A DNA stretch of 64,000 nt from Granulosicoccus sp. Its GTDB lineage: Bacteria; Pseudomonadota; Gammaproteobacteria; Granulosicoccales; Granulosicoccaceae. Of the stretch, positions 1 through 64,000 are shown piece after piece. The notes beneath the pieces were generated by a model. The model made no database searches, was not told the origin of the DNA, and saw only the letters and a list, made by a program, of their open reading frames with translations. Location of the stretch: NCBI GenBank assembly GCA_023301725.1, contig JALZUD010000017.1, forward strand, positions 51,357 through 115,356, written 5' to 3'. Within the stretch, counting starts at the first letter, position 1. The number at the start of each line of letters is the position of its first letter. A program made the position numbers and the translations under genes.

Positions 1-1269
1 GGTGCCATTGTCGGCGGCTCACTTACGCTAACTCAGCACGTTATGGGAGCTCGAAGTAGTGAATTGCCTCTAGAACAGATGCGCACTTTCACGGATGTAT
101 TCAGTCGTATTAAAAACGATTACGTCGAAGAGGTCTCCGACGAAGAACTTCTCGAGTACGCAATTCGCGGCATGCTCAGCGGACTAGATCCGCATTCGGC
201 CTATCTCAACACAGAAGAATTCAATGAGCTTCGCATCGGTACCACGGGCGAATTTGGTGGTTTGGGCATCGAGGTCGGCTTGGAAGACGGGTTCGTAAAA
301 GTCGTATCACCCATCGATGACACCCCCGCGGCACGCGCTGGCATACAGTCAGGTGACTTGATTATTCGCCTTGATGACACGCCAACCAAAGGACTGTCAC
401 TCAATGATGCGGTCAAATTGATGCGTGGCAAACCGGGTAGCATTCTCACACTAACGGTTATTCGTGAAGGCGCTGACCAACCATTGAGCATTGACATAGA
501 ACGTGATGTCATCAAGGTAACCAGTGTTCGTAACCGTATGCTCGACGACAACTACGGTTACCTTCGAATTTCTAACTTTCAGACAAAGACCTCGGCAGAT
601 ATGGTCAAGGCAATCAACAGCATGCAAGAAGAGGCTGGTGACGACAAGCTACAAGGGCTTGTACTCGATTTGCGCAATAATCCCGGCGGCGTTCTATCGG
701 GGGCCGTGAAGGTATCTGACGCATTCTTGAACGAGGGCATGATTGTCTACACTGACGGCCGTGAAAGCGATTCAAAACTTCGCTACGATGCCACCAGTGG
801 CGATATTCTTAATGGCGCACCCTTAGTGGTACTTGTTAATGGGGGCTCGGCTTCAGCCTCTGAAATTGTTGCAGGTGCCATGCAGGATCACGGCAGAGCG
901 GTGGTCTTGGGCAGCAAGACTTTCGGCAAGGGCTCAGTTCAAACTATCCAAGATCTGTCCTCCGGTGGTGCAGTAAAACTGACCACATCACGCTACTACA
1001 CGCCTAATGGCCGCTCTATTCAGGCCCTGGGTATCGAGCCTGATGTTGAAACGCGCCCCGGTTCGTGGGTGCGTCCCGACCAAGAGAACAACTTCACACC
1101 GCTGACAGAATCAAGCTTACGCGGATCTCTGGTCAACGAAAATGATGCCGATGAAGACAACGTGGAAGGTGATGACGCGGAAGATAATCTGGTATACGAC
1201 GACTATCAGTTATTTGAAGCGTTGAATTTGCTGAAAGGGCTGACTATTTTAAGTAAGAAATCCAGTTAA
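1..1269 (+). CDS. ctpA: C-terminal processing peptidase (S41 family), 5' end outside the window
   Basis: Periplasmic tail-specific serine protease that trims or degrades envelope proteins. The frame is open from base 1 (GAIVGG then SLTLTQHV), so the first ATG seen at 43 is probably internal and the signal-peptide region lies partly outside the window. Numbering from that ATG: an N-terminal helical region (1-65), a PDZ domain (about 69-150, beginning GEFGGLGIEV) and the S41 core (about 165-340). The family's Ser/Lys/Gln catalytic set fits S271 in SASASE, K296 in FGKG and Q300 by spacing. A strongly acidic linker (about 360-385) precedes a short helical tail. Family assignment is secure; the in vivo substrate is unknown, and the usual partner genes are not visible. 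Confidence 0.93.
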   Translation, partial: GAIVGGSLTLTQHVMGARSSELPLEQMRTFTDVFSRIKNDYVEEVSDEELLEYAIRGMLSGLDPHSAYLNTEEFNELRIGTTGEFGGLGIEVGLEDGFVKVVSPIDDTPAARAGIQSGDLIIRLDDTPTKGLSLNDAVKLMRGKPGSILTLTVIREGADQPLSIDIERDVIKVTSVRNRMLDDNYGYLRISNFQTKTSADMVKAINSMQEEAGDDKLQGLVLDLRNNPGGVLSGAVKVSDAFLNEGMIVYTDGRESDSKLRYDATSGDILNGAPLVVLVNGGSASASEIVAGAMQDHGRAVVLGSKTFGKGSVQTIQDLSSGGAVKLTTSRYYTPNGRSIQALGIEPDVETRPGSWVRPDQENNFTPLTESSLRGSLVNENDADEDNVEGDDAEDNLVYDDYQLFEALNLLKGLTILSKKSS

Positions 1270-1312
1270 TCAGTCATCGACAAAGTTATCTCAACAGAGC
1301 AGTTGTTTTGAC

Positions 1313-1352
1313 GAAGATGCTGATCCTCTCGCATGAGAGGATCAGCATCTTC
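1313..1352. repeat. Perfect 17-bp inverted repeat, likely terminator hairpin
   Basis: The left arm GAAGATGCTGATCCTCT and its exact reverse complement are separated by the 6-nt loop CGCATG. It lies 44 bases after the protease stop. Neither strand has a T-run after the stem, so it is not a textbook intrinsic terminator. It may instead be a 3'-end stabilising hairpin or a protein-binding palindrome. Confidence 0.6.
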
Positions 1353-1562
1353 TGTCGCTATTGAAGGCAGTGCGGAACATCGCTCAAACGCCCGCTATCT
1401 ATCGTCGCCAACACGTCAGCTTGGATAGGGGCTAGTTTGCCACCCGCAGGCACTGTGCCTTGAAAATCCGAGCGGTAACCGCAGGTGCTATCATGAGTTA
1501 CCCGGCTGATGATGTAACTCCGTGTTGCCTCGCAACTGCCGATAGACCAACAGGATTGCCGT
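1353..1562. other. Intergenic stretch with a possible minus-strand gene remnant
   Basis: No plus-strand gene is visible. On the minus strand a frame stays open for 70 codons (1361-1570) between a TGA at 1571-1573 and a TAG at 1358-1360. It has no ATG and no start codon near its beginning. Its translation is cysteine-containing and protein-like (for example GTVPAGGKLAPIQADVL). It could be the 3' remnant of a lost gene or chance. The perfect hairpin lies just beyond its stop. Confidence 0.25.
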
Positions 1563-2867
1563 ATGGGTTGTCAGTACTTTGCACCTAACAGCGACGGTGC
1601 CGATTCATTTACAGTCGCTATGCCGCGTTTGACAGTGGGTCGCGGCACCTTACACGAACTAGGCGAACGTACAGCTGCACTCGGTGTTAGTCGTATTGCT
1701 CTCTTTACTGACCCTCATTTGCTAGATGGCCCCTTAGTCGCCATTGCTAAAGACTCTCTGAAAAAAGCAGGAATTTCATACACGATATTTTCAGATATTC
1801 GCGTAGAGCCAGACGACGAATCGGTCAGCCGTGGTGCAACGTTTCTCAAACAGGCTCCGTGTGACGCCATAGTGTCAGTGGGTGGCGGCTCAGTGATAGA
1901 CACTGCAAAAGCCTCACTGATACTCCACAATCAGGGTGGCCAGCCCATTGACTACCTAGCGCCACCCATAGGCGCAGGCAAAGCCATCACAGCGCCATTG
2001 TTGCCACACATCGCCTGCCCTACAACCTCGGGTACAGGCTCTGAATGCACCTCCATCTCGGTGCTACGCATCAACGAGTTGAACACTAAGTTTGTCATCG
2101 CGCACCCTAGTCTGTTGCCCACACTAGCGATTGTTGATCCTCAGGTATGCGACTCCCTTCCATCCAACGCGATAGCATCCACAGGTTTTGATCTGTGCTG
2201 CCACGCTCTGGAATGTTATACCGCAAGAGCCTACACACAGCACGCAAAAATTGCTTCACCCACTGCGCGACAATACATTCAGGGAGCAAATCCTTTCAGC
2301 GACATCGCTGCACGAGAAGCCATACAGATTGTTGGACGCTACCTTGAACGTGGAGTCAATGATGCTAGCGATACCCAGGCGCGCGACCAACTCATGTGGG
2401 GCGCTACTCTAGCAGGCATAGCGTTTGGTAATTCTGGCACCCACCTACCCCATGCGATGTCTTACGGTATTACGCACTTGATGAAAGACATCACTACAGT
2501 AGGTTATCCAGTAAAAGATCCCTTTGTACCCCATGGTATCAGTGTAATTGTCACCGCTCCTGCCATTTTTCGCTATACCGCTGACGGGGCACCCACTCGC
2601 CATCTCGACAGTGCCCGCTTGTTATTGGCTGACGACAAGGGAGCCACTCCAGATGATGCGGGAGAGGTACTGGCTAGCAGGCTCATACACTTGATGAAGG
2701 CAACACAGATGCCTAACGGTATAGGCGGCATAGGGTTCAATAAAGCACACACCAAAGCACTTGCAAGGTCCTCGATACGACAAGGAAGAGCCATAGCCAA
2801 TGCTCCGCGTGACTCCAATCTTGTTGATCTAGAAAATCTTTACAGCAACGCTTTAAGCTACTGGTAA
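1563..2867 (+). CDS. Hydroxyacid-oxoacid transhydrogenase (iron-containing alcohol dehydrogenase family)
   Basis: Resembles the ADHFE1/HOT branch of iron-containing alcohol dehydrogenases, which couple oxidation of 4-hydroxybutyrate to succinic semialdehyde with reduction of 2-oxoglutarate to 2-hydroxyglutarate. Visible marks are the nucleotide-binding GGGS motif (about residue 106), the TTSGTGSE motif, the HOT-specific YIQGANPFSD stretch, and metal ligands fitting D210 and H214 in FDLCCH, H294/H297 in THLPH and H324 in VPHG. Length (434) matches the bacterial family. The ATG is preceded by CAGGA at suitable spacing. It stands alone with no 4-hydroxybutyrate or succinate-semialdehyde gene beside it. 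The exact substrate pair is inferred from family resemblance. Confidence 0.85.
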   Translation: MGCQYFAPNSDGADSFTVAMPRLTVGRGTLHELGERTAALGVSRIALFTDPHLLDGPLVAIAKDSLKKAGISYTIFSDIRVEPDDESVSRGATFLKQAPCDAIVSVGGGSVIDTAKASLILHNQGGQPIDYLAPPIGAGKAITAPLLPHIACPTTSGTGSECTSISVLRINELNTKFVIAHPSLLPTLAIVDPQVCDSLPSNAIASTGFDLCCHALECYTARAYTQHAKIASPTARQYIQGANPFSDIAAREAIQIVGRYLERGVNDASDTQARDQLMWGATLAGIAFGNSGTHLPHAMSYGITHLMKDITTVGYPVKDPFVPHGISVIVTAPAIFRYTADGAPTRHLDSARLLLADDKGATPDDAGEVLASRLIHLMKATQMPNGIGGIGFNKAHTKALARSSIRQGRAIANAPRDSNLVDLENLYSNALSYW

Positions 2868-2989
2868 CGCGCATAGGGTTTGAACGACCCTATCATTGCC
2901 CCATACGCCACTTTTTGTTAAACAACAAGCAAACTATTTTTCTGACGCACATGATCAGTGTGCGTTACTACAATCACACGAGTTAGACA

Positions 2990-3748
2990 TTGTTAGAGAC
3001 TACATTGAATCAACAACTAGCAGACAAACTTGCGCAAAAAGAGGCGCAATTAGATTTTGCCTACGATTGTCTATCGAAATTTACCCGAGTAATTTCCCAC
3101 GACATCAACACACCCACCGCCACGTTAAAGCGATTGCTGGAAATGCTTCACGAAGGCCACATGGAGCAGCTTGATGAGGACGGTCAGGAAATCCTGAATA
3201 TGTCTTTAGTGTCGGTCACTAGATCACACGATCTAACAACAGGGCTTCTTGAGTACTCTAATAATTGCCGTCCATCCAGTGCTCGAGACACCGTAGACAC
3301 CGCGCTGATAGTGTCTGATGTTGTGAGCTCTTACGAAGAGCAGATCAAACAACGCAACATCACGGTCAACGTTGCCCAGATGCCCAACATAATCAGTAAT
3401 GCCGATGCGATTACTAATCTGTTCTCCAACTTACTGGACAATGCACTAAAATTTAGTCCGGCAGATGATCAACATAGAACGATCAAAATCCGCTGTGAGC
3501 GACATGATCAGCACACCGAATTTCAGTTTGAAGATCAGGGTATTGGCATAATGCCAGAGCATGCAGAAACCCTTTTTGAACCTATGGCTCGCTTGGTTAC
3601 CCGTGCAGAATATCCCGGCGCTGGACTGGGCTTATCCCTATGCACAGCGATAGTGCATGCACTCGAAGGCTGGTTGTGGGTAACACCAAGCCCATCGGGT
3701 GGCAGTATTTTTCATATACATCTGCCCGACTTGGAAGTTACAGTCTGA
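2990..3748 (+). CDS. Orphan sensor histidine kinase, no sensor domain
   Basis: Histidine kinase core. The dimerisation/phosphoacceptor box contains H37 in SHDINTPT, followed by the N box (NLFSNLLDNALKF), G1 box (EDQGIGI), F box (LFEPMARL) and G2 box (GAGLGLSL). There is no transmembrane segment, PAS, GAF or receiver domain, and no response-regulator gene next to it. An in-frame TAG at 2984-2986 limits the N-terminus. The only starts near the beginning are TTG at 2990 and TTG at 3005, both with weak ribosome-binding sites. The gene may therefore be N-terminally truncated, or it may be a soluble kinase receiving input from a partner protein. Catalytic-domain identity is firm; start and role are not. 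Confidence 0.75.
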   Translation: MLETTLNQQLADKLAQKEAQLDFAYDCLSKFTRVISHDINTPTATLKRLLEMLHEGHMEQLDEDGQEILNMSLVSVTRSHDLTTGLLEYSNNCRPSSARDTVDTALIVSDVVSSYEEQIKQRNITVNVAQMPNIISNADAITNLFSNLLDNALKFSPADDQHRTIKIRCERHDQHTEFQFEDQGIGIMPEHAETLFEPMARLVTRAEYPGAGLGLSLCTAIVHALEGWLWVTPSPSGGSIFHIHLPDLEVTV

Positions 3749-3797
3749 ACATTTCCACCGTCACACACTAGTAATATTAATCAGCGGCAAAGTAATG

Positions 3798-3829
3798 TGC
3801 GTCCGTACCATTAGGACAGTACGAACGCA
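3798..3829. terminator. Imperfect inverted repeat between convergent genes
   Basis: TGCGT-C-CGTAC and GTACG-A-ACGCA form an 11-position stem with one mismatch around a 10-nt loop. It lies between the 3' ends of the plus-strand kinase and the minus-strand yidB. That position suits a shared terminator, though neither side has a clear T-tract. A smaller hairpin GCTCT-aaaaca-AGAGC follows at 3838-3853. Confidence 0.4.
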
Positions 3830-3921
3830 TATCGTAAGCTCTAAAACAAGAGCCTACTAACTGTAGCTCCTTCACCATCGTAAACAAACTATAGCTAACT
3901 ACAACAACGCGTTGTAGCGCT

Positions 3922-4317
3922 CTACTTGAACAGACCTTTAGCCGCATCTAGTGGATTACCCGAAGTCATACCTTCGAGCAGGCTACCACCAGAACTCATT
4001 TTATCCATCAAAGTGGGCATCGCCTGAGACAAAGACTCAGCAGCTTTACCAGGCTCTATGCCCATTTTTCCAGCCATTTCGGCGATTTTGTCTTCACCCA
4101 GCGCACTGGTTAATTCGTCAGCAGATACTGGTGCGTTCTCTCCATCACCCATCCATGAACTCACCTGATCGCCTAATCCGCCGGCTTTAAGTTTTTCGGC
4201 AATACCGCCAACGTCAAGTCCTTCACCGCTAGTTAGGCCAGATAGAGCATCCATGATGCCACCCATATCGCCCATTTTATCGCCAAGAAGCTCCTGCCCC
4301 ATTTTTAATAAATCCAT
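3922..4317 (-). CDS. yidB: YidB family protein (DUF937)
   Basis: A 131-residue glycine- and methionine-rich protein, close in length to E. coli YidB. It has the family's core: GLGDQVSSWMGDGEN, then a proline/serine spacer and the ADELTSALGEDKI helix with a LGIEPGKAA-like helix after it. No signal peptide or membrane segment is seen. YidB-like proteins are widespread but poorly characterised, so no function is assigned. It is divergent from the MFS transporter upstream, with a 429-base gap, and convergent with the kinase gene. Confidence 0.8.
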   Translation of the reverse strand: MDLLKMGQELLGDKMGDMGGIMDALSGLTSGEGLDVGGIAEKLKAGGLGDQVSSWMGDGENAPVSADELTSALGEDKIAEMAGKMGIEPGKAAESLSQAMPTLMDKMSSGGSLLEGMTSGNPLDAAKGLFK

Positions 4318-4746
4318 AATACAACCCTCTACTAAATGTTAGGACAACCGAATGGCTGCCCTGAATATCGGTCTCGATGTCGGCATCGTTACAAGTGAAC
4401 TAGTAACCGTTATGTACTGACTGTAACTTATCAATACACAGACACCACTGCAATACCTAACCACAAGGATACACAAACACACACTCGTCCGCCGCACAGT
4501 GCAGGTTAACAATACAACACGGATGTTAAACAACGTGACAGGCTCGCTCTTAAATCGATCGTCAACTTACCGCAACGCGACGTAATATAAAAACGTTAAC
4601 CCTTGATTGGTTTATCAATCGAGTGTGGGAACAAGCGTTTTAATGCATTGTTATTATTAGCGACGAGGGCACGAAATTACTTGTTGTAAGTCGTGGATGC
4701 CCATCAGTCTGTCCTGACTGCGACCTAGGCTACGCACTGAGAAAAA
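4318..4746. other. Divergent intergenic region between yidB and the MFS gene
   Basis: Holds the promoters of two divergent genes. No convincing small ORF, RNA or strong repeat is seen. The only structure noted is a short inverted repeat GATTG-gtttat-CAATC at 4605-4620. Confidence 0.4.
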
Positions 4747-6144
4747 TTGCCACACGAAATGGCATATCTCATGGGTACAATGCGCCAAATCGGGACTTTT
4801 GTATTTCGTATGCTGCTCGTACTCAGACAATCATGGCCGTTGATGCTAGGCATGCTGTTGCTCATGCTTGGCAACAGCTTGCAAGGCACGTTACTCGGTG
4901 TGCGTGGCTCAATGGAGCAGATCGACTCTGCCACCATGGGTTACATCATGGCAGGCTATTTTCTCGGCTTTCTAGGTGGCTCGAAACTGACGCCTCTGCT
5001 CATAAAGCGTGTCGGCCACGTTCGCGTGTTCGCAGCTTTTGGCTCACTCGTTTCTGCCGCTTTCATATTGTATGCAGCCGTTGTTAATCCCTATGCTTGG
5101 TGGGCTTTACGGGTCTTAGTAGGCTTCTTCTTTTCAGGTATCTATGTGGTTGCCGAGAGTTGGATGAACCATGCCTCAACCAATGAGACACGGGGCAAAT
5201 CATTGTCCATGTACTTGATTGTGCAAATGGCAGGCATGGTGCTTGGCCAGTTGTTGCTGAACTTGGGAGACCCCACCGACTACAGTTTGTTCGTTTTGAT
5301 GACCGTCATGGTGTCGTTGTCTATTGCCCCCATTTTGTTATCCACGTCTGTGACGGCACCGGTCGAGACCTCTGCGCGTTCGATGCCACTTAAAGAATTA
5401 ATAAATACGTCGCCGTTAGCGTGTTTCGGCATGCTGCTTTTGGGGGGCATTTATGCTGTGCTCTATGCCATGTCGCCGGTGTATGCCACCGAACGCGGTT
5501 TGGACATTCAACAGACATCCTACTTCATCGGCGCTATATTCACGGGTGCCATGCTATTTCAAATCCCGATAGGTTGGCTGTCAGACAAATTTGATCGACG
5601 AATTCTTATAGTCAGTGTAACCGGCATCGGCGCTCTGGTTGCTATGGCTTGCCTGTATGCCAACGAAGGCATCACACCCTTACTGTTAGGCGCCTTTCTT
5701 CTGGGCGGAATGGCCAACCCGTTGTATTCCTTACTGGTCGCGTACGCCAACGACTATCTTGAATATGATCAAATGTCTGCAGCTGCAGGTGGTCTGCTAT
5801 TTATCAATGGTTTTGGCGCAATGCTTGGCCCCATCATTGTGGGCTACGCGATGTCCAAGTTTGGCGTTGAATGGTTTTTCATAACGCTGTTACTACTGAT
5901 GAGTGCAATCTGCCTGTACGGCATTTACCGAATGAGCCAACGAGAGCATATCGTGGTTGATGAGCAAGCACCTTACTTGCCAATTTCAGCCAGAACCTCA
6001 GGCCTTGCCACAGGTTTCGCCATTGACGCCGCCGAAGAGCAATACCAGGATGAGTTGGAGGAGGCTGAAGAAAGCTTCGAGCTCAGAGCACCCTATGAGG
6101 AGGAGGAGGAGACGCAGGATAGACTTGCAGAGCAAAGAAAATAG
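4747..6144 (+). CDS. MFS transporter, YcaD-like
   Basis: Integral inner-membrane transporter of the major facilitator superfamily with about 12 hydrophobic segments. The A-like loop after TM2 is GGSKLTPLLIKRVGHVR, and the equivalent in the second half is GWLSDKFDRR after a long central loop (about 205-225). The sequence style (FFSGIYVVAESWMN; NPLYSLLVAYANDYL) matches the YcaD subfamily, whose substrates are unknown. Unusually it carries a roughly 60-residue cytoplasmic tail that ends very acidic, with EEEEE. The longest start is TTG at 4747; ATG at 4759 and 4771 are in frame and ribosome-binding sites are weak for all, so the start is uncertain by a few residues. Confidence 0.82.
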   Translation: MPHEMAYLMGTMRQIGTFVFRMLLVLRQSWPLMLGMLLLMLGNSLQGTLLGVRGSMEQIDSATMGYIMAGYFLGFLGGSKLTPLLIKRVGHVRVFAAFGSLVSAAFILYAAVVNPYAWWALRVLVGFFFSGIYVVAESWMNHASTNETRGKSLSMYLIVQMAGMVLGQLLLNLGDPTDYSLFVLMTVMVSLSIAPILLSTSVTAPVETSARSMPLKELINTSPLACFGMLLLGGIYAVLYAMSPVYATERGLDIQQTSYFIGAIFTGAMLFQIPIGWLSDKFDRRILIVSVTGIGALVAMACLYANEGITPLLLGAFLLGGMANPLYSLLVAYANDYLEYDQMSAAAGGLLFINGFGAMLGPIIVGYAMSKFGVEWFFITLLLLMSAICLYGIYRMSQREHIVVDEQAPYLPISARTSGLATGFAIDAAEEQYQDELEEAEESFELRAPYEEEEETQDRLAEQRK

Positions 6145-6149
6145 CTTAG

Positions 6150-6329
6150 CTATTGTTTCTTACTCTTCCAAGTCCCACCGTATTGGTAGGTCGCTGCAAA
6201 TTCAGTTTTGACTTTTGTTAAGCACTTCCCACACAAAAATAACCAATCCTTAGAATTGGAGTATCTACACCTGTAGAGAACTTCATGGGTCTCACTACAT
6301 GAATCACAGGTTTTGGTTCTAACTCTCAT
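6150..6329 (-). CDS. 59-residue CxxC/CxxC zinc-ribbon-like protein, unknown function
   Basis: Short gene found by reading the minus strand directly: ATG at 6329-6327 and TAG at 6152-6150, with no in-frame start further upstream. The protein has a zinc-binding pattern, CDSC at 8-11 and CGKC at 33-36, with a further Cys21 in YRCRY. Between them lies KDWLFLC, and it ends YQYGGTWKSKK. The four-cysteine layout, aromatic core and basic GGTWK tail look like a conserved small-protein family rather than chance. It is convergent with the MFS gene (5 bases apart) and downstream of glmS in the same direction (119-base gap with a hairpin). Function unknown; a nucleic-acid or protein-binding role is only a guess. 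Confidence 0.75.
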   Translation of the reverse strand: MRVRTKTCDSCSETHEVLYRCRYSNSKDWLFLCGKCLTKVKTEFAATYQYGGTWKSKKQ

Positions 6330-6396
6330 AACACTATGTCGGGCTTTGTATTGGGAGTTAACGAGACTGATTACGCTATGATTTTGACAAGCGATA

Positions 6397-6428
6397 ACTG
6401 CCGGATAATTCTAGAACTATCCGACAGT
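6397..6428. repeat. Inverted repeat downstream of glmS
   Basis: ACTG-C-CGGATA and TATCCG-A-CAGT pair with one mismatch around a 10-nt loop that itself contains the palindrome TTCTAGAA. It lies 21 bases beyond the glmS stop, before the small zinc-ribbon gene. It may be an attenuating or partial terminator hairpin for glmS mRNA, but no T-run follows on the minus strand. Confidence 0.45.
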
Positions 6429-6448
6429 CACTCTATAAGCTTTTACAC

Positions 6449-8281
6449 TTATTCAACGGTCACAGACTTTGCCAAGTTACGCGGCTGATCCACGTCTGTA
6501 CCTTTGATAACTGCCACATGATACGAAAGCAACTGCAAAGGTAAGGTATAGATAATAGGTGCGATCAAAGCATCACAGTGCGGTACTTCCAGCACTTTCA
6601 TTGTGGTATCACTAGCGAACATGGCTTCCTTATCAGCGAACACATACATCAAGCCACCACGCGCACGGACTTCTTCCACATTGGATTTAAGCTTCTCGAC
6701 CAATTCGTTGTTTGGAGCGACCACTATCACCGGCATATCAGCATCTATCAATGCCAGAGGGCCATGTTTAAGTTCTCCTGCTGCATACGCTTCTGCATGA
6801 ATGTAAGAAATTTCCTTGAGCTTAAGCGCACCCTCCATAGCAATTGGATACTGATCTCCACGGCCAAGAAACAAGCTGTGATTCTTGTCTGCGAAGTCCT
6901 CAGCCATAACAGCGATTGCTTCATCCATGCCCAGAACTTGTTCTATTTTTGCCGGCAAGCTTTGCAACGCACTGACAATTGCTTTCTCTTGCTCACGCCC
7001 TAATGACTTGTGATGGCCTATCGCCGTAGCTAGCATCAGTAGTGCTGAGAGCTGAACGGTAAAAGCCTTGGTGGAGGCTACGCCAATTTCAGCGCCTGCT
7101 CGCATCAGGTAAGTCATGTCTGACTCGCGCGTCAAAGATGATCCTGCTACGTTGCAGATGGTCAGGCTAGCCATAAACCCTTGCTCTTTGGCAAGACGTA
7201 ATGCGGCAAGCGTATCTGCCGTTTCACCCGACTGAGAGAGTGTTACCAATAGGCTGTTTGGGCGAACAAACGAATTGCGATAGCGATACTCTGATGCGAT
7301 TTCTACATTGCATGACACACCACCAAAATCTTCGAGCCAGTATCGTGCACACATACCGGCGTGATAACTGGTTCCACAAGCAATGATCTGTACATGCTCA
7401 ACCTGACTTAGAAGGGTGGTTGCGTTCTCACCAAAGGCGGCATCAAGCACTTGGCCGTCAGCCAAGCGATCGTCTAGAGTGCGTTGGATAGCGACAGGCT
7501 GCTCATAGATCTCCTTAAGCATATAGTGGCGGTAGTTGCCTTTGTCGCTGGCATCATTTGACAATGTGGATTCTTCAACTGGCCTGTCAACTTCGTTACC
7601 CTGCACATCAACAACCTGCACAGTGTCACGCGTAATCATCGCCACATCGCCTTCTTCAAGGTACGCGAAGCGCCGTGTTACCGGCAGTAAGGCTAATTGA
7701 TCTGATGCAATGAAGTGTTCGCCTATGCCATAGCCTATAACCAAAGGACTTCCAGAGCGGGCAACAATCAATTGTTCTGGTTGGGTACGATCCATGACGA
7801 CCGTGCCATAGGCACCTTCGAGTTGAGGCACAGTAACTCTTACTGCTTCAAACAGACTGCTGGCAGTTTTGAGTTCATGTTCCACTAAATGCGCAATGAC
7901 TTCTGTATCTGTGTCAGATTCAAAGGTATATCCCAACCCTTGTAATCGCTCACGTAATGCGGCGTGGTTTTCGATAATGCCATTGTGCACCACTGCAATA
8001 CGATCAGACGATACATGCGGGTGAGCATTGGCCTCGTTGGGTTCGCCATGGGTAGCCCAACGGGTGTGTGCGATGCCTGTGCCGCCTTGCATGCCGAACT
8101 GATCGACGGCATCAACTAGCTCTTTAACTTTGCCCACGCGACGCAGACGATTCAACTGGCCATCTGCACCCACAGTGGCGATACCGGCTGAGTCATAGCC
8201 ACGGTATTCAAGGCTCTGTAATCCTTTTAACAGAATTTCTGATATATCACGTTGCGCTACCGCGCCTACTATTCCACACAT
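6449..8281 (-). CDS. glmS: Glutamine-fructose-6-phosphate aminotransferase (isomerising)
   Basis: First committed step to UDP-GlcNAc: converts fructose 6-phosphate and glutamine to glucosamine 6-phosphate and glutamate in the cytosol. It begins MCGIVG, so Cys2 becomes the N-terminal nucleophile of the class II glutaminase domain (about 1-230). Two SIS sugar-isomerase domains follow (about 280-430 and 450-600), with the typical C-terminus [11 protein letters not shown]. Length 610 is normal. It lies 74 bases downstream of glmU on the same strand, so both UDP-GlcNAc enzymes are probably cotranscribed. No glmS ribozyme is expected in this group and none was seen. Confidence 0.97.
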
Positions 8282-8355
8282 GTGTCATTAATCCGAGTTT
8301 GTCAGAGACGATATGAACAGACGTCTATAGCCTGACCACTGTTACTGATTGTTAG

Positions 8356-9723
8356 CTAGTTTTTGGAAGGTCTTGTCCAATTATCGATATCGGTCTGTTT
8401 CGAACGCGTCAGTGAGAGCTTCTTTGCAGGTACATCGCGTGAGATAGTTGATCCAGCACCAACAGTGGCACCAGCTCCGATCTTAACTGGCGCAACTAAC
8501 GCCGTATTTGATCCTATATGCACATTGTCTTCCAAAACTGTCTGATGCTTGTTTGCACCATCATAGTTACACGTAATGGTGCCGGCCCCAACGTTCACAT
8601 TTTCCCCTAACACGGAGTCGCCGACGTAACTCAAATGATTAATCTTGCTACCTGCCCCAACCTGAGTATTTTTTGTCTCAACAAAATTACCAATGCGCGC
8701 AGCCTTCGCAAGTTCGGTCCCAGGGCGAAGCCTTGCAAACGGACCTACGTTAGCTGCTTGGCCCAGGCGTGCAGATTCGAGTACACAATTGGCATGTACG
8801 ATTGAGTCGTCCGCAATATGTGAGTCAGTGATAACACAGTTAGGGCCGATAACCACGTTGTTGCCCAACGTGCAATGACCTGTAAACACACAGTTAATAT
8901 CAATGCTGATATCTGTCCCGGTTTCAAGTGTGCCTCTAATATCGATGCGGGCTGGATCTGAAAGTGTGACACCAGAATTCATCAGCTGTTCTGCCAAATA
9001 GAGCTGATGCACACGTTCAAGAGTAGCAAGCTGTACTCGGCTGTTTACACCGTCTGTCTCTGAGGCGTCTTCTGGGTGCACCGCCTGAATACGAAGACCC
9101 TGCCTCACAGCCTGTGCGTGAATATCTGTCAGGTAGTACTCACCTTGCGCGTTGTCGTTACCTAGGTCAGCAAGCAAACTAAACAGACTTCTACCTTTGA
9201 TCGATACGACACCGGCATTAACCTCGGTGATAGTCAGTTGATCGGGGCTTGCGTCTTTCTGTTCAACCACACCGACAATCGCACCGCCTTCACGAACAAT
9301 GCGGCCATAACCTGAAGGGTCATCCATCATCAAAGTCAACAGGCCAATGGTCTGATCATCGCAGACATCAAGCAAGGCTTTATAGGTCGAGGCACGTGTC
9401 AAAGGCACATCGCCGTACGTGATCAGTACTGTGTCATCTTCAGCGATACCTTCGAGAGCTTGCTGTACAGCATGGCCAGTTCCCAATTGCTGTTCTTGTG
9501 CGGCCCATTGAACTGAGTGGTCCGAATTTTTGTTTATCTCAGTTTTTACCTGCTCTGCTTCATGCCCCACAACCACAGTGACACCAGCAGGATCAAGCGT
9601 TGCCAGTGTATCCAGAACATGGGTTAGTAGCGGCTTACCAGCCAGAGGGTGCAAAACTTTGGGCATCGCAGATTTCATGCGGGTACCCTTGCCGGCTGCA
9701 AGTACGATAAATCGGGTTGACAT
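8356..9723 (-). CDS. glmU: Bifunctional UDP-GlcNAc pyrophosphorylase / glucosamine-1-phosphate acetyltransferase
   Basis: Makes GlcNAc-1-phosphate from glucosamine-1-phosphate and acetyl-CoA, then UDP-GlcNAc with UTP, for peptidoglycan and lipopolysaccharide. The N-terminal nucleotidyltransferase domain begins with LAAGKGTRMKS (about residues 8-18) and holds YGDVPL. The C-terminal left-handed beta-helix shows hexapeptide repeats (about 250-430), with RLRPGTEL, HLSYVGDS and NVGAGTITCNYDG. Length 455 is typical. It is upstream of glmS on the same strand and separated from the ATP synthase operon by 716 bases, so it probably has its own promoter. Confidence 0.97.
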   Translation of the reverse strand: MSTRFIVLAAGKGTRMKSAMPKVLHPLAGKPLLTHVLDTLATLDPAGVTVVVGHEAEQVKTEINKNSDHSVQWAAQEQQLGTGHAVQQALEGIAEDDTVLITYGDVPLTRASTYKALLDVCDDQTIGLLTLMMDDPSGYGRIVREGGAIVGVVEQKDASPDQLTITEVNAGVVSIKGRSLFSLLADLGNDNAQGEYYLTDIHAQAVRQGLRIQAVHPEDASETDGVNSRVQLATLERVHQLYLAEQLMNSGVTLSDPARIDIRGTLETGTDISIDINCVFTGHCTLGNNVVIGPNCVITDSHIADDSIVHANCVLESARLGQAANVGPFARLRPGTELAKAARIGNFVETKNTQVGAGSKINHLSYVGDSVLGENVNVGAGTITCNYDGANKHQTVLEDNVHIGSNTALVAPVKIGAGATVGAGSTISRDVPAKKLSLTRSKQTDIDNWTRPSKN

Positions 9724-10302
9724 GTGGACTTCCTGAATTGATGCAGCGCATTATCACATGAGAAATGCAGCTGGTTGTAGACACGCTCATCGGTGTATCG
9801 GCAGGAACAGAGATCAAATTCACTACTTGGCTTGTGACGTCTGGCTGGTCGTAAAGGTTTAACTCAGTGGCATTGTTTGACCGGCTGAATATAGCAACTA
9901 AAGCACAGCCATTTGGTGAGTACTATTTTAACTAGAGTGATTGTGTTGAATTCACTGCGCTCATTAGGAGTCAATTTTTTGATGCTATTGACAAAATAGA
10001 CAGCCTTCGGAACAATCGCTTTGAAAAGAAATTATTTATCAAGGACCCAGTTTCAAGTTTAGCACCTGCCTGCCGACGTGCCGAGTAAACCCGCTGCTAG
10101 TAACCATTAATCACATATCAAAGAGAAAATGTATGAAACATTTTGGTCTTGAAGTAGTGAGCTTGGTACTTTTTGACTGCTACGTTGCTGGCCGCTTAAA
10201 AAAGAGCTTGTCTATACCGTGATACTCGTGCAGTTGTGAGTATCACCTTCTCTGATCTAGCCACATGTTAGTTGTGATCGGCTAATTGCAGATCTCAATA
10301 CG
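9724..10302. other. Long intergenic region between atpC terminator and glmU
   Basis: No convincing ORF or RNA was found on either strand in this AT-leaning stretch. It should contain the glmU promoter on the minus strand. The one clear structure is the inverted repeat at 10219-10246, listed separately. Confidence 0.4.
10219..10246. repeat. Perfect 9-bp inverted repeat
   Basis: GTGATACTC and its reverse complement GAGTATCAC flank a 10-nt loop. It lies beyond the atp terminator in the direction of atp transcription. It could be a back-up terminator stem or an operator; no T-run follows on either strand. Confidence 0.4.
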
Positions 10303-10330
10303 AAAAAAACCAGCGTGAAAGCTGGCTTTT
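10303..10330 (-). terminator. Rho-independent terminator of the ATP synthase operon
   Basis: On the minus strand CCAGC-tttcac-GCTGG is followed directly by seven T residues. It lies 110 bases past the atpC stop. The other strand reads a similar stem followed by CTTTT, so it may work in both directions. Confidence 0.85.
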
Positions 10331-10439
10331 ATTCGTCTAAAGTATGACTAGTCTGATGTCGCTAGCGTATCTGTGTTCACACTCAACCCAGAGAATAAGG
10401 TGTTGTTAAATGCGCCAATCTTACGCCTAGTTAATCTCT

Positions 10440-10859
10440 CTACTTACGCAGTTTCTTAATGAATTCCAACTGTGCAGCAGCTTCTGCCAGCTGGGCTTGC
10501 ACTGCAGCATAATCAATCGTTCCCACTTGGCCGCCTGCGAGGGCAGCTTCCGCTTCTTCCTTTGATTTCTGCGCAGCCGCTTCATCGATATCATCAGCAC
10601 GAAGTGCCGTGTCTGCCAGGATGGTCACCACGTCAGGCTGTACTTCAAGTAAACCACCAGACACATAAATATCAAGAGCTTCGCCTTCACCTACTGGACG
10701 CACATGCACTTCACCCGGACGAATACGAGTAATGAAAGGTGTGTGTCCAGGGGCGATGCCTACTTCACCCATTTGCGCTGAAGCTACCACCATGGAAGCT
10801 TCGCCGCTATAGATGCTCTTCTCAGCGCTAACAATTTCAACTTTGAGTGAAGCAGCCAT
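10440..10859 (-). CDS. atpC: ATP synthase F1 epsilon subunit
   Basis: Central-stalk subunit that regulates ATP hydrolysis by F1. The N-terminal beta-sandwich (about 1-85) contains the family motif GEVGIAPGHTPFITRIRPG. The C-terminal helical hairpin (about 90-139) is alanine- and glutamate-rich. Length 139 is normal. It is the last gene of the operon, two bases after atpD, and is followed by a strong terminator. Confidence 0.97.
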   Translation of the reverse strand: MAASLKVEIVSAEKSIYSGEASMVVASAQMGEVGIAPGHTPFITRIRPGEVHVRPVGEGEALDIYVSGGLLEVQPDVVTILADTALRADDIDEAAAQKSKEEAEAALAGGQVGTIDYAAVQAQLAEAAAQLEFIKKLRK

Positions 10860-10861
10860 GA

Positions 10862-13146
<2,285 letters not shown>

Positions 13147-13152
13147 GAGCCC

Positions 13153-14697
13153 TTACCAGCTTCCGTTTGCCTTAAAGGCGTCTAGGCCTTTGGCGAACGC
13201 TGCTTGGATGTTCTCGTTCCAATCACCTGACTGATCAACTTGATCGAGTAGTTCTTGATGGTTAGATCGAAAGTAATCATGCATAGCTTCTTCAAACGAT
13301 ACGACTTTGCTCACTGGAACGTCGTCGATGTAGCCTTCGTTAGCAGCAAACAACGAAACACCCATTTCACCTACTGACAGAGGCGCGTATTGCTTCTGCT
13401 TCATGAGCTCTGTAACACGCTGACCACGCTCAAGCTGCTTGCGTGTAGTTTCATCGAGATCTGATGCGAACTGAGCAAAAGCTGCCAACTCACGATACTG
13501 GGCTAAGGCAAGTCGAACACCACCGCCTAACTTCTTGATGATCTTCGTCTGTGCTGCACCACCAACCCGTGATACAGAAAGTCCTGCGTTGATTGCTGGA
13601 CGAATACCCGCGTTAAACAAGTCAGTTTCTAGGAAAATCTGACCATCAGTGATCGAGATGACGTTTGTCGGTACGAAAGCCGATACGTCACCCGCTTGTG
13701 TTTCAATGATTGGCAATGCAGTCAGTGAACCGGTCTTGCCCTTTACTTCACCGTTGGTGAATTTCTCAACGTAATCCGCGTTTACTCGTGAAGCTCTTTC
13801 AAGCAATCGAGAGTGAAGGTAGAAAACGTCACCAGGATAAGCTTCACGACCCGGCGGACGACGCAGCAGCAGTGATACCTGACGGTACGCCCATGCTTGT
13901 TTCGTAAGATCGTCATAGACGATCAGTGCATCTTCACCACGGTCACGGAAATACTCGCCCATTGAACAACCAGCGTAAGGAGCGACGAACTGCATGGCTG
14001 CAGAGTCTGCTGCGCCCGCTGCAACAATGATTGTATTTTCCAATGCACCATGCTCTTCCAGCTTGGTTACAACGTTTGCGATAGTAGATTGCTTTTGACC
14101 AATCGCTACGTAGACACATTTGATGCCAGTGTCCTTCTGGGCGATGATTGCGTCGATAGCAACTGCTGTCTTTCCTGTCTGGCGGTCACCAATGATCAGC
14201 TCACGTTGGCCACGGCCCACGGGTACCATTGCATCGATGGCTTTCAAACCTGTTTGCACTGGCTCGTCGACTGATTGCCGGTCGATAACGCCTGGAGCAA
14301 TTTTTTCTACAGGTGATGACAGCTTTGCGTTTACTGGGCCTTTGCCGTCTATTGGCTCGCCGAGTGCGTTTACAACGCGACCAAGTAGCTCTGGTCCAAC
14401 AGGCACTTCAAGTACCTTACCTGTACAACGGACTTTGTCGCCTTCTGACAAATTTTCGTAGTTGCCCAGAACAACTGCACCTACCGAGTCACGCTCAAGG
14501 TTCAATGCCAGTCCGAACAGGCCATCGTCAAACGCGATCATTTCGCCTGATAGAGCGTCGTTAAGTCCGTGAATACGAACTATACCGTCGTTCAGGCTTA
14601 CGATAGTACCTTCGGTACGAACGTTGGCTGACGTATCCGTTTTGCCAATTTTTTCTCGGATCAGGTCACTGATCTCGGATGGATTCAGTTGTTGCAT
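13153..14697 (-). CDS. atpA: ATP synthase F1 alpha subunit
   Basis: Regulatory nucleotide-binding subunit of F1. It begins with the usual [10 protein letters not shown], has Walker A GDRQTGKT near residue 170, the alpha-specific region [20 protein letters not shown], and the signature [13 protein letters not shown] near 370. Length 514 is typical. It lies 76 bases after atpH. Confidence 0.98.
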
Positions 14698-14773
14698 GAG
14701 TATCGTGTTCTCTTGAAATTCTATGTAGTTCGAATCGGTTTACGAGTAGACCGACAATTCGGTCTTAAGCGTC

Positions 14774-15307
14774 CTAACTGGCAACGCTCTGTTCAAGTCC
14801 GGATAGTCGGCCGCGCAACGACCCGTCAATGACGAGATCACCTGCACGAATAATGGCACCACCAATGAGTTCGGGATCGACTTCGGTGGTAATTCTGATC
14901 TTGCGCGAAAGTCGTCTGCCTAAGGCTTCAACAATACTGGCCTCTTGATCACTTGTGAGTGCATAAGCACTGACTACGTGAGCGTCTAATTCGCCTTCAG
15001 CTTCCCGTCGCAGTAATCCAAATTGCTGATGGATGTTAGGTAGGGCTGACAATCGATCGTTTTCTGCTAGCAGTCCAAGCAAACCTTTGCTGTCCTCGTC
15101 TAAACCATCGGAGACGTTGGCGATAAGATCGGCTTTCGCTTGCGCAGTGATGCCGGGCTCACCCAAACGAGTACGAATGACATCGTCTTGCACAACCGCA
15201 CCCCAATAGGCCAAGCGGTTTTCCCACATGTCGTAGCCGCCACGTTCCGAGGCCAGCTCGAAAATAGCTCTTGCGTAAGGTCTTGCTGTTGTCGATTCTG
15301 ATGCCAT
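14774..15307 (-). CDS. atpH: ATP synthase F1 delta subunit
   Basis: Peripheral-stalk protein that joins F1 to the b subunits. The N-terminal six-helix domain begins TTARPYARAIFELA. The C-terminal region shows the conserved DPELIGGAIIRAGDLVIDGS-like stretch near residue 145. Length 177 is normal. A TAA lies immediately before the ATG, which fixes the start. It is separated from atpF by an unusually wide 251-base gap containing hairpins. Confidence 0.96.
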   Translation of the reverse strand: MASESTTARPYARAIFELASERGGYDMWENRLAYWGAVVQDDVIRTRLGEPGITAQAKADLIANVSDGLDEDSKGLLGLLAENDRLSALPNIHQQFGLLRREAEGELDAHVVSAYALTSDQEASIVEALGRRLSRKIRITTEVDPELIGGAIIRAGDLVIDGSLRGRLSGLEQSVAS

Positions 15308-15454
15308 TTAAGTGACTACCGGTTGACAATCGCTTGCGCGGTTGTTCTCACTATTTATTCCCTGCCAAGATGGCTCCCTACTTGGGGTACATCAAAGCTT
15401 GTAAGTATTTCTGAATCACTTAGCTGTCCCGATGATTGTATGTTGAAGACATGT

Positions 15455-15474
15455 TCCGATATCAATTTATCGGA
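15455..15474. repeat. Inverted repeat in the atpF-atpH gap
   Basis: TCCGATA and TATCGGA flank a six-base AT-rich loop. It lies about 150 bases upstream of the atpH start on the minus strand. Confidence 0.5.
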
Positions 15475-15512
15475 TAGCCTTCAACGCTATCTGGCGGTCA
15501 AGTGACTTTCTT

Positions 15513-15545
15513 GAAAGTGCAAGGCGCTGCGCGCCACGCACTTTC
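15513..15545. repeat. Strong two-part hairpin just after atpF
   Basis: An outer 8-bp stem GAAAGTGC/GCACTTTC encloses an inner GC-rich 5-bp stem GGCGC/GCGCC with loop TGC; two unpaired bases lie on each side between the stems. It begins 13 bases beyond the atpF stop on the minus strand. There is no T-tract, so full termination is unlikely; an RNA processing or stability element fits better. Confidence 0.6.
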
Positions 15546-15558
15546 GGGTACTGTTGAT

Positions 15559-16029
15559 CTAAAGCTGCTTTACCAAGTCATCAATGACCGAGTTATGCTT
15601 GTTTTGATCAATCTCAGTGCCAAGAATTCGCCGAGCACCTTCTACTGCCAATGCTCCAACTTGTTGGCGCAATCCTTCTTTAGCACCCACAATTTCTTGT
15701 TCGATCTCAGCTTGCGCACTTTGCTTGAGTCGATCACCTTCACTGCGCGCAGTGTCCTTTGATGACTCAACAATCTCGTTGCTGCGCTTTTGAGCTTGAG
15801 CCACTATCTCTGCAGCCTGCGATTTCGCATCCTGCAGCATAGTCGCAATCTCAGCCTCTGCTTCTTCGCGTTTCTGTGAGCTTTTTTCTGCATCTGCCAA
15901 GCCTCCAGCTATCAACGCCTGGCGCTCACGCAAGCCGTTGATAATAGGTGGCCAAACGTACTTCATGCAGAAGTAAACGAACACAGCAAACGAAATAGCC
16001 TGGCCTAATACTGTCAGGTTAACGTTCAT
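15559..16029 (-). CDS. atpF: ATP synthase Fo b subunit
   Basis: Peripheral stalk of the enzyme. A single N-terminal membrane segment (about 4-26, LTVLGQAISFAVFVYFCMKYVW) is followed by a long alanine/glutamate-rich coiled coil to residue 156. Length 156 matches the E. coli subunit. It follows atpE by 31 bases. Confidence 0.97.
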   Translation of the reverse strand: MNVNLTVLGQAISFAVFVYFCMKYVWPPIINGLRERQALIAGGLADAEKSSQKREEAEAEIATMLQDAKSQAAEIVAQAQKRSNEIVESSKDTARSEGDRLKQSAQAEIEQEIVGAKEGLRQQVGALAVEGARRILGTEIDQNKHNSVIDDLVKQL

Positions 16030-16060
16030 GTGCTTTGCCTCTCGTTAGTCGAAGTATCGA

Positions 16061-16342
<282 letters not shown>

Positions 16343-16387
16343 TTAAAAGTTATTGAAAAAAAGATACGACGGAAGAACTAAACCAAA

Positions 16388-17236
<849 letters not shown>

Positions 17237-17342
17237 TCAACAATTTACCTTGCGTTTGTACTTACTGACCTGCTCAATGAAATAAATTGGCACGTCAATA
17301 TACTTTATCTTTGCTATCTGTGAAGACTAGCTTTGCCTATCT

Positions 17343-17370
17343 TTCTATTACTTATGTTCTATTACTTATG
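17343..17370. repeat. 14-bp perfect tandem duplication between atpB and atpI
   Basis: TTCTATTACTTATG occurs twice head to tail. It probably arose by slippage; no function is evident. Confidence 0.6.
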
Positions 17371-17402
17371 TTTTCGCGCTGCTTTCCAAACTGACTACAT
17401 CG

Positions 17403-17780
17403 TTATTTGCGCACTGCCAGCAATGGAACAAACCAACTCAGGCTCTGAACTCCAATAAACCCTAGAAATACAGCGGGCGCATTCAGCGGCCTGAGGTTAA
17501 TAAATACTATGACGAACAAACTAGCTGTAATAAAAATCTTACCCGTGATACCCGCATAAAACGAATTGACTATTTTTCTCGCTGCCCGGGCCCCGGAGAA
17601 CCGAAACGCTCGATAAGCGAAATAGCCATTCGGCAAAAACGCGATCATACCTCCAGCAAGAGCACCGAAGGCTCCACTAAAGCCCCAGATTCCACCAATA
17701 ACCCCTGCTAACAGCGCTCCAATCAGCTGCGCTGTAAGCAATGCCTTAACGACCTGCAAACGTTGATCTGCTTGTCGCAT
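17403..17780 (-). CDS. atpI: ATP synthase accessory protein AtpI
   Basis: Small membrane protein at the head of the atp operon, implicated in other bacteria in c-ring assembly. At 125 residues it has about four hydrophobic segments, a glycine-rich second segment (GGMIAFLPNGYFAYRAF) and the basic loop GARAARKIVNSFY typical of the family. It is the first gene after the presumed atp promoter region, which holds a perfect 22-bp palindrome. Confidence 0.9.
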   Translation of the reverse strand: MRQADQRLQVVKALLTAQLIGALLAGVIGGIWGFSGAFGALAGGMIAFLPNGYFAYRAFRFSGARAARKIVNSFYAGITGKIFITASLFVIVFINLRPLNAPAVFLGFIGVQSLSWFVPLLAVRK

Positions 17781-18105
17781 AGGTATGCCTTGAAAACAGT
17801 AATTACTCGGTAGGACGCTAACGCCTTAGACCTGAGTTTGAGCAGCGCGAGTATACCAGCGTTTTTTCGCTACAAACGTTCAAACGGATCAATATATTGA
17901 TCCGTAGGTAATCACAAGCCTTTTGACTAAATGCGTATCAAGCCAGCTTTAAATGCTTTTCATGATCAATGAGTGCAACATAATGCACGTTTATCGCCAC
18001 AGCTGACGAGAGCCCTCTCGCGAGTTGGTCAATAGAGTTGGATAGTGTGCAGGGAGCTCAACTTCTGTGCGCTTGAATTCTGACGTTCAAATTCGTACGA
18101 GAAAA
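17781..18105. other. Presumed atp operon promoter region
   Basis: Separates parB from atpI, both on the minus strand. It holds the 22-bp palindrome at 17884-17905 and a short inverted repeat CGAGAG-cc-CTCTCG at 18007-18020. No ORF was found. Confidence 0.5.
17884..17905. promoter_or_regulatory. Perfect 22-bp palindrome upstream of atpI
   Basis: The half-site ACGGATCAATA is followed with no spacer by its exact reverse complement. It lies 104 bases upstream of the atpI start codon, in the presumed leader or promoter of the ATP synthase operon. A spacer-free palindrome suggests a binding site for a dimeric regulator rather than an RNA hairpin, which would need a loop. Confidence 0.55.
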
Positions 18106-19251
18106 CTACTTGATGTGTGCAAGTATTCCTTGTAACTCACTGACAGAAGAGTAGCTAATTTGTAGTTTTCCCGCACCACTTCCCTTGTGTGAAATCTGCA
18201 CCTTAGCCCCCAGCGTTTCGCCAAGTTTTTTACTCAAGCGCTCAATATCTGGGTCAAAAGCAGGATCTGCAGAGTTAGATCGGACCTCTCTGCCATCTTC
18301 ATCTAATGACCGAACGTAGGCCTCAGTGGCACGAACCGTCATGGCTTGTTGAACTACTCGCCTAGCGATATCACGTTGAACATGACGCGGCGCACCCAGA
18401 AGAGCTCGCGCATGACCCATTTCCAATTCGCTCTTGTCAACCATGACTTTAACTTCATCATGCAACTCCAGCAAACGCATCAAATTGGTCACTGATGCCC
18501 TCGAGCGACCTACAGCCTCGGCGACTGCCTTGTGCGTCATGCCGAATTCGTCGCAAAGACGGGCAAACGCCTCGGCTTCTTCTAACGGATTGAGATCCTT
18601 ACGTTGAATGTTCTCTATAACGGAAACTGCCGCTACAGATCGGTCTTCCATTTGCCGGACAATAGCTGGAATTCGGTCGATACCTGCTAACTGCGAGGCA
18701 CGCCAGCGTCGCTCTCCTGCGACTAATTCATAGCCGTCAGCGAACGGTCTAACGATGATCGGCTGGATCATTCCTTCGGCTCTGATCGAATCTGCCAGCT
18801 CTTGAAGCAACTCTTGGTCAAACAAACGTCGCGGTTGATAAGTTCCACGACGGATCTTCTCTACGCCAAGCATAATCAGCTGTTCAGAGTTATTACCAAT
18901 GAGCTCTTGCTTATTGCCCTCAGCTGGCTCATCGACAGATGTATGCACCGACTCCTGAGCGCGCAGCACTGTCGAAGCTGTGCCAATCTGCTGCGTCTTG
19001 TCTTGTCCCGTTCCCTTGCCAACCTCGGGCGTAGCCTCGGATAGAGGAGCCTGTGCCGCAGATGTTGAGTCCTTGCCGCCAACACTGTCGGCCTCAGTGT
19101 TAGGAGCAGACTCAGCAGTATCATCAGCACGATCATCAGCACGGACATCAGCACGGACATCAGCTTGTACAGTTGTTTGTGTTTTCCGATCCTTAGCATT
19201 ACTGCCGAGCAACGCATTGAGGTTACGGCCCATACGAGGTCGTTTAGCCAT
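18106..19251 (-). CDS. parB: Chromosome partitioning protein ParB
   Basis: CTP-dependent DNA clamp that loads at parS and spreads, acting with ParA in origin segregation. The first 115 residues are a low-complexity linker beyond a short basic start, including a four-residue repeat (ADVR/ADDR). The ParB/Srx CTPase domain follows, with GERRWRA and ENIQRKDLNPLEEA, then the helix-turn-helix MTHKAVAEAVGRSRASVTN near residue 237, and a C-terminal dimerisation domain. Length 381 exceeds the roughly 290 usual for chromosomal ParB, the excess being the N-terminal linker. Its start overlaps the end of parA by eight bases. Candidate parS sites lie in recF. Confidence 0.96.
   Translation of the reverse strand: MAKRPRMGRNLNALLGSNAKDRKTQTTVQADVRADVRADDRADDTAESAPNTEADSVGGKDSTSAAQAPLSEATPEVGKGTGQDKTQQIGTASTVLRAQESVHTSVDEPAEGNKQELIGNNSEQLIMLGVEKIRRGTYQPRRLFDQELLQELADSIRAEGMIQPIIVRPFADGYELVAGERRWRASQLAGIDRIPAIVRQMEDRSVAAVSVIENIQRKDLNPLEEAEAFARLCDEFGMTHKAVAEAVGRSRASVTNLMRLLELHDEVKVMVDKSELEMGHARALLGAPRHVQRDIARRVVQQAMTVRATEAYVRSLDEDGREVRSNSADPAFDPDIERLSKKLGETLGAKVQISHKGSGAGKLQISYSSVSELQGILAHIK
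19121..19164. repeat. 12-bp tandem repeat in the parB linker
   Basis: Nearly four head-to-tail 12-base units of the form (T/A)CATCAGCACG(A/G), encoding repeats of Ala-Asp-(Val/Asp)-Arg in the ParB N-terminal linker. In-frame expansion or contraction would change only linker length. Confidence 0.8.
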
Positions 19252-20209
19252 TGACAGACTCGGTATCGTTTAAAGGTTGCTCGGGAGTACCTGTGCTCGA
19301 CGGGGATTCTGCAACGCCTGAGGATGAAGGATTCGCAGATTCGGCTGTTGTGACGTCGCCCGTTGTCTCTTTACGTTCAGATTGCGAAGCCGCCTCCGAG
19401 ATGGGCTCCGCTGCAGCAGGCTGTTCATCGGCTGTATGTACAGCTCGAGCCAGCTTACGGACTATTTCTCCAGCAAGAGCCAGGTACGCAAGTGCTCCAC
19501 GGGAAGTATTGTCGTACTCCATGATTGAAAGGCCATGACTGGGAGCCTCTGCCAGACGAACATTTCTAGGCACCACCGTTCTAAAAACCTGGTCTCCAAA
19601 ATGTTCGATTAGCTGGGCTGAAACCTCCACACCAAGCTTGTTCCGGCCATCGTACATAGTCCGCAGCAAACCCTCTATTTTGATATCAGGGTTGACGCTT
19701 TCTCGCACCCCTTCAACGGTCTCCAGCAAAGCTGACAGCCCTTCGAGCGCATAATATTCACATTGCACCGGGACTAGCACGCTGTCTGCAGCTACAAAAG
19801 CATTTAGCGTAAGAATATTGAGCGATGGTGGGCAATCAATTAAAATGAAATCAAAGTCTTGTCGCACAGGCTGCAAAGCGTTGTTCAATCGCTGCTCACG
19901 CTCGTCCATATCCATGAGTTCGACTTCAGCGGCTGTTAGATCGCTATTGGCCGCCAGCACCGCACAGGTGTTTTCGGCAGCTTTTTGCTGTGCATCGTTA
20001 ACACTCATGCCATCCACTAGCACGTCAAAAATGCCTTTTTCTACTTCGTGCTTGTCGATGCCGCAACCCATAGTGGCGTTGCCTTGCGGATCTAGATCAA
20101 TCAGCAACACACGCTTGTTCATACTGACAAGGGCAGCCGACAGATTCACTGAGGTGGTGGTTTTTCCAACCCCACCTTTTTGGTTCGCTATGGCAATTAT
20201 CCGACTCAT
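19244..20209 (-). CDS. parA: Chromosome partitioning ATPase ParA
   Basis: Soj-type ATPase that binds DNA non-specifically and moves ParB-parS complexes. The deviant Walker A KGGVGKTT is at residues 11-18, Walker A' (DLDPQGNAT) follows, and Walker B is FILIDCPPSL. The catalytic core ends near residue 260; a serine/glutamate/proline-rich tail of about 60 residues follows and is longer than usual. It lies 18 bases after rsmG and overlaps parB, consistent with an mnmG-rsmG-parA-parB unit. Confidence 0.97.
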   Translation of the reverse strand: MSRIIAIANQKGGVGKTTTSVNLSAALVSMNKRVLLIDLDPQGNATMGCGIDKHEVEKGIFDVLVDGMSVNDAQQKAAENTCAVLAANSDLTAAEVELMDMDEREQRLNNALQPVRQDFDFILIDCPPSLNILTLNAFVAADSVLVPVQCEYYALEGLSALLETVEGVRESVNPDIKIEGLLRTMYDGRNKLGVEVSAQLIEHFGDQVFRTVVPRNVRLAEAPSHGLSIMEYDNTSRGALAYLALAGEIVRKLARAVHTADEQPAAAEPISEAASQSERKETTGDVTTAESANPSSSGVAESPSSTGTPEQPLNDTESVNG

Positions 20210-20227
20210 GTTGCCAAGTGTAATCCA

Positions 20228-20899
20228 TTAAACCTGTTTGCAGCGACACACGGCCACATGTCGAGCAGCTGAATTACCAGGTATGTCGACCGGAACCAGT
20301 TCTTCTAGGTGAAACGGCTCGGGCAATGGCGTCTCTAAGCGCTCCACATGGCCCAGCATGATGAGGGCTCGAGCGTCTGTTGCGCATAAAGACGACGCTA
20401 TGCGCAAAAAATCATGCGGTGCTGAAAAGGCCCTTGAGGTGACTATTGACGCGCTTACCTCGTTCTGAGCGGCCACATCTTCCACTCGCTGGTTCAGAAT
20501 TCTGACATTTTTAATGCCCAGCTCTACTAGAACCTGCTGTTGAAAACGTGTTTTTTTTCCGTTGGATTCAATAGAAATAAACGTTAAATCCGGTCTTGCT
20601 AGTGCCAGCGGTAATACTGGCAATCCAGCTCCACTGCCCACATCAATCAAATCAGCACTCACCCGCCCTTCACAAGATTCAGGGGGTAACCAGGCACAAA
20701 GAACGAGGCTGTCCAGCAAATGTCGTTGCACCATAGCGCGAGCCTCACGCACTGCTGTGAGGTTATAGACGCGATTCCATTTTTGTAGCAACGCCACGAA
20801 TTGCAGCATTTTCTCACGAGCCCCTGTTTCCAGCTCAAGATGTATTGATGTCGAGAGCTGCAGCAACCCTGCATCGAATGTTTCAGCCGGGTTACTCAC
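20228..20899 (-). CDS. rsmG: 16S rRNA (guanine527-N7)-methyltransferase
   Basis: SAM-dependent methyltransferase that modifies G527 of 16S rRNA. It contains KWNRVYNLTAVR near residue 40, the SAM-binding motif DVGSGAGLPVLPLAL near 83, and SRAFSAP near 155. Length 223 is typical. It is placed between mnmG and parA as in most proteobacteria. Confidence 0.96.
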   Translation of the reverse strand: MSNPAETFDAGLLQLSTSIHLELETGAREKMLQFVALLQKWNRVYNLTAVREARAMVQRHLLDSLVLCAWLPPESCEGRVSADLIDVGSGAGLPVLPLALARPDLTFISIESNGKKTRFQQQVLVELGIKNVRILNQRVEDVAAQNEVSASIVTSRAFSAPHDFLRIASSLCATDARALIMLGHVERLETPLPEPFHLEELVPVDIPGNSAARHVAVCRCKQV

Positions 20900-20947
20900 T
20901 AGTGATCAATACCTGTGTTCAATGTCTGGTGTCAATGACTGTAAATG

Positions 20948-20978
20948 GTGACTACTAGTGTTAACAATTGGTAGTCAC
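20948..20978. repeat. Inverted repeat between mnmG and rsmG
   Basis: GTGACTAC and GTAGTCAC flank a 15-base AT-rich loop containing GTTAAC. No T-run follows on the minus strand; it may be a processing or stability hairpin within the mnmG-rsmG transcript. Confidence 0.45.
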
Positions 20979-21029
20979 AAAGGTTAATAGCCGATAGTAT
21001 AAACAAGGCTTAACGGCACAAGGATTCGC

Positions 21030-22940
21030 CTAGGCGCTTTGCCGTAACGGGTGCTTTTTAAGATGGACCAGCAGCAAAGAGATGGCGGCCGGGGTTACCC
21101 CGGATATACGCGATGCCTGACCAATGGTACCCGGACGAGCTTCTGCAAACTTTTGCCGAACCTCATTGGATAAGCCGTTTACCTGCGCATAATCCAAACT
21201 GTCAGGCAATACTATTTGTTGCTGCGTTAAGGTTTTATCAATGTCAGCTTGCTGCCTGTCGAGATAACCCGCGTATTTTCCTTGTATCTCCACTTGCTCA
21301 ACAACCGCCACCGCAGGTGTTTGCACGTCTGGCGCGACGATAGATAAAAGAGTTGAAAGCGTCATTTCCGGCATTTTCAACAGGTCAGTGAGTCGCTTCT
21401 CTCTAGGAAAGGCCATGTCCGTAGCCGCCTGCAGTGCCTCCGATTCAGGTGTACCCGGCCTTATCCACAGGGTATGAATTCGCGATTTTAGTTGTTCAAC
21501 AGCCTCACGTTTTTCACTGAAGGCCTGCCAACGCACATCGTCTACCAGGTGCAGATTACGGCCAATTTCACACAGGCGAAGATCAGCGTTGTCTTCGCGC
21601 AACATCAGGCGATATTCAGCCCGGCTTGTGAACATACGGTAAGGCTCGAGCGTGCCCCGCGTTGTCAGGTCATCAATAAGCACGCCGATGTAGGCCTCGT
21701 CGCGCCGTGGTGTCCAAGGCTCGAGCTCTTTTACCTGTCGGGCAGCATTCAGCCCTGCGATCAGACCTTGTGCAGCCGCTTCTTCATAACCGGTGGTGCC
21801 ATTTATCTGGCCGGCAAAAAACAAGCCTGCCACGCTTTTCGTCTGTAACGACGCTCGCAAACCTCTTGGATCAAAAAAATCGTATTCAATGGCGTAACCT
21901 GGCCGCGTAATGTGCGCCTTTTCAAACCCACGTATGGACTGCACGTAGGCAATCTGTACATCGAATGGCAAGCTGGTTGAGATGCCGTTCGGATAAACCT
22001 CGTGCGTGCTCAGGCCTTCAGGCTCAATAAAAATCTGGTGTGAATCCTTGTCGCTGAAGCGCACTACTTTGTCCTCTATAGAGGGGCAATAGCGCGGCCC
22101 GACTCCCTCGATGTCGCCAGAAAACAGCGGCGAACGATGCAGAGCGTTGCGTATCAAGTCATGCGTTTTTTCATTGGTGTGCGTAATGTGACAGTGCACC
22201 TGCCTCGGGTGATCATCTGTGCTACCCATATAAGAGAACACTGGACGCGGCTCATCACCTGGCTGACTCTGCAGTGAGCTGTAATCTATGGATCGGCCAT
22301 CTATGCGCGGCGGTGTTCCAGTCTTCAGCCTACCTGTGTCAAAAGGCATTTCACGAAGCTTTGCCGCCAGGGTCATGGATGGTGGATCTCCAGCTCTACC
22401 CGCTGACTGATTAGCTTCACCGACATGAATTTTTCCAGCCAGAAAGGTACCTACGGTTAGTACCACCGTTTTTGCGTTGAACTGAACACCCATCTGAGTA
22501 ACCACGCCACTAACCCGCGCTTGTTCCAGCCCAGTATTTGACACCTCATTGAGCACCAAATCGTCTACAGCTTGCTGAAAAATGGTCAATCCAGGCTGAT
22601 TTTCGAGGATCTGTCGTATCGCTCCTCGGTACAGCACACGATCGGCCTGCGCACGTGTGGCTCTTACCGCTGGGCCTTTACGTGAATTCAGTGTACGAAA
22701 ATGGATGCCAGCGATGTCCGCAGCAATACCCATGGCACCACCCAGAGCATCGATTTCCTTGACTAAATGTCCCTTGCCGATTCCACCGATAGCTGGGTTA
22801 CAGCTCATCTGACCCAATGTGTCTATATTGTGGGTGAGTAGTAACGTGCTGGCGCCAGAGCGTGCCGAGGCCAGCGCCGCTTCGGTGCCCGCATGACCAC
22901 CACCAACCACAATGACATCAAATGTTTCCGGGTACTGCAT
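21030..22940 (-). CDS. mnmG: tRNA uridine 5-carboxymethylaminomethyl modification enzyme MnmG
   Basis: FAD-dependent partner of MnmE that installs the cmnm5 group on U34 of certain tRNAs. The start was set at ATG 22940 ([22 protein letters not shown]), because the FAD-binding [10 protein letters not shown] must lie close to the N-terminus; a longer frame beginning at 23024 adds 28 residues foreign to the family. Other marks: [16 protein letters not shown], the MnmG signature [18 protein letters not shown] region near 240, and [16 protein letters not shown]. Length 636 is normal. Confidence 0.96.
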
Positions 22941-23363
22941 GAACTTGACTCGTAAAGCGCTCTGTTTGATGGGAAGTATACGCAAGTCACTAGCACGTGT
23001 TTGCAAACGCCATGGCAAACCCACGCTTCAATTTCATCGCCTTGCAACTCTTAATTTCGTTTCGAGCTTAGCTTTCCGTGCACCTGCGTGTCAGAAATCG
23101 TTCGGATTAAGGATGCCTTTACGCATAGTCCTGTTTGAGTAACATTGTCGATAGAGCAGCTGATTCGGGCTCCCTACACGCTCAAAATGTGAGGACAACG
23201 ACTCATATCAGAAGTTCGCTCTATTGCATTTTTTCTAACGTACAAATTCCTAGCTTGTCGTATTTAGTGTTATCTTTTAGTTGCTCCCACGTTAGAGCGA
23301 CTAATCGCTGGACAAAAGTAGTTTGTTCAGATGTCGACTTGCCTACAAAAAACAGGATGAACA
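22941..23363. other. Divergent region between mnmG and the DUF3015 gene
   Basis: Contains the promoters of mnmG (minus) and the DUF3015 gene (plus). A small inverted repeat GTTTGC/GCAAAC lies at 22999-23020 in the mnmG leader. No DnaA boxes and no credible small ORF were found. Confidence 0.4.
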
Positions 23364-23873
23364 ATGAAAGCTACAATGAAAGCCTTGGTCTGCACCCTTG
23401 GTGTTGCCGCTATGGGTCTCACAAACCCTGCAGCTGCCCAAGACGCGCGAACTATCGGTGAAATTTATAAAGAATGTGGTCTCGGTGCCATCATCTTCAC
23501 TGGCGATACAGAAAATTCGCAGATAATAGCTGCCATCAGTAACATCACCTCCGATTTGGGTTCAACTGCTATAACTTCAGGACTCGTCAGTCCTGCAACA
23601 TGCACAGGTGGCTCTGTTGAAACAGCAGCTTTCATCATGCACACTTACCCGTCGCTGGAGAGAGATCTCGCTCGGGGTGAAGGCGAGTACATCAACGCTA
23701 TGCTCGAATTACGAGATTGTGATGTCACCTCCCACCACAATATTATTGAAGACATGCGGGCAAACTATGCTGACGAACTCGTTGGTGATACTGCTATAGA
23801 ACGTGCTTCAAGCTTGTTCGATTCTTTCGAAAATACATTAGCTACCTCATATTCTGACAGCTGTGTTGTCTGA
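23364..23873 (+). CDS. DUF3015 family periplasmic protein
   Basis: Secreted protein of unknown function. A signal peptide (about 1-25, ending PAAAQDA) is followed by the family's hallmark IYKECGLGAIIF, then ISNITSDLGSTAITSG, a CTGG cysteine motif and a region like YPSLERDLARGEGEYINAML. Four cysteines remain in the mature part and could form disulfides. AGGA lies seven bases ahead of the ATG. It is first of three plus-strand genes between mnmG and mnmE, followed after 67 bases by a DUF4105 gene, suggesting a shared envelope role. Confidence 0.85.
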   Translation: MKATMKALVCTLGVAAMGLTNPAAAQDARTIGEIYKECGLGAIIFTGDTENSQIIAAISNITSDLGSTAITSGLVSPATCTGGSVETAAFIMHTYPSLERDLARGEGEYINAMLELRDCDVTSHHNIIEDMRANYADELVGDTAIERASSLFDSFENTLATSYSDSCVV

Positions 23874-23940
23874 GTAGCGGTATTTCACGATAGCCCATCA
23901 ATGGTCAGATAAGCAATGTTTATGAGTTTTCTGGCCAAGC

Positions 23941-25986
23941 ATGTTGTGTAAAGCCCTTGCCGCCTTTAGTCGGACAAGGGTGTTGTACAAAGCCCTTATC
24001 TACGTTGGTATTTTTTTACCCCTGTCGTCAACTATAGCGACGGCAACTGCGCTTAACGTCGCTCCCGAAATAACGACGCAGCAATCCCAGATCGAGGATC
24101 TTGCCAAGCACCCCACTTGGCTGCGGCTTCTGCACCTGAAAAACACCGATAAATCAGCCGCAAAAAATCCTACGTACAAGCCTGACATCACCAGCGAAGG
24201 CTTTTATCTTGGTGATCGACGAACCATTGATCCACGCGTTGAACTGACGCTTTCGCTGGAACTGTTATCTCAGTCTATTAGTCAGGGTCCCACGGCGAAC
24301 GAGGAATCTCCAGAAGCCGCAGATCCGCTCTGGTGTTCTTATCCATCACGGTTTCTTTGGTTACAAAGCGTGGGCGCCATAGCACCAGATACCTTGGACT
24401 ATACGTTGTGCAAACACTTATCAGAGTGGGCATCACTGGATGATCTGAGCGGACTCAGCTTGGTTCAAGTCAGTGGTTTTTTTGCTAACCCTGCATCGGC
24501 GTTCGGGCATATCTTATTGCAAGTCAATGGCAAAGAATCTGGCGATGTGCGTGGTTTACTCGATCTAGGCATCAATTTTGGTGCATCGGTACCCGATAAC
24601 GAAGGCGGTATTGCCTACATCATTAAAGGTCTATTAGGCGGTTATCAAGCAGCCTTCAGTGATGAAGTCTTTTATGCTCACGATCGCGTCTACTCAGCCA
24701 TTGAGAACCGCGACATGTGGTCGCATCAATTAAACCTCACCGTATTTCAAAGGACATTTCTGCTCTACCACTTGTGGGAGCTAAAGGATGCGCGTTTCAA
24801 ATATTACTTTCTAAGCCGAAACTGCGCATACTACGTGGCGAAGTTGCTGGAGATGGTGCTTGAAGAATCATTTGACCTAGAAAACAGACTTCAATATCCA
24901 CCCATCGACCTGTTCCACAAGGTCCATGATATTGACAAAGCACGACGAAAAAACGGACAGGAATTAATCTCCAATATTGACTTCATACCGTCCAATCAGC
25001 GTTCCACGTATCACGCATTCAATGCGCTGGATAGCGCCGATAAACAACAGGCTAGACAATTTGTAGATGCTGCCGAGTCAGATTCACCACAACTCGATCA
25101 GGCGTATTCGCCTACCGCACTAGACTTCCTATTGCAGTATGTAGATTACCGCTCACCTTCTGAGGGAGGAAGTTTTGAGGAGGTTGATGACGCATCACCA
25201 AAAACCTTGAAGTGGCGTGCCTTAAGACGACAACTACTCACTCAGAGGTTTCAGCTACCGGCATCAGATCCAGTGTTGTCCACAAAAATAAGCTATGCCA
25301 GTAGCGAATGGGACCCACCCATGTTTGGCCCCAAGCCAGGGCTATTGAGTGTTGGTGCAACACGGCAAGACCAATTATCCGCGGCAATTGTTGACTACTC
25401 TCCCTACAACTTTAACGCTTTGCAGCGTAACAAAGGATTGCTAAAAGACGCATCGTTTGAGCTGGGCCACGTTAGGTTACGTGTCAGAGAAGATGAGGTG
25501 GTACTAGATAGATTCGAAGTCATCACGATTGAGAAACTCACGGCAAACGGCATCGCACTTCGCGGTGAGAGGCAACCCGCCTGGTTCTTATCTTTCGGTG
25601 CTGAAAATCGTGCTGAGTTTTGCACTAGCTGTGTGCGTGGTTTTCTAGGGCTTGGCATTGGCAAGTCGCGAAAAATAGCTAATTCCACTTTGATCGTTGG
25701 GCTTGCTGAAGTGCATTCTGACGTTACCGGTGTTAGCGCTGGCGCATCCTTAGGCTTGATCACACGACCTTTTGCAAATTTCAATATCAGATGGAAAAGC
25801 CGAGCATTGGGCTACCTTGACAGCGATAACGAGGCGCGTTCTCTAGGCGTTACAAAGGGCGGATTAAACTGGCTGCATGAGCTCTCTTTTCTCTATTCTG
25901 TAGCCGAATCTGTTGACGTTATTGTTACGGGGCAGTTAGAGGAATTTGGCAATGAAACCAGCCTAACTGTCGCTTATCGCTTCTAA
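23941..25986 (+). CDS. DUF4105 (Lnb-like) protein with probable outer-membrane beta-barrel end
   Basis: Envelope protein with an N-terminal hydrophobic export segment (about 18-40). The DUF4105 domain spans about 170-320, with ANPASAFGHILLQVNG (H190), HLWELKDARFKYYF and LSRNCAYYVAKLLE (C295). His and Cys at these places resemble a papain/NlpC-type dyad, which is an inference. The last 230 residues are rich in alternating polar/hydrophobic strands and end TVAYRF with a terminal phenylalanine, a hallmark of outer-membrane beta-barrels. The first codons contain a direct repeat (GTTGTGTAAAGCCCTT / GTTGTACAAAGCCCTT), so a start at the second copy is possible. Function unknown. Confidence 0.8.
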   Translation: MLCKALAAFSRTRVLYKALIYVGIFLPLSSTIATATALNVAPEITTQQSQIEDLAKHPTWLRLLHLKNTDKSAAKNPTYKPDITSEGFYLGDRRTIDPRVELTLSLELLSQSISQGPTANEESPEAADPLWCSYPSRFLWLQSVGAIAPDTLDYTLCKHLSEWASLDDLSGLSLVQVSGFFANPASAFGHILLQVNGKESGDVRGLLDLGINFGASVPDNEGGIAYIIKGLLGGYQAAFSDEVFYAHDRVYSAIENRDMWSHQLNLTVFQRTFLLYHLWELKDARFKYYFLSRNCAYYVAKLLEMVLEESFDLENRLQYPPIDLFHKVHDIDKARRKNGQELISNIDFIPSNQRSTYHAFNALDSADKQQARQFVDAAESDSPQLDQAYSPTALDFLLQYVDYRSPSEGGSFEEVDDASPKTLKWRALRRQLLTQRFQLPASDPVLSTKISYASSEWDPPMFGPKPGLLSVGATRQDQLSAAIVDYSPYNFNALQRNKGLLKDASFELGHVRLRVREDEVVLDRFEVITIEKLTANGIALRGERQPAWFLSFGAENRAEFCTSCVRGFLGLGIGKSRKIANSTLIVGLAEVHSDVTGVSAGASLGLITRPFANFNIRWKSRALGYLDSDNEARSLGVTKGGLNWLHELSFLYSVAESVDVIVTGQLEEFGNETSLTVAYRF

Positions 25987-26002
25987 GCTACCCCAACAGA
26001 CC

Positions 26003-27877
26003 ATGGTGGCTGAACAACTGATTAGCACACCTGACAAATCCATAACCACTCGCAATCAACCTGACAAAAAAGGACCGTTGAACACAGTTAAAAAAAACAC
26101 ATCGATTGCAGAAAAATCAACTTGGCAGACGTTAAAGCAGCTTCAGCCTTTCTTGAAACCCTATCGAACGCGAGTAGTCATTGCAGCATCAGCCTTATTG
26201 GTTGCAGCTGCAGCCACGCTAACGATTCCCGCCGTCTTTCGACTGTTAATAGATCGAGGTTTCAGTTCCGCTGATAATTTACAAGGCATTGGCTCTGACG
26301 ATATTAACCGCGTGTTCATTACGTTATTTGGCGTTGCAGTCATACTGGCATTAGCTACCGCAACGCGCTTTTATTGTGTGTCATGGCTAGGGGACAGAAT
26401 CACAGCCGATATTCGTAAGCGCGTTTTTTCAAAGGTTCTTCGGCAAGACCCTGTGTTTTTTGAAACTTTGCGGACAGGTGAAGTGCAGTCTCGCTTATCA
26501 AGCGATACCACCTTAATTCAATCACTCATAGGCTCAAGTATATCGCTTGGCTTAAGAAACACCCTGCTGTTTGCAGGCGCACTAATCATGATGATTTGGT
26601 CTAGCCCGGCATTGGCAAGCATTATCGTTGCATTGTTGGTTGTCGTAGTACTACCTATTCTCATTGTTGGCAGACGTGTAAGAAAACTATCGCGCGACTC
26701 GCAAGACAAACTAGCGGATACCGGTGCGCTGGCCAATGAAACATTAAATGCCATGCAAACAGTTCAAAGTTATGTGCGCGAGGATATGGAGTCACAGCGC
26801 TATGACTTGGCAGCTGACCATGCCTTTGAGAGCGCACTACGTCGAAATCGCAATCGATCTTATCTCACTGCATTGGCAATCACCCTTGTATTTGGATCTA
26901 TTGTCTTTGTTCTCTGGCTCGGTGCACAAGCGGTAAGTGATCAACGAATGAGCGCCGGACTGCTCACACAATTTATGTTGTACGCAGCTCTCGTTGCAGG
27001 ATCCACCGGGGTTCTTGCGGAAGTGCTAGGCGATGTACAACGCGCCGCAGGTGCAACTGAGCGACTGCTAGAGCTTATGCAAGAATCCGCCACGATTACT
27101 TCTGGCTCAACCAAGCTTCCAGCAAGCAGTAAAGCTGGCGCGTCACTATCGCTTATCGATGTATCTTTTAATTACCCAAGTCGACCAGATACACCTGCTC
27201 TACAAAATATCAGCTTTGATCTAAAGCCAGGTACCACTGTAGCTTTGGTAGGCCCATCAGGTGCAGGTAAAACCACGGTTCTTCAACTGCTGTCACGATT
27301 TTATGATCCGCAGTCTGGCAGCATCTTGTTAAACAATACGGCTATCAATAGTTTAAGTCTATCTGCGCTACGCCATGCAGTTGGGCTGGTCTCACAAGAG
27401 AGCATTGTGTTCTCTGACAACGTAACTAACAACATACGTTATGGAAACCTTGATGCTAGTTTTGATCAGGTAAAAGCGGCAGCACAAGATGCGCAAGCAC
27501 TTGAGTTCATTGATCGACTTCCAGAGGGTTTTAATACCTACCTGGGTGAAAAAGGCGTGCGCTTGTCAGGTGGTCAAAGACAACGTCTATCAATTGCCAG
27601 AGCGCTGTTAAAAAACCCTCCCCTGCTTTTACTCGATGAAGCAACCAGCGCATTGGACGCACAAAGTGAGGCTAAAGTGCAAAAAGCATTGGACAGAGCT
27701 ATGAGTGGTAGAACTACGCTAGTGATAGCGCATAGACTAGCCACTATAATTAATGCGGACAATATTATTGTCATGGATCAGGGTCGAGTCATAGATAGCG
27801 GCTCACATCAAGAACTTCTAGACAACGGTGGCTTATACGCAAAGCTTGCCGCCATGCAATTTGGCCTTTCCAACTAG
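26003..27877 (+). CDS. ABC transporter, fused permease-ATPase (MsbA/ABCB type)
   Basis: Inner-membrane exporter half-transporter that would work as a homodimer. A roughly 45-residue polar N-terminus precedes six membrane helices (about 50-340). The ATPase domain carries Walker A GPSGAGKT (417-424), Q-loop (LVSQE), signature LSGGQRQRLS, Walker B LLLLDEATSALD and H-loop IAHR. It resembles MsbA and related lipid or multidrug exporters, but lacks the neighbours of true msbA (lpxK). It follows the DUF4105 gene by 16 bases, so cotranscription is likely. Substrate not predictable. Confidence 0.92.
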   Translation: MVAEQLISTPDKSITTRNQPDKKGPLNTVKKNTSIAEKSTWQTLKQLQPFLKPYRTRVVIAASALLVAAAATLTIPAVFRLLIDRGFSSADNLQGIGSDDINRVFITLFGVAVILALATATRFYCVSWLGDRITADIRKRVFSKVLRQDPVFFETLRTGEVQSRLSSDTTLIQSLIGSSISLGLRNTLLFAGALIMMIWSSPALASIIVALLVVVVLPILIVGRRVRKLSRDSQDKLADTGALANETLNAMQTVQSYVREDMESQRYDLAADHAFESALRRNRNRSYLTALAITLVFGSIVFVLWLGAQAVSDQRMSAGLLTQFMLYAALVAGSTGVLAEVLGDVQRAAGATERLLELMQESATITSGSTKLPASSKAGASLSLIDVSFNYPSRPDTPALQNISFDLKPGTTVALVGPSGAGKTTVLQLLSRFYDPQSGSILLNNTAINSLSLSALRHAVGLVSQESIVFSDNVTNNIRYGNLDASFDQVKAAAQDAQALEFIDRLPEGFNTYLGEKGVRLSGGQRQRLSIARALLKNPPLLLLDEATSALDAQSEAKVQKALDRAMSGRTTLVIAHRLATIINADNIIVMDQGRVIDSGSHQELLDNGGLYAKLAAMQFGLSN

Positions 27878-27932
27878 GTTACCAAAGCATGCGAGTGAGC
27901 GTATTAGAACTACTAACATTTTGAGTGATTGC

Positions 27933-29273
27933 TTATTTACCAACGCAAAAATTGGAAAATATTTCACCTAACAAATCTTCTGTGTCAAAACGCCCGGTAA
28001 TAACTTCCAATGCTTGCTGGGCAAGTCGCAGCTCTTCTGCAGCAAGTTCAGGCATTGTATTGTTCTTTAGTCGCTCAAAAGCCTCTTGTGTGGATTGCAA
28101 GGCTAATCCAATAGCATCAATATGTCGACGACGCGAAAGATAAACGCCCTCAATCTGTTGATCATGCCCAGCCATGTTTAATATGTGGCTTTCTAGAACA
28201 TCCATATTGTGGCCTGTCTTGGCTGACACGTGAAACGTTGAATCGTATTGCAGCTGTAACGCGCTCAGAGCAGATTCGTCCACTAAATCTGATTTATTGA
28301 GTATGACAGAGACGTGTTGCGGGTCCATGTCAGGTAGTTCTGGCATAACCGGTGTTTGCGCATCTAATACAATCATGACATGGTCAGCTGCAGCGATTGC
28401 TTTTGTCGCACGTCTTATGCCTTCAAGTTCAACAACATCTTTTGTGTATCTTATCCCCGCGGTATCTGTAATATGGATAGGCACACCCTGCAATGTAATA
28501 TTAGTCTGCAACACGTCTCGTGTTGTACCTGCAATATCAGTAACGATAGCGGTATCGTTTCCTGCCAGTCGATTCAATAGGCTGGATTTTCCAGCATTTG
28601 TTGAACCTGCAATAACAACGTTAAATCCATCTCGCAAACGTTGCCCTTGTTCGGCACGTGCTAAAAGAAGTTCAAACTGTTCGATTAAATCAACAGCACG
28701 TTGCTGCAACTGAGGTTCGCCAAGAAAGTCGATTTCCTCTTCAGAAAAATCCATGGCGGCTTCTAACCAAACGCGAAGTGCCACTAACTCTGTATTTATA
28801 CGCTCTATGTGAGCTGAGAATTCGCCGCGCATGGAACGCACCGCTGCCTTTGCTGCCGCAACACTACTACTCTCAATGAGATCACTGATGGCCTCAGCCT
28901 GCGCAAGATCCAGTTTATCGTTGTGAAAAGCACGCTCTGAGAATTCACCTGGTCGCGCTACACGCGCACCCAACTGCAAAACTCGCTGCAGCAACAGGTC
29001 AAGAATGACAGGCCCGCCATGGCCCTGCAGTTCTAAAACATCTTCGCCAGTGAATGAATGCGGCGCTACAAAACGTATCGCTATCCCCTCGTCTAGCACC
29101 TGACCTTGCTCATCTATGAACGGTAGGTGATGTGCATGCCGAACCAGGAGCGTGTTGTCTGTAATGCCCTGAGCAATCGCCTCGACAAGCGGTCCACTGA
29201 TGCGAACTACACCAATGCCTGCCTTTCCCGATCCAGTAGCAATCGCGGCGATAGTGTCAGCTGCTGACTCCAT
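27933..29273 (-). CDS. mnmE: tRNA modification GTPase MnmE
   Basis: GTPase partner of MnmG in wobble-uridine modification. It has an N-terminal folate-binding domain (about 1-118), a helical domain, and a G domain with GKSS (P-loop, preceded by STNA where many homologues have PNA), GTTRDV, DTAG and NKSD. The C-terminal FCVGK supplies the essential cysteine. Length 446 is typical. It is convergent with the ABC exporter and separated from mnmG by the inserted plus-strand cassette. Confidence 0.97.
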   Translation of the reverse strand: MESAADTIAAIATGSGKAGIGVVRISGPLVEAIAQGITDNTLLVRHAHHLPFIDEQGQVLDEGIAIRFVAPHSFTGEDVLELQGHGGPVILDLLLQRVLQLGARVARPGEFSERAFHNDKLDLAQAEAISDLIESSSVAAAKAAVRSMRGEFSAHIERINTELVALRVWLEAAMDFSEEEIDFLGEPQLQQRAVDLIEQFELLLARAEQGQRLRDGFNVVIAGSTNAGKSSLLNRLAGNDTAIVTDIAGTTRDVLQTNITLQGVPIHITDTAGIRYTKDVVELEGIRRATKAIAAADHVMIVLDAQTPVMPELPDMDPQHVSVILNKSDLVDESALSALQLQYDSTFHVSAKTGHNMDVLESHILNMAGHDQQIEGVYLSRRRHIDAIGLALQSTQEAFERLKNNTMPELAAEELRLAQQALEVITGRFDTEDLLGEIFSNFCVGK

Positions 29274-29288
29274 AAAGTGTCTCTTTAA

Positions 29289-29321
29289 AAGAGTATTGTC
29301 GGTTAAGTCGACAATACTCTT
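29289..29321 (-). terminator. Hairpin terminator after yidC
   Basis: A perfect 13-bp inverted repeat (AAGAGTATTGTCG and its complement) with a 7-base loop is followed on the minus strand by a short TTTT run. It separates yidC from mnmE, so mnmE probably depends on read-through or its own promoter. Confidence 0.7.
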
Positions 29322-29341
29322 ATCACCCTAGCTCATTGTTG

Positions 29342-31030
29342 TTACTTTTTGAGACTGACCTTATTGTTTTTTTCTGCGAGTACATGCCGAGTAATGTAGT
29401 ACTGCTGAGCCATAGACAGTGAGTTGTTAACCACCCAGTAAAGTACGAGACCGGCTGGAAAGAAGGCAAAAAAGACTCCAAAAATCAGTGGTAAAAACTG
29501 GAACACTTTGGCTTGTATAGGATCAACGGGTGCCGGATTGAGTTTTTGCTGGAAATACATTGTCGCCGCCATAACGACGGGTAAGATAAACAACGGGTCC
29601 TTTATCGAGAGATCTTTTATCCACAGCATGAACGGCGCTTGTCGCAACTCAACACTTTCCAATAGCGTCCAATACAGTGCAATAAATACGGGAATCTGAA
29701 TAATCATAGGCAGACAACCACCTAAAGGATTTACTTTTTCCTTCTTGTACAGCTCCATGGTGGCCTGACCCATCTTAGCTCTATCATCACCATGCCGCTC
29801 TTTTAGTGATGCTAACTTTGGCTGCAATACCTTCATCCTCGCCATTGAACGATAGCTAGCTTCAGATAATTTGTAGAATACTGCCTTGATGGTAAAGGTC
29901 ACCAGAATGATAGACCAGCCCCAATTACCAATAAATCCATGGATGGTGTTAAGCAACCAGAACAATGGCTGCGCAAGAATTGTTAGCCAGCCATAGTCAA
30001 CTGTTAGTTCAAGATTCGGTGCAGCTGCGGTCAGTTTTTTCTGGATCTTAGGGCCGATAAACGCCTTCGTGCTAAACGTACCCTGCCCACCTGCAGGAAC
30101 CACCTGACTGGATGAGACCATCCCTATAAGGTAGCGATTTTCATTTGGAAAATACCGAGAGTAAGCGTTGTTAATCTCGCCCTCAGTAGGAATCCATGCT
30201 GCCGCAAAGTAATGCTGAATCATCGCGACCCAACCATCAGTGGAATCAACGTTCAACGTTTCGTCTTCCATGTCACCGAAAGACACTTTAGAATACAGAT
30301 CTTCAGAATTACTAACCACGGCGCCAATGTACGTATTGACGAACTGCTGTTTCTCGTCGCTGGTGCCAGGTTTACGTTTTAGTTGTCGGTATTGATTGAC
30401 AGACCAGCCCTCTGCTGTTCCATTCTCAATTGCATAGTCAATAGCCACCTCATAGCTTCCGCGCGTGAAGGTGAGCGTTTTCGTCACTTTAATTCCCGTT
30501 CCAGATTCCCAGATAAATGGGATGGATAGGGTTTCCTGACCATCAGCTAAAATAAAATTATCACCTACAACTGACATATTCTCGCGGTGGGTAGGTGCTG
30601 GCTCATTGGCTTTGGATTGAAGACCTGACTCTGCCACTAAGTAGTGTGTAGGTTCATCACTGACTAACAAAAATGAGGTGTCTGGCTGTTCGATTGAAAT
30701 TGGGTATTCTTTTAATTCGATTTTGGTAATGGTGGCGCCCAACGTGCTGATAGCACCATCAAACACATCTGTGCTGAAGCTAATCGCTCTAGCGGGTCCG
30801 GACGTAGTAGCTGTTGGCTCGTTTGAGGCGACACCTGTTGCTGCGTCAGGCAAATCGCCCGGGACTAAGGCTGAAGCTGCTCCAGGTAATTGTTGTCCTG
30901 GTGCAGCTGGTACTTGAGAGCTTGACTGCGCCACAGGTACAGGCGTGTGGTAGTCCTGCATCCACGTCTGATAAATGATCAGACTCAAAAATCCGAAGGC
31001 AAGGTACAAAAGGAGTCTTTGAGTTTCCAT
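29342..31030 (-). CDS. yidC: Membrane protein insertase YidC
   Basis: Inserts and folds inner-membrane proteins, alone or with Sec. Architecture: an N-terminal membrane segment (about 5-20), a large periplasmic P1 domain (about 85-340), then the conserved core of five membrane helices from about 345, with the cytosolic loop VLQPKLASLKERHGDDRAKM and GGCLPMIIQIPVFIALYW. The basic tail ends KNNKVSLKK. Length 562 suits a gammaproteobacterium. Its ATG overlaps the yidD stop by one base. Confidence 0.97.
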   Translation of the reverse strand: METQRLLLYLAFGFLSLIIYQTWMQDYHTPVPVAQSSSQVPAAPGQQLPGAASALVPGDLPDAATGVASNEPTATTSGPARAISFSTDVFDGAISTLGATITKIELKEYPISIEQPDTSFLLVSDEPTHYLVAESGLQSKANEPAPTHRENMSVVGDNFILADGQETLSIPFIWESGTGIKVTKTLTFTRGSYEVAIDYAIENGTAEGWSVNQYRQLKRKPGTSDEKQQFVNTYIGAVVSNSEDLYSKVSFGDMEDETLNVDSTDGWVAMIQHYFAAAWIPTEGEINNAYSRYFPNENRYLIGMVSSSQVVPAGGQGTFSTKAFIGPKIQKKLTAAAPNLELTVDYGWLTILAQPLFWLLNTIHGFIGNWGWSIILVTFTIKAVFYKLSEASYRSMARMKVLQPKLASLKERHGDDRAKMGQATMELYKKEKVNPLGGCLPMIIQIPVFIALYWTLLESVELRQAPFMLWIKDLSIKDPLFILPVVMAATMYFQQKLNPAPVDPIQAKVFQFLPLIFGVFFAFFPAGLVLYWVVNNSLSMAQQYYITRHVLAEKNNKVSLKK

Positions 31031-31332
31031 TAATGATTTACTGTGTTCTGTCTGTGACTGGGAGCCTGATCATGGCTGGTGGACGAGATCGGTTGCTTGT
31101 GCGAAACAACGGGTGATTCGACCAAGTTAACGTCGATGGGGACAGGATCATATCCACCGGGATGAAAAGGATGGCACTTGCACACTCGCCTCACTGCAAG
31201 TAATCCTCCGCGAGCCGTTCCATATTGGCCAATGGCTTCAGCAGCATAGGACGAGCAGGTAGGTATAAAACGACAGCGCGGAGGCAGCATAGGGCTGATC
31301 CAACGCTGATAAAAAACGATCATACGTAGCAT
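31030..31332 (-). CDS. yidD: Membrane protein insertion efficiency factor YidD
   Basis: Small amphipathic protein associated with YidC-dependent insertion. It shows the family pattern [26 protein letters not shown] and [12 protein letters not shown], including the conserved cysteines. About 30 polar residues follow the conserved core, a tail longer than many homologues. It overlaps yidC and lies 188 bases after rnpA. Confidence 0.95.
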
Positions 31333-31520
31333 GTCTTATTATCGCCTGTTTTATCGCTTCGTGGCGCACTTGCTTAGAGACGAACACTACTTTATCGACA
31401 AAAACTCGAATGCAATACCGTTCTAACGGTTTTTACTTTACTTGTTTATGCTGCCATGTTCTTACACAATGTGTGCTGACCACCGTCTAACAAGTAGAGC
31501 TTCATGGTTAAACCAGTTGG

Positions 31521-31880
31521 CTAGGGTACTTTTGTCAGCAATGACTCAAGCGTCTGTCGCAGAACCGCACTGGTCGCGCTAGCTGTGGCATCACGGTTCA
31601 TTACCACGATTTCCTTGCCGTTCAAAGAATCCATGTTGTGGCGGAAAGTTTCACGAACGACGCGCTTGATTCGATTTCTGTCCAGCGCACGTTTAGCTCT
31701 CTTTTTGGCTATGGCCAAGCCCAATCTGGCTGGCGAACCGTCGTTCTTCATCACCAGTACTGTCCAATATTTATCAGAAAGTCGCTTGCTCTTCTTGAAG
31801 ACTGCCGAGTAGTCTGATGCAGTCAGCAGGCGGGCTGATCTGGGGAAAGAGCGGCATGCTTTGCCAGCATCGGTATTCAC
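31521..31880 (-). CDS. rnpA: Ribonuclease P protein component
   Basis: Protein subunit that helps the RNase P RNA process tRNA 5' ends. It contains the family core LGLAIAKKRAKRALDRNRIKRVVRETFR (RNR motif) near residues 53-80. Length 119 is normal. The start is GTG at 31880, with no in-frame ATG upstream. It lies 287 bases from rpmH, much farther than the near-adjacent arrangement usual in gammaproteobacteria. Confidence 0.95.
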   Translation of the reverse strand: MNTDAGKACRSFPRSARLLTASDYSAVFKKSKRLSDKYWTVLVMKNDGSPARLGLAIAKKRAKRALDRNRIKRVVRETFRHNMDSLNGKEIVVMNRDATASATSAVLRQTLESLLTKVP

Positions 31881-32167
31881 AATGAGTGCATCACTGAGTG
31901 GTGTAGCAGCTCAAATTTTAAGCGAAACAACATGAGCCTCCGCGCAGACATTGTTATTGGATTTGAAACGGGTACCGCTCCAGACAGCCTAAACGACAAT
32001 GAGGTGTCGAACCGCATGGTCAGGTAGCTTGGGTGCGTGACTCAGCGGGTAGGCTCAGTACTGACTCCGCTCGAGTGTTATTTCGCTAGCGTATCCGTTG
32101 GCAGCAAAGGTGTGTATGGCTTCAGTTGAAACGCGTGCAAACCTTGCCGATTAGACCGAAAAACGCA
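31881..32167. other. Unusually wide rpmH-rnpA intergenic region
   Basis: No ORF or recognisable RNA was found. It may contain a separate rnpA promoter. An imperfect stem around ACTCAGCGG...CCGCTCGAGT (about 32040-32078) is the only structure noted. Confidence 0.35.
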
Positions 32168-32302
32168 TTACGCGCTTAAGCGTGCTCTGCCTTTTCTGCG
32201 ACGTGCAGCAAGTACCGCTCTACCACCACGAGTGGCTTTCCGTGCTCTGAACCCATGAGTGCGCGCGCGCTTAATTTTGCTGGGTTGAAATGTTCTTTTC
32301 AT
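32168..32302 (-). CDS. rpmH: 50S ribosomal protein L34
   Basis: A 44-residue, highly basic ribosomal protein read directly from the minus strand: it begins [18 protein letters not shown] and ends GRARLSA. This is the standard L34 length and sequence. It is divergent from dnaA, the classic origin-region arrangement. Confidence 0.97.
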
Positions 32303-32607
32303 GCTAATTATTCTCTACAGTAACGCGCTGCGTCACAGGATGTTTTACCGAACTCACAATTGTAGTTTGTACTGCGGTTCAGGTCAACTCCCATTGTCAT
32401 AGTAATGTAAGAAAATAACACCGAAGGTATTTCTGGCAGTTCTTGGGGTACACCAACGGTTAGTTTGTAAAAATTGAGCCTCGTTCGTTGTCAATGGACT
32501 GGTTATTCGCGTACAGTTCTCTGCCCCCCTAGTAATCCTTTCGTTTTTCGCTGTTTGTCAGTTTTGCGAAACGACCAGATTGCGTTCTACTATAGCCGGA
32601 GACAAGT
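32303..32607. promoter_or_regulatory. rpmH-dnaA divergent promoter region
   Basis: Promoters for rpmH (minus) and dnaA (plus) must lie here. No TTATCCACA-type DnaA boxes were found, so this stretch is less likely to be the origin than the dnaA-dnaN gap. GGAG at 32598-32601 is the dnaA ribosome-binding site and supports its TTG start. Confidence 0.55.
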
Positions 32608-34029
32608 TTGTTAGGCGAATCACTTTGGGATCGCTGTCTACAGCAGCTGGAAGCAGAACTGTCTGACCAACAGCTCAACACATGGATCAGGCCGCTGCAG
32701 GCCCATCACGTAGAAGGCGTGCTAAGCATACTTGCGCCAAACCGCTTTGTGCTCGACACGGTACGAAGCAGTTTTTTTTCCCGAATTCAGGAAATCATTA
32801 CCCAACTCACACATCCCGAGCCCATCGAGATCATGTTCATCATCGGATCCGATCTCTTGCACGGGGACGCCCCTACGCAACAAACACTGCACGAAAACAC
32901 ACAGAGTTCGCTCAACAACAATTCGCTCAATGTGAAACCAAGTCATTCCCGCGCGGCCGATGCTCCTGCGTTGTCGCAAATCGCACAGACTGTTCGTCCC
33001 AACATACAGCACTCTAATTTAAAGCCTCAGTTCAGCTTCAAAACTCTCGTTGCTGGAAAAAGCAATCAGTTGGGGCGAGCAGCAGCCTTACAAATTGGCT
33101 CAAGTCCAGGCACCGCTTACAACCCTTACCTGATTTACGGTGCGTCCGGATTAGGCAAGACGCATATGATGCAAGCCATCGGCAATGAAATAATTGCTAA
33201 TAAACCTGATGCCAGAGTCATGTACATAAACTCTGAGCGCTATGTTCAAGAGATGGTATCTGCTCTCCAACACAATAAAATGTCAGATTTCAAAGCGTTT
33301 TACCGTGGACTCGATGCTCTGCTAGTGGATGACATTCAGTTTTTTGCGAATAAAGAACAGACACAAGAGGAGTTTTTTCATAACTTCAACGCCTTGTTTG
33401 AAGGCGATCAGCAAATTGTACTTACGTGTGATCGCTACCCAAAAGAGATCAACGGCTTAGAAGAGCGTCTTAAAACGCGTTTCGGTTGGGGTCTATCAGT
33501 AGCTATTGAACCACCTGAATTGGAAATGCGGGTTGCTATCCTGAACAGCAAAGCCGAATCTATGGGAATCGAGCTGCCATCTGAAGTCAGTTTTTTCATC
33601 GCTAACCGTATTCGCAGTAACGTACGGGAGCTCGAGGGCTCGTTGCGTCGCGTAATCGCCTACAGTCAGCTAAATGCCGACCCCATTAACTTAGACACCA
33701 CACGCGTCGCACTTGCTGATCTTCTGGCGGTTCAAGGGCGTGCTGTATCAATAGAGAACATACAAAAAACGGTTGCCGAATATTACAAGATCAGACTTGC
33801 TGACTTGTCCGGAAAAAGTCGAGCACGCTCTGTTGCTAGACCGCGCCAATTAGCTATGGCTCTGGCAAAAGAACTGACCAGTAAAAGCCTTCCTGAAATT
33901 GGCAGAGCTTTTGGTGGTAGAGATCACACCACGGTGCTACACGCCTGCAAAAAAATCGTCGAACTTCGAGACACTGACGAGAACATCAATGAAGATTATA
34001 AGAACCTACACCGAACGTTATCCAGCTAG
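32608..34029 (+). CDS. dnaA: Chromosomal replication initiator DnaA
   Basis: AAA+ protein that binds DnaA boxes and opens oriC. Domain I occupies about 1-85 and a variable linker about 86-135. The AAA+ domain has Walker A GASGLGKTH (K184) and Walker B LLVDDIQF. Domain IV ends with the signature GRDHTTVLHACKK. Start TTG at 32608 is chosen because GGAG lies six bases ahead and the protein begins with the expected SLWDRCLQQLEAELS. Length 473 is typical. It is the first gene of the dnaA-dnaN-recF-gyrB run. Confidence 0.97.
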   Translation: MLGESLWDRCLQQLEAELSDQQLNTWIRPLQAHHVEGVLSILAPNRFVLDTVRSSFFSRIQEIITQLTHPEPIEIMFIIGSDLLHGDAPTQQTLHENTQSSLNNNSLNVKPSHSRAADAPALSQIAQTVRPNIQHSNLKPQFSFKTLVAGKSNQLGRAAALQIGSSPGTAYNPYLIYGASGLGKTHMMQAIGNEIIANKPDARVMYINSERYVQEMVSALQHNKMSDFKAFYRGLDALLVDDIQFFANKEQTQEEFFHNFNALFEGDQQIVLTCDRYPKEINGLEERLKTRFGWGLSVAIEPPELEMRVAILNSKAESMGIELPSEVSFFIANRIRSNVRELEGSLRRVIAYSQLNADPINLDTTRVALADLLAVQGRAVSIENIQKTVAEYYKIRLADLSGKSRARSVARPRQLAMALAKELTSKSLPEIGRAFGGRDHTTVLHACKKIVELRDTDENINEDYKNLHRTLSS

Positions 34030-34291
34030 GCTCAGAGCCTAAAAGATTATCCACTGTTTATAACTGTGGATAACTCACGTATAACGTCAATCTATAAATG
34101 GAATAAAAACGGTCAACTTAGGAATGTGTAAGTTATCCACAGTTTATTCGACTCTGAAAACCAGTTTATACAGACTGATTTTTAGTTGTAAATAATTGAA
34201 ATATAAGCGTTTTATTAACTTATCAACGAAGTTGTTGTTGAGTAATAACAGTAAAAATCTTTTATAAAAAAACACGGTCTTTATTTAGCCC
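34030..34291. other. Likely replication origin (oriC) between dnaA and dnaN
   Basis: Four DnaA-box candidates: TTATCCACT at 34047-34055, TGTGGATAA (reverse of the perfect box) at 34065-34073, perfect TTATCCACA at 34133-34141, and the weaker TTATCAACG at 34220-34228. They are followed by a very AT-rich stretch (about 34180-34290) suited to unwinding. The gene-direction switch just to the left supports an origin here. No GATC occurs in the interval, unlike the E. coli origin. Some of these boxes could also regulate dnaA or dnaN expression. Confidence 0.75.
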
Positions 34292-35404
34292 ATGAAATTC
34301 AGTGTACAACGTGAGTCTTTACTCTCCCCTCTGCAACATGTTGTAGGAGCTGTTGAGCGCAAACAAACATCACCTGTTTTGGGCAATGTGCTTATCGAAG
34401 CAGACGATGGCTATCTGACTATCACCGCTAGTGATTCAGAGATAGAAATGCAAGCCAGGGTGGAGATGCACATTGATCAGACCGGTGCAACAACTGTGCC
34501 AGCTCGTAAGTTACTAGACATCTGTAAAAATCTAGCAGATTCAGCACGTATAGAATTTACCTTGACTGGAGACAAAGTCGTTTTCAAATCTGGTCGTAGC
34601 CGATTTACATTAGCGACATTGCCAGCTGATCAATTTCCTAAAACAGCACCGCTAAACGAACCACAAAGTGTTCAAATCAAGGCTACAGATTTGCACCGTT
34701 GTATCAGAAATACCGCATTCTCAATGGCTCAACAGGATGTGAGATTTTATCTGAATGGAATGCTACTGGAGATCGGTGCTGACAGATTGTCCTGCGTGGC
34801 TACTGATGGGCACCGATTGGCCTACTCGCAATGCACCACGGAAGCAGATCCGGAAATGCCTGTAAGAGCAATCATTCCTCGAAAAAGTGTGGGTGAATTG
34901 CAACGTCTTCTAAGCAGTACAGATACCGAAGAAAAAGTTGGCCTACTGGTTAGTCCTCAACATCTTCAGGTTCAGGTTGGAGGTGTGCGCATAACCACTA
35001 AACTTATCGATGGCAGATTTCCTGATTACAACCGCGTTATCCCCATTGATGGCAATAAAGAACTTGTCATTGATTGCCAAACCTTAAAGCAATCATTAGT
35101 TCGTGCTTCCATCCTCTCTAACGAAAAGTTTCGTGGTGTGCGCTTCGCACTCCAGTCTGGATTGTTAACCATTTCCAGTAACAACCCAGATCAAGAGGAG
35201 GCTATAGATGAACTCGAAGTAGAGTACGAGGGGGAATCCACTGAAATTGGTTTCAACGTGACTTACTTGTTGGATGTGCTAAGCAGCCTAGAAGTCGAAA
35301 ATGCTCGCATCATCGTCAAAGATGGCAACAGTAGTACGTTAATCACTCCAGATTCTAGCGATAACAACGACAGTAAGTATGTTGTCATGCCCATGCGCCT
35401 GTGA
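34292..35404 (+). CDS. dnaN: DNA polymerase III beta sliding clamp
   Basis: Ring-shaped processivity clamp. Three homologous domains span 370 residues, starting MKFSVQRESLLSPLQHVVGAVERKQT and ending with the conserved YVVMPMRL. The hydrophobic pocket residues near the C-terminus (VMPMRL) are intact. Its stop overlaps the GTG start of recF, showing translational coupling. Confidence 0.98.
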   Translation: MKFSVQRESLLSPLQHVVGAVERKQTSPVLGNVLIEADDGYLTITASDSEIEMQARVEMHIDQTGATTVPARKLLDICKNLADSARIEFTLTGDKVVFKSGRSRFTLATLPADQFPKTAPLNEPQSVQIKATDLHRCIRNTAFSMAQQDVRFYLNGMLLEIGADRLSCVATDGHRLAYSQCTTEADPEMPVRAIIPRKSVGELQRLLSSTDTEEKVGLLVSPQHLQVQVGGVRITTKLIDGRFPDYNRVIPIDGNKELVIDCQTLKQSLVRASILSNEKFRGVRFALQSGLLTISSNNPDQEEAIDELEVEYEGESTEIGFNVTYLLDVLSSLEVENARIIVKDGNSSTLITPDSSDNNDSKYVVMPMRL

Positions 35405-36477
35405 TTCTGTCGACCTTTGAGGCTAATGAACTACGTTGTCTCGTCGATTTGGCGGTAACGCCGCACCCTACCCTGAATCTAATTACTGGTAACAATGGCA
35501 CAGGAAAAAGTTCCATTCTTGAGGCCATACAGTGTCTAGCCACTGGGCACACCTTTCGAACGCGGCGACCGCGAGAGCTCATTACTCATAACGCTCCCAG
35601 TTTAAGACTCACTGCCAAATTCTACGATGAGCGATCAGAACGAGAGTATCGCGTAGGTTGTGAGCGTCACCGTGACGGAGGTGTCCATTTCCGTCTGAAT
35701 TTTGAAGATATTAAGTCTCAGGCTGAAATAGCTCGATTAATGCCGGTTAAAGTTCTGTCACCTGAAAGTCATCAACTCATACAAGACGGCCCGGAGGAAA
35801 GACGTCGTTTTCTGGATTGGGGATTGTTCCACGTGAAACCACAGTTTATGTCGGTGTGGGGGCAATACAAACGTTCACTCTCCCAACGTAATCAACTATT
35901 GCGTGACAACGCCACTGACAAAGATATCGATACATGGAATTCGCCTCTTGTGGCTGCCGGACTGGAATTACATCAATCGAGAGCTGAATTTGTTTCTCTT
36001 TTAAACACCGCTCTTCAAAGCCGTTGGCGTGTTTTAGATGAAGTGTTCCACGTGGAACTCTCTTACCGTCCAGGTTGGGATGAAAAAAATTCGCTAGAAA
36101 ACACGCTTACGAACAACATCATCCATCACCGAAGGATGAAAACCACGACAGATGGGCCTCACCGGGCTGAGCTGTCGATAAAAGTAGATGGCAAACCGGG
36201 TAAACAGGTACTGTCTAGAGGTCAGCAAAAAACCTTGGTCTATGTGCTGCATTTGTCACAGCTAGATGTTCTGAAGGATGCTGGTATCGCCAGTCCGATG
36301 GTTCTGTGCGATGACTTGTCGTCAGAACTGGATGAAAACCACACCAACTATCTCGTGGATCAGTTGCATACATTGAAAAGCCAGTTATTCATTACCGGTG
36401 TCGATTTAAGTGTGCTGTCAGGTCGATCGTGTGAGGAGTTCCGCATGCACGGCGGAATGCTTCAAAACGGTCTATAA
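35401..36477 (+). CDS. recF: Recombination/repair protein RecF
   Basis: SMC-like ATPase that helps load RecA at gaps with RecO and RecR. Walker A is GNNGTGKSS near residue 30, the signature LSRGQQKTLVYVLHLSQ is near 265, and Walker B is MVLCDDLSSELD. Length 358 is normal. The start is GTG at 35401, overlapping the dnaN stop by four bases. Two parS-like sequences are embedded in its coding region. Confidence 0.96.
   Translation: MILSTFEANELRCLVDLAVTPHPTLNLITGNNGTGKSSILEAIQCLATGHTFRTRRPRELITHNAPSLRLTAKFYDERSEREYRVGCERHRDGGVHFRLNFEDIKSQAEIARLMPVKVLSPESHQLIQDGPEERRRFLDWGLFHVKPQFMSVWGQYKRSLSQRNQLLRDNATDKDIDTWNSPLVAAGLELHQSRAEFVSLLNTALQSRWRVLDEVFHVELSYRPGWDEKNSLENTLTNNIIHHRRMKTTTDGPHRAELSIKVDGKPGKQVLSRGQQKTLVYVLHLSQLDVLKDAGIASPMVLCDDLSSELDENHTNYLVDQLHTLKSQLFITGVDLSVLSGRSCEEFRMHGGMLQNGL
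35825..35840. promoter_or_regulatory. parS-like ParB binding site (first)
   Basis: TGTTCCACGTGAAACC matches the bacterial parS consensus TGTTTCACGTGAAACA at 14 of 16 positions. It lies inside recF, about 1.5 kb from the presumed origin, where chromosomal parS sites are expected. parA and parB are in the same window. Confidence 0.7.
36044..36059. promoter_or_regulatory. parS-like ParB binding site (second)
   Basis: TGTTCCACGTGGAACT is a near-perfect palindrome identical, except for the last base, to the form TGTTCCACGTGGAACA used in Pseudomonas. It lies 219 bases from the first site, also in recF. Confidence 0.72.
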
Positions 36478-36489
36478 TCAGAGAGATAA

Positions 36490-38919
<2,430 letters not shown>

Positions 38920-38936
38920 ACGTTGGGTCTGAAGTC

Positions 38937-38945
38937 TTATCCACA
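38937..38945 (+). promoter_or_regulatory. Perfect DnaA box between gyrB and prlC
   Basis: TTATCCACA lies 18 bases past the gyrB stop in a 149-base intergenic region. Being a single box in non-coding DNA, it may be regulatory or a titration site rather than part of the origin. Confidence 0.5.
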
Positions 38946-39068
38946 GGCATTGTCTGAACATAACGTTCGGATAGAAATTGAAATTAACACGTCGCTTTGT
39001 GATGGTAGGAGTTGCCCTGTGATCTATCTGGCAGGCCATCCGCGCGACATTGAGAACAACTTTCTTTT

Positions 39069-41099
39069 ATGAGCCAAGCATTACTAGTCAACAGACCGGC
39101 GTTCTCCTCCGTTAAGCCGCAACAAATTGAACAACAACTCGATGCACACCTTGCACATTGCAGGCAGGTGATTGGCGCATTGTCAACGGTCACAGACGCA
39201 ACCTGGGATTCGCTCATCCAGCCTTTAGAACAAGCTCACAATGCAATGAACTTGTTTTTTTCACCGATAAGTCATCTTAATTCTGTCATGAATAGTGACG
39301 AACTCAGAGAGGCTTTCAATGCGTGTCTACCTAAACTCAGCGCCTACAACACAGAGCTGGGGCAAAATGAGAAGCTTTATAACGCAACTTTAGCATTGCG
39401 AACTTCTGATTACTTTCAAACGCTCAGTGACGCTAGGCAACAACAGATTGAACACTCTTTACGAGATTTTAAACTTGGCGGAGTATCGTTAGATACAGCC
39501 GGAAAAAAGCGTTATGCAGATATTATGCAGCAGTTGTCCAAGCTGACCACTGAATATTCAGATCATGTTTTAGACGCGACTAATGCCTGGCACAAGGTCA
39601 TCGACAACGTAGATACTCTGGATGGATTACCAGCGTCAGCGATTGCTGCAGCAAAGCAGCGTGCAACAGCACGTGAGATAGAGGGGTACGTGGTTAATCT
39701 GGAATTTCCGAGCTACATGGCGGTAATGATGTTTGCCAACGATCGGTCACTGCGTGAAGACATGTTTGTGGCATTCAGTACTAGGGCTTCGGATCAAGGA
39801 CCACACGCCGGCAAATTTGATAACACTCAGCACATAGACAATATTTTAAAATTACGCGCCGAGGCTGCTCAATTGCTCGGCTTTGAATCTCACGCAGATT
39901 ATTCTGTTGAGACAAAGATGGTTCAGAGTCCCAAGCAGGTCACGGATTTTCTAAACGATCTGGGACAACGAGCTCGACCGCAAGCAGAACAGGAATATGC
40001 AGCGCTAAAAGCGTTTGCTGCTGAACATCTTGGGCTGAGTGATTTACAGCCTTGGGATATTGCATACGCCAGCGATCGATTGAAGAAACAACAACACGAT
40101 TTGTCAGATGAAGATCTGAAGCCGTACTTCCCTGCAAGCAAAGCCATTCCAGGTATGTTTGCGGTGGTAGGTAAGTTGTTTGGCCTGCGCATTGAGCAAG
40201 TGACCGACGCCGATGTCTATCATCCCGATGTTAGCCTCTACAGCATCAAGGATGCCGAAAACAAGCTACGTGGGGAGTTCTATATGGACAACTATGCTCG
40301 CGAGAACAAACGGGGCGGTGCATGGATGGATGTTTGCGCAACGAGACAGCTTATAGATAGTGACATCCAACTGCCCATTGCGTATTTAACGTGCAACCTT
40401 ACTCCACCTGTTGGCGACGATCCTGCTTTACTGACCCACAATGAGGTCACCACCCTGTTTCACGAATTCGGTCATGGCCTGCACCACATGTTAACCAAGG
40501 TTGATGCGTCGGGTGTTTCAGGGATCAACGGTGTTGAGTGGGATGCGGTTGAACTACCGAGTCAGTTTATGGAAAACTGGTGCTGGCAAAGAGAATCCAT
40601 CGACATGATCAGCGGTCACTACCAGACTGGTGAGCCATTGCCCGATGAGTTACTGAAAAAGATGTACAGTGCGCGAAATTTTCAATCGGCTATGCAGTTA
40701 GTGCGTCAGCTTGAATTTTCATTGTTTGATATGCAAATACATCTCGACTCAACACCTGCACAAGCTGCGGATGTGCAAGGTACTTTAAACCGCATCAGAC
40801 AACAGGTCGGGGTTGTGCCCGCGCCTGCATTCAATCGGTTTCAACATTCGTTCTCACATATATTTGCAGGTGGATACAGTGCTGGATACTTCAGCTACAA
40901 ATGGGCAGAGGTTTTATCTGCGGACGCTTTTTCTCGATTTGAAGACGAGGGCATTTTCAATGAAAAGACTGGCAAAGCTTTCCTTGAAAATATTCTTGAG
41001 GTAGGGGGATCCAGAGGCGCTATGGAGTCATTTAAACAATTCATGGGGCGCGAGCCTGAAGTGGCAGCTTTGCTAAGGCACAGTGGCCTGGCAGCCTGA
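39069..41099 (+). CDS. prlC: Oligopeptidase A (M3 zinc metallopeptidase)
   Basis: Cytosolic zinc peptidase that degrades cleaved signal peptides and other short peptides. The active site is HEFGHGLHHML, with zinc ligands H465 and H469 and catalytic E466. The upstream region holds GGAWMDVCATRQL and the end PEVAALLRHSGL is typical. Length 676 matches E. coli PrlC. It appears to be a single-gene unit after gyrB. Confidence 0.95.
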   Translation: MSQALLVNRPAFSSVKPQQIEQQLDAHLAHCRQVIGALSTVTDATWDSLIQPLEQAHNAMNLFFSPISHLNSVMNSDELREAFNACLPKLSAYNTELGQNEKLYNATLALRTSDYFQTLSDARQQQIEHSLRDFKLGGVSLDTAGKKRYADIMQQLSKLTTEYSDHVLDATNAWHKVIDNVDTLDGLPASAIAAAKQRATAREIEGYVVNLEFPSYMAVMMFANDRSLREDMFVAFSTRASDQGPHAGKFDNTQHIDNILKLRAEAAQLLGFESHADYSVETKMVQSPKQVTDFLNDLGQRARPQAEQEYAALKAFAAEHLGLSDLQPWDIAYASDRLKKQQHDLSDEDLKPYFPASKAIPGMFAVVGKLFGLRIEQVTDADVYHPDVSLYSIKDAENKLRGEFYMDNYARENKRGGAWMDVCATRQLIDSDIQLPIAYLTCNLTPPVGDDPALLTHNEVTTLFHEFGHGLHHMLTKVDASGVSGINGVEWDAVELPSQFMENWCWQRESIDMISGHYQTGEPLPDELLKKMYSARNFQSAMQLVRQLEFSLFDMQIHLDSTPAQAADVQGTLNRIRQQVGVVPAPAFNRFQHSFSHIFAGGYSAGYFSYKWAEVLSADAFSRFEDEGIFNEKTGKAFLENILEVGGSRGAMESFKQFMGREPEVAALLRHSGLAA

Positions 41100-41248
41100 C
41101 CAGATCCGCTGTCCTGTCGTATAAGTCAACGTACAGTAAATAGCCTGATTCTCCAGGAAGGAATCTGCCCGGAAGATTATATTCTGCCGTGCAAGCCACC
41201 TGACGGGTCGATCTGTTTTTCTTCCTCATTTATTGGCGTTTAGCTAAC

Positions 41249-42709
41249 ATGAAATACTCCGATCTCCGCGACTTTATCGAAGGGCTTGAATCGCGCGGCG
41301 AGTTAGTTCGAATCACGGCAGCTGTTGATCCCAATCTTGAAATAACAGAAATTTGTGATCGTACTTTGAGAGCAGGCGGCCCAGCTTTGCTTTTTGAAAA
41401 CCCGATCGGTTCTGACGTACCGCTACTGGGCAACTTGTTTGGCACACCTGAGAGAGTTGCCTATGGTATGGGCGAGGACTCGGTGGAGGCACTACGTGAG
41501 GTCGGTAAGTTGTTGGCCTTTTTGAAAGAGCCTGATCCTCCAAAGGGAATAAAAGAGGCGTGGAACACGCTACCTATCTTTAAAAAGGTATTGGATATGG
41601 CGCCCAAGATAACGCGCAATGCTGCTTGCCAGGAGTGCACTTGGGACACTGTTGATTTATCCAAACTGCCTATTCAGACTTGCTGGCCAGGGGATGCAGG
41701 TCCTTTGATCACGTGGGGATTGGTCATCACGAAAGGCCCCCACAAGAAACGCCAGAATATGGGGATTTATCGTCAGCAAGTGATCGGGCCTGACAAAACA
41801 ATCATGCGTTGGTTAAGTCATCGTGGCGGGGCCTTGGATTTCAAAGAATGGCAGCTTGCACATCCTGGTGAACCATTTCCAATAGCGGTAGCGCTTGGAG
41901 CGGATCCTGCGACCATACTGGGTGCGGTAACTCCGGTACCCGACACCTTGTCAGAACACGCATTTGCAGGCTTGTTACGTGGGGAACGAACACGTCTTGC
42001 GACTGCGCAGTTGTCAGATCTTCAAGTTCCGGCCTCTGCCGAATTTGTACTGGAAGGTTTTCTACATCCAGGTGAAACTGCGCCAGAGGGTCCATTCGGG
42101 GATCATACGGGTTACTACAATGAGGTGGATGAATTCCCAGTGTTTACTATTGAACGGGTGACTCATCGTAAAGAACCAATCTATCATTCGACGTATACCG
42201 GTCGACCACCTGATGAGCCAGCGATTCTAGGTGTTGCACTCAACGAGGTTTTTGTTCCCATTTTGCAAAAACAGTTTCCTGAAATTACTGATTTTTATTT
42301 GCCGCCGGAAGGGTGTTCTTACCGCATGGCTGTGGTTAGTATGAAGAAGCAATACCCCGGGCATGCCAAGCGGGTAATGATGGGTGTTTGGAGTTTTTTA
42401 CGCCAGTTCATGTATACCAAATTTGTCATCGTTGTTGATGACGACATTAATGCACGATCATGGGAGGATGTCATCTGGGCAGTCACCACGCGTATGGATC
42501 CAAGCAGAGACACGACACTGATAGAAAACACGCCTATTGATTATCTCGACTTTGCATCCCCTGTGTCTGGGTTGGGCTCAAAAATGGGTATGGACGCCAC
42601 CAATAAACTTCCGGGCGAAACGGATCGTGAGTGGGGAGAACCCATTGTGATGGATGAGAGCGTAAAAAGAAAAGTGGATGAGCTTTGGCCTAGTCTAGGA
42701 CTCGATTAA
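41249..42709 (+). CDS. ubiD: 3-octaprenyl-4-hydroxybenzoate carboxy-lyase
   Basis: Prenylated-FMN-dependent decarboxylase of ubiquinone biosynthesis. Visible UbiD features are [39 protein letters not shown] in the cofactor region, the [13 protein letters not shown] stretch bearing the conserved acidic residue, and [15 protein letters not shown]. Length 486 is typical. The partner ubiX is not nearby. Together with ubiE, ubiJ and ubiB at 57-60 kb, it indicates ubiquinone-based respiration. Confidence 0.96.
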
Positions 42710-42800
42710 GTCATACAGTACGTCATTTACAAGAAGGCTAAGACTCATGAGAGCTGGTGCTCGCTTCCGGTATGCGCGGCAATGTCGAAACGCAAACTGT

Positions 42801-45512
42801 CTAGTCGCCCAAGTCAATAAAGTTGACGTAATGACTTAGCGTTACGCTCTTAAGGTGGCGCAGCTTGTTGGCCATCTCTCGAGCAGGTAGTGGCTTTGAA
42901 AAATGAAAGCCCTGATAACCTTCGCAACCTTCATTAGCCAGAAGTGGTAGCACACCTGCAGTTTCCACACCTTCAGCGATAACACGTATTCCCAATGTTT
43001 TTGCCAAAGCGATAATGCTTTTGATAACAGCCACTGAGTGGGGGAGTACTCCAATATCCGCTATGAATGAGCGATCAATTTTCAAATGATCTAGCGGTAG
43101 CTGACTCAAATAGGCTAAGGACGAATAGCCAGTACCAAAATCATCCAGTGAAATTTGAACGCCCAACGACTTCACCTCGTTGATTATATTGGTCTCCACC
43201 GTCTGTACCAGCGTTGACTCTGTAATTTCCAATATCAGACTGTCAGGGCGCATGGATTGCCTTTCAAGAATTCCGGCCAGCCTATCAACGAAATTGGGTG
43301 TGCTTAATTGTCGCGCAGAAACATTCACTGACATCGTGGTAGCAGGCCCTACTAAGCCTCGGCGCAACCAGATTCGATGTTGAGCACACGCCTGAGAAAT
43401 TGCCCATTCACCCAACTCGCCAATAAGTCCTGTTTCTTCAAGGACGTCGATGAAAACACCTGGGCTTATGTAACCACCTCCTGCTTGAGGCCAGCGTAAC
43501 AAGGCCTCAAATCCCAACAGACGGTTTTCGTTTATCAGTAATTGCGGTTGATAGAAAAGCTCGAAATCCTGTCTGTCTACTGCTCGGCGCAGGCTGGTAA
43601 TTAGGATGGAGCGTTCACTTCGGGCCTGATCTAAACCCGGCGTGAAAAAGATGTACCTCGAACGACCAGACAGCTTGGCACGGCATAAAGCGATATCTGC
43701 CTGTTTTATCAAGCTGCCGGCGTCAGTGGTTGTATCAGTGTTCGCACCAGTGGCCATAGCGATACCTATACTGGCCGATACGTACACTTCTTCTTGTTGC
43801 AACAAAAACGGTTGTTTAATGGCATGCACGATGGCATCAGCAATTAAGCTGGCTTCACGATTGTTCTTTAGTCTATCGAGTGTAACGGTAAATTCATCCC
43901 CTCCAAGGCGTGCAACAGTATCTCCATCGAGCACAGCTTGCTTAATTCGCATACCCACTTGAGCCAACAATTCATCGCCAGCATCATGACCCAAGGTGTC
44001 GTTGACCGCTTTAAAACCGTCAATGTCAATGAACAGCAAGCAGACGATACCGTGTGCCTCACGCTCTTTAAACTGCCGATACAACTTTTCTAAAAAATTA
44101 GTTCGGTTGGGTAATTTAGTGAGAGGGTCGTGATGTGCAATTTGTTTAAATCGTCGTTTTGCTTCGTACTGATCGGTGATGTCCATGACAACGATCAATG
44201 CACCCTTAAAAGAATTGAGATTATCGAGCAAAGCGGTTGCGTTAAAGCTGACCCATAGTGGATTGTTGTTACCAGTATTGAGTTTATAGGTCTGGTTATA
44301 GATATGACCTTTGAGCAGAGCAGAGCGCATGTCTGACAGGAAGTGGCTCTGATCGGCAGGTTGAATAGCTTCTATCCAACCCGCTCCGAGATTATTTGGC
44401 TTACTAATTGTGCTGAGCTGACACCACATGGTGTTTGCATATTTACACAACCATTGCTCATCGAGTTTGATGATGCCTACGGGCGCCAGTTGCGTGAGAG
44501 TGCGATACTGCTGCAAAGTGCTTTGTAAATTGTCATCGCCGTTGGGTCCATTACCTGCTTCGTTAATGACAAGCGTGGTGTGTACCGCACCGTCAGTGCG
44601 AACATGAAACGCCTTGATATCAATCGGTAAACGTTGCACTTTGGCGAAAATCGCTTTGGCGCCTGCTATGGCATAAGGGTGTTCGTCGTTAGCTCTTAGC
44701 GAGTAGCTATAACTTGCAGCGTTGCGTTCTATTTCGTTAACACACTCATGATTAATGAAATGTGTAAGGAAGGAACCTAAGGCTGTTTTTCCATCCACCC
44801 CAAACAATCGCTCACTCGCTGGATTAAATGCTGTGATTCGCAAATGATCGTCAACGGTGAGGATGGCGTTGTAAGAGGCCTCAAGTACCGATGCTAACTG
44901 GCGGTTGGTATCAGTAACACCGGCAATAACGTTGTTGATTCCTCGATTGATAATACTGTTGATATGCACACGAATAAAAGCGTCGAGCATGCTTTGCAAA
45001 CGTTTCACAGTGACCAGATCGAAGCGTAACTTTGCATTGGCTATCATCAACACGCTCTTTACAGAGCCTTTATCGATAATAGGAAAAACTGCAACAGAGC
45101 CGATAGCTGGTGCGCTTGATGGGACATTTAAGAGCTGCAGATCGCTTGTGTCGTTAGAGAAGACCGGTTTTTGTGCAACCAGTACATCGTTGAGAGTTTC
45201 ATCAGGTGTAGTGTTGATCAATCTGTCTTGCTTGCGCACTACAAGCCCGTCGCTGTTCACCAACACGCTAGCATCTAGTGCCAGTTGTCCGTCTTCAAGA
45301 GGCCTGAGCACACAACCGTAGGATGCACCAACCAAGCGCAATGATTCCAGTATCAGCTCTTCGCTTAGCTCTTTGGACGATAGCCCGCGGGCAACACGCT
45401 CTCCCACTCTATCCAGAAATCGCTGTTGTATGTTGTCTACAGCTTGACGCACTTTATGATCAGCGCGTCTTTCGAGTATGGAGTTGTTGTCCACTTCGGA
45501 CATGAGCAGCAT
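42801..45512 (-). CDS. GAF-PAS-PAS-GGDEF-EAL cyclic-di-GMP protein
   Basis: Predicted to make and/or break cyclic di-GMP. A GAF-like region (about 55-190) is followed by a PAS (about 205-300), a second PAS/PAC (about 340-455), a GGDEF domain with intact motif at 537-541, and an EAL domain with E669 in FEALLRW. The EAL domain keeps NVSARQL, ITEST, LDDFGTGYSSL, KIDRSF, AEGVET and GYQG, so it should be active. The product-inhibition I-site reads LDGD where RxxD is expected, so GGDEF feedback control may be absent. No membrane segment is seen. Signal unknown; it lies alone downstream of hemD. Confidence 0.92.
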   Translation of the reverse strand: MLLMSEVDNNSILERRADHKVRQAVDNIQQRFLDRVGERVARGLSSKELSEELILESLRLVGASYGCVLRPLEDGQLALDASVLVNSDGLVVRKQDRLINTTPDETLNDVLVAQKPVFSNDTSDLQLLNVPSSAPAIGSVAVFPIIDKGSVKSVLMIANAKLRFDLVTVKRLQSMLDAFIRVHINSIINRGINNVIAGVTDTNRQLASVLEASYNAILTVDDHLRITAFNPASERLFGVDGKTALGSFLTHFINHECVNEIERNAASYSYSLRANDEHPYAIAGAKAIFAKVQRLPIDIKAFHVRTDGAVHTTLVINEAGNGPNGDDNLQSTLQQYRTLTQLAPVGIIKLDEQWLCKYANTMWCQLSTISKPNNLGAGWIEAIQPADQSHFLSDMRSALLKGHIYNQTYKLNTGNNNPLWVSFNATALLDNLNSFKGALIVVMDITDQYEAKRRFKQIAHHDPLTKLPNRTNFLEKLYRQFKEREAHGIVCLLFIDIDGFKAVNDTLGHDAGDELLAQVGMRIKQAVLDGDTVARLGGDEFTVTLDRLKNNREASLIADAIVHAIKQPFLLQQEEVYVSASIGIAMATGANTDTTTDAGSLIKQADIALCRAKLSGRSRYIFFTPGLDQARSERSILITSLRRAVDRQDFELFYQPQLLINENRLLGFEALLRWPQAGGGYISPGVFIDVLEETGLIGELGEWAISQACAQHRIWLRRGLVGPATTMSVNVSARQLSTPNFVDRLAGILERQSMRPDSLILEITESTLVQTVETNIINEVKSLGVQISLDDFGTGYSSLAYLSQLPLDHLKIDRSFIADIGVLPHSVAVIKSIIALAKTLGIRVIAEGVETAGVLPLLANEGCEGYQGFHFSKPLPAREMANKLRHLKSVTLSHYVNFIDLGD

Positions 45513-45823
45513 TACGTCGGGTAGTGATGGTCGATGGGCATTAGCGTTTGCGCAGATCCATCCAAGGTACGCGATGCCTGAGTAGGTAACAAAATCGAAG
45601 TGGAGTAGATGTGCTGAAGTTGCATTTTAGTGCGCATGTCGTAAACAGGTAAGAAATGCCGAGAGTTCTCGCTTGCGGCGAGTCCCGATGATGTGTCGTT
45701 AGTGCAACATTGATTGGCGCATTCCTAGCATCATAACTGTTAGATTATTGTGACCCACATTGAATGTACTCCGTGGTGTCTCCATGTCGTGAACAACCGT
45801 ACAACATTGTTATGTAGTGTAGT
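45513..45823. other. Intergenic region between hemD and the GGDEF-EAL gene
   Basis: It should hold the promoter of the minus-strand GGDEF-EAL gene. No ORF, RNA or notable repeat was found. Confidence 0.4.
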
Positions 45824-46615
45824 TCACATTTTTGGTGCTGTTAAGTGCCAATTACAAAGAATTGAGATTTGGCCCTCGTCTCCAGCGGGTTCGGCCACCA
45901 GAATTTGATTTTGAAACCCCAGTGTCAAGGCCCAATCTGCACAGCGCCTGCTGTTAACAACCAGGGGCAATTTTGTCAGCTCTTGTTGGTGGTCTTTGCA
46001 CAGTTGCCATAAATTACTCAACACCTGATCGCTACTGACACTGACAATATCAGGTGGCGTCATGTGGAACAGCTCATTGATTTGAGCGTTCGGTATGTTG
46101 GGCAGGTCGCGTCTATAGACATCAGCGGAATCGATCTTCCAGCCTCTATCCTGTAGGGTTGAGGCGATCAAGGCTCGGCCGCCTACGCCTTTTATCATCA
46201 ATAAACGGGCAGGCTCTACCGAGCAAATTTGCTGGATAAAGCTTTCGCTGTTGTAAGGGGCTTGCGGCGTGTTGAATAACGGTTGGCCGTGGTCGTTAAG
46301 TGCTCGCGCCGTCGCCGCTCCGATGGCGTGTACAGTGCTATTTGGCCACGGTAGCGGCATGATTGCATGTGCAAATTTAACTGCATTTGCGCTTGTGAAC
46401 AGGATGTGATCGGCTTGTTGGTATTGAGTGGCTAACGTGTTGGGTGCAAGGATAACGGGTAATATCTGCAGGCATGGCAGCAGCACAGTGCGAAATCCCT
46501 CGCTTTCACACAGCTTTACAAAGCGTGCGCTTTGCTCTTCTGGTCGTGTGATCAGCAACCGTGGACGGCTTTTAGCTGTGTTGTTCATTGGCGAGTCACT
46601 GTTGTGCCATGTCAT
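45824..46615 (-). CDS. hemD: Uroporphyrinogen-III synthase
   Basis: Cyclises and inverts ring D of hydroxymethylbilane in haem synthesis. The family is recognised by RLLITRPEEQSARF at the start, HILFTSANAVKFA near 70, HAIGAATARAL near 95 and the second-domain VSSDQVLSNL near 190. Length 263 is usual. Its normal partner hemC is not adjacent on either side. It is divergent from argH with a 50-base gap. The longest start is used; an ATG eight codons downstream (MNNTAKSRPR) is also possible. Confidence 0.9.
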   Translation of the reverse strand: MTWHNSDSPMNNTAKSRPRLLITRPEEQSARFVKLCESEGFRTVLLPCLQILPVILAPNTLATQYQQADHILFTSANAVKFAHAIMPLPWPNSTVHAIGAATARALNDHGQPLFNTPQAPYNSESFIQQICSVEPARLLMIKGVGGRALIASTLQDRGWKIDSADVYRRDLPNIPNAQINELFHMTPPDIVSVSSDQVLSNLWQLCKDHQQELTKLPLVVNSRRCADWALTLGFQNQILVAEPAGDEGQISILCNWHLTAPKM

Positions 46616-46665
46616 GAGCCTGAAAGAGGCTAGTATACGGTTGCCTGTAATTTTTGGAAAACCAC

Positions 46666-48135
46666 ATGAGCCAGCCTGATAAACCTACATCCAATAACCC
46701 ATCCGCCGCATCGCGCGTGGACGGTACGTCACCTGAAGAATCAGGGGAGTCTTTGTGGGGTGGAAGATTCACCGAATCTACCGATCAGTTTGTGCAGGAA
46801 TTCACCGCGTCAGTGAATTTTGATAAGCGTATGTATCGGCAAGACATTCAGGGCAGCAGAGCGCACGCCACCATGTTGCAGCGTACCGGTGTGATCAGTC
46901 AGGAGGACAATAAGGCCATCCAAGATGGTCTGAACGCGGTTGAAAAAGATATAGAGTCTGGCGCATTTAAGTGGTCTGTTGCGCTAGAAGATGTTCACAT
47001 GAATATCGAAGCGGCGTTAACCGCGCGCATTGGTGACGCTGGCAAACGCTTGCACACAGGCAGATCTCGTAACGACCAGGTAGCCACAGATATTCGTTTG
47101 TATTTACGTGAATCTTGCGATCAGACGGCTTTGCAACTGGTGCGGCTGCTGGAGGGCCTACTTGAACTGGCGGCCAGAGAGAAAGCGACAATCATGCCTG
47201 GCTTCACCCATCTACAAACAGCTCAGCCAGTGACTTTTGGCCATCATGTTATGGCGTGGTTTGAGATGTTGCTTCGCGATCTTGAACGTCTGGGTGATAC
47301 ACGCAAACGTCTCAATCGCATGCCACTAGGGGCGGCAGCCTTGGCGGGCACCTCGTACCCCATTGATCGGGAAATTACCCGTGAGTTATTGGCGTTTAGC
47401 GAGGTGTGCGAAAACTCTCTAGATGCCGTTAGTGATCGGGATTTTGCTATTGAATTTTGCTCAACGAGTGCTATCAGCCTGATGCACTTATCACGGATTG
47501 CCGAAGAACTCGTGTTATGGATGTCAGCTCAGTTTCGCTTCATCGATCTACCAGATCGATTTTGCACAGGCTCGTCAATCATGCCGCAAAAGAAAAACCC
47601 AGATGTACCTGAACTGGTGCGAGGCAAGACAGGACGAGTCTATGGCAACCTGATGTCTCTACTGACGCTGATGAAGAGCCAGCCGCTGGCGTATAACAAG
47701 GACAATCAGGAGGATAAAGAACCTCTCTTTGATTCTGTTGATACTTGGTTTGGTTGTTTATGTGCGTTCGCCGATATGCTGCCGGCTATTCAGGTAAATC
47801 ATGAATCCATGCGCCATGCGGCTAAATCAGGGTTTTCCACGGCCACCGATCTCGCTGATTATCTCGTGGGCAAAGGTATGGCATTTAGAGATGCGCATGA
47901 GGTCGTCGGCGAGGCCGTAGCTCATGGCGTCAAGCATGAATTAGATTTGGCGGATATGTCTCTCGAACAGTTGCAAGTCTTTAGTGAACAAATTACTCAA
48001 GATGTATTTGACGTGCTGACATTAGAGGGCTCCGTCAATGCACGTTCACACATTGGAGGCACAGCACCGAATGCCGTGGAACAAGCCATTGACAGAGCAA
48101 GGGTACGATTGTCAGCGGCTTACAAACCAAGTTGA
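46666..48135 (+). CDS. argH: Argininosuccinate lyase
   Basis: Last step of arginine synthesis: splits argininosuccinate into arginine and fumarate. The signature [12 protein letters not shown] is near residue 305, with [13 protein letters not shown] and [11 protein letters not shown] upstream. The start was set at ATG 46666, preceded by GGAAA at five bases, rather than the upstream in-frame TTG at 46654. Some 25 polar residues precede the conserved LWGGRF. Its last 16 bases overlap the convergent esterase gene. Confidence 0.96.
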
Positions 48136-48809
48136 TCCTTAAGCCATAATGAAATATCCGCTATTTCCTCAGCACTGACGCTGTGCGCCATGGGGTAGTC
48201 GTGCCATTGCACGGCTAAGCCCATTTCAGTGAGTTTTTCATGAGACTGCTGTGCGTGTTGCATCTGGATCACGTCGTCAAACTGACCGTGTGCCATGAAC
48301 ACAGGCAACTGTGCAGCGTGTGCGCTTAGGTGCTCAACTACCCTGTCTTGAACTGGTAGATACGTGGATAGTGCCATTACGCCGGCAAGCTTGTGCTTTC
48401 TGGTGAGTGCTGTGAAAAGCGCAATGGCACCACCTTGAGAGAATCCTGCCAAGATGATGTTGCTTGCAGCAATACCGCGCTTTATTTCAGCCTCAATGAG
48501 TGCGTTGACTTGATCAGCTGATCCTTCAATGCCTGTTATGTCTTGTTTGCGCTGTCCAAAGTCCAGTGAGTCGATATCGTACCAACCTGGCATAGGCGCG
48601 CCTCCATTGATCGTTATGGGACGAACAGGGGCGTGTGGAAAGATAAATCTGACACCGACGGTGTCGCCCAGACCCAATTCGGGCACGATAGGCTCAAAAT
48701 CGTGTCCACTGGCACCGAGCCCATGTAGCCAGATAACGCTGTATTGGCAAGTTGTAGCCGTTTCAAGTTCGATTGTTTCCAGTGTCTTTATGCTTACTTG
48801 GGTACTCAT
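48120..48809 (-). CDS. Carboxylesterase, alpha/beta-hydrolase (YpfH/EstB type)
   Basis: Cytosolic serine esterase of the phospholipase/carboxylesterase family. The oxyanion region is [13 protein letters not shown] (near 25-40), the nucleophile is in GFSQGG near residue 121, the acid is in GQFDDVI and the base in MAHSV near 213. It has the typical [12 protein letters not shown] and PGWYDI. Length 229 is normal. Physiological substrate unknown. Its 3' end overlaps argH, and it is divergent from lptM. Confidence 0.9.
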
Positions 48810-48925
48810 GAGCGTATGTCGATGGTTAAGTGTGTGGGCGTGGGCGTGGGCGAGTATACTCTAGCCCTATAATGCCCCTCAACCGAGAGCCTATTTTTAC
48901 TCGTCGAGCGTGTGCTGGAGAAAAG

Positions 48926-49168
48926 ATGCGGATCTATCTGTATGTGTTAGTGCCAATGCTATTGCTCACCTTGTCCGGCTGTGGGCGCAGTGGTGATCTT
49001 TTTCTTCCAATAAACGAACAAACTGCGGAAGAACTGAAAGCTGCAAGTGAATTGCTCGACAATGCCGCGCAAAGTCCGGAATTGACGGAAGCACAGAAAG
49101 AAGAAGCCGCTAAGCGAGCCCGTCAGTCCGAAACTGATGGTGAAATACTGCCAGACGAGACGCAATAA
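48926..49168 (+). CDS. lptM: LPS translocon maturation chaperone LptM (YifL-like lipoprotein)
   Basis: Small outer-membrane lipoprotein, implicated in E. coli in LptD maturation. The start was set at ATG 48926 (GGAG five bases upstream), not the upstream ATG at 48830, because this places a clean lipoprotein signal peptide MRIYLYVLVPMLLLTLSGC at the N-terminus. CGRSGDLFLP after the lipobox matches the family's CGxxGPLYxP pattern. The rest is a charged, probably disordered helix. It lies before lysA-dapF, the conserved place for this gene. Confidence 0.85.
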   Translation: MRIYLYVLVPMLLLTLSGCGRSGDLFLPINEQTAEELKAASELLDNAAQSPELTEAQKEEAAKRARQSETDGEILPDETQ

Positions 49169-49224
49169 CCGGGATAGCACTTGCTGTTGTCTTTGCAACT
49201 ACGCCTGGCATGGCCGGGCGCAAC

Positions 49225-49259
49225 CTTGTGAGCAACACTTGTGAGCAACACTTGTGAGT
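49225..49259. repeat. 13-bp tandem repeat between lptM and lysA
   Basis: CTTGTGAGCAACA occurs twice in full and a third time in part, head to tail, within the 164-base lptM-lysA gap. Probably slippage-derived; it could alter spacing in the lysA leader. Confidence 0.7.
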
Positions 49260-49332
49260 CACTCTTGCTTGCAACTCTCGTTACTGATGAGATGCCCCAA
49301 CAATTAAATGTTTTGAGAATACTGCATAACTT

Positions 49333-50580
49333 ATGACACCTTTTCAACGTCAATCTGGATCATTAATGGCAGGCCAGATGCGCTGCACTGATCTAGCTGA
49401 ACAATTCGGCACGCCACTGTATGTCTATGATCGCGCGAGTATAGAAGCTGCCTGGCAGGAGTTTGCCACGGCCTTGTCGGGTACCGATCACCTGATCTGT
49501 TATGCCGTGAAGGCAAACAGTAATCTGGGTGTGCTAAATGTGCTTGCGCAACTAGGTTCGGGTTTTGATATCGTCTCCATTGGCGAGCTGAAACGCGTTT
49601 TGGCAGCAGGTGGCGCTGCCGAGCGCATTGTTTTTTCAGGGGTTGGCAAGCAGACACATGAAATGGAAGCGGCGTTGGATGCTGGCATACGCTGCTTCAA
49701 TGTAGAGTCAGTTTCAGAGCTGAACCGTCTGGCCGAGGTAGCTGCAGCACATGGCACTCAGGCTCCGGTATCGCTGCGCATAAACCCTGATGTAGATGCC
49801 ATGACGCATCCCTATATCTCCACCGGTCTAAAAGAGAACAAGTTTGGAATCAACATGAGTGATGCCATGGGTGCGTATCGCCAGGCTGCTCAATTTAGCT
49901 CAATAGATGTGCATGGCATAGACTGTCATATTGGCTCGCAGCTTAGCTCGCTTGACCCCTACAGAGATGCCGTGAATCTGTTGGTGCAGATGATCGATAC
50001 ACTCAACGACGAGGGTATAAAGCTCAGCCATATTGATGTTGGTGGTGGTCAAGGCATTCAATACGCTGACGATGAACAGGCGCTTGATATACAAGCATGG
50101 GCTACGTGTGTAAAAGACGCTATTGGAGATCGTAAACTGCAGATAGTGGTTGAACCTGGGCGTTATATTGTTGGGCAGGCAGGGGTGCTACTCACTCGTG
50201 TGGAATGCCTGAAAAGCAACGAGGATAGACACTTTGCCATTGTTGATGCGGCGATGAACGATCTACTACGCCCCGCACTGTATAGCGCTTGGCAGGCGAT
50301 TGAAGAGGTAGAGACACTTGCGCGTGAACCTGCTGTGTACGATGTGGTTGGGCCGGTGTGTGAGTCAGCTGATTTTTTGGGTAAGCAGCGTACACTTGCC
50401 ATCGCTGAGAACGACCTGCTGTGCGTGCATTCAGCGGGTGCATACTGTTTTGCCATGAGTTCTAATTACAACACAAGGGCTCGTCCAGCAGAGGTCATGG
50501 TCGATGGCGACAAGGCTCATCTGGTGCGTTCAAGAGAAACAGTAGAGTCGCTGTTTGCTGACGAATTTCTGTTAACGTGA
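49333..50580 (+). CDS. lysA: Diaminopimelate decarboxylase
   Basis: PLP enzyme making lysine from meso-diaminopimelate. The PLP lysine is K60 in CYAVKAN; HIGSQ, GGGQGI and EPGRYIV mark the barrel; the C-terminal CESADFLGKQR holds the active-site cysteine from the neighbouring subunit. Length 415 is normal. It overlaps dapF by four bases (GTGA). Confidence 0.97.
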   Translation: MTPFQRQSGSLMAGQMRCTDLAEQFGTPLYVYDRASIEAAWQEFATALSGTDHLICYAVKANSNLGVLNVLAQLGSGFDIVSIGELKRVLAAGGAAERIVFSGVGKQTHEMEAALDAGIRCFNVESVSELNRLAEVAAAHGTQAPVSLRINPDVDAMTHPYISTGLKENKFGINMSDAMGAYRQAAQFSSIDVHGIDCHIGSQLSSLDPYRDAVNLLVQMIDTLNDEGIKLSHIDVGGGQGIQYADDEQALDIQAWATCVKDAIGDRKLQIVVEPGRYIVGQAGVLLTRVECLKSNEDRHFAIVDAAMNDLLRPALYSAWQAIEEVETLAREPAVYDVVGPVCESADFLGKQRTLAIAENDLLCVHSAGAYCFAMSSNYNTRARPAEVMVDGDKAHLVRSRETVESLFADEFLLT

Positions 50581-51410
50581 AGACGCTTGAATTTACCAAA
50601 ATGCATGGCCTGGGCAATGATTTCATGGTCCTTGACAACCGCAGTGGTGATATTCAATTTAGCACCGAGAACATCCGTGCCTGGTCAAACAGGTACACAG
50701 GCATCGGCTTTGACCAACTCCTGGTCGTGAAGGCAGCCAGCGTGGCTGACGCTGAATTTGACTATCAAATCTTTAATGCAGATGGCGAGGAAGTGGAGCA
50801 CTGTGGCAACGGAGCACGCTGCTTCGCGCGCTACGTACATGAGCGTGAACTTACTCACAGCCAGTCCATCCGTGTCAATACTGTGCGAGGAATCATCACG
50901 CTTCATCTGCTTGAGGATGGCCAAGTCAGCGTGCTGATGGGTGTGCCGCAGTTCGAGCCAGCAGCCATACCCTTTCTGGCAGAGCAGGTCAGTGATTTTT
51001 ATACCTTAGCAGTCGGTGATCAAAGCTTTCAAGTGGGCGCAGCGAGCATTGGGAACCCTCACGTGCTGCTAAAAGTGGACGATGTTGACCATGCCGAAGT
51101 CAGCAAACTGGGTGCTGCTATCGAATCTCATGAACGGTTTCCACGACGTGTGAATGTGGGTTTCATGCAAGTGCTGGATCGACAACACATGCGTTTGCGA
51201 GTGTTTGAACGCGGGGTTGGCGAAACCTTGGCTTGCGGCTCGGGAGCGTGTGCAGCGCTAGCGATTGCACACCGTCAAAATCTACTCGATAACACCGCTA
51301 TCGTGAGTTTGCCAGGCGGCGATTTGAAAATACATTGGCCAAATATGCAAGCTTCGATTGAAATGACGGGCCCATGTTCTACAGTCTTTGAGGGACAAAT
51401 AAAAATATAA
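50577..51410 (+). CDS. dapF: Diaminopimelate epimerase
   Basis: Interconverts LL- and meso-diaminopimelate for peptidoglycan and lysine. The two catalytic cysteines are C76 in HCGNGARC and C220 in LACGSGACA. It starts with GTG overlapping the lysA stop. Length 277 is typical. Confidence 0.97.
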   Translation: MKTLEFTKMHGLGNDFMVLDNRSGDIQFSTENIRAWSNRYTGIGFDQLLVVKAASVADAEFDYQIFNADGEEVEHCGNGARCFARYVHERELTHSQSIRVNTVRGIITLHLLEDGQVSVLMGVPQFEPAAIPFLAEQVSDFYTLAVGDQSFQVGAASIGNPHVLLKVDDVDHAEVSKLGAAIESHERFPRRVNVGFMQVLDRQHMRLRVFERGVGETLACGSGACAALAIAHRQNLLDNTAIVSLPGGDLKIHWPNMQASIEMTGPCSTVFEGQIKI

Positions 51411-51416
51411 CAGAAC

Positions 51417-52253
51417 ATGCAAGCTGAACCAACTGAAATAGGTACCGAAGCAGGCCGCACTATTTCCGATGCGGATATCGTAAAACACCTGTCTGGTCAT
51501 CCAGAATTTTTTGTTGAAAACAAAGAAATTCTTGCTGGCCTGAGAGTGCCACATGAATCAGGGGCAGCTGTCTCGCTGGTTGAGAAACAAGTCAGTGTTC
51601 TACGTAGTCGTTGTTCGCACCTTGAAAACAGCCTGCGTGATCTCATTGCGGTAGCACGACACAACGAGAATTTACACCAGCGACTGCACACGCTAATACA
51701 GGACGTGATTACTGTCCCTTCAATTGCTGAAATCGTCAGCCTTACACAGTCCAGCTTGCGTGAAAACTTCAGTGCCGAAGATGTGCATATTATGTTGATA
51801 GCACCAGCACCCAAGCGCACAAAGACTGCACGAAGCTCGCGCAAACGTAGCGACAAAGTCGTTGATGGCGTAACGGTCAACAAAAGCCCTGCAAAACCTG
51901 CCGTAAGAAGCCGGCCTGCCAAACTGCTGGATGTCGAGGGTGCAACGGTTGTTCGACACACAGACAAACGAATAAAGCATTTTAGTGATGTGTTTGATTC
52001 TGGAGAAACGGTGTGTGGCATGCCAAACACTGAGCAACTGATCGCTTTGCTTGGCAAGCGACACGGCGACGTTGCGTCAGCTGCGATCATTCCATTGCAG
52101 TTTGAGCGCAAGTTGGGCGTTATCATGCTCACCAGTAGAGACGAAGCACGCTTCAGTACAACAAAAGGCGTCATGTTTCTCAATCAGATGGGCGATTTAC
52201 TCAGTCGGCGTATACACAGCTATGGCATGCACCAACTGGTAGCCAGCAAGTGA
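51417..52253 (+). CDS. DUF484 family protein (YigA-like)
   Basis: Protein of unknown function that in gammaproteobacteria regularly sits between dapF and xerC, as here. The N-terminal motif DADIVKHLSGHPEFF and the VPHESGAAVSLVEKQVSVLRSR coiled coil are characteristic; the C-terminal half looks GAF-like (AIIPLQFERKLGVIMLTSRDEARF). A basic insert, SSRKRSDK with SRPAK nearby (about 140-170), breaks the GAF-like part. Its stop overlaps the GTG start of xerC (GTGA). Confidence 0.88.
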   Translation: MQAEPTEIGTEAGRTISDADIVKHLSGHPEFFVENKEILAGLRVPHESGAAVSLVEKQVSVLRSRCSHLENSLRDLIAVARHNENLHQRLHTLIQDVITVPSIAEIVSLTQSSLRENFSAEDVHIMLIAPAPKRTKTARSSRKRSDKVVDGVTVNKSPAKPAVRSRPAKLLDVEGATVVRHTDKRIKHFSDVFDSGETVCGMPNTEQLIALLGKRHGDVASAAIIPLQFERKLGVIMLTSRDEARFSTTKGVMFLNQMGDLLSRRIHSYGMHQLVASK

Positions 52254-53035
52254 TTGGCTTCCAAGAGGACATCAACAAGTATGTGCAAGAATTGCAGATA
52301 GCACGAGGTGCATCACCTCATACTGTCACTAACTATGCGCGTGATTTGAAGGCTGTGGCCAGATCGGCTACTTATCGAGAAATTGCTGATTGGTTGTCAT
52401 TGACGTCCCACGATATCAGCGCCATTGTTGCGCAGCAGCATAGTGAGGGAATTTCTGGCCGAAGCTTGTCAAGACGCTTGTCTGCGGTGCGAGGGCTATA
52501 TAATTTTCTCATCGCCAACTCGCAGATATCAACCAACCCTGCGCAGGATATTCTAGCGCCGACTGATACACATGCCTTGCCTGTTTCGCTGGCGATGAAA
52601 GACATGAGTCGCTCACTCACGCAACATCTGAATGATCCGATGACATGTCGTGATCTGGCCATGTTCGAGCTGATGTATTCATCCGGACTGCGCCTGGCAG
52701 AGCTTGTCAACATTGACCTAGTTGATCTTGATTTGAGTGTGGGTCAGGTTCGAGTGACCGGTAAAGGCGGTAAGGTACGGGATTTGCCGGTAGGAGAACA
52801 GGCAGTCGATGCGATTAACAAATGGCTTGGGTGTCGACGCAGCCTGCCGGGTGCAGACGAACGTGCAGTGTTTTTGAGTACTCGCGGAAAGCGTATTGCG
52901 CCACGAACGGTACAAATGCGACTCAAAAAACTGACAGAGACACAAGGCATTGAACGTGAATGTTATCCACACATGCCTAAGAAGCCTTTTGCAAGCCATT
53001 TACTGGAGCGTCGTGGATCTTTGAGTGCAGCTTAG
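52250..53035 (+). pseudogene. xerC: Degenerate XerC tyrosine recombinase, C-terminus lost
   Basis: XerC normally resolves chromosome dimers at dif with XerD. The core-binding N-terminal domain is intact (LQIARGASPHTVTNYARDLKA; LSRRLSAVRGLYNFL), as are the first catalytic arginine (R148 in SSGLRLAEL) and the hairpin lysine region GKGGKVRDLP. The HxLRH box, however, reads HMPKK, with Lys at 244 instead of the catalytic Arg and Lys at 245 instead of His. The frame stops at TAG 53033-53035, where the conserved Gln of AVQELLGH belongs. Reading on after the stop gives SLL, matching ELL, then similarity fades, so the third-box histidine and the tyrosine nucleophile are missing. It is almost surely inactive as a recombinase; the organism presumably uses another copy. 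Confidence 0.85.
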
Positions 53036-53061
53036 TCATTGTTGACTACAGTCCGCCATCT

Positions 53062-53105
53062 GTACTGCAAAAAAGCGTACTGTAAAAATCGTACTGTAAA
53101 AAAGC
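53062..53105. repeat. Three tandem ~15-bp repeats after xerC
   Basis: GTACTGCAAAAAAGC, GTACTGTAAAAATC and GTACTGTAAAAAAGC lie head to tail just past the premature xerC stop. They occupy the place where the lost recombinase C-terminus would have been encoded. Confidence 0.7.
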
Positions 53106-53118
53106 TTACTTCAAAGAA

Positions 53119-54720
53119 TCAGAGTGATACCAGCGAAAATTGACTAAACATGCCGTTACTTTGCATACAGTTGCGAAGTTGAATACGACGAGTACGACCA
53201 CCTTGGCTGGCGATTAATTTATCGCCATTATTATAGAGATAAGACGGCAACAAAATAGTTTGTAGCACCTGTGCATTGACTCGGCAGGCGACGATCAACG
53301 CGTTTTCAGCTATTGTTTCAGCTGAGGGTTTGCCTACCGTCTCGCCCATTGTTGTACCTGTGGGTTCGTCAATGGGCGCAACGATGGGTTCATCAATGGA
53401 GTTTGAGGATTCGGAGTCATTTTCCTTATCCAGCTGACGAGTGACAGCCACGGGTAAAACGGTTCGGGCCATGAACTCAACGCCCACCGTGATGCCCAAA
53501 GCACCTTCAGAACGAACCCAGCGAATGGTGCCTAGCAAAATATTGATGCGGCTACTGCTCTTGGAATTCTCATTAATTAAGGGTTCGCTGACGTCCGCGA
53601 TACTGACCAATTCGCCTACTTGCACCAGACCGGCACGGCAGCGTTTGTTATACAAACACAGCCCTTGCGGTGCACGATTGATCACTACCCATCCAGAATC
53701 GTCATCAGGAGCAATCTGCGTCGGTTTATGGGAAAGATGTGCACTTATTTCCTTATGGCCCAGAACCACGCGCTGTGGAATATCAGTGATGCTTCGCGCG
53801 CAACGCCTCTGCCGTGAACGTGACAAGGCTGAGTGCAATCGTGAAAGAGATTGTTTTTCCAGCGTATTCATGCCGGGAGCTGATCCGGCGTTTGCTTGAA
53901 TAAGTTTGGACAGATGATTGATACGGTACAAAACAGGCGCAACGCTGAACCATCTGACGTCTTCGTACTGCTTCCCCAGTAAGCTTAACGCAGGTTCGGG
54001 ACGTGAACCACGGCGAAGGTTAATAGCAAAATCGAACGGTGTGATGGTCTCCGCTTTTCTGTCGCGCTCAATATGAATATCCACCACCGTGCTGCGCAGA
54101 AAATCCATGATCAGAGGTAGTTGTCTGACGCGTTGCTGCTTGAGATCTGAGATGCACAAAAGCAAAATGTACCGATAATGATCCTGACAGCTTGGGAGCT
54201 CCGAGCTGCGCTGCCCAACAAGCAAATGATGCTCCTCAGCTAGGGCGTAGAGCTGATGTGCATCTTCGATCAAGGCATCAGGTATGTGTCGGTACGCATG
54301 AACCAAAGACTCGGCCTGACGTGCCAGAGCTTGCATGGCTCGGCGAGCGTCATCGGCTAGGGGTTTGTCACTGTCACTGAGCAAAATCTTGAATGCAAAA
54401 GCCTCCTCTCTGAGTAAGGCATCGCGCAGTCGGGCATGGCGCGCAAATTCGCGAGTAAGAGGCAGGGGCTGTGCATCACTGAGCTCGCTCAGATGGTTTT
54501 GCAGCTCGCGTAGTGTGGGCACAAAACAACTGATAACTAAGCGCCGATTGCTTACATCGTTATGCAGTCGGTTACTGTGCTTGAGTCCGCGGTAGACTTC
54601 GCGTGCATTGGCTTCGGACTGCAAAGGGCGCAGTTTGGACAGCCATTGTGCTACGCCTTCTGGATTTACCGGAAAACTGTCAGTGTCAGCTACGGTTCTG
54701 TGGGGGATACTAAGTTGCAT
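53119..54720 (-). CDS. Uncharacterised 533-residue protein, possible PilZ-like C-terminus
   Basis: I do not recognise this gene with certainty. The first 280 residues are helical and leucine/arginine-rich (NAREVYRGLKHSNRLHNDVSNRRLVI; LRELQNHLSEL). Around 345-430 a beta-rich stretch, SGWVVINRAPQGLCLYN, then a VGELVSIAD-like strand and LLGTIRWVRSEGALGITVGVEF, resembles the PilZ-like module of proteobacterial cyclic-di-GMP-related proteins, which is an inference. A low-complexity acidic insert with TMGET/TVGKP-like repeats (about 438-475) precedes a final beta-rich segment. It has no signal peptide or membrane segment. It is divergent from hslV and convergent with xerC. Confidence 0.6.
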   Translation of the reverse strand: MQLSIPHRTVADTDSFPVNPEGVAQWLSKLRPLQSEANAREVYRGLKHSNRLHNDVSNRRLVISCFVPTLRELQNHLSELSDAQPLPLTREFARHARLRDALLREEAFAFKILLSDSDKPLADDARRAMQALARQAESLVHAYRHIPDALIEDAHQLYALAEEHHLLVGQRSSELPSCQDHYRYILLLCISDLKQQRVRQLPLIMDFLRSTVVDIHIERDRKAETITPFDFAINLRRGSRPEPALSLLGKQYEDVRWFSVAPVLYRINHLSKLIQANAGSAPGMNTLEKQSLSRLHSALSRSRQRRCARSITDIPQRVVLGHKEISAHLSHKPTQIAPDDDSGWVVINRAPQGLCLYNKRCRAGLVQVGELVSIADVSEPLINENSKSSSRINILLGTIRWVRSEGALGITVGVEFMARTVLPVAVTRQLDKENDSESSNSIDEPIVAPIDEPTGTTMGETVGKPSAETIAENALIVACRVNAQVLQTILLPSYLYNNGDKLIASQGGRTRRIQLRNCMQSNGMFSQFSLVSL

Positions 54721-54771
54721 TTGCTGAGGCTAGCACACGTTGTTAGCAAACGTTTGTCTTAAGCGTTTAAT

Positions 54772-54788
54772 GTGTACTGCGAGTACAC
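54772..54788. promoter_or_regulatory. Palindrome upstream of hslV
   Basis: GTGTACT and AGTACAC flank the three bases GCG. It lies 28 bases before the hslV start and in the divergent region shared with the 533-residue protein gene, a typical operator position. No sigma-32 promoter was recognised by eye. Confidence 0.45.
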
Positions 54789-54816
54789 TATTACGATCAA
54801 AGTCTGGGGTAAATTT

Positions 54817-55362
54817 GTGGAACAGTTCCGAGGAACAACTATCTGTTCGGTACGTCGTGGCAATCAGGTTGTCATTGGTGGCGATGGGCAGGTAAGTATG
54901 GGTAACGTGGTGATGAAAGGTAATGCGCGAAAAGTGCGCCGCCTGTATAAGGACCGCGTGTTGGCGGGTTTCGCGGGTGGAACCGCCGATGCATTCACTC
55001 TGTTTGAACGTTTCGAGGCAAAGCTCGAGGCGCACGGCGGGCAACTCACACGAGCCGCTGTGGAGCTGGCAAAGGATTGGCGAACCGATAGAATGCTGCG
55101 ACGTCTGGAAGCTTTGCTTGCGGTAGCCGATGAGACAGCCTCCTTAGTGATCACTGGCAATGGCGATGTTATCGAGCCAGAAGGAGGCATTATTGCCATA
55201 GGTTCGGGAGGAGACTTTGCAAAATCTGCTGCGCGAGCGTTGATGGCCCATACCGAACTCAACGCTGAGCAGATTGTTCGCTACAGTCTTGAAACAGCGG
55301 CAGATATCTGCATCTATACCAACAACAACCTGACGATAGAAACTCTTGAGTCAGATACCTGA
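54817..55362 (+). CDS. hslV: ATP-dependent protease subunit HslV
   Basis: Threonine peptidase forming the proteolytic double ring of HslUV. The start was set at GTG 54817 (MEQFRGTTI), preceded by a GGGGT ribosome site, since the active-site threonine T7 must be exposed by removing a short propeptide; the frame upstream adds 15 residues foreign to the family. [23 protein letters not shown] and the ITGNGDV stretch are conserved. It is followed by hslU after 63 bases. Confidence 0.96.
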
Positions 55363-55425
55363 ACAGATGGTTCTGTCGATTCATCGTTCAGTCTCAATAC
55401 ACGCAGAGTTAACCAAGGTCTTTTC

Positions 55426-56757
55426 ATGTCCAACATGACCCCTCGCGAAATTGTCCAGGAATTGGATAATCACATCATCGGCCAGGCTGCTGCCAAGCGT
55501 GCGGTAGCTATTGCGCTGCGCAATCGTTGGCGTAGGCAGCAGCTGACAGATAATCTCAAGAACGAGATAACACCCAAGAACATTCTCATGATTGGCCCAA
55601 CCGGTGTGGGCAAAACAGAGATTGCCAGACGTCTGGCCCGTCTTGCTAATGCGCCGTTCATCAAGGTGGAGGCCACCAAATTCACAGAAGTGGGTTATGT
55701 GGGTCGCGATGTGGAGTCGATCATTAGAGATCTTGCTGATGTAGCCCTCAAAGAGGCGCGTGAGCACGCCAAGCAAAAAATGCGAACTCGAGCTGAGGAT
55801 GCTGCCGAGGAGCGGGTGCTGGATGTCTTGTTACCACCTGCATCATCAGCAGGCGCTTCAGTTAAGGAGACACCTGAGAACAGTACTCGTCAGAAGTTTC
55901 GTAAAAAGCTGCGCGAAGGTGATCTTGACGACAAAGAGATAGAGATAGACGTCAGCATGACGGCTGCGGGCGTAGAGATCATGGCGCCTCCGGGCATGGA
56001 GGAGATGTCACAGCAGCTTCAGGGAATGTTCCAGAATCTTGGCAATGAGCGTGTTAAAAAACGCAAGATGCCGGTCAAGGAGGCCATGAAATTACTCATT
56101 GATGAAGAGGCTGGTAAGCTGATCAATGATGAAGATATGAAAACTCAGGCTCTGCACAACATAGAACAAAACGGCATTGTGTTTATTGACGAAATAGATA
56201 AGGTCGCGCGCGGTGGCGAGCGCACCAGCGGCGCTGATGTTTCACGTGAAGGTGTACAACGGGATCTGTTACCTCTGATTGAAGGGAGCACCGTTTCCAC
56301 CAAATTTGGCATGGTTAAAACCGATCACATTTTGTTCATTGCTTGTGGTGCATTCCATTTGTCCAAGCCCTCCGACCTTATTCCTGAGCTGCAGGGGCGC
56401 CTGCCTATAAGGGTTGAGTTGGAAGCGCTGAGCACTCACGATTTTCAACGAATACTCAGTGAGCCTTCTGCATCGTTAACTGAACAGGCGACAGCATTGC
56501 TAAGCACCGAGAACGTCACGCTTGAATTTAAAGACGACGGCATCAGGCGCATCGCCGAAGTTGCCTGGCAAGTGAATGAAAGCACCGAAAATATTGGTGC
56601 ACGTCGGCTGCATACGGTTATGGAACGCCTGCTAGAGCAGGCATCGTTCGATGCATCGGATAACGCGGGCAGCAGCTTATCTGTTGATGCTGACTACGTA
56701 GACAGTCATCTTGGCGATCTGGTGCAGGATGTTGATCTAAGTCGCTACATTCTCTAG
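55426..56757 (+). CDS. hslU: HslUV protease ATPase subunit HslU
   Basis: AAA+ unfoldase of HslUV. It begins [17 protein letters not shown] after a few residues, has Walker [10 protein letters not shown] near residue 60, an intermediate I-domain (about 110-240), Walker [28 protein letters not shown], and the C-terminal DLSRYIL that docks into HslV. Length 443 is standard. Confidence 0.97.
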
Positions 56758-56827
56758 ATGAATCAGCTGGCCTATGGCTGTGTGTTTGCCGCTTGATTTT
56801 GTCAAATTATTTAAAAAAGGTTCACTT

Positions 56828-57184
56828 ATGCCACGTCCCACCAACATAAAGCTCCACCAAAAAAGCCGTGTGCTCGAGCTGCTGTTTGACGATGGCTTTG
56901 AGTGCAACCTGACCTGCGAGTATTTACGTGTGAACTCACCTTCAGCTGAGGTGCAAGGTCATGGTCCTGGCCAGGAAGTGTTGCAGGTAGGAAAAGAGGC
57001 GGTGGGTATAAGTCAGTTAGAGCCTAGTGGAAACTATGCGCTGAAAGTGCATTTCGACGATGGTCATAACTCGGGTCTGTTCACATGGAATTACCTGTAT
57101 ACATTGGGCAAAAATTACGAAGAGAACTGGCAAGCCTATCTAGCTAAATTGGAGGCTGCGGGCCAAAGCCGCAAAGCGCCTTAA
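56828..57184 (+). CDS. DUF971 protein (gamma-butyrobetaine hydroxylase N-terminal-like)
   Basis: A 118-residue single-domain protein. The start is ATG 56828 (AAGG seven bases ahead), because MPRPTNIKLHQ is the expected beginning; an in-frame ATG at 56774 would add 18 unrelated residues. Conserved features are LELLFDDGF, CEYLRVNSPSAEVQGH and FDDGHNSGLFTWNYLYTLG. The fold is known as a domain of gamma-butyrobetaine hydroxylase and in iron-sulfur-related proteins, but the role of the free-standing form is unclear. It commonly follows hslU. Confidence 0.88.
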   Translation: MPRPTNIKLHQKSRVLELLFDDGFECNLTCEYLRVNSPSAEVQGHGPGQEVLQVGKEAVGISQLEPSGNYALKVHFDDGHNSGLFTWNYLYTLGKNYEENWQAYLAKLEAAGQSRKAP

Positions 57185-57271
57185 CAAACCGCGTGCCATT
57201 GATTTTTACAACAAACATTTGTGGAGTAGACATTGAATGATCCACGTCGACGAACTTGAGGTATTGACACC

Positions 57272-58018
57272 ATGAGTGAGGAAAAAACACATTTTGGCTA
57301 CCAGAACGTCGATGCTGCGGCAAAGGTGGGTCTGGTTGGCGAGGTCTTTGACTCAGTAGCAGCTAAGTACGATGTAATGAATGACCTCATGTCGTTCGGT
57401 GTGCATCGGTTATGGAAGCGATTTACTGTGTCGCAGGCAGCAGTGCGTCCAGGGCAAGTGGTTTTGGACTTGGCAGGGGGCACCGGTGATCTGGCAGCCA
57501 AATTTTCTGCAAGAGTCGGTAGCAAAGGCTTGGTGGTTCTGGCAGATATTAACAATGCGATGCTTAGCACGGGTCGCGACAGGCTGATCGACCAAGGCCT
57601 GCTAAACAACATAGATTACGCACAGGCCAATGCTGAGTACCTGCCGTTCGCAGATGATAGCTTTGACGTCATCACCATGGCTTTTGGGCTACGCAACGTT
57701 ACTGACAAGGATCGTGCTTTAGCGTCCATGCATCGGGTACTCAAACCCGGCGGCAAATTACTGGTATTGGAGTTCTCTAAACCGGTGCTCCCGCTGTTAA
57801 GCAAAGCCTACGACGCCTACTCTTTTTCGGCACTGCCGTTAATGGGTAAGCTGGTGGCTAATGATGCGGACAGCTATCGCTATTTGGCTGAGTCAATCCG
57901 TATGCATCCCGACCAAGACACGCTTGAGGGCATGATGGTCAATGCAGGCTTTGGAAAAACGAGTTATCACAACCTGACCGGTGGAGTCGTTGCACTGCAC
58001 AAAGGCTACAAGTTCTAG
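57272..58018 (+). CDS. ubiE: Ubiquinone/menaquinone C-methyltransferase UbiE
   Basis: SAM-dependent C-methyltransferase of quinone synthesis. SAM motif [14 protein letters not shown] is near residue 68, [15 protein letters not shown] near 135, and the ending [14 protein letters not shown] is characteristic. Length 248 is normal. It is first of ubiE-ubiJ-ubiB, with five bases to ubiJ. Confidence 0.97.
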
Positions 58019-58023
58019 TACCT

Positions 58024-58653
58024 GTGAAATTGCCATTTCCCATAGCGTCGGGCCTTGAAAAAGCCATTGAATCGTTACTGAAACTCGACCCTGATACCCG
58101 CTCAAGGCTTGCGCCCTTAGACGGCAAAGTCATACGGATTAATGTGACGAGTCCGCCCTTATCATTGGCGGTGGCTATAGTTGATGGTTGCGTGCATCTT
58201 GATGCCCCCGATGATAACGATGCTTTTACCGCTGATACTACTATAACGGGGAGCTTGTCTGCGCTTACATCGCTAACCAATAGCAACAACGCGGTCTATA
58301 GCGGAGAGGTTTTGATTGAGGGTGATATTGAAACCAGTCAGCACGTCAAACAGATAGTTGCCCACTTGGATCCTGATTGGCAGGAGGCGGTATCCGCGGT
58401 GCTGGGTGACGGTTTAACTCATAAATTAGATGTTGCCGGTGCACAATTAATGCAATGGATGAACCGTACGCGTCAAAGCAGCAGCCGTAATACCAGTGAG
58501 TATCTGCAAGAAGAGCTCGAAGTGCTTGCGCCCAACACCTGCGTGCATGGATTTAATGACGACGTCGATCAATTACGGGCTGATGCAGACAGGCTAACTG
58601 CCAGGATAGCTCAACTTGAAAACAACCAGCATGCGAAAGCAGTTAAGGAGTAG
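58024..58653 (+). CDS. ubiJ: Ubiquinone biosynthesis accessory factor UbiJ
   Basis: SCP2-domain lipid-binding protein that organises the ubiquinone synthesis complex. The N-terminal SCP2 fold (about 10-110) holds LAPLDGKVIRINVTSPPLSL and SGEVLIEGDIETSQ; the C-terminal half is helical, ending in a coiled coil. The start is GTG. It sits between ubiE and ubiB with gaps of five and three bases. Confidence 0.92.
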   Translation: MKLPFPIASGLEKAIESLLKLDPDTRSRLAPLDGKVIRINVTSPPLSLAVAIVDGCVHLDAPDDNDAFTADTTITGSLSALTSLTNSNNAVYSGEVLIEGDIETSQHVKQIVAHLDPDWQEAVSAVLGDGLTHKLDVAGAQLMQWMNRTRQSSSRNTSEYLQEELEVLAPNTCVHGFNDDVDQLRADADRLTARIAQLENNQHAKAVKE

Positions 58654-58656
58654 GGC

Positions 58657-60309
58657 ATGCTAGGGCATATTGCACGGTCCGCAAAAATTCAGCGAGTTAT
58701 CGCGAAATATGCGCTGGAAGAATTGTTTCTAGACAATTCTCCAGTACGTCCATTGCGACATATTTTTGTTTTGTCGCCTACCCGGTGGACAAGTGCTGAA
58801 ACACGAAGTTTGCCACGTGGGCAACGTATCAGGCTCGCACTGGAAGAGCTTGGCCCGGTGTTTGTAAAGCTAGGACAAGTACTGTCAACGCGCCGAGATT
58901 TGTTACCAGACGATATTGGCGATGAGCTCACGTTGCTACAAGATCAAGTTAAACCGTTTGACAGTAAGTTAGCCAAGCAACAAATCGAGACATCGCTTAA
59001 TGACTCGGTCGATGTGCTGTTTAAGAGCTTTGAGTTAGAACCTATTGCTTCTGCCTCCATCGCGCAAGTGCATGGTGCCGTGCTGCACGATGACACACAG
59101 GTCGTTGTAAAAGTACTAAGGCCTGGAATTCGTGAAACGATAGGGCGCGATATCAGCTTGATGTACGTGCTGGCTAACATGGTCTCGGCAGTTCTTCATG
59201 ATGGCAAGCGTCTACGACCTAAAGAGGTGGTCGCTGAATACGAGCGCACTATATATGGGGAGCTTGATCTTGTAGCAGAAGCCACTAATGCTGTGGTGTT
59301 GCGCAACAACTTCAAAGACAGCAAGGAACTGTACATTCCTGAAATTTTTTGGTCGCTGACTCGCTCTGACGTGATGGTGCAGGAGCGCATCAGCGGCATT
59401 CCTATTCGTGATACCGAGGCTATGCAAGAGATCGGTGTGAACATGAAAAAGCTAGCTGAGCACGGTGTGGAGATTTTCTACACACAAGTGTTTGATCATA
59501 ATTTTTTCCACGCAGATATGCATCCTGGGAATATTTTTGTGTCCCGCGACACGCCAGATCATCCGCAATACATAGCGGTTGATTTCGGCATTGTGGGTTC
59601 GTTAACCGACGAGGATCAACGTTATATTGGTGAAAACCTATTGGCGTTTTTTCAGCGGGACTATCGCCGTGTGGCGCAGTTGCATATCGATTCTGGTTGG
59701 GTACCACGTGATACACGTGTTAGTGAATTAGAAGCTGGTGTTCGCGCTGTATGCGAACCAATATTTGATAAACCATTGTCAGAAATTTCGTTTGGTGAAG
59801 TGCTTCTACAACTTTTTCATGTAGCCAGACGATTTGAAATGGAGGTACAACCTCAACTCGTATTACTTCAAAAAACACTTCTCAATATCGAAGGCTTAGG
59901 TAGGCAGCTTTATCCAGAACTTGATATATGGGCAACTGGAAAACCGTTTTTGCAGCGTTGGGTGCTTAAATCTAACAATCCGAAAACAGTGATAAAACGT
60001 TTTGTAGATCAGGCGCCTGCCATCCTAAAAGCGATGCCTGAAATGCCGATGTTGATTCATGACTACCTGAAGTTCCAGAATCAGGCAGTTAACCACGGCG
60101 GTGTTATCAGCGCAGGTAAAAATACAATACCCGGGGTGCGACAGTCATTTGCACTAAGAAACAGTATCACAGGTGCAAGTTTAGTCATCGTTGCAGGGTT
60201 GCTTGCCAGTGCATCCATGATCAGTGCCGAAGGGGATATTGCCTGGTGGATTGGATTGCTAGGGTTAGTCGGTGTTGGGTTTTTGTTAGCTGGGTTAAGA
60301 GGACGCTAA
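58657..60309 (+). CDS. ubiB: Ubiquinone biosynthesis kinase-like protein UbiB
   Basis: Atypical ADCK-family kinase/ATPase at the inner membrane. It has the KxGQ motif VKLGQVLSTR near residue 72, the alanine-rich loop ASASIAQVH, FFHADMHPGNIFV, AVDFGIVGSL, and two C-terminal membrane helices (about 505-545). Length 550 is usual. It closes the ubiE-ubiJ-ubiB operon. Confidence 0.96.
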   Translation: MLGHIARSAKIQRVIAKYALEELFLDNSPVRPLRHIFVLSPTRWTSAETRSLPRGQRIRLALEELGPVFVKLGQVLSTRRDLLPDDIGDELTLLQDQVKPFDSKLAKQQIETSLNDSVDVLFKSFELEPIASASIAQVHGAVLHDDTQVVVKVLRPGIRETIGRDISLMYVLANMVSAVLHDGKRLRPKEVVAEYERTIYGELDLVAEATNAVVLRNNFKDSKELYIPEIFWSLTRSDVMVQERISGIPIRDTEAMQEIGVNMKKLAEHGVEIFYTQVFDHNFFHADMHPGNIFVSRDTPDHPQYIAVDFGIVGSLTDEDQRYIGENLLAFFQRDYRRVAQLHIDSGWVPRDTRVSELEAGVRAVCEPIFDKPLSEISFGEVLLQLFHVARRFEMEVQPQLVLLQKTLLNIEGLGRQLYPELDIWATGKPFLQRWVLKSNNPKTVIKRFVDQAPAILKAMPEMPMLIHDYLKFQNQAVNHGGVISAGKNTIPGVRQSFALRNSITGASLVIVAGLLASASMISAEGDIAWWIGLLGLVGVGFLLAGLRGR

Positions 60310-60484
60310 TGTATAGCCACACTGATACCCCTTACACGGAACGTACACTTTTTGCTGGCATGAATAGCGCATAGTCCATAGCCATGTGATCAATCGCAAA
60401 TTTTGTTTGATTGGTCAGGCATGCGGCAGTAGTTGGAATGTGAAACTGCCGTTACATGGATAAACGCTGCGGTACAACTACACA

Positions 60485-60811
60485 ATGTCAATTAGCATGC
60501 AAGCACAAGATAACAACCCACTTTGGGACGAAGGAATATCATCGTATCTGGTGGGTGAGTACCAGAAACAGCAAAAGCCGCTGACTAGTACTGACTTACA
60601 GAATATTGCCAACGAGTGGGCTGTGAGGGCAGGTGATCTGCTAGAGACGCTATTTCTGATGTCAATATCAGGGGCTTGGCAATACTGCGATGCCGAAGAT
60701 GGTTCCCCAATAGAGCTGGATGAGGAAGCATTGGATGCCTTGTATGCAAAAGGACGGGTAAGCGCCGACGACATGAAGGAATTCGATGGTGTTTGGTCAC
60801 CAGTAGTTTAA
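60485..60811 (+). CDS. Hypothetical 108-residue acidic protein
   Basis: Not recognised. An acidic, mostly helical soluble protein (NEWAVRAGDLLETLFLMS; ELDEEALDALYAKGR) with no signal peptide or obvious motif. Its good codon flow and well-formed helices suggest a real gene; an internal ATG five codons in is an alternative start. It follows ubiB by 175 bases and is convergent with the carbonic anhydrase gene nine bases away. Confidence 0.65.
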   Translation: MSISMQAQDNNPLWDEGISSYLVGEYQKQQKPLTSTDLQNIANEWAVRAGDLLETLFLMSISGAWQYCDAEDGSPIELDEEALDALYAKGRVSADDMKEFDGVWSPVV

Positions 60812-60819
60812 TGTAGGGA

Positions 60820-61464
60820 TTAATGTTCGATAGTGGTGATACTGTTGTCGTGATGGTCGAAGAAGTCAACCACGCTGGTTTCCAGATTATATTCCGCGCC
60901 CACCACCTGTAATCCATCATTAGCGACCAGCTCTTCGAGCACTTGCGAACCATGGCGCAAATGGGCAACCGATGCGCGAATATTGGCGCGAGTAGCCAAT
61001 TTAATTAATGACTCTTCATCGTTGTCGAGCCCAGCGTCGAGAAGTGTATGTACCGACGGTTTGATCCGACTAACGATCGATTGCAGGTTGGGCGATTGGT
61101 TAGCACTGGGTTTCTTTAGTTCGTCGACCGTGGCCTTAATAGCCCCGCATTGCGTATGGCCAAGCACCACGACTAGCCGAGCCCCGTGGGTGACTGCACT
61201 GAACTCTACGCTGCCAAGTAAGGATGGGGCGACGATATTCCCAGCCACGCGAATAACGAAAAGATCCCCGAGTCCTTGATCAAAAACAATTTCTGCGGGC
61301 ACACGTGAATCAGAACAACCCAATATGATGGCGAAAGGCTCTTGTCCTTGAGCAATTTCGTCGCGTCTGGCGCCACAGGCTGAGGCGCTGAGATCGAGCA
61401 TATTGTTCTTGAAGCGCTCGTTGCCCAACTTGAGTCTGGCTAATGCTTGGTCTGCAGTTATCAT
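60820..61464 (-). CDS. Beta-class carbonic anhydrase
   Basis: Zinc enzyme interconverting CO2 and bicarbonate. Zinc ligands C50 and D52/R54 dyad in GCSDSRVPAE, and H103 and C106 in GHTQCGA, are all present. RVAGNIV follows as expected. Length 214 is normal, with the C-terminal part forming the regulatory helices. No signal peptide, so cytosolic. Confidence 0.95.
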   Translation of the reverse strand: MITADQALARLKLGNERFKNNMLDLSASACGARRDEIAQGQEPFAIILGCSDSRVPAEIVFDQGLGDLFVIRVAGNIVAPSLLGSVEFSAVTHGARLVVVLGHTQCGAIKATVDELKKPSANQSPNLQSIVSRIKPSVHTLLDAGLDNDEESLIKLATRANIRASVAHLRHGSQVLEELVANDGLQVVGAEYNLETSVVDFFDHHDNSITTIEH

Positions 61465-61633
61465 GAGTCCATTATAAAGACCATTTGGCTGCGTGCGCTA
61501 TTTCAATTCTTCACTAGGAGCGTGTCCAAGAATAAGCTGATTGTCTGAGAACGTGATAGTAGGGACTGCCCTCTAACCGCAAGTAAGCTGCGTCAGCTAA
61601 CACTAATGTGCTGAGCATTGATACCATGCTGCG

Positions 61634-63802
61634 ATGGATGTTTCTGACCTTCTCGACTCTCTCAATGATGCACAGCGCCAAGCGGTAAGTTCTCCGCCCG
61701 GGCACCTGTTAGTGCAGGCTGGTGCTGGTAGCGGTAAAACGCGTGTACTGGTGCATCGCATCGCCTGGCTAACCCGAGTGGAGGGTTCATCCCCGTTTAG
61801 TATCATGGCGGTCACGTTCACCAATAAGGCCGCACGGGAGATGCGATTGCGTGTCGAGCAATTGCTGGGCACCCCGGTTGGGTCTATGTGGATCGGCACC
61901 TTCCACGGCATTGCTCATCGGTTTTTGCGAATGCACTGGCAGGAGGCTGGCTTGCCACAGGCTTTCCAGATTCTGGATTCAGACGATCAGCTCAGGCTGG
62001 TAAAACGCACAGTGCGAACCCTTGAGCTTGATGAAGCCCACTTTCCGCCCAAGCAGGTTCAGTGGTTTATCAACGGGCACAAGGATGAAGGACGCCGCCC
62101 CAAGCACATAGACGACGAAAACGACCCAATTACCGCAGAATATATTCGTGTGTATACCGCCTATGAGGCTGCCTGTGCTCGTGCAGGTGCCGTGGATTTT
62201 GCCGAACTGTTGTTGCGCGCTCTAGAAACCTTACGTGATAACGCAGCCCTGCTTGCACACTACCGACAGCGGCTACAACATTTGCTAATAGACGAGTTTC
62301 AGGATACCAATGCTATTCAATACGCCTGGATACGATTGCTAGCAGGTGACACAGGCAACGTGTTTGCAGTTGGAGATGATGACCAGTCTATTTACGCTTG
62401 GCGCGGTGCAAGGGTTGAAAACATCCTGAACTTCGACAAAGACTATGGCAGTGCGGAGCTGATACGTCTGGAGCAAAACTACCGTTCTACCGGCACCATT
62501 CTGCAAGCGGCCAACGCACTGATTGATAAAAACTCTGGGCGCTTGGGCAAGAACCTGTGGACTGATGGCGGTGAAGGTGCCCCAATTACTTTGTATAACG
62601 CGTACAACGAAACCGATGAGGCGCGCTTTATTGTCGAGACCATCATTGATTATGCCTCTGATGGTGGGCAACGGGAAGACTGTGCCATCCTGTATCGATC
62701 CAATGCGCAATCGCGGGTCATCGAGGAATATCTGGTAGCTGCTGGTGTTCAATATCGTGTTTATGGTGGCCTACGATTCTTCGAGCGGGCAGAGATAAAA
62801 GACACACTGGCCTATCTGCGCCTAGCCACGCATACCTACGACGATGTCTCACTGGAACGCATAATTAATCAGCCAGCACGCGGCATTGGTGACAAAACGG
62901 TTGCGCAGATTCGTAGTGAGGCCCGGGCAAGAGCGATACCCATGTGGACAGCAGCCACAGATCTGGTTGCTGAGAAACGCCTAAGCGGACGGGCGAACAC
63001 CGCTGTTGCCAAGTTCCTCGATCTGATGCAAGCCATAGCCGAAACCATTAGTGAGCAGTCTCTACCGCAGCAAGTGCAAACGGTTAGTGACATGAGTGGG
63101 CTTATTGAACACTTCCAGAAAGACACCTCCGAGCGCGGACAGAATCGTGTGGAGAACGTGGAGGAACTATCAAACGCTGCGCGTACGTTTATTCATCAGA
63201 ACGATGATGATCCTGAGTTGAGTGCAGTGGATGAATTTCTCGCGCAGGCCGCACTGGAGTCGGGTGATGGACAAACTAACAACGACACTAATGCCGTTCA
63301 ACTCATGACCCTGCACTCGGCCAAAGGCCTAGAGTTCCCTGTAGTGTTTATGGCGGGCATGGAGCAAGGCCTGTTTCCACATCAACGTTCGGCAGAAGAC
63401 CCTTTGCGTTTGGAAGAAGAGCGCAGGCTATGTTATGTCGGAATTACACGAGCAGAAAAGAAACTCTATATGTGTATGGCAGAGCAACGTCGTTTGTACG
63501 GACGTGATCAATACAATCCGCCGAGTAAGTTTATTGGGGAAATACCCACTGAACTGCTAGAAGAAATACGTCCACGCATGCAGGTAAGTTTGCCCGTGTA
63601 TCGTTCAGAGACACCGGCATGGATGCAAGAGGAAGTAGATACTGGGCTGTCTATTGGGCAAATGGTAAAGCATGGAAAATTTGGTATTGGAGTTGTATTA
63701 GATCAAGAAGGCCGTGGCAAGCAGGCCAGAGTGCAAGTGAATTTTGAAGATGCTGGCAGTAAGTGGCTGGTGCTGGCTTATGCTAATTTGGAGCCAGCTT
63801 GA
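61634..63802 (+). CDS. uvrD: DNA helicase II UvrD
   Basis: 3'-5' superfamily 1 helicase for nucleotide-excision and mismatch repair. The N-terminus MDVSDLLDSLNDAQRQAV is UvrD-like. Walker A is AGAGSGKT (about 29-36), followed by TFTNKAAREM, DEFQDTN, GDDDQSIYAWRGA, QNYRST, TLHSAKGLEF and VGITRAEKKLY. A C-terminal Tudor-like extension (GQMVKHGKFGIGVVL) is present. Length 722 matches E. coli UvrD. No LexA box (CTGT-N8-ACAG) was seen in the 169 bases upstream. Confidence 0.97.
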   Translation: MDVSDLLDSLNDAQRQAVSSPPGHLLVQAGAGSGKTRVLVHRIAWLTRVEGSSPFSIMAVTFTNKAAREMRLRVEQLLGTPVGSMWIGTFHGIAHRFLRMHWQEAGLPQAFQILDSDDQLRLVKRTVRTLELDEAHFPPKQVQWFINGHKDEGRRPKHIDDENDPITAEYIRVYTAYEAACARAGAVDFAELLLRALETLRDNAALLAHYRQRLQHLLIDEFQDTNAIQYAWIRLLAGDTGNVFAVGDDDQSIYAWRGARVENILNFDKDYGSAELIRLEQNYRSTGTILQAANALIDKNSGRLGKNLWTDGGEGAPITLYNAYNETDEARFIVETIIDYASDGGQREDCAILYRSNAQSRVIEEYLVAAGVQYRVYGGLRFFERAEIKDTLAYLRLATHTYDDVSLERIINQPARGIGDKTVAQIRSEARARAIPMWTAATDLVAEKRLSGRANTAVAKFLDLMQAIAETISEQSLPQQVQTVSDMSGLIEHFQKDTSERGQNRVENVEELSNAARTFIHQNDDDPELSAVDEFLAQAALESGDGQTNNDTNAVQLMTLHSAKGLEFPVVFMAGMEQGLFPHQRSAEDPLRLEEERRLCYVGITRAEKKLYMCMAEQRRLYGRDQYNPPSKFIGEIPTELLEEIRPRMQVSLPVYRSETPAWMQEEVDTGLSIGQMVKHGKFGIGVVLDQEGRGKQARVQVNFEDAGSKWLVLAYANLEPA

Positions 63803-63979
63803 TACGAGGCTTTCTGCCATTGGTTGGTGTGTAGTGTTGTGGTCACTCTAGCGCTTTGCTGAGTCTGTATTATTGGGTAAAAGACGAGTCGGCTTAATAC
63901 TTGTTAGCTGCCTGAACGGAACTTGCTACTAGATGAGTATGGTCGTAACATGAGTGCACACTGAGAAGGCGAGCAAGAA

Positions 63980-64000
63980 ATGTCAAAGACAGTCAAAGAG
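63980..64000 (+). CDS. Start of a further gene, cut by the window end
   Basis: ATG at 63980 opens a frame of seven codons (MSKTVKE) to the end of the window, with an AGGCGAG purine-rich stretch about eight bases ahead. Too little is visible to name it. Confidence 0.35.

What the first reader, a model, noticed from the sequence alone, without database searches (positions are those of the whole stretch)
52250..53105. XerC has lost its catalytic C-terminus through an in-frame stop
The gene sits in its conserved place after dapF and DUF484, but the HxLRH box reads HMPKK and a TAG replaces the expected Gln codon of AVQELLGH. Reading through gives a short stretch of residual similarity (SLL for ELL), then unrelated sequence. 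A chromosome lacking active XerC would need another recombinase copy, a XerH/XerS-like single system, or a XerC that acts only structurally.
Basis: partly seen in the sequence, partly recalled or inferred. Interest (0 to 1): 0.7.

Follow-up and report, generated by a model that had tools for sequence, protein, structure and literature searches.

The report
Bacterium that swapped its chromosome resolver
This bacterium and a sister species have lost XerD and carry a cut-short XerC that is predicted to be unable to cut DNA, although most of their relatives have both of these enzymes for separating joined chromosome copies, and a different, strongly conserved recombinase has likely taken over the job.

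Summary
The window's genome (a Granulosicoccus MAG, G000) and sister G019 both carry xerC without its catalytic C-terminus. The TAG is specific to G000; both share what looks like an older 1-base frameshift in the LLGH codons. Both also lack xerD, leaving decayed scraps between moeA and dsbC (23 of 27 genus genomes have XerD over its cut-off). RecA and the FtsK gamma domain remain. Codons 1-237 of the dead xerC stay open with dN/dS about 0.10 at dS about 1.27: not a free pseudogene. Both genomes share a second, complete 417-aa tyrosine recombinase between matching neighbours (dN/dS 0.026, below the four housekeeping genes compared). Its best listed plasmid-collection relative (49%) lies beside tig in a Legionella, where XerL, a single-recombinase resolver, is expected (inferred). 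Four of 13 homolog neighbourhoods carry AATATCCGA-N12-TCGGATATT 34-57 bp upstream of the gene; G019 has one copy (1 mismatch) elsewhere, G000 none in its assembly. My reading: XerCD/dif was lost and likely replaced by a XerL-like single recombinase, while a non-catalytic XerC was kept. The takeover and the stump's role are inferred, not shown.

The parts
50577..51410 (+). dapF, upstream neighbour; control gene for substitution rates
   Evidence: TIGR00652 279.4 bits over cut-off 114.65; dN/dS G000-G019 about 0.065
51417..52253 (+). DUF484 gene, upstream neighbour whose stop overlaps the xerC start by four bases; control gene
   Evidence: PF04340 124.7 bits; ORF coordinates
52250..53035 (+). 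truncated xerC, 261 aa, GTG start, TAG stop
52250..52960 (+). codons 1-237 of xerC, kept under purifying selection; catalytic Arg148 and Lys172 still present
   Evidence: dN 0.133, dS 1.270 between G000 and G019; alignment A1; predicted fold confident for the N-terminal domain
52961..53032 (+). decayed tail, codons 238-261, holding the remains of the HxxRH box
   Evidence: 37.5% aa identity G000-G019, dN/dS about 0.29; pLDDT about 29-36
52970..52984 (+). HxLRH box reads HMPKK: second catalytic Arg lost
53033..53035 (+). TAG stop in place of the Gln codon of AVQELLGH; specific to G000
53041..53046 (+). approximate place of the 1-base insertion shared with G019 (frameshift in the LLGH codons)
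   Evidence: 8 of 8 pairwise alignments, 2 stumps by 4 intact relatives

Best explanation
In this Granulosicoccus lineage xerD is gone and xerC has lost its catalytic C-terminus, and a separate, strongly conserved XerL-like tyrosine recombinase likely resolves chromosome dimers in their place. Shown: both losses in two sister genomes, their shared relics, an intact catalytic set in the 417-aa recombinase and strong selection on it. Inferred: the recombinase binds the two half-sites of AATATCCGA-N12-TCGGATATT and exchanges strands between two copies of that site in a dimer, probably with help from the retained FtsK. Inferred: the XerC stump is kept as a non-catalytic, probably DNA-binding or regulatory protein.
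For: XerD is over its cut-off in 23 of 27 genus genomes and, among the 16 that are at least 90% complete and at most 5% contaminated, absent only in G000 and G019. In both, dsbC and moeA are neighbours within long contigs, with scraps of xerD between them. Shared frameshift in xerC. RecA over cut-off in 27 of 27; FtsK gamma in 25 of 27 and identical in G000 and G019 over the compared stretch. The 417-aa recombinase is 94% identical in G000 and G019, between matching neighbours, with dN/dS 0.026 at dS 1.27 and invariant R244, K276, H363, R366, H388, Y397 in 13 sequences. Its best listed plasmid-collection relative lies beside tig in Legionella adelaidensis; tig is lpg1862 and xerL lpg1867 in L. 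pneumophila. The palindrome lies 34-57 bp upstream of the gene in G011, G024 and two plasmids, and is the only copy within 4 mismatches in a 95,404-base plasmid; G019 has one copy with 1 mismatch. For the stump: codons 1-237 dN/dS about 0.10, and in Pseudomonas aeruginosa XerC has been reported to have a second function separate from recombination (passages of PMC9431673).
Against: No palindrome in the G000 assembly up to 3 mismatches. The G019 copy is not shown to lie at the terminus; it is about 90 bases from a contig end, and GC skew there is uninformative. A reversed control pattern also gave one place in G019 at up to 3 mismatches. Copies near dif in G018 and G023 sit near a different small recombinase, which G019 also has, so the G019 copy could be left by a mobile element. 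8 of 13 homolog neighbourhoods, G000 and G019 included, have no site near the gene. G011 and G024 have the recombinase beside an intact XerCD, so the gene alone does not mark a swap. XerC core evolves faster than in the one comparable intact pair (89.2% against 99.1% identity), and the stump branches are long, so constraint on the stump is relaxed. No recombination was tested.
Confidence: 0.58

Rival explanations
1. XerCD/dif was lost without a replacement: the lineage tolerates dimers or removes them otherwise, the xerC stump is slowly decaying, and the 417-aa recombinase is a settled plasmid-type enzyme with another task.
For: The site is missing from the G000 assembly; the recombinase also occurs in XerCD-bearing G011 and G024; the stump evolves faster than intact XerC; loss of Xer in some large-genome proteobacteria has been described (passages of PMC2731167).
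Against: RecA and FtsK gamma are kept; the recombinase has the lowest dN/dS of the genes compared; a stump drifting freely since the split would show pN near pS, but pN is 0.12 and pS 0.61.
Confidence: 0.25
2. The stump became functionless only recently and independently in each species, so its low dN/dS is a memory of the time when it was active.
For: Set against one intact pair (L095-L098), pN/pS of the N-domain (0.201 against 0.114) and of the core (0.109 against 0.008) would both fit about a tenth of the divergence time without constraint (own arithmetic).
Against: The shared frameshift, three related species-level stumps ending near the same residue, the shared loss of xerD, and a tail that has changed far more than a tenth of neutral (pN 0.288 against pS 0.606) point to an old loss with the rest kept.
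Confidence: 0.1
3. The integron integrase on contig C141 or another recombinase serves as the resolver.
For: It is a complete enzyme (TIGR02249 382.3 bits, cut-off 265).
Against: No integron-integrase-like match is among those listed for G019 (whose list is cut), and similar matches occur in many XerCD-bearing genomes of the genus.
Confidence: 0.04
4. Assembly or binning error.
For: Draft MAGs; raw reads could not be checked.
Against: The identical protein is listed with a longer contig and two other truncated relatives exist; xerD loss with relics in both genomes.
Confidence: 0.03

Closest known systems
XerL/dif, the single-recombinase dimer-resolution system of Legionellales (PMC9765430)
   Same: Large tyrosine recombinase (catalytic Y397 here, Y387 in XerL), no XerCD, site of about 30 bp with dyad symmetry; 49% identity to a Legionella adelaidensis recombinase beside tig.
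   Different: Outside Legionellales, in a genus that otherwise has XerCD/dif, with relics of xerC and xerD still present. The identity of the Legionella protein as XerL is inferred from synteny. Site letters of Legionella dif were not available for comparison.
XerCD/dif of proteobacteria
   Same: The stump sits in the xerC place with the XerC N-terminal domain and most of the core.
   Different: No second catalytic Arg, no LGH motif, no Tyr, no partner XerD.
XerS/difSL and XerH/difH single-recombinase systems (passages of PMC5357621)
   Same: One recombinase in place of two.
   Different: The 417-aa protein scores 32.5 bits with the XerS model against a cut-off of 267. No comparison with a XerH sequence was made.
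Tyrosine recombinases of large plasmids (Pseudomonas, Stutzerimonas and others)
   Same: Same family, 39-42% identity in alignment A2; 1653 plasmid records match; two plasmids carry the same half-sites just upstream of the gene.
   Different: There gene and site are linked on a plasmid; here the gene is on chromosomal contigs and the G019 site is elsewhere.
Recombination-independent XerC function in Pseudomonas aeruginosa (passages of PMC9431673)
   Same: A XerC without catalysis that still has an effect.
   Different: There a point mutant of a whole protein in a strain with XerD; here a natural stump without XerD.

Membership tests
XerC (TIGR02224) | score above the curated cut-off | tested here: not met
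   226.5 bits, cut-off 335.15
XerC (TIGR02224) | full catalytic set R-K-H-R-H-Y | tested here: not met
   Arg148, Lys172 and His241 remain; second Arg, LGH His and Tyr are lost
XerC (TIGR02224) | conserved gene place dapF-DUF484-xerC | tested here: met
pseudogene without function | non-synonymous change as fast as synonymous | tested here: not met
   codons 1-237: dN 0.133, dS 1.270; the tail and linker are much less constrained
XerCD/dif system | XerD present | tested here: not met
   no match over cut-off in G000 or G019; scraps at the former place
XerL | sequence relation to XerL (lpg1867) | tested here: inconclusive
   49% to a L. adelaidensis protein beside tig, XerL by inferred synteny; lpg1867 itself was not compared
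XerL | complete tyrosine-recombinase catalytic residues | tested here: met
   R244, K276, H363, R366, H388, Y397 invariant in 13 sequences
XerL | one dyad-symmetric site of about 30 bp near the terminus | tested here: inconclusive
   one copy in G019 at an unknown distance from the terminus, none in the G000 assembly
XerL | necessary and sufficient for recombination at its site | not testable with these tools
   needs an experiment
XerS (NF003462) | score above the curated cut-off | tested here: not met
   417-aa protein 32.5 bits, cut-off 267
XerH | sequence relation to XerH | not tested
   no XerH sequence was compared by sequence

The most novel reading that the evidence does not exclude
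An exchange of chromosome-resolution machinery caught with its relics in place: a plasmid-derived XerL-like recombinase took over dimer resolution, xerD was erased, and XerC was turned into a non-catalytic DNA-binding regulator that selection has kept since before these species split.
Probability: 0.33. Interest if true: 0.85.

Novelty: new variant of a known kind. Interest (0 to 1): 0.7.

Why it matters
XerCD/dif is among the most widespread systems of circular bacterial chromosomes, and how it can be replaced is open. This genus holds the intact state, relics of both genes and a likely successor, so the order of events can be dated. The site AATATCCGA-N12-TCGGATATT makes the successor directly testable, and the plasmid relatives suggest where XerL-type resolvers come from. 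A catalytically dead XerC under selection would also give a natural test of the recombination-independent XerC function proposed in Pseudomonas.

Tried and rejected
Second xerC/xerD copy: none in G000 by PF00589 (3 matches) or TIGR02225. Linear chromosome with a telomere resolvase: PF16684 in 0 of 27 genomes, but the control rang in only 1 of 14 known genomes, so this is weak. Loss of homologous recombination: RecA in 27 of 27. Loss of FtsK gamma: retained. Loss of dif: none found in G000 or G019, but also none in 5 of 14 other genomes of the same quality class, so uninformative. Split XerC with its C-terminus elsewhere: no extra fragment listed. Palindrome in viral contigs: 0 exact; recombinase relatives in viral contigs: 7 stretches matched a pattern, none confirmed. 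GC skew and KOPS counts at the G019 site: uninformative. Fold comparison of the recombinase model: best match Cre, then XerA, at low TM-scores; the model is weak in its last 49 residues. The stump's model matches XerD best, also at low TM-score. Other strong inverted repeats near two plasmid homologs (L226 upstream, L232 downstream) have unrelated letters. The protein-level alignment of the stumps suggested a shared deletion of LGHADIS; the DNA shows a 1-base insertion instead, so I dropped that reading. The PDB match 9i5v_14 with an unexpected molecule name was not followed.

Full report
Observation. The xerC ORF at window 52250-53035 is 261 aa. It follows dapF and DUF484, scores 226.5 bits with the XerC model against a cut-off of 335.15 and covers model positions 2-257 of 295. 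The HxLRH box reads HMPKK and a TAG stands at 53033-53035. The genome is a 4.33-Mb draft in 148 contigs, 94.4% complete. Relatives found with the same protein are titled Granulosicoccus or Granulosicoccaceae, and one protein hit on a 7,783,862-base contig is named Granulosicoccus antarcticus, the length of G023's single contig.

Not an error. The protein database lists the same 261-aa protein with a 187,566-base contig (the window's contig is 115,356) and two more truncated relatives, P0008 and P0075, 268 aa each. Aligned, all three lose the second catalytic Arg and the sequence from the LGH motif on, while RAVFLSTRGKRIAPRTVQMRLKKL is identical in all three. G019 (97% complete) encodes the P0008 type.

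Order of lesions. Pairwise DNA alignments of both stumps with four intact relatives place one extra base within a few bases of the same point, in the LLGH codons, in 8 of 8. The G000 TAG lies upstream and is not in G019. So the frameshift is most simply ancestral and the TAG secondary. This rests on alignments of decayed sequence.

xerD is gone too. The XerD model exceeds its cut-off in 23 of 27 genus genomes; the four below it are G000, G019, G025 (81% complete) and G010 (63%). Among the 16 genomes at least 90% complete and at most 5% contaminated, only G000 and G019 lack it. In the 4 relatives laid out, xerD lies between a dsbC-like and a moeA-like gene. In G000 and G019 these two genes are neighbours within contigs of 103 and 59 kb; Pfam confirms DsbC and MoeA domains in G000. 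A scrap matching XerD residues 275-307 remains in both, with internal stops: best E 3.5e-5 in G019 but only 0.035 in G000, for a database of these two stretches alone. In a DapF+DUF484 tree G000 and G019 are sisters with 100/100 support, next to the XerCD-bearing G026.

The stump is kept. Between G000 and G019, XerC codons 1-237 have dN 0.133 and dS 1.270 (about 0.10); residues 127-237 give about 0.058, 1-110 about 0.10, the 16-residue linker 0.56, the tail 0.29. DapF gives 0.065, DUF484 0.064, LysA 0.040, HslV 0.038 (ratios worked out). dS is near saturation, so ratios are rough, but pN 0.12 against pS 0.61 does not fit neutral drift since the split. Against full function: in the one intact pair of similar DapF identity the core is 99.1% identical against 89.2% here, and in the XerC tree the stump branches (0.18 and 0.28, stem 0.32) are long against a median of 0.066. 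The predicted fold is confident for the N-terminal domain, moderate for the core and unstructured in the tail. A function without catalysis has a precedent: passages of PMC9431673 report that in Pseudomonas aeruginosa deletion of xerC and a catalytic-Tyr mutation act differently, implying a second function, possibly in transcription.

Cell context. RecA is over its cut-off in 27 of 27. FtsK gamma is found in 25 of 27 and is identical in G000 and G019 over the compared stretch. A perfect match to a dif pattern (recalled) occurs in 11 of 27 genomes, not in G000 or G019; 5 of 14 other genomes of the same quality class also lack it, so this is weak.

The candidate successor. Besides xerC, G000 has two other tyrosine recombinases by PF00589: an integron integrase and a 417-aa protein on contig C116. 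The latter is 94% identical in G019, 66% in G011 and G024, present only as broken pieces in G023, and not found in the other 22 of 27. G011 and G024 also have XerC and XerD. In G000 and G019 it lies between a LysR-type gene and an aminotransferase class IV and aldo/keto-reductase pair; in G000 other genes lie between it and the aminotransferase. Its dN/dS is 0.026 at dS 1.27. Six catalytic positions are invariant in 13 sequences. Its PF00589 score is below the family cut-off (22.5 against 27.1), and no solved structure matches it by sequence. It matches 1653 plasmid records; the best listed are Legionella adelaidensis (49.1%) and L. fallonii (45.9%). The first lies beside tig in the plasmid database's gene table; in L. 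pneumophila tig is lpg1862 (one passage of PMC5928044) and xerL is lpg1867, with catalytic Y387 (section 7 of PMC9765430). That it is XerL is inference from synteny; lpg1867 itself was not compared.

The site. G011 and G024 carry AATATCCGATAT-N6-ATATCGGATATT just upstream of the gene. The form AATATCCGA-N12-TCGGATATT lies 34-57 bp upstream of the gene in G011, G024, a Stutzerimonas plasmid and a P. aeruginosa plasmid, where it is the only copy within 4 mismatches in 95,404 bases. A P. amygdali megaplasmid has a partial copy about 1.3 kb upstream. Of 13 homolog neighbourhoods examined, 4 have it within 60 bp, 1 has the partial copy, and 8 (G000 and G019 included) have none near the gene. In the genus, 0-mismatch copies of the 20-base form occur in G019 (one), G011, G024, G018 and G023, none in G000; a reversed control pattern gave, at up to 3 mismatches, one place each in G019 and G016. 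The G019 copy (L216:93-122) lies in a stretch without a long ORF, about 90 bases from a contig end, on another contig than the gene. In G018 and G023 copies lie 4.7-8.4 kb from dif, near a different small recombinase that G019 also has, so a mobile-element origin of single copies is possible. The first 1.9 kb of the G019 contig with the site is not in one piece in G000; only 200 bases of it match, on contig C25, and the stretches of G000 fetched hold no copy within 5 mismatches.

Reading. Shown: loss of XerD, catalytic loss of XerC, relics in both genomes, selection on stump and recombinase, and a palindrome upstream of several family members. Inferred: that the recombinase resolves dimers, that the palindrome is its site in this clade, that FtsK helps, and that the stump binds DNA. 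Precedent: Legionellales use XerL (abstract, sections 5, 7, 10 and passages of PMC9765430). Carnoy and Roten noted that Legionellales, Saccharophagus and Colwellia lack dif/Xer (passages of PMC2731167). XerS and XerH were read about in passages of PMC5357621; PMC5071653 and PMC11472951 in passages only; other papers were seen as listings. No paper in the library holds both Granulosicoccus and XerC; a search for six phrases on lost or truncated XerC gave two papers, one read in passages, the other seen as a listing. A report may exist outside this library.

Noticed in passing
window 53119-54720 (-): 533-aa gene convergent to xerC with no Pfam or NCBIfam match; it is conserved in G019 downstream of its xerC.
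   Followed up: no
L001 211-1182 (G000:C141): Complete integron integrase (TIGR02249, 382.3 bits) near a contig start; similar matches occur in many genus genomes.
   Followed up: partly
L218 7454 and 11122; L217 11737: Copies of the palindrome near dif in G023 and G018, near a small tyrosine recombinase (about 260-300 aa); perhaps a mobile element that uses the site.
   Followed up: partly
L207 (G023:C1:252289-253121): Broken pieces of the 417-aa recombinase family in the complete G023 genome.
   Followed up: no
G029, G030 (same family): Each of these genomes (98% and 91% complete) gave only one Xer-like match to the query, so Xer losses may be more common in the family.
   Followed up: no
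L090 about 8300-8550 (G019): A tandem repeat of 9-base AAAACAAGC/AAAACGAGC-like units fills part of the former xerD place.
   Followed up: no
PDB 9i5v chain 14: A chain named as a ribosome-associated translation inhibitor matches the Xer query; the molecule name looks misplaced.
   Followed up: no
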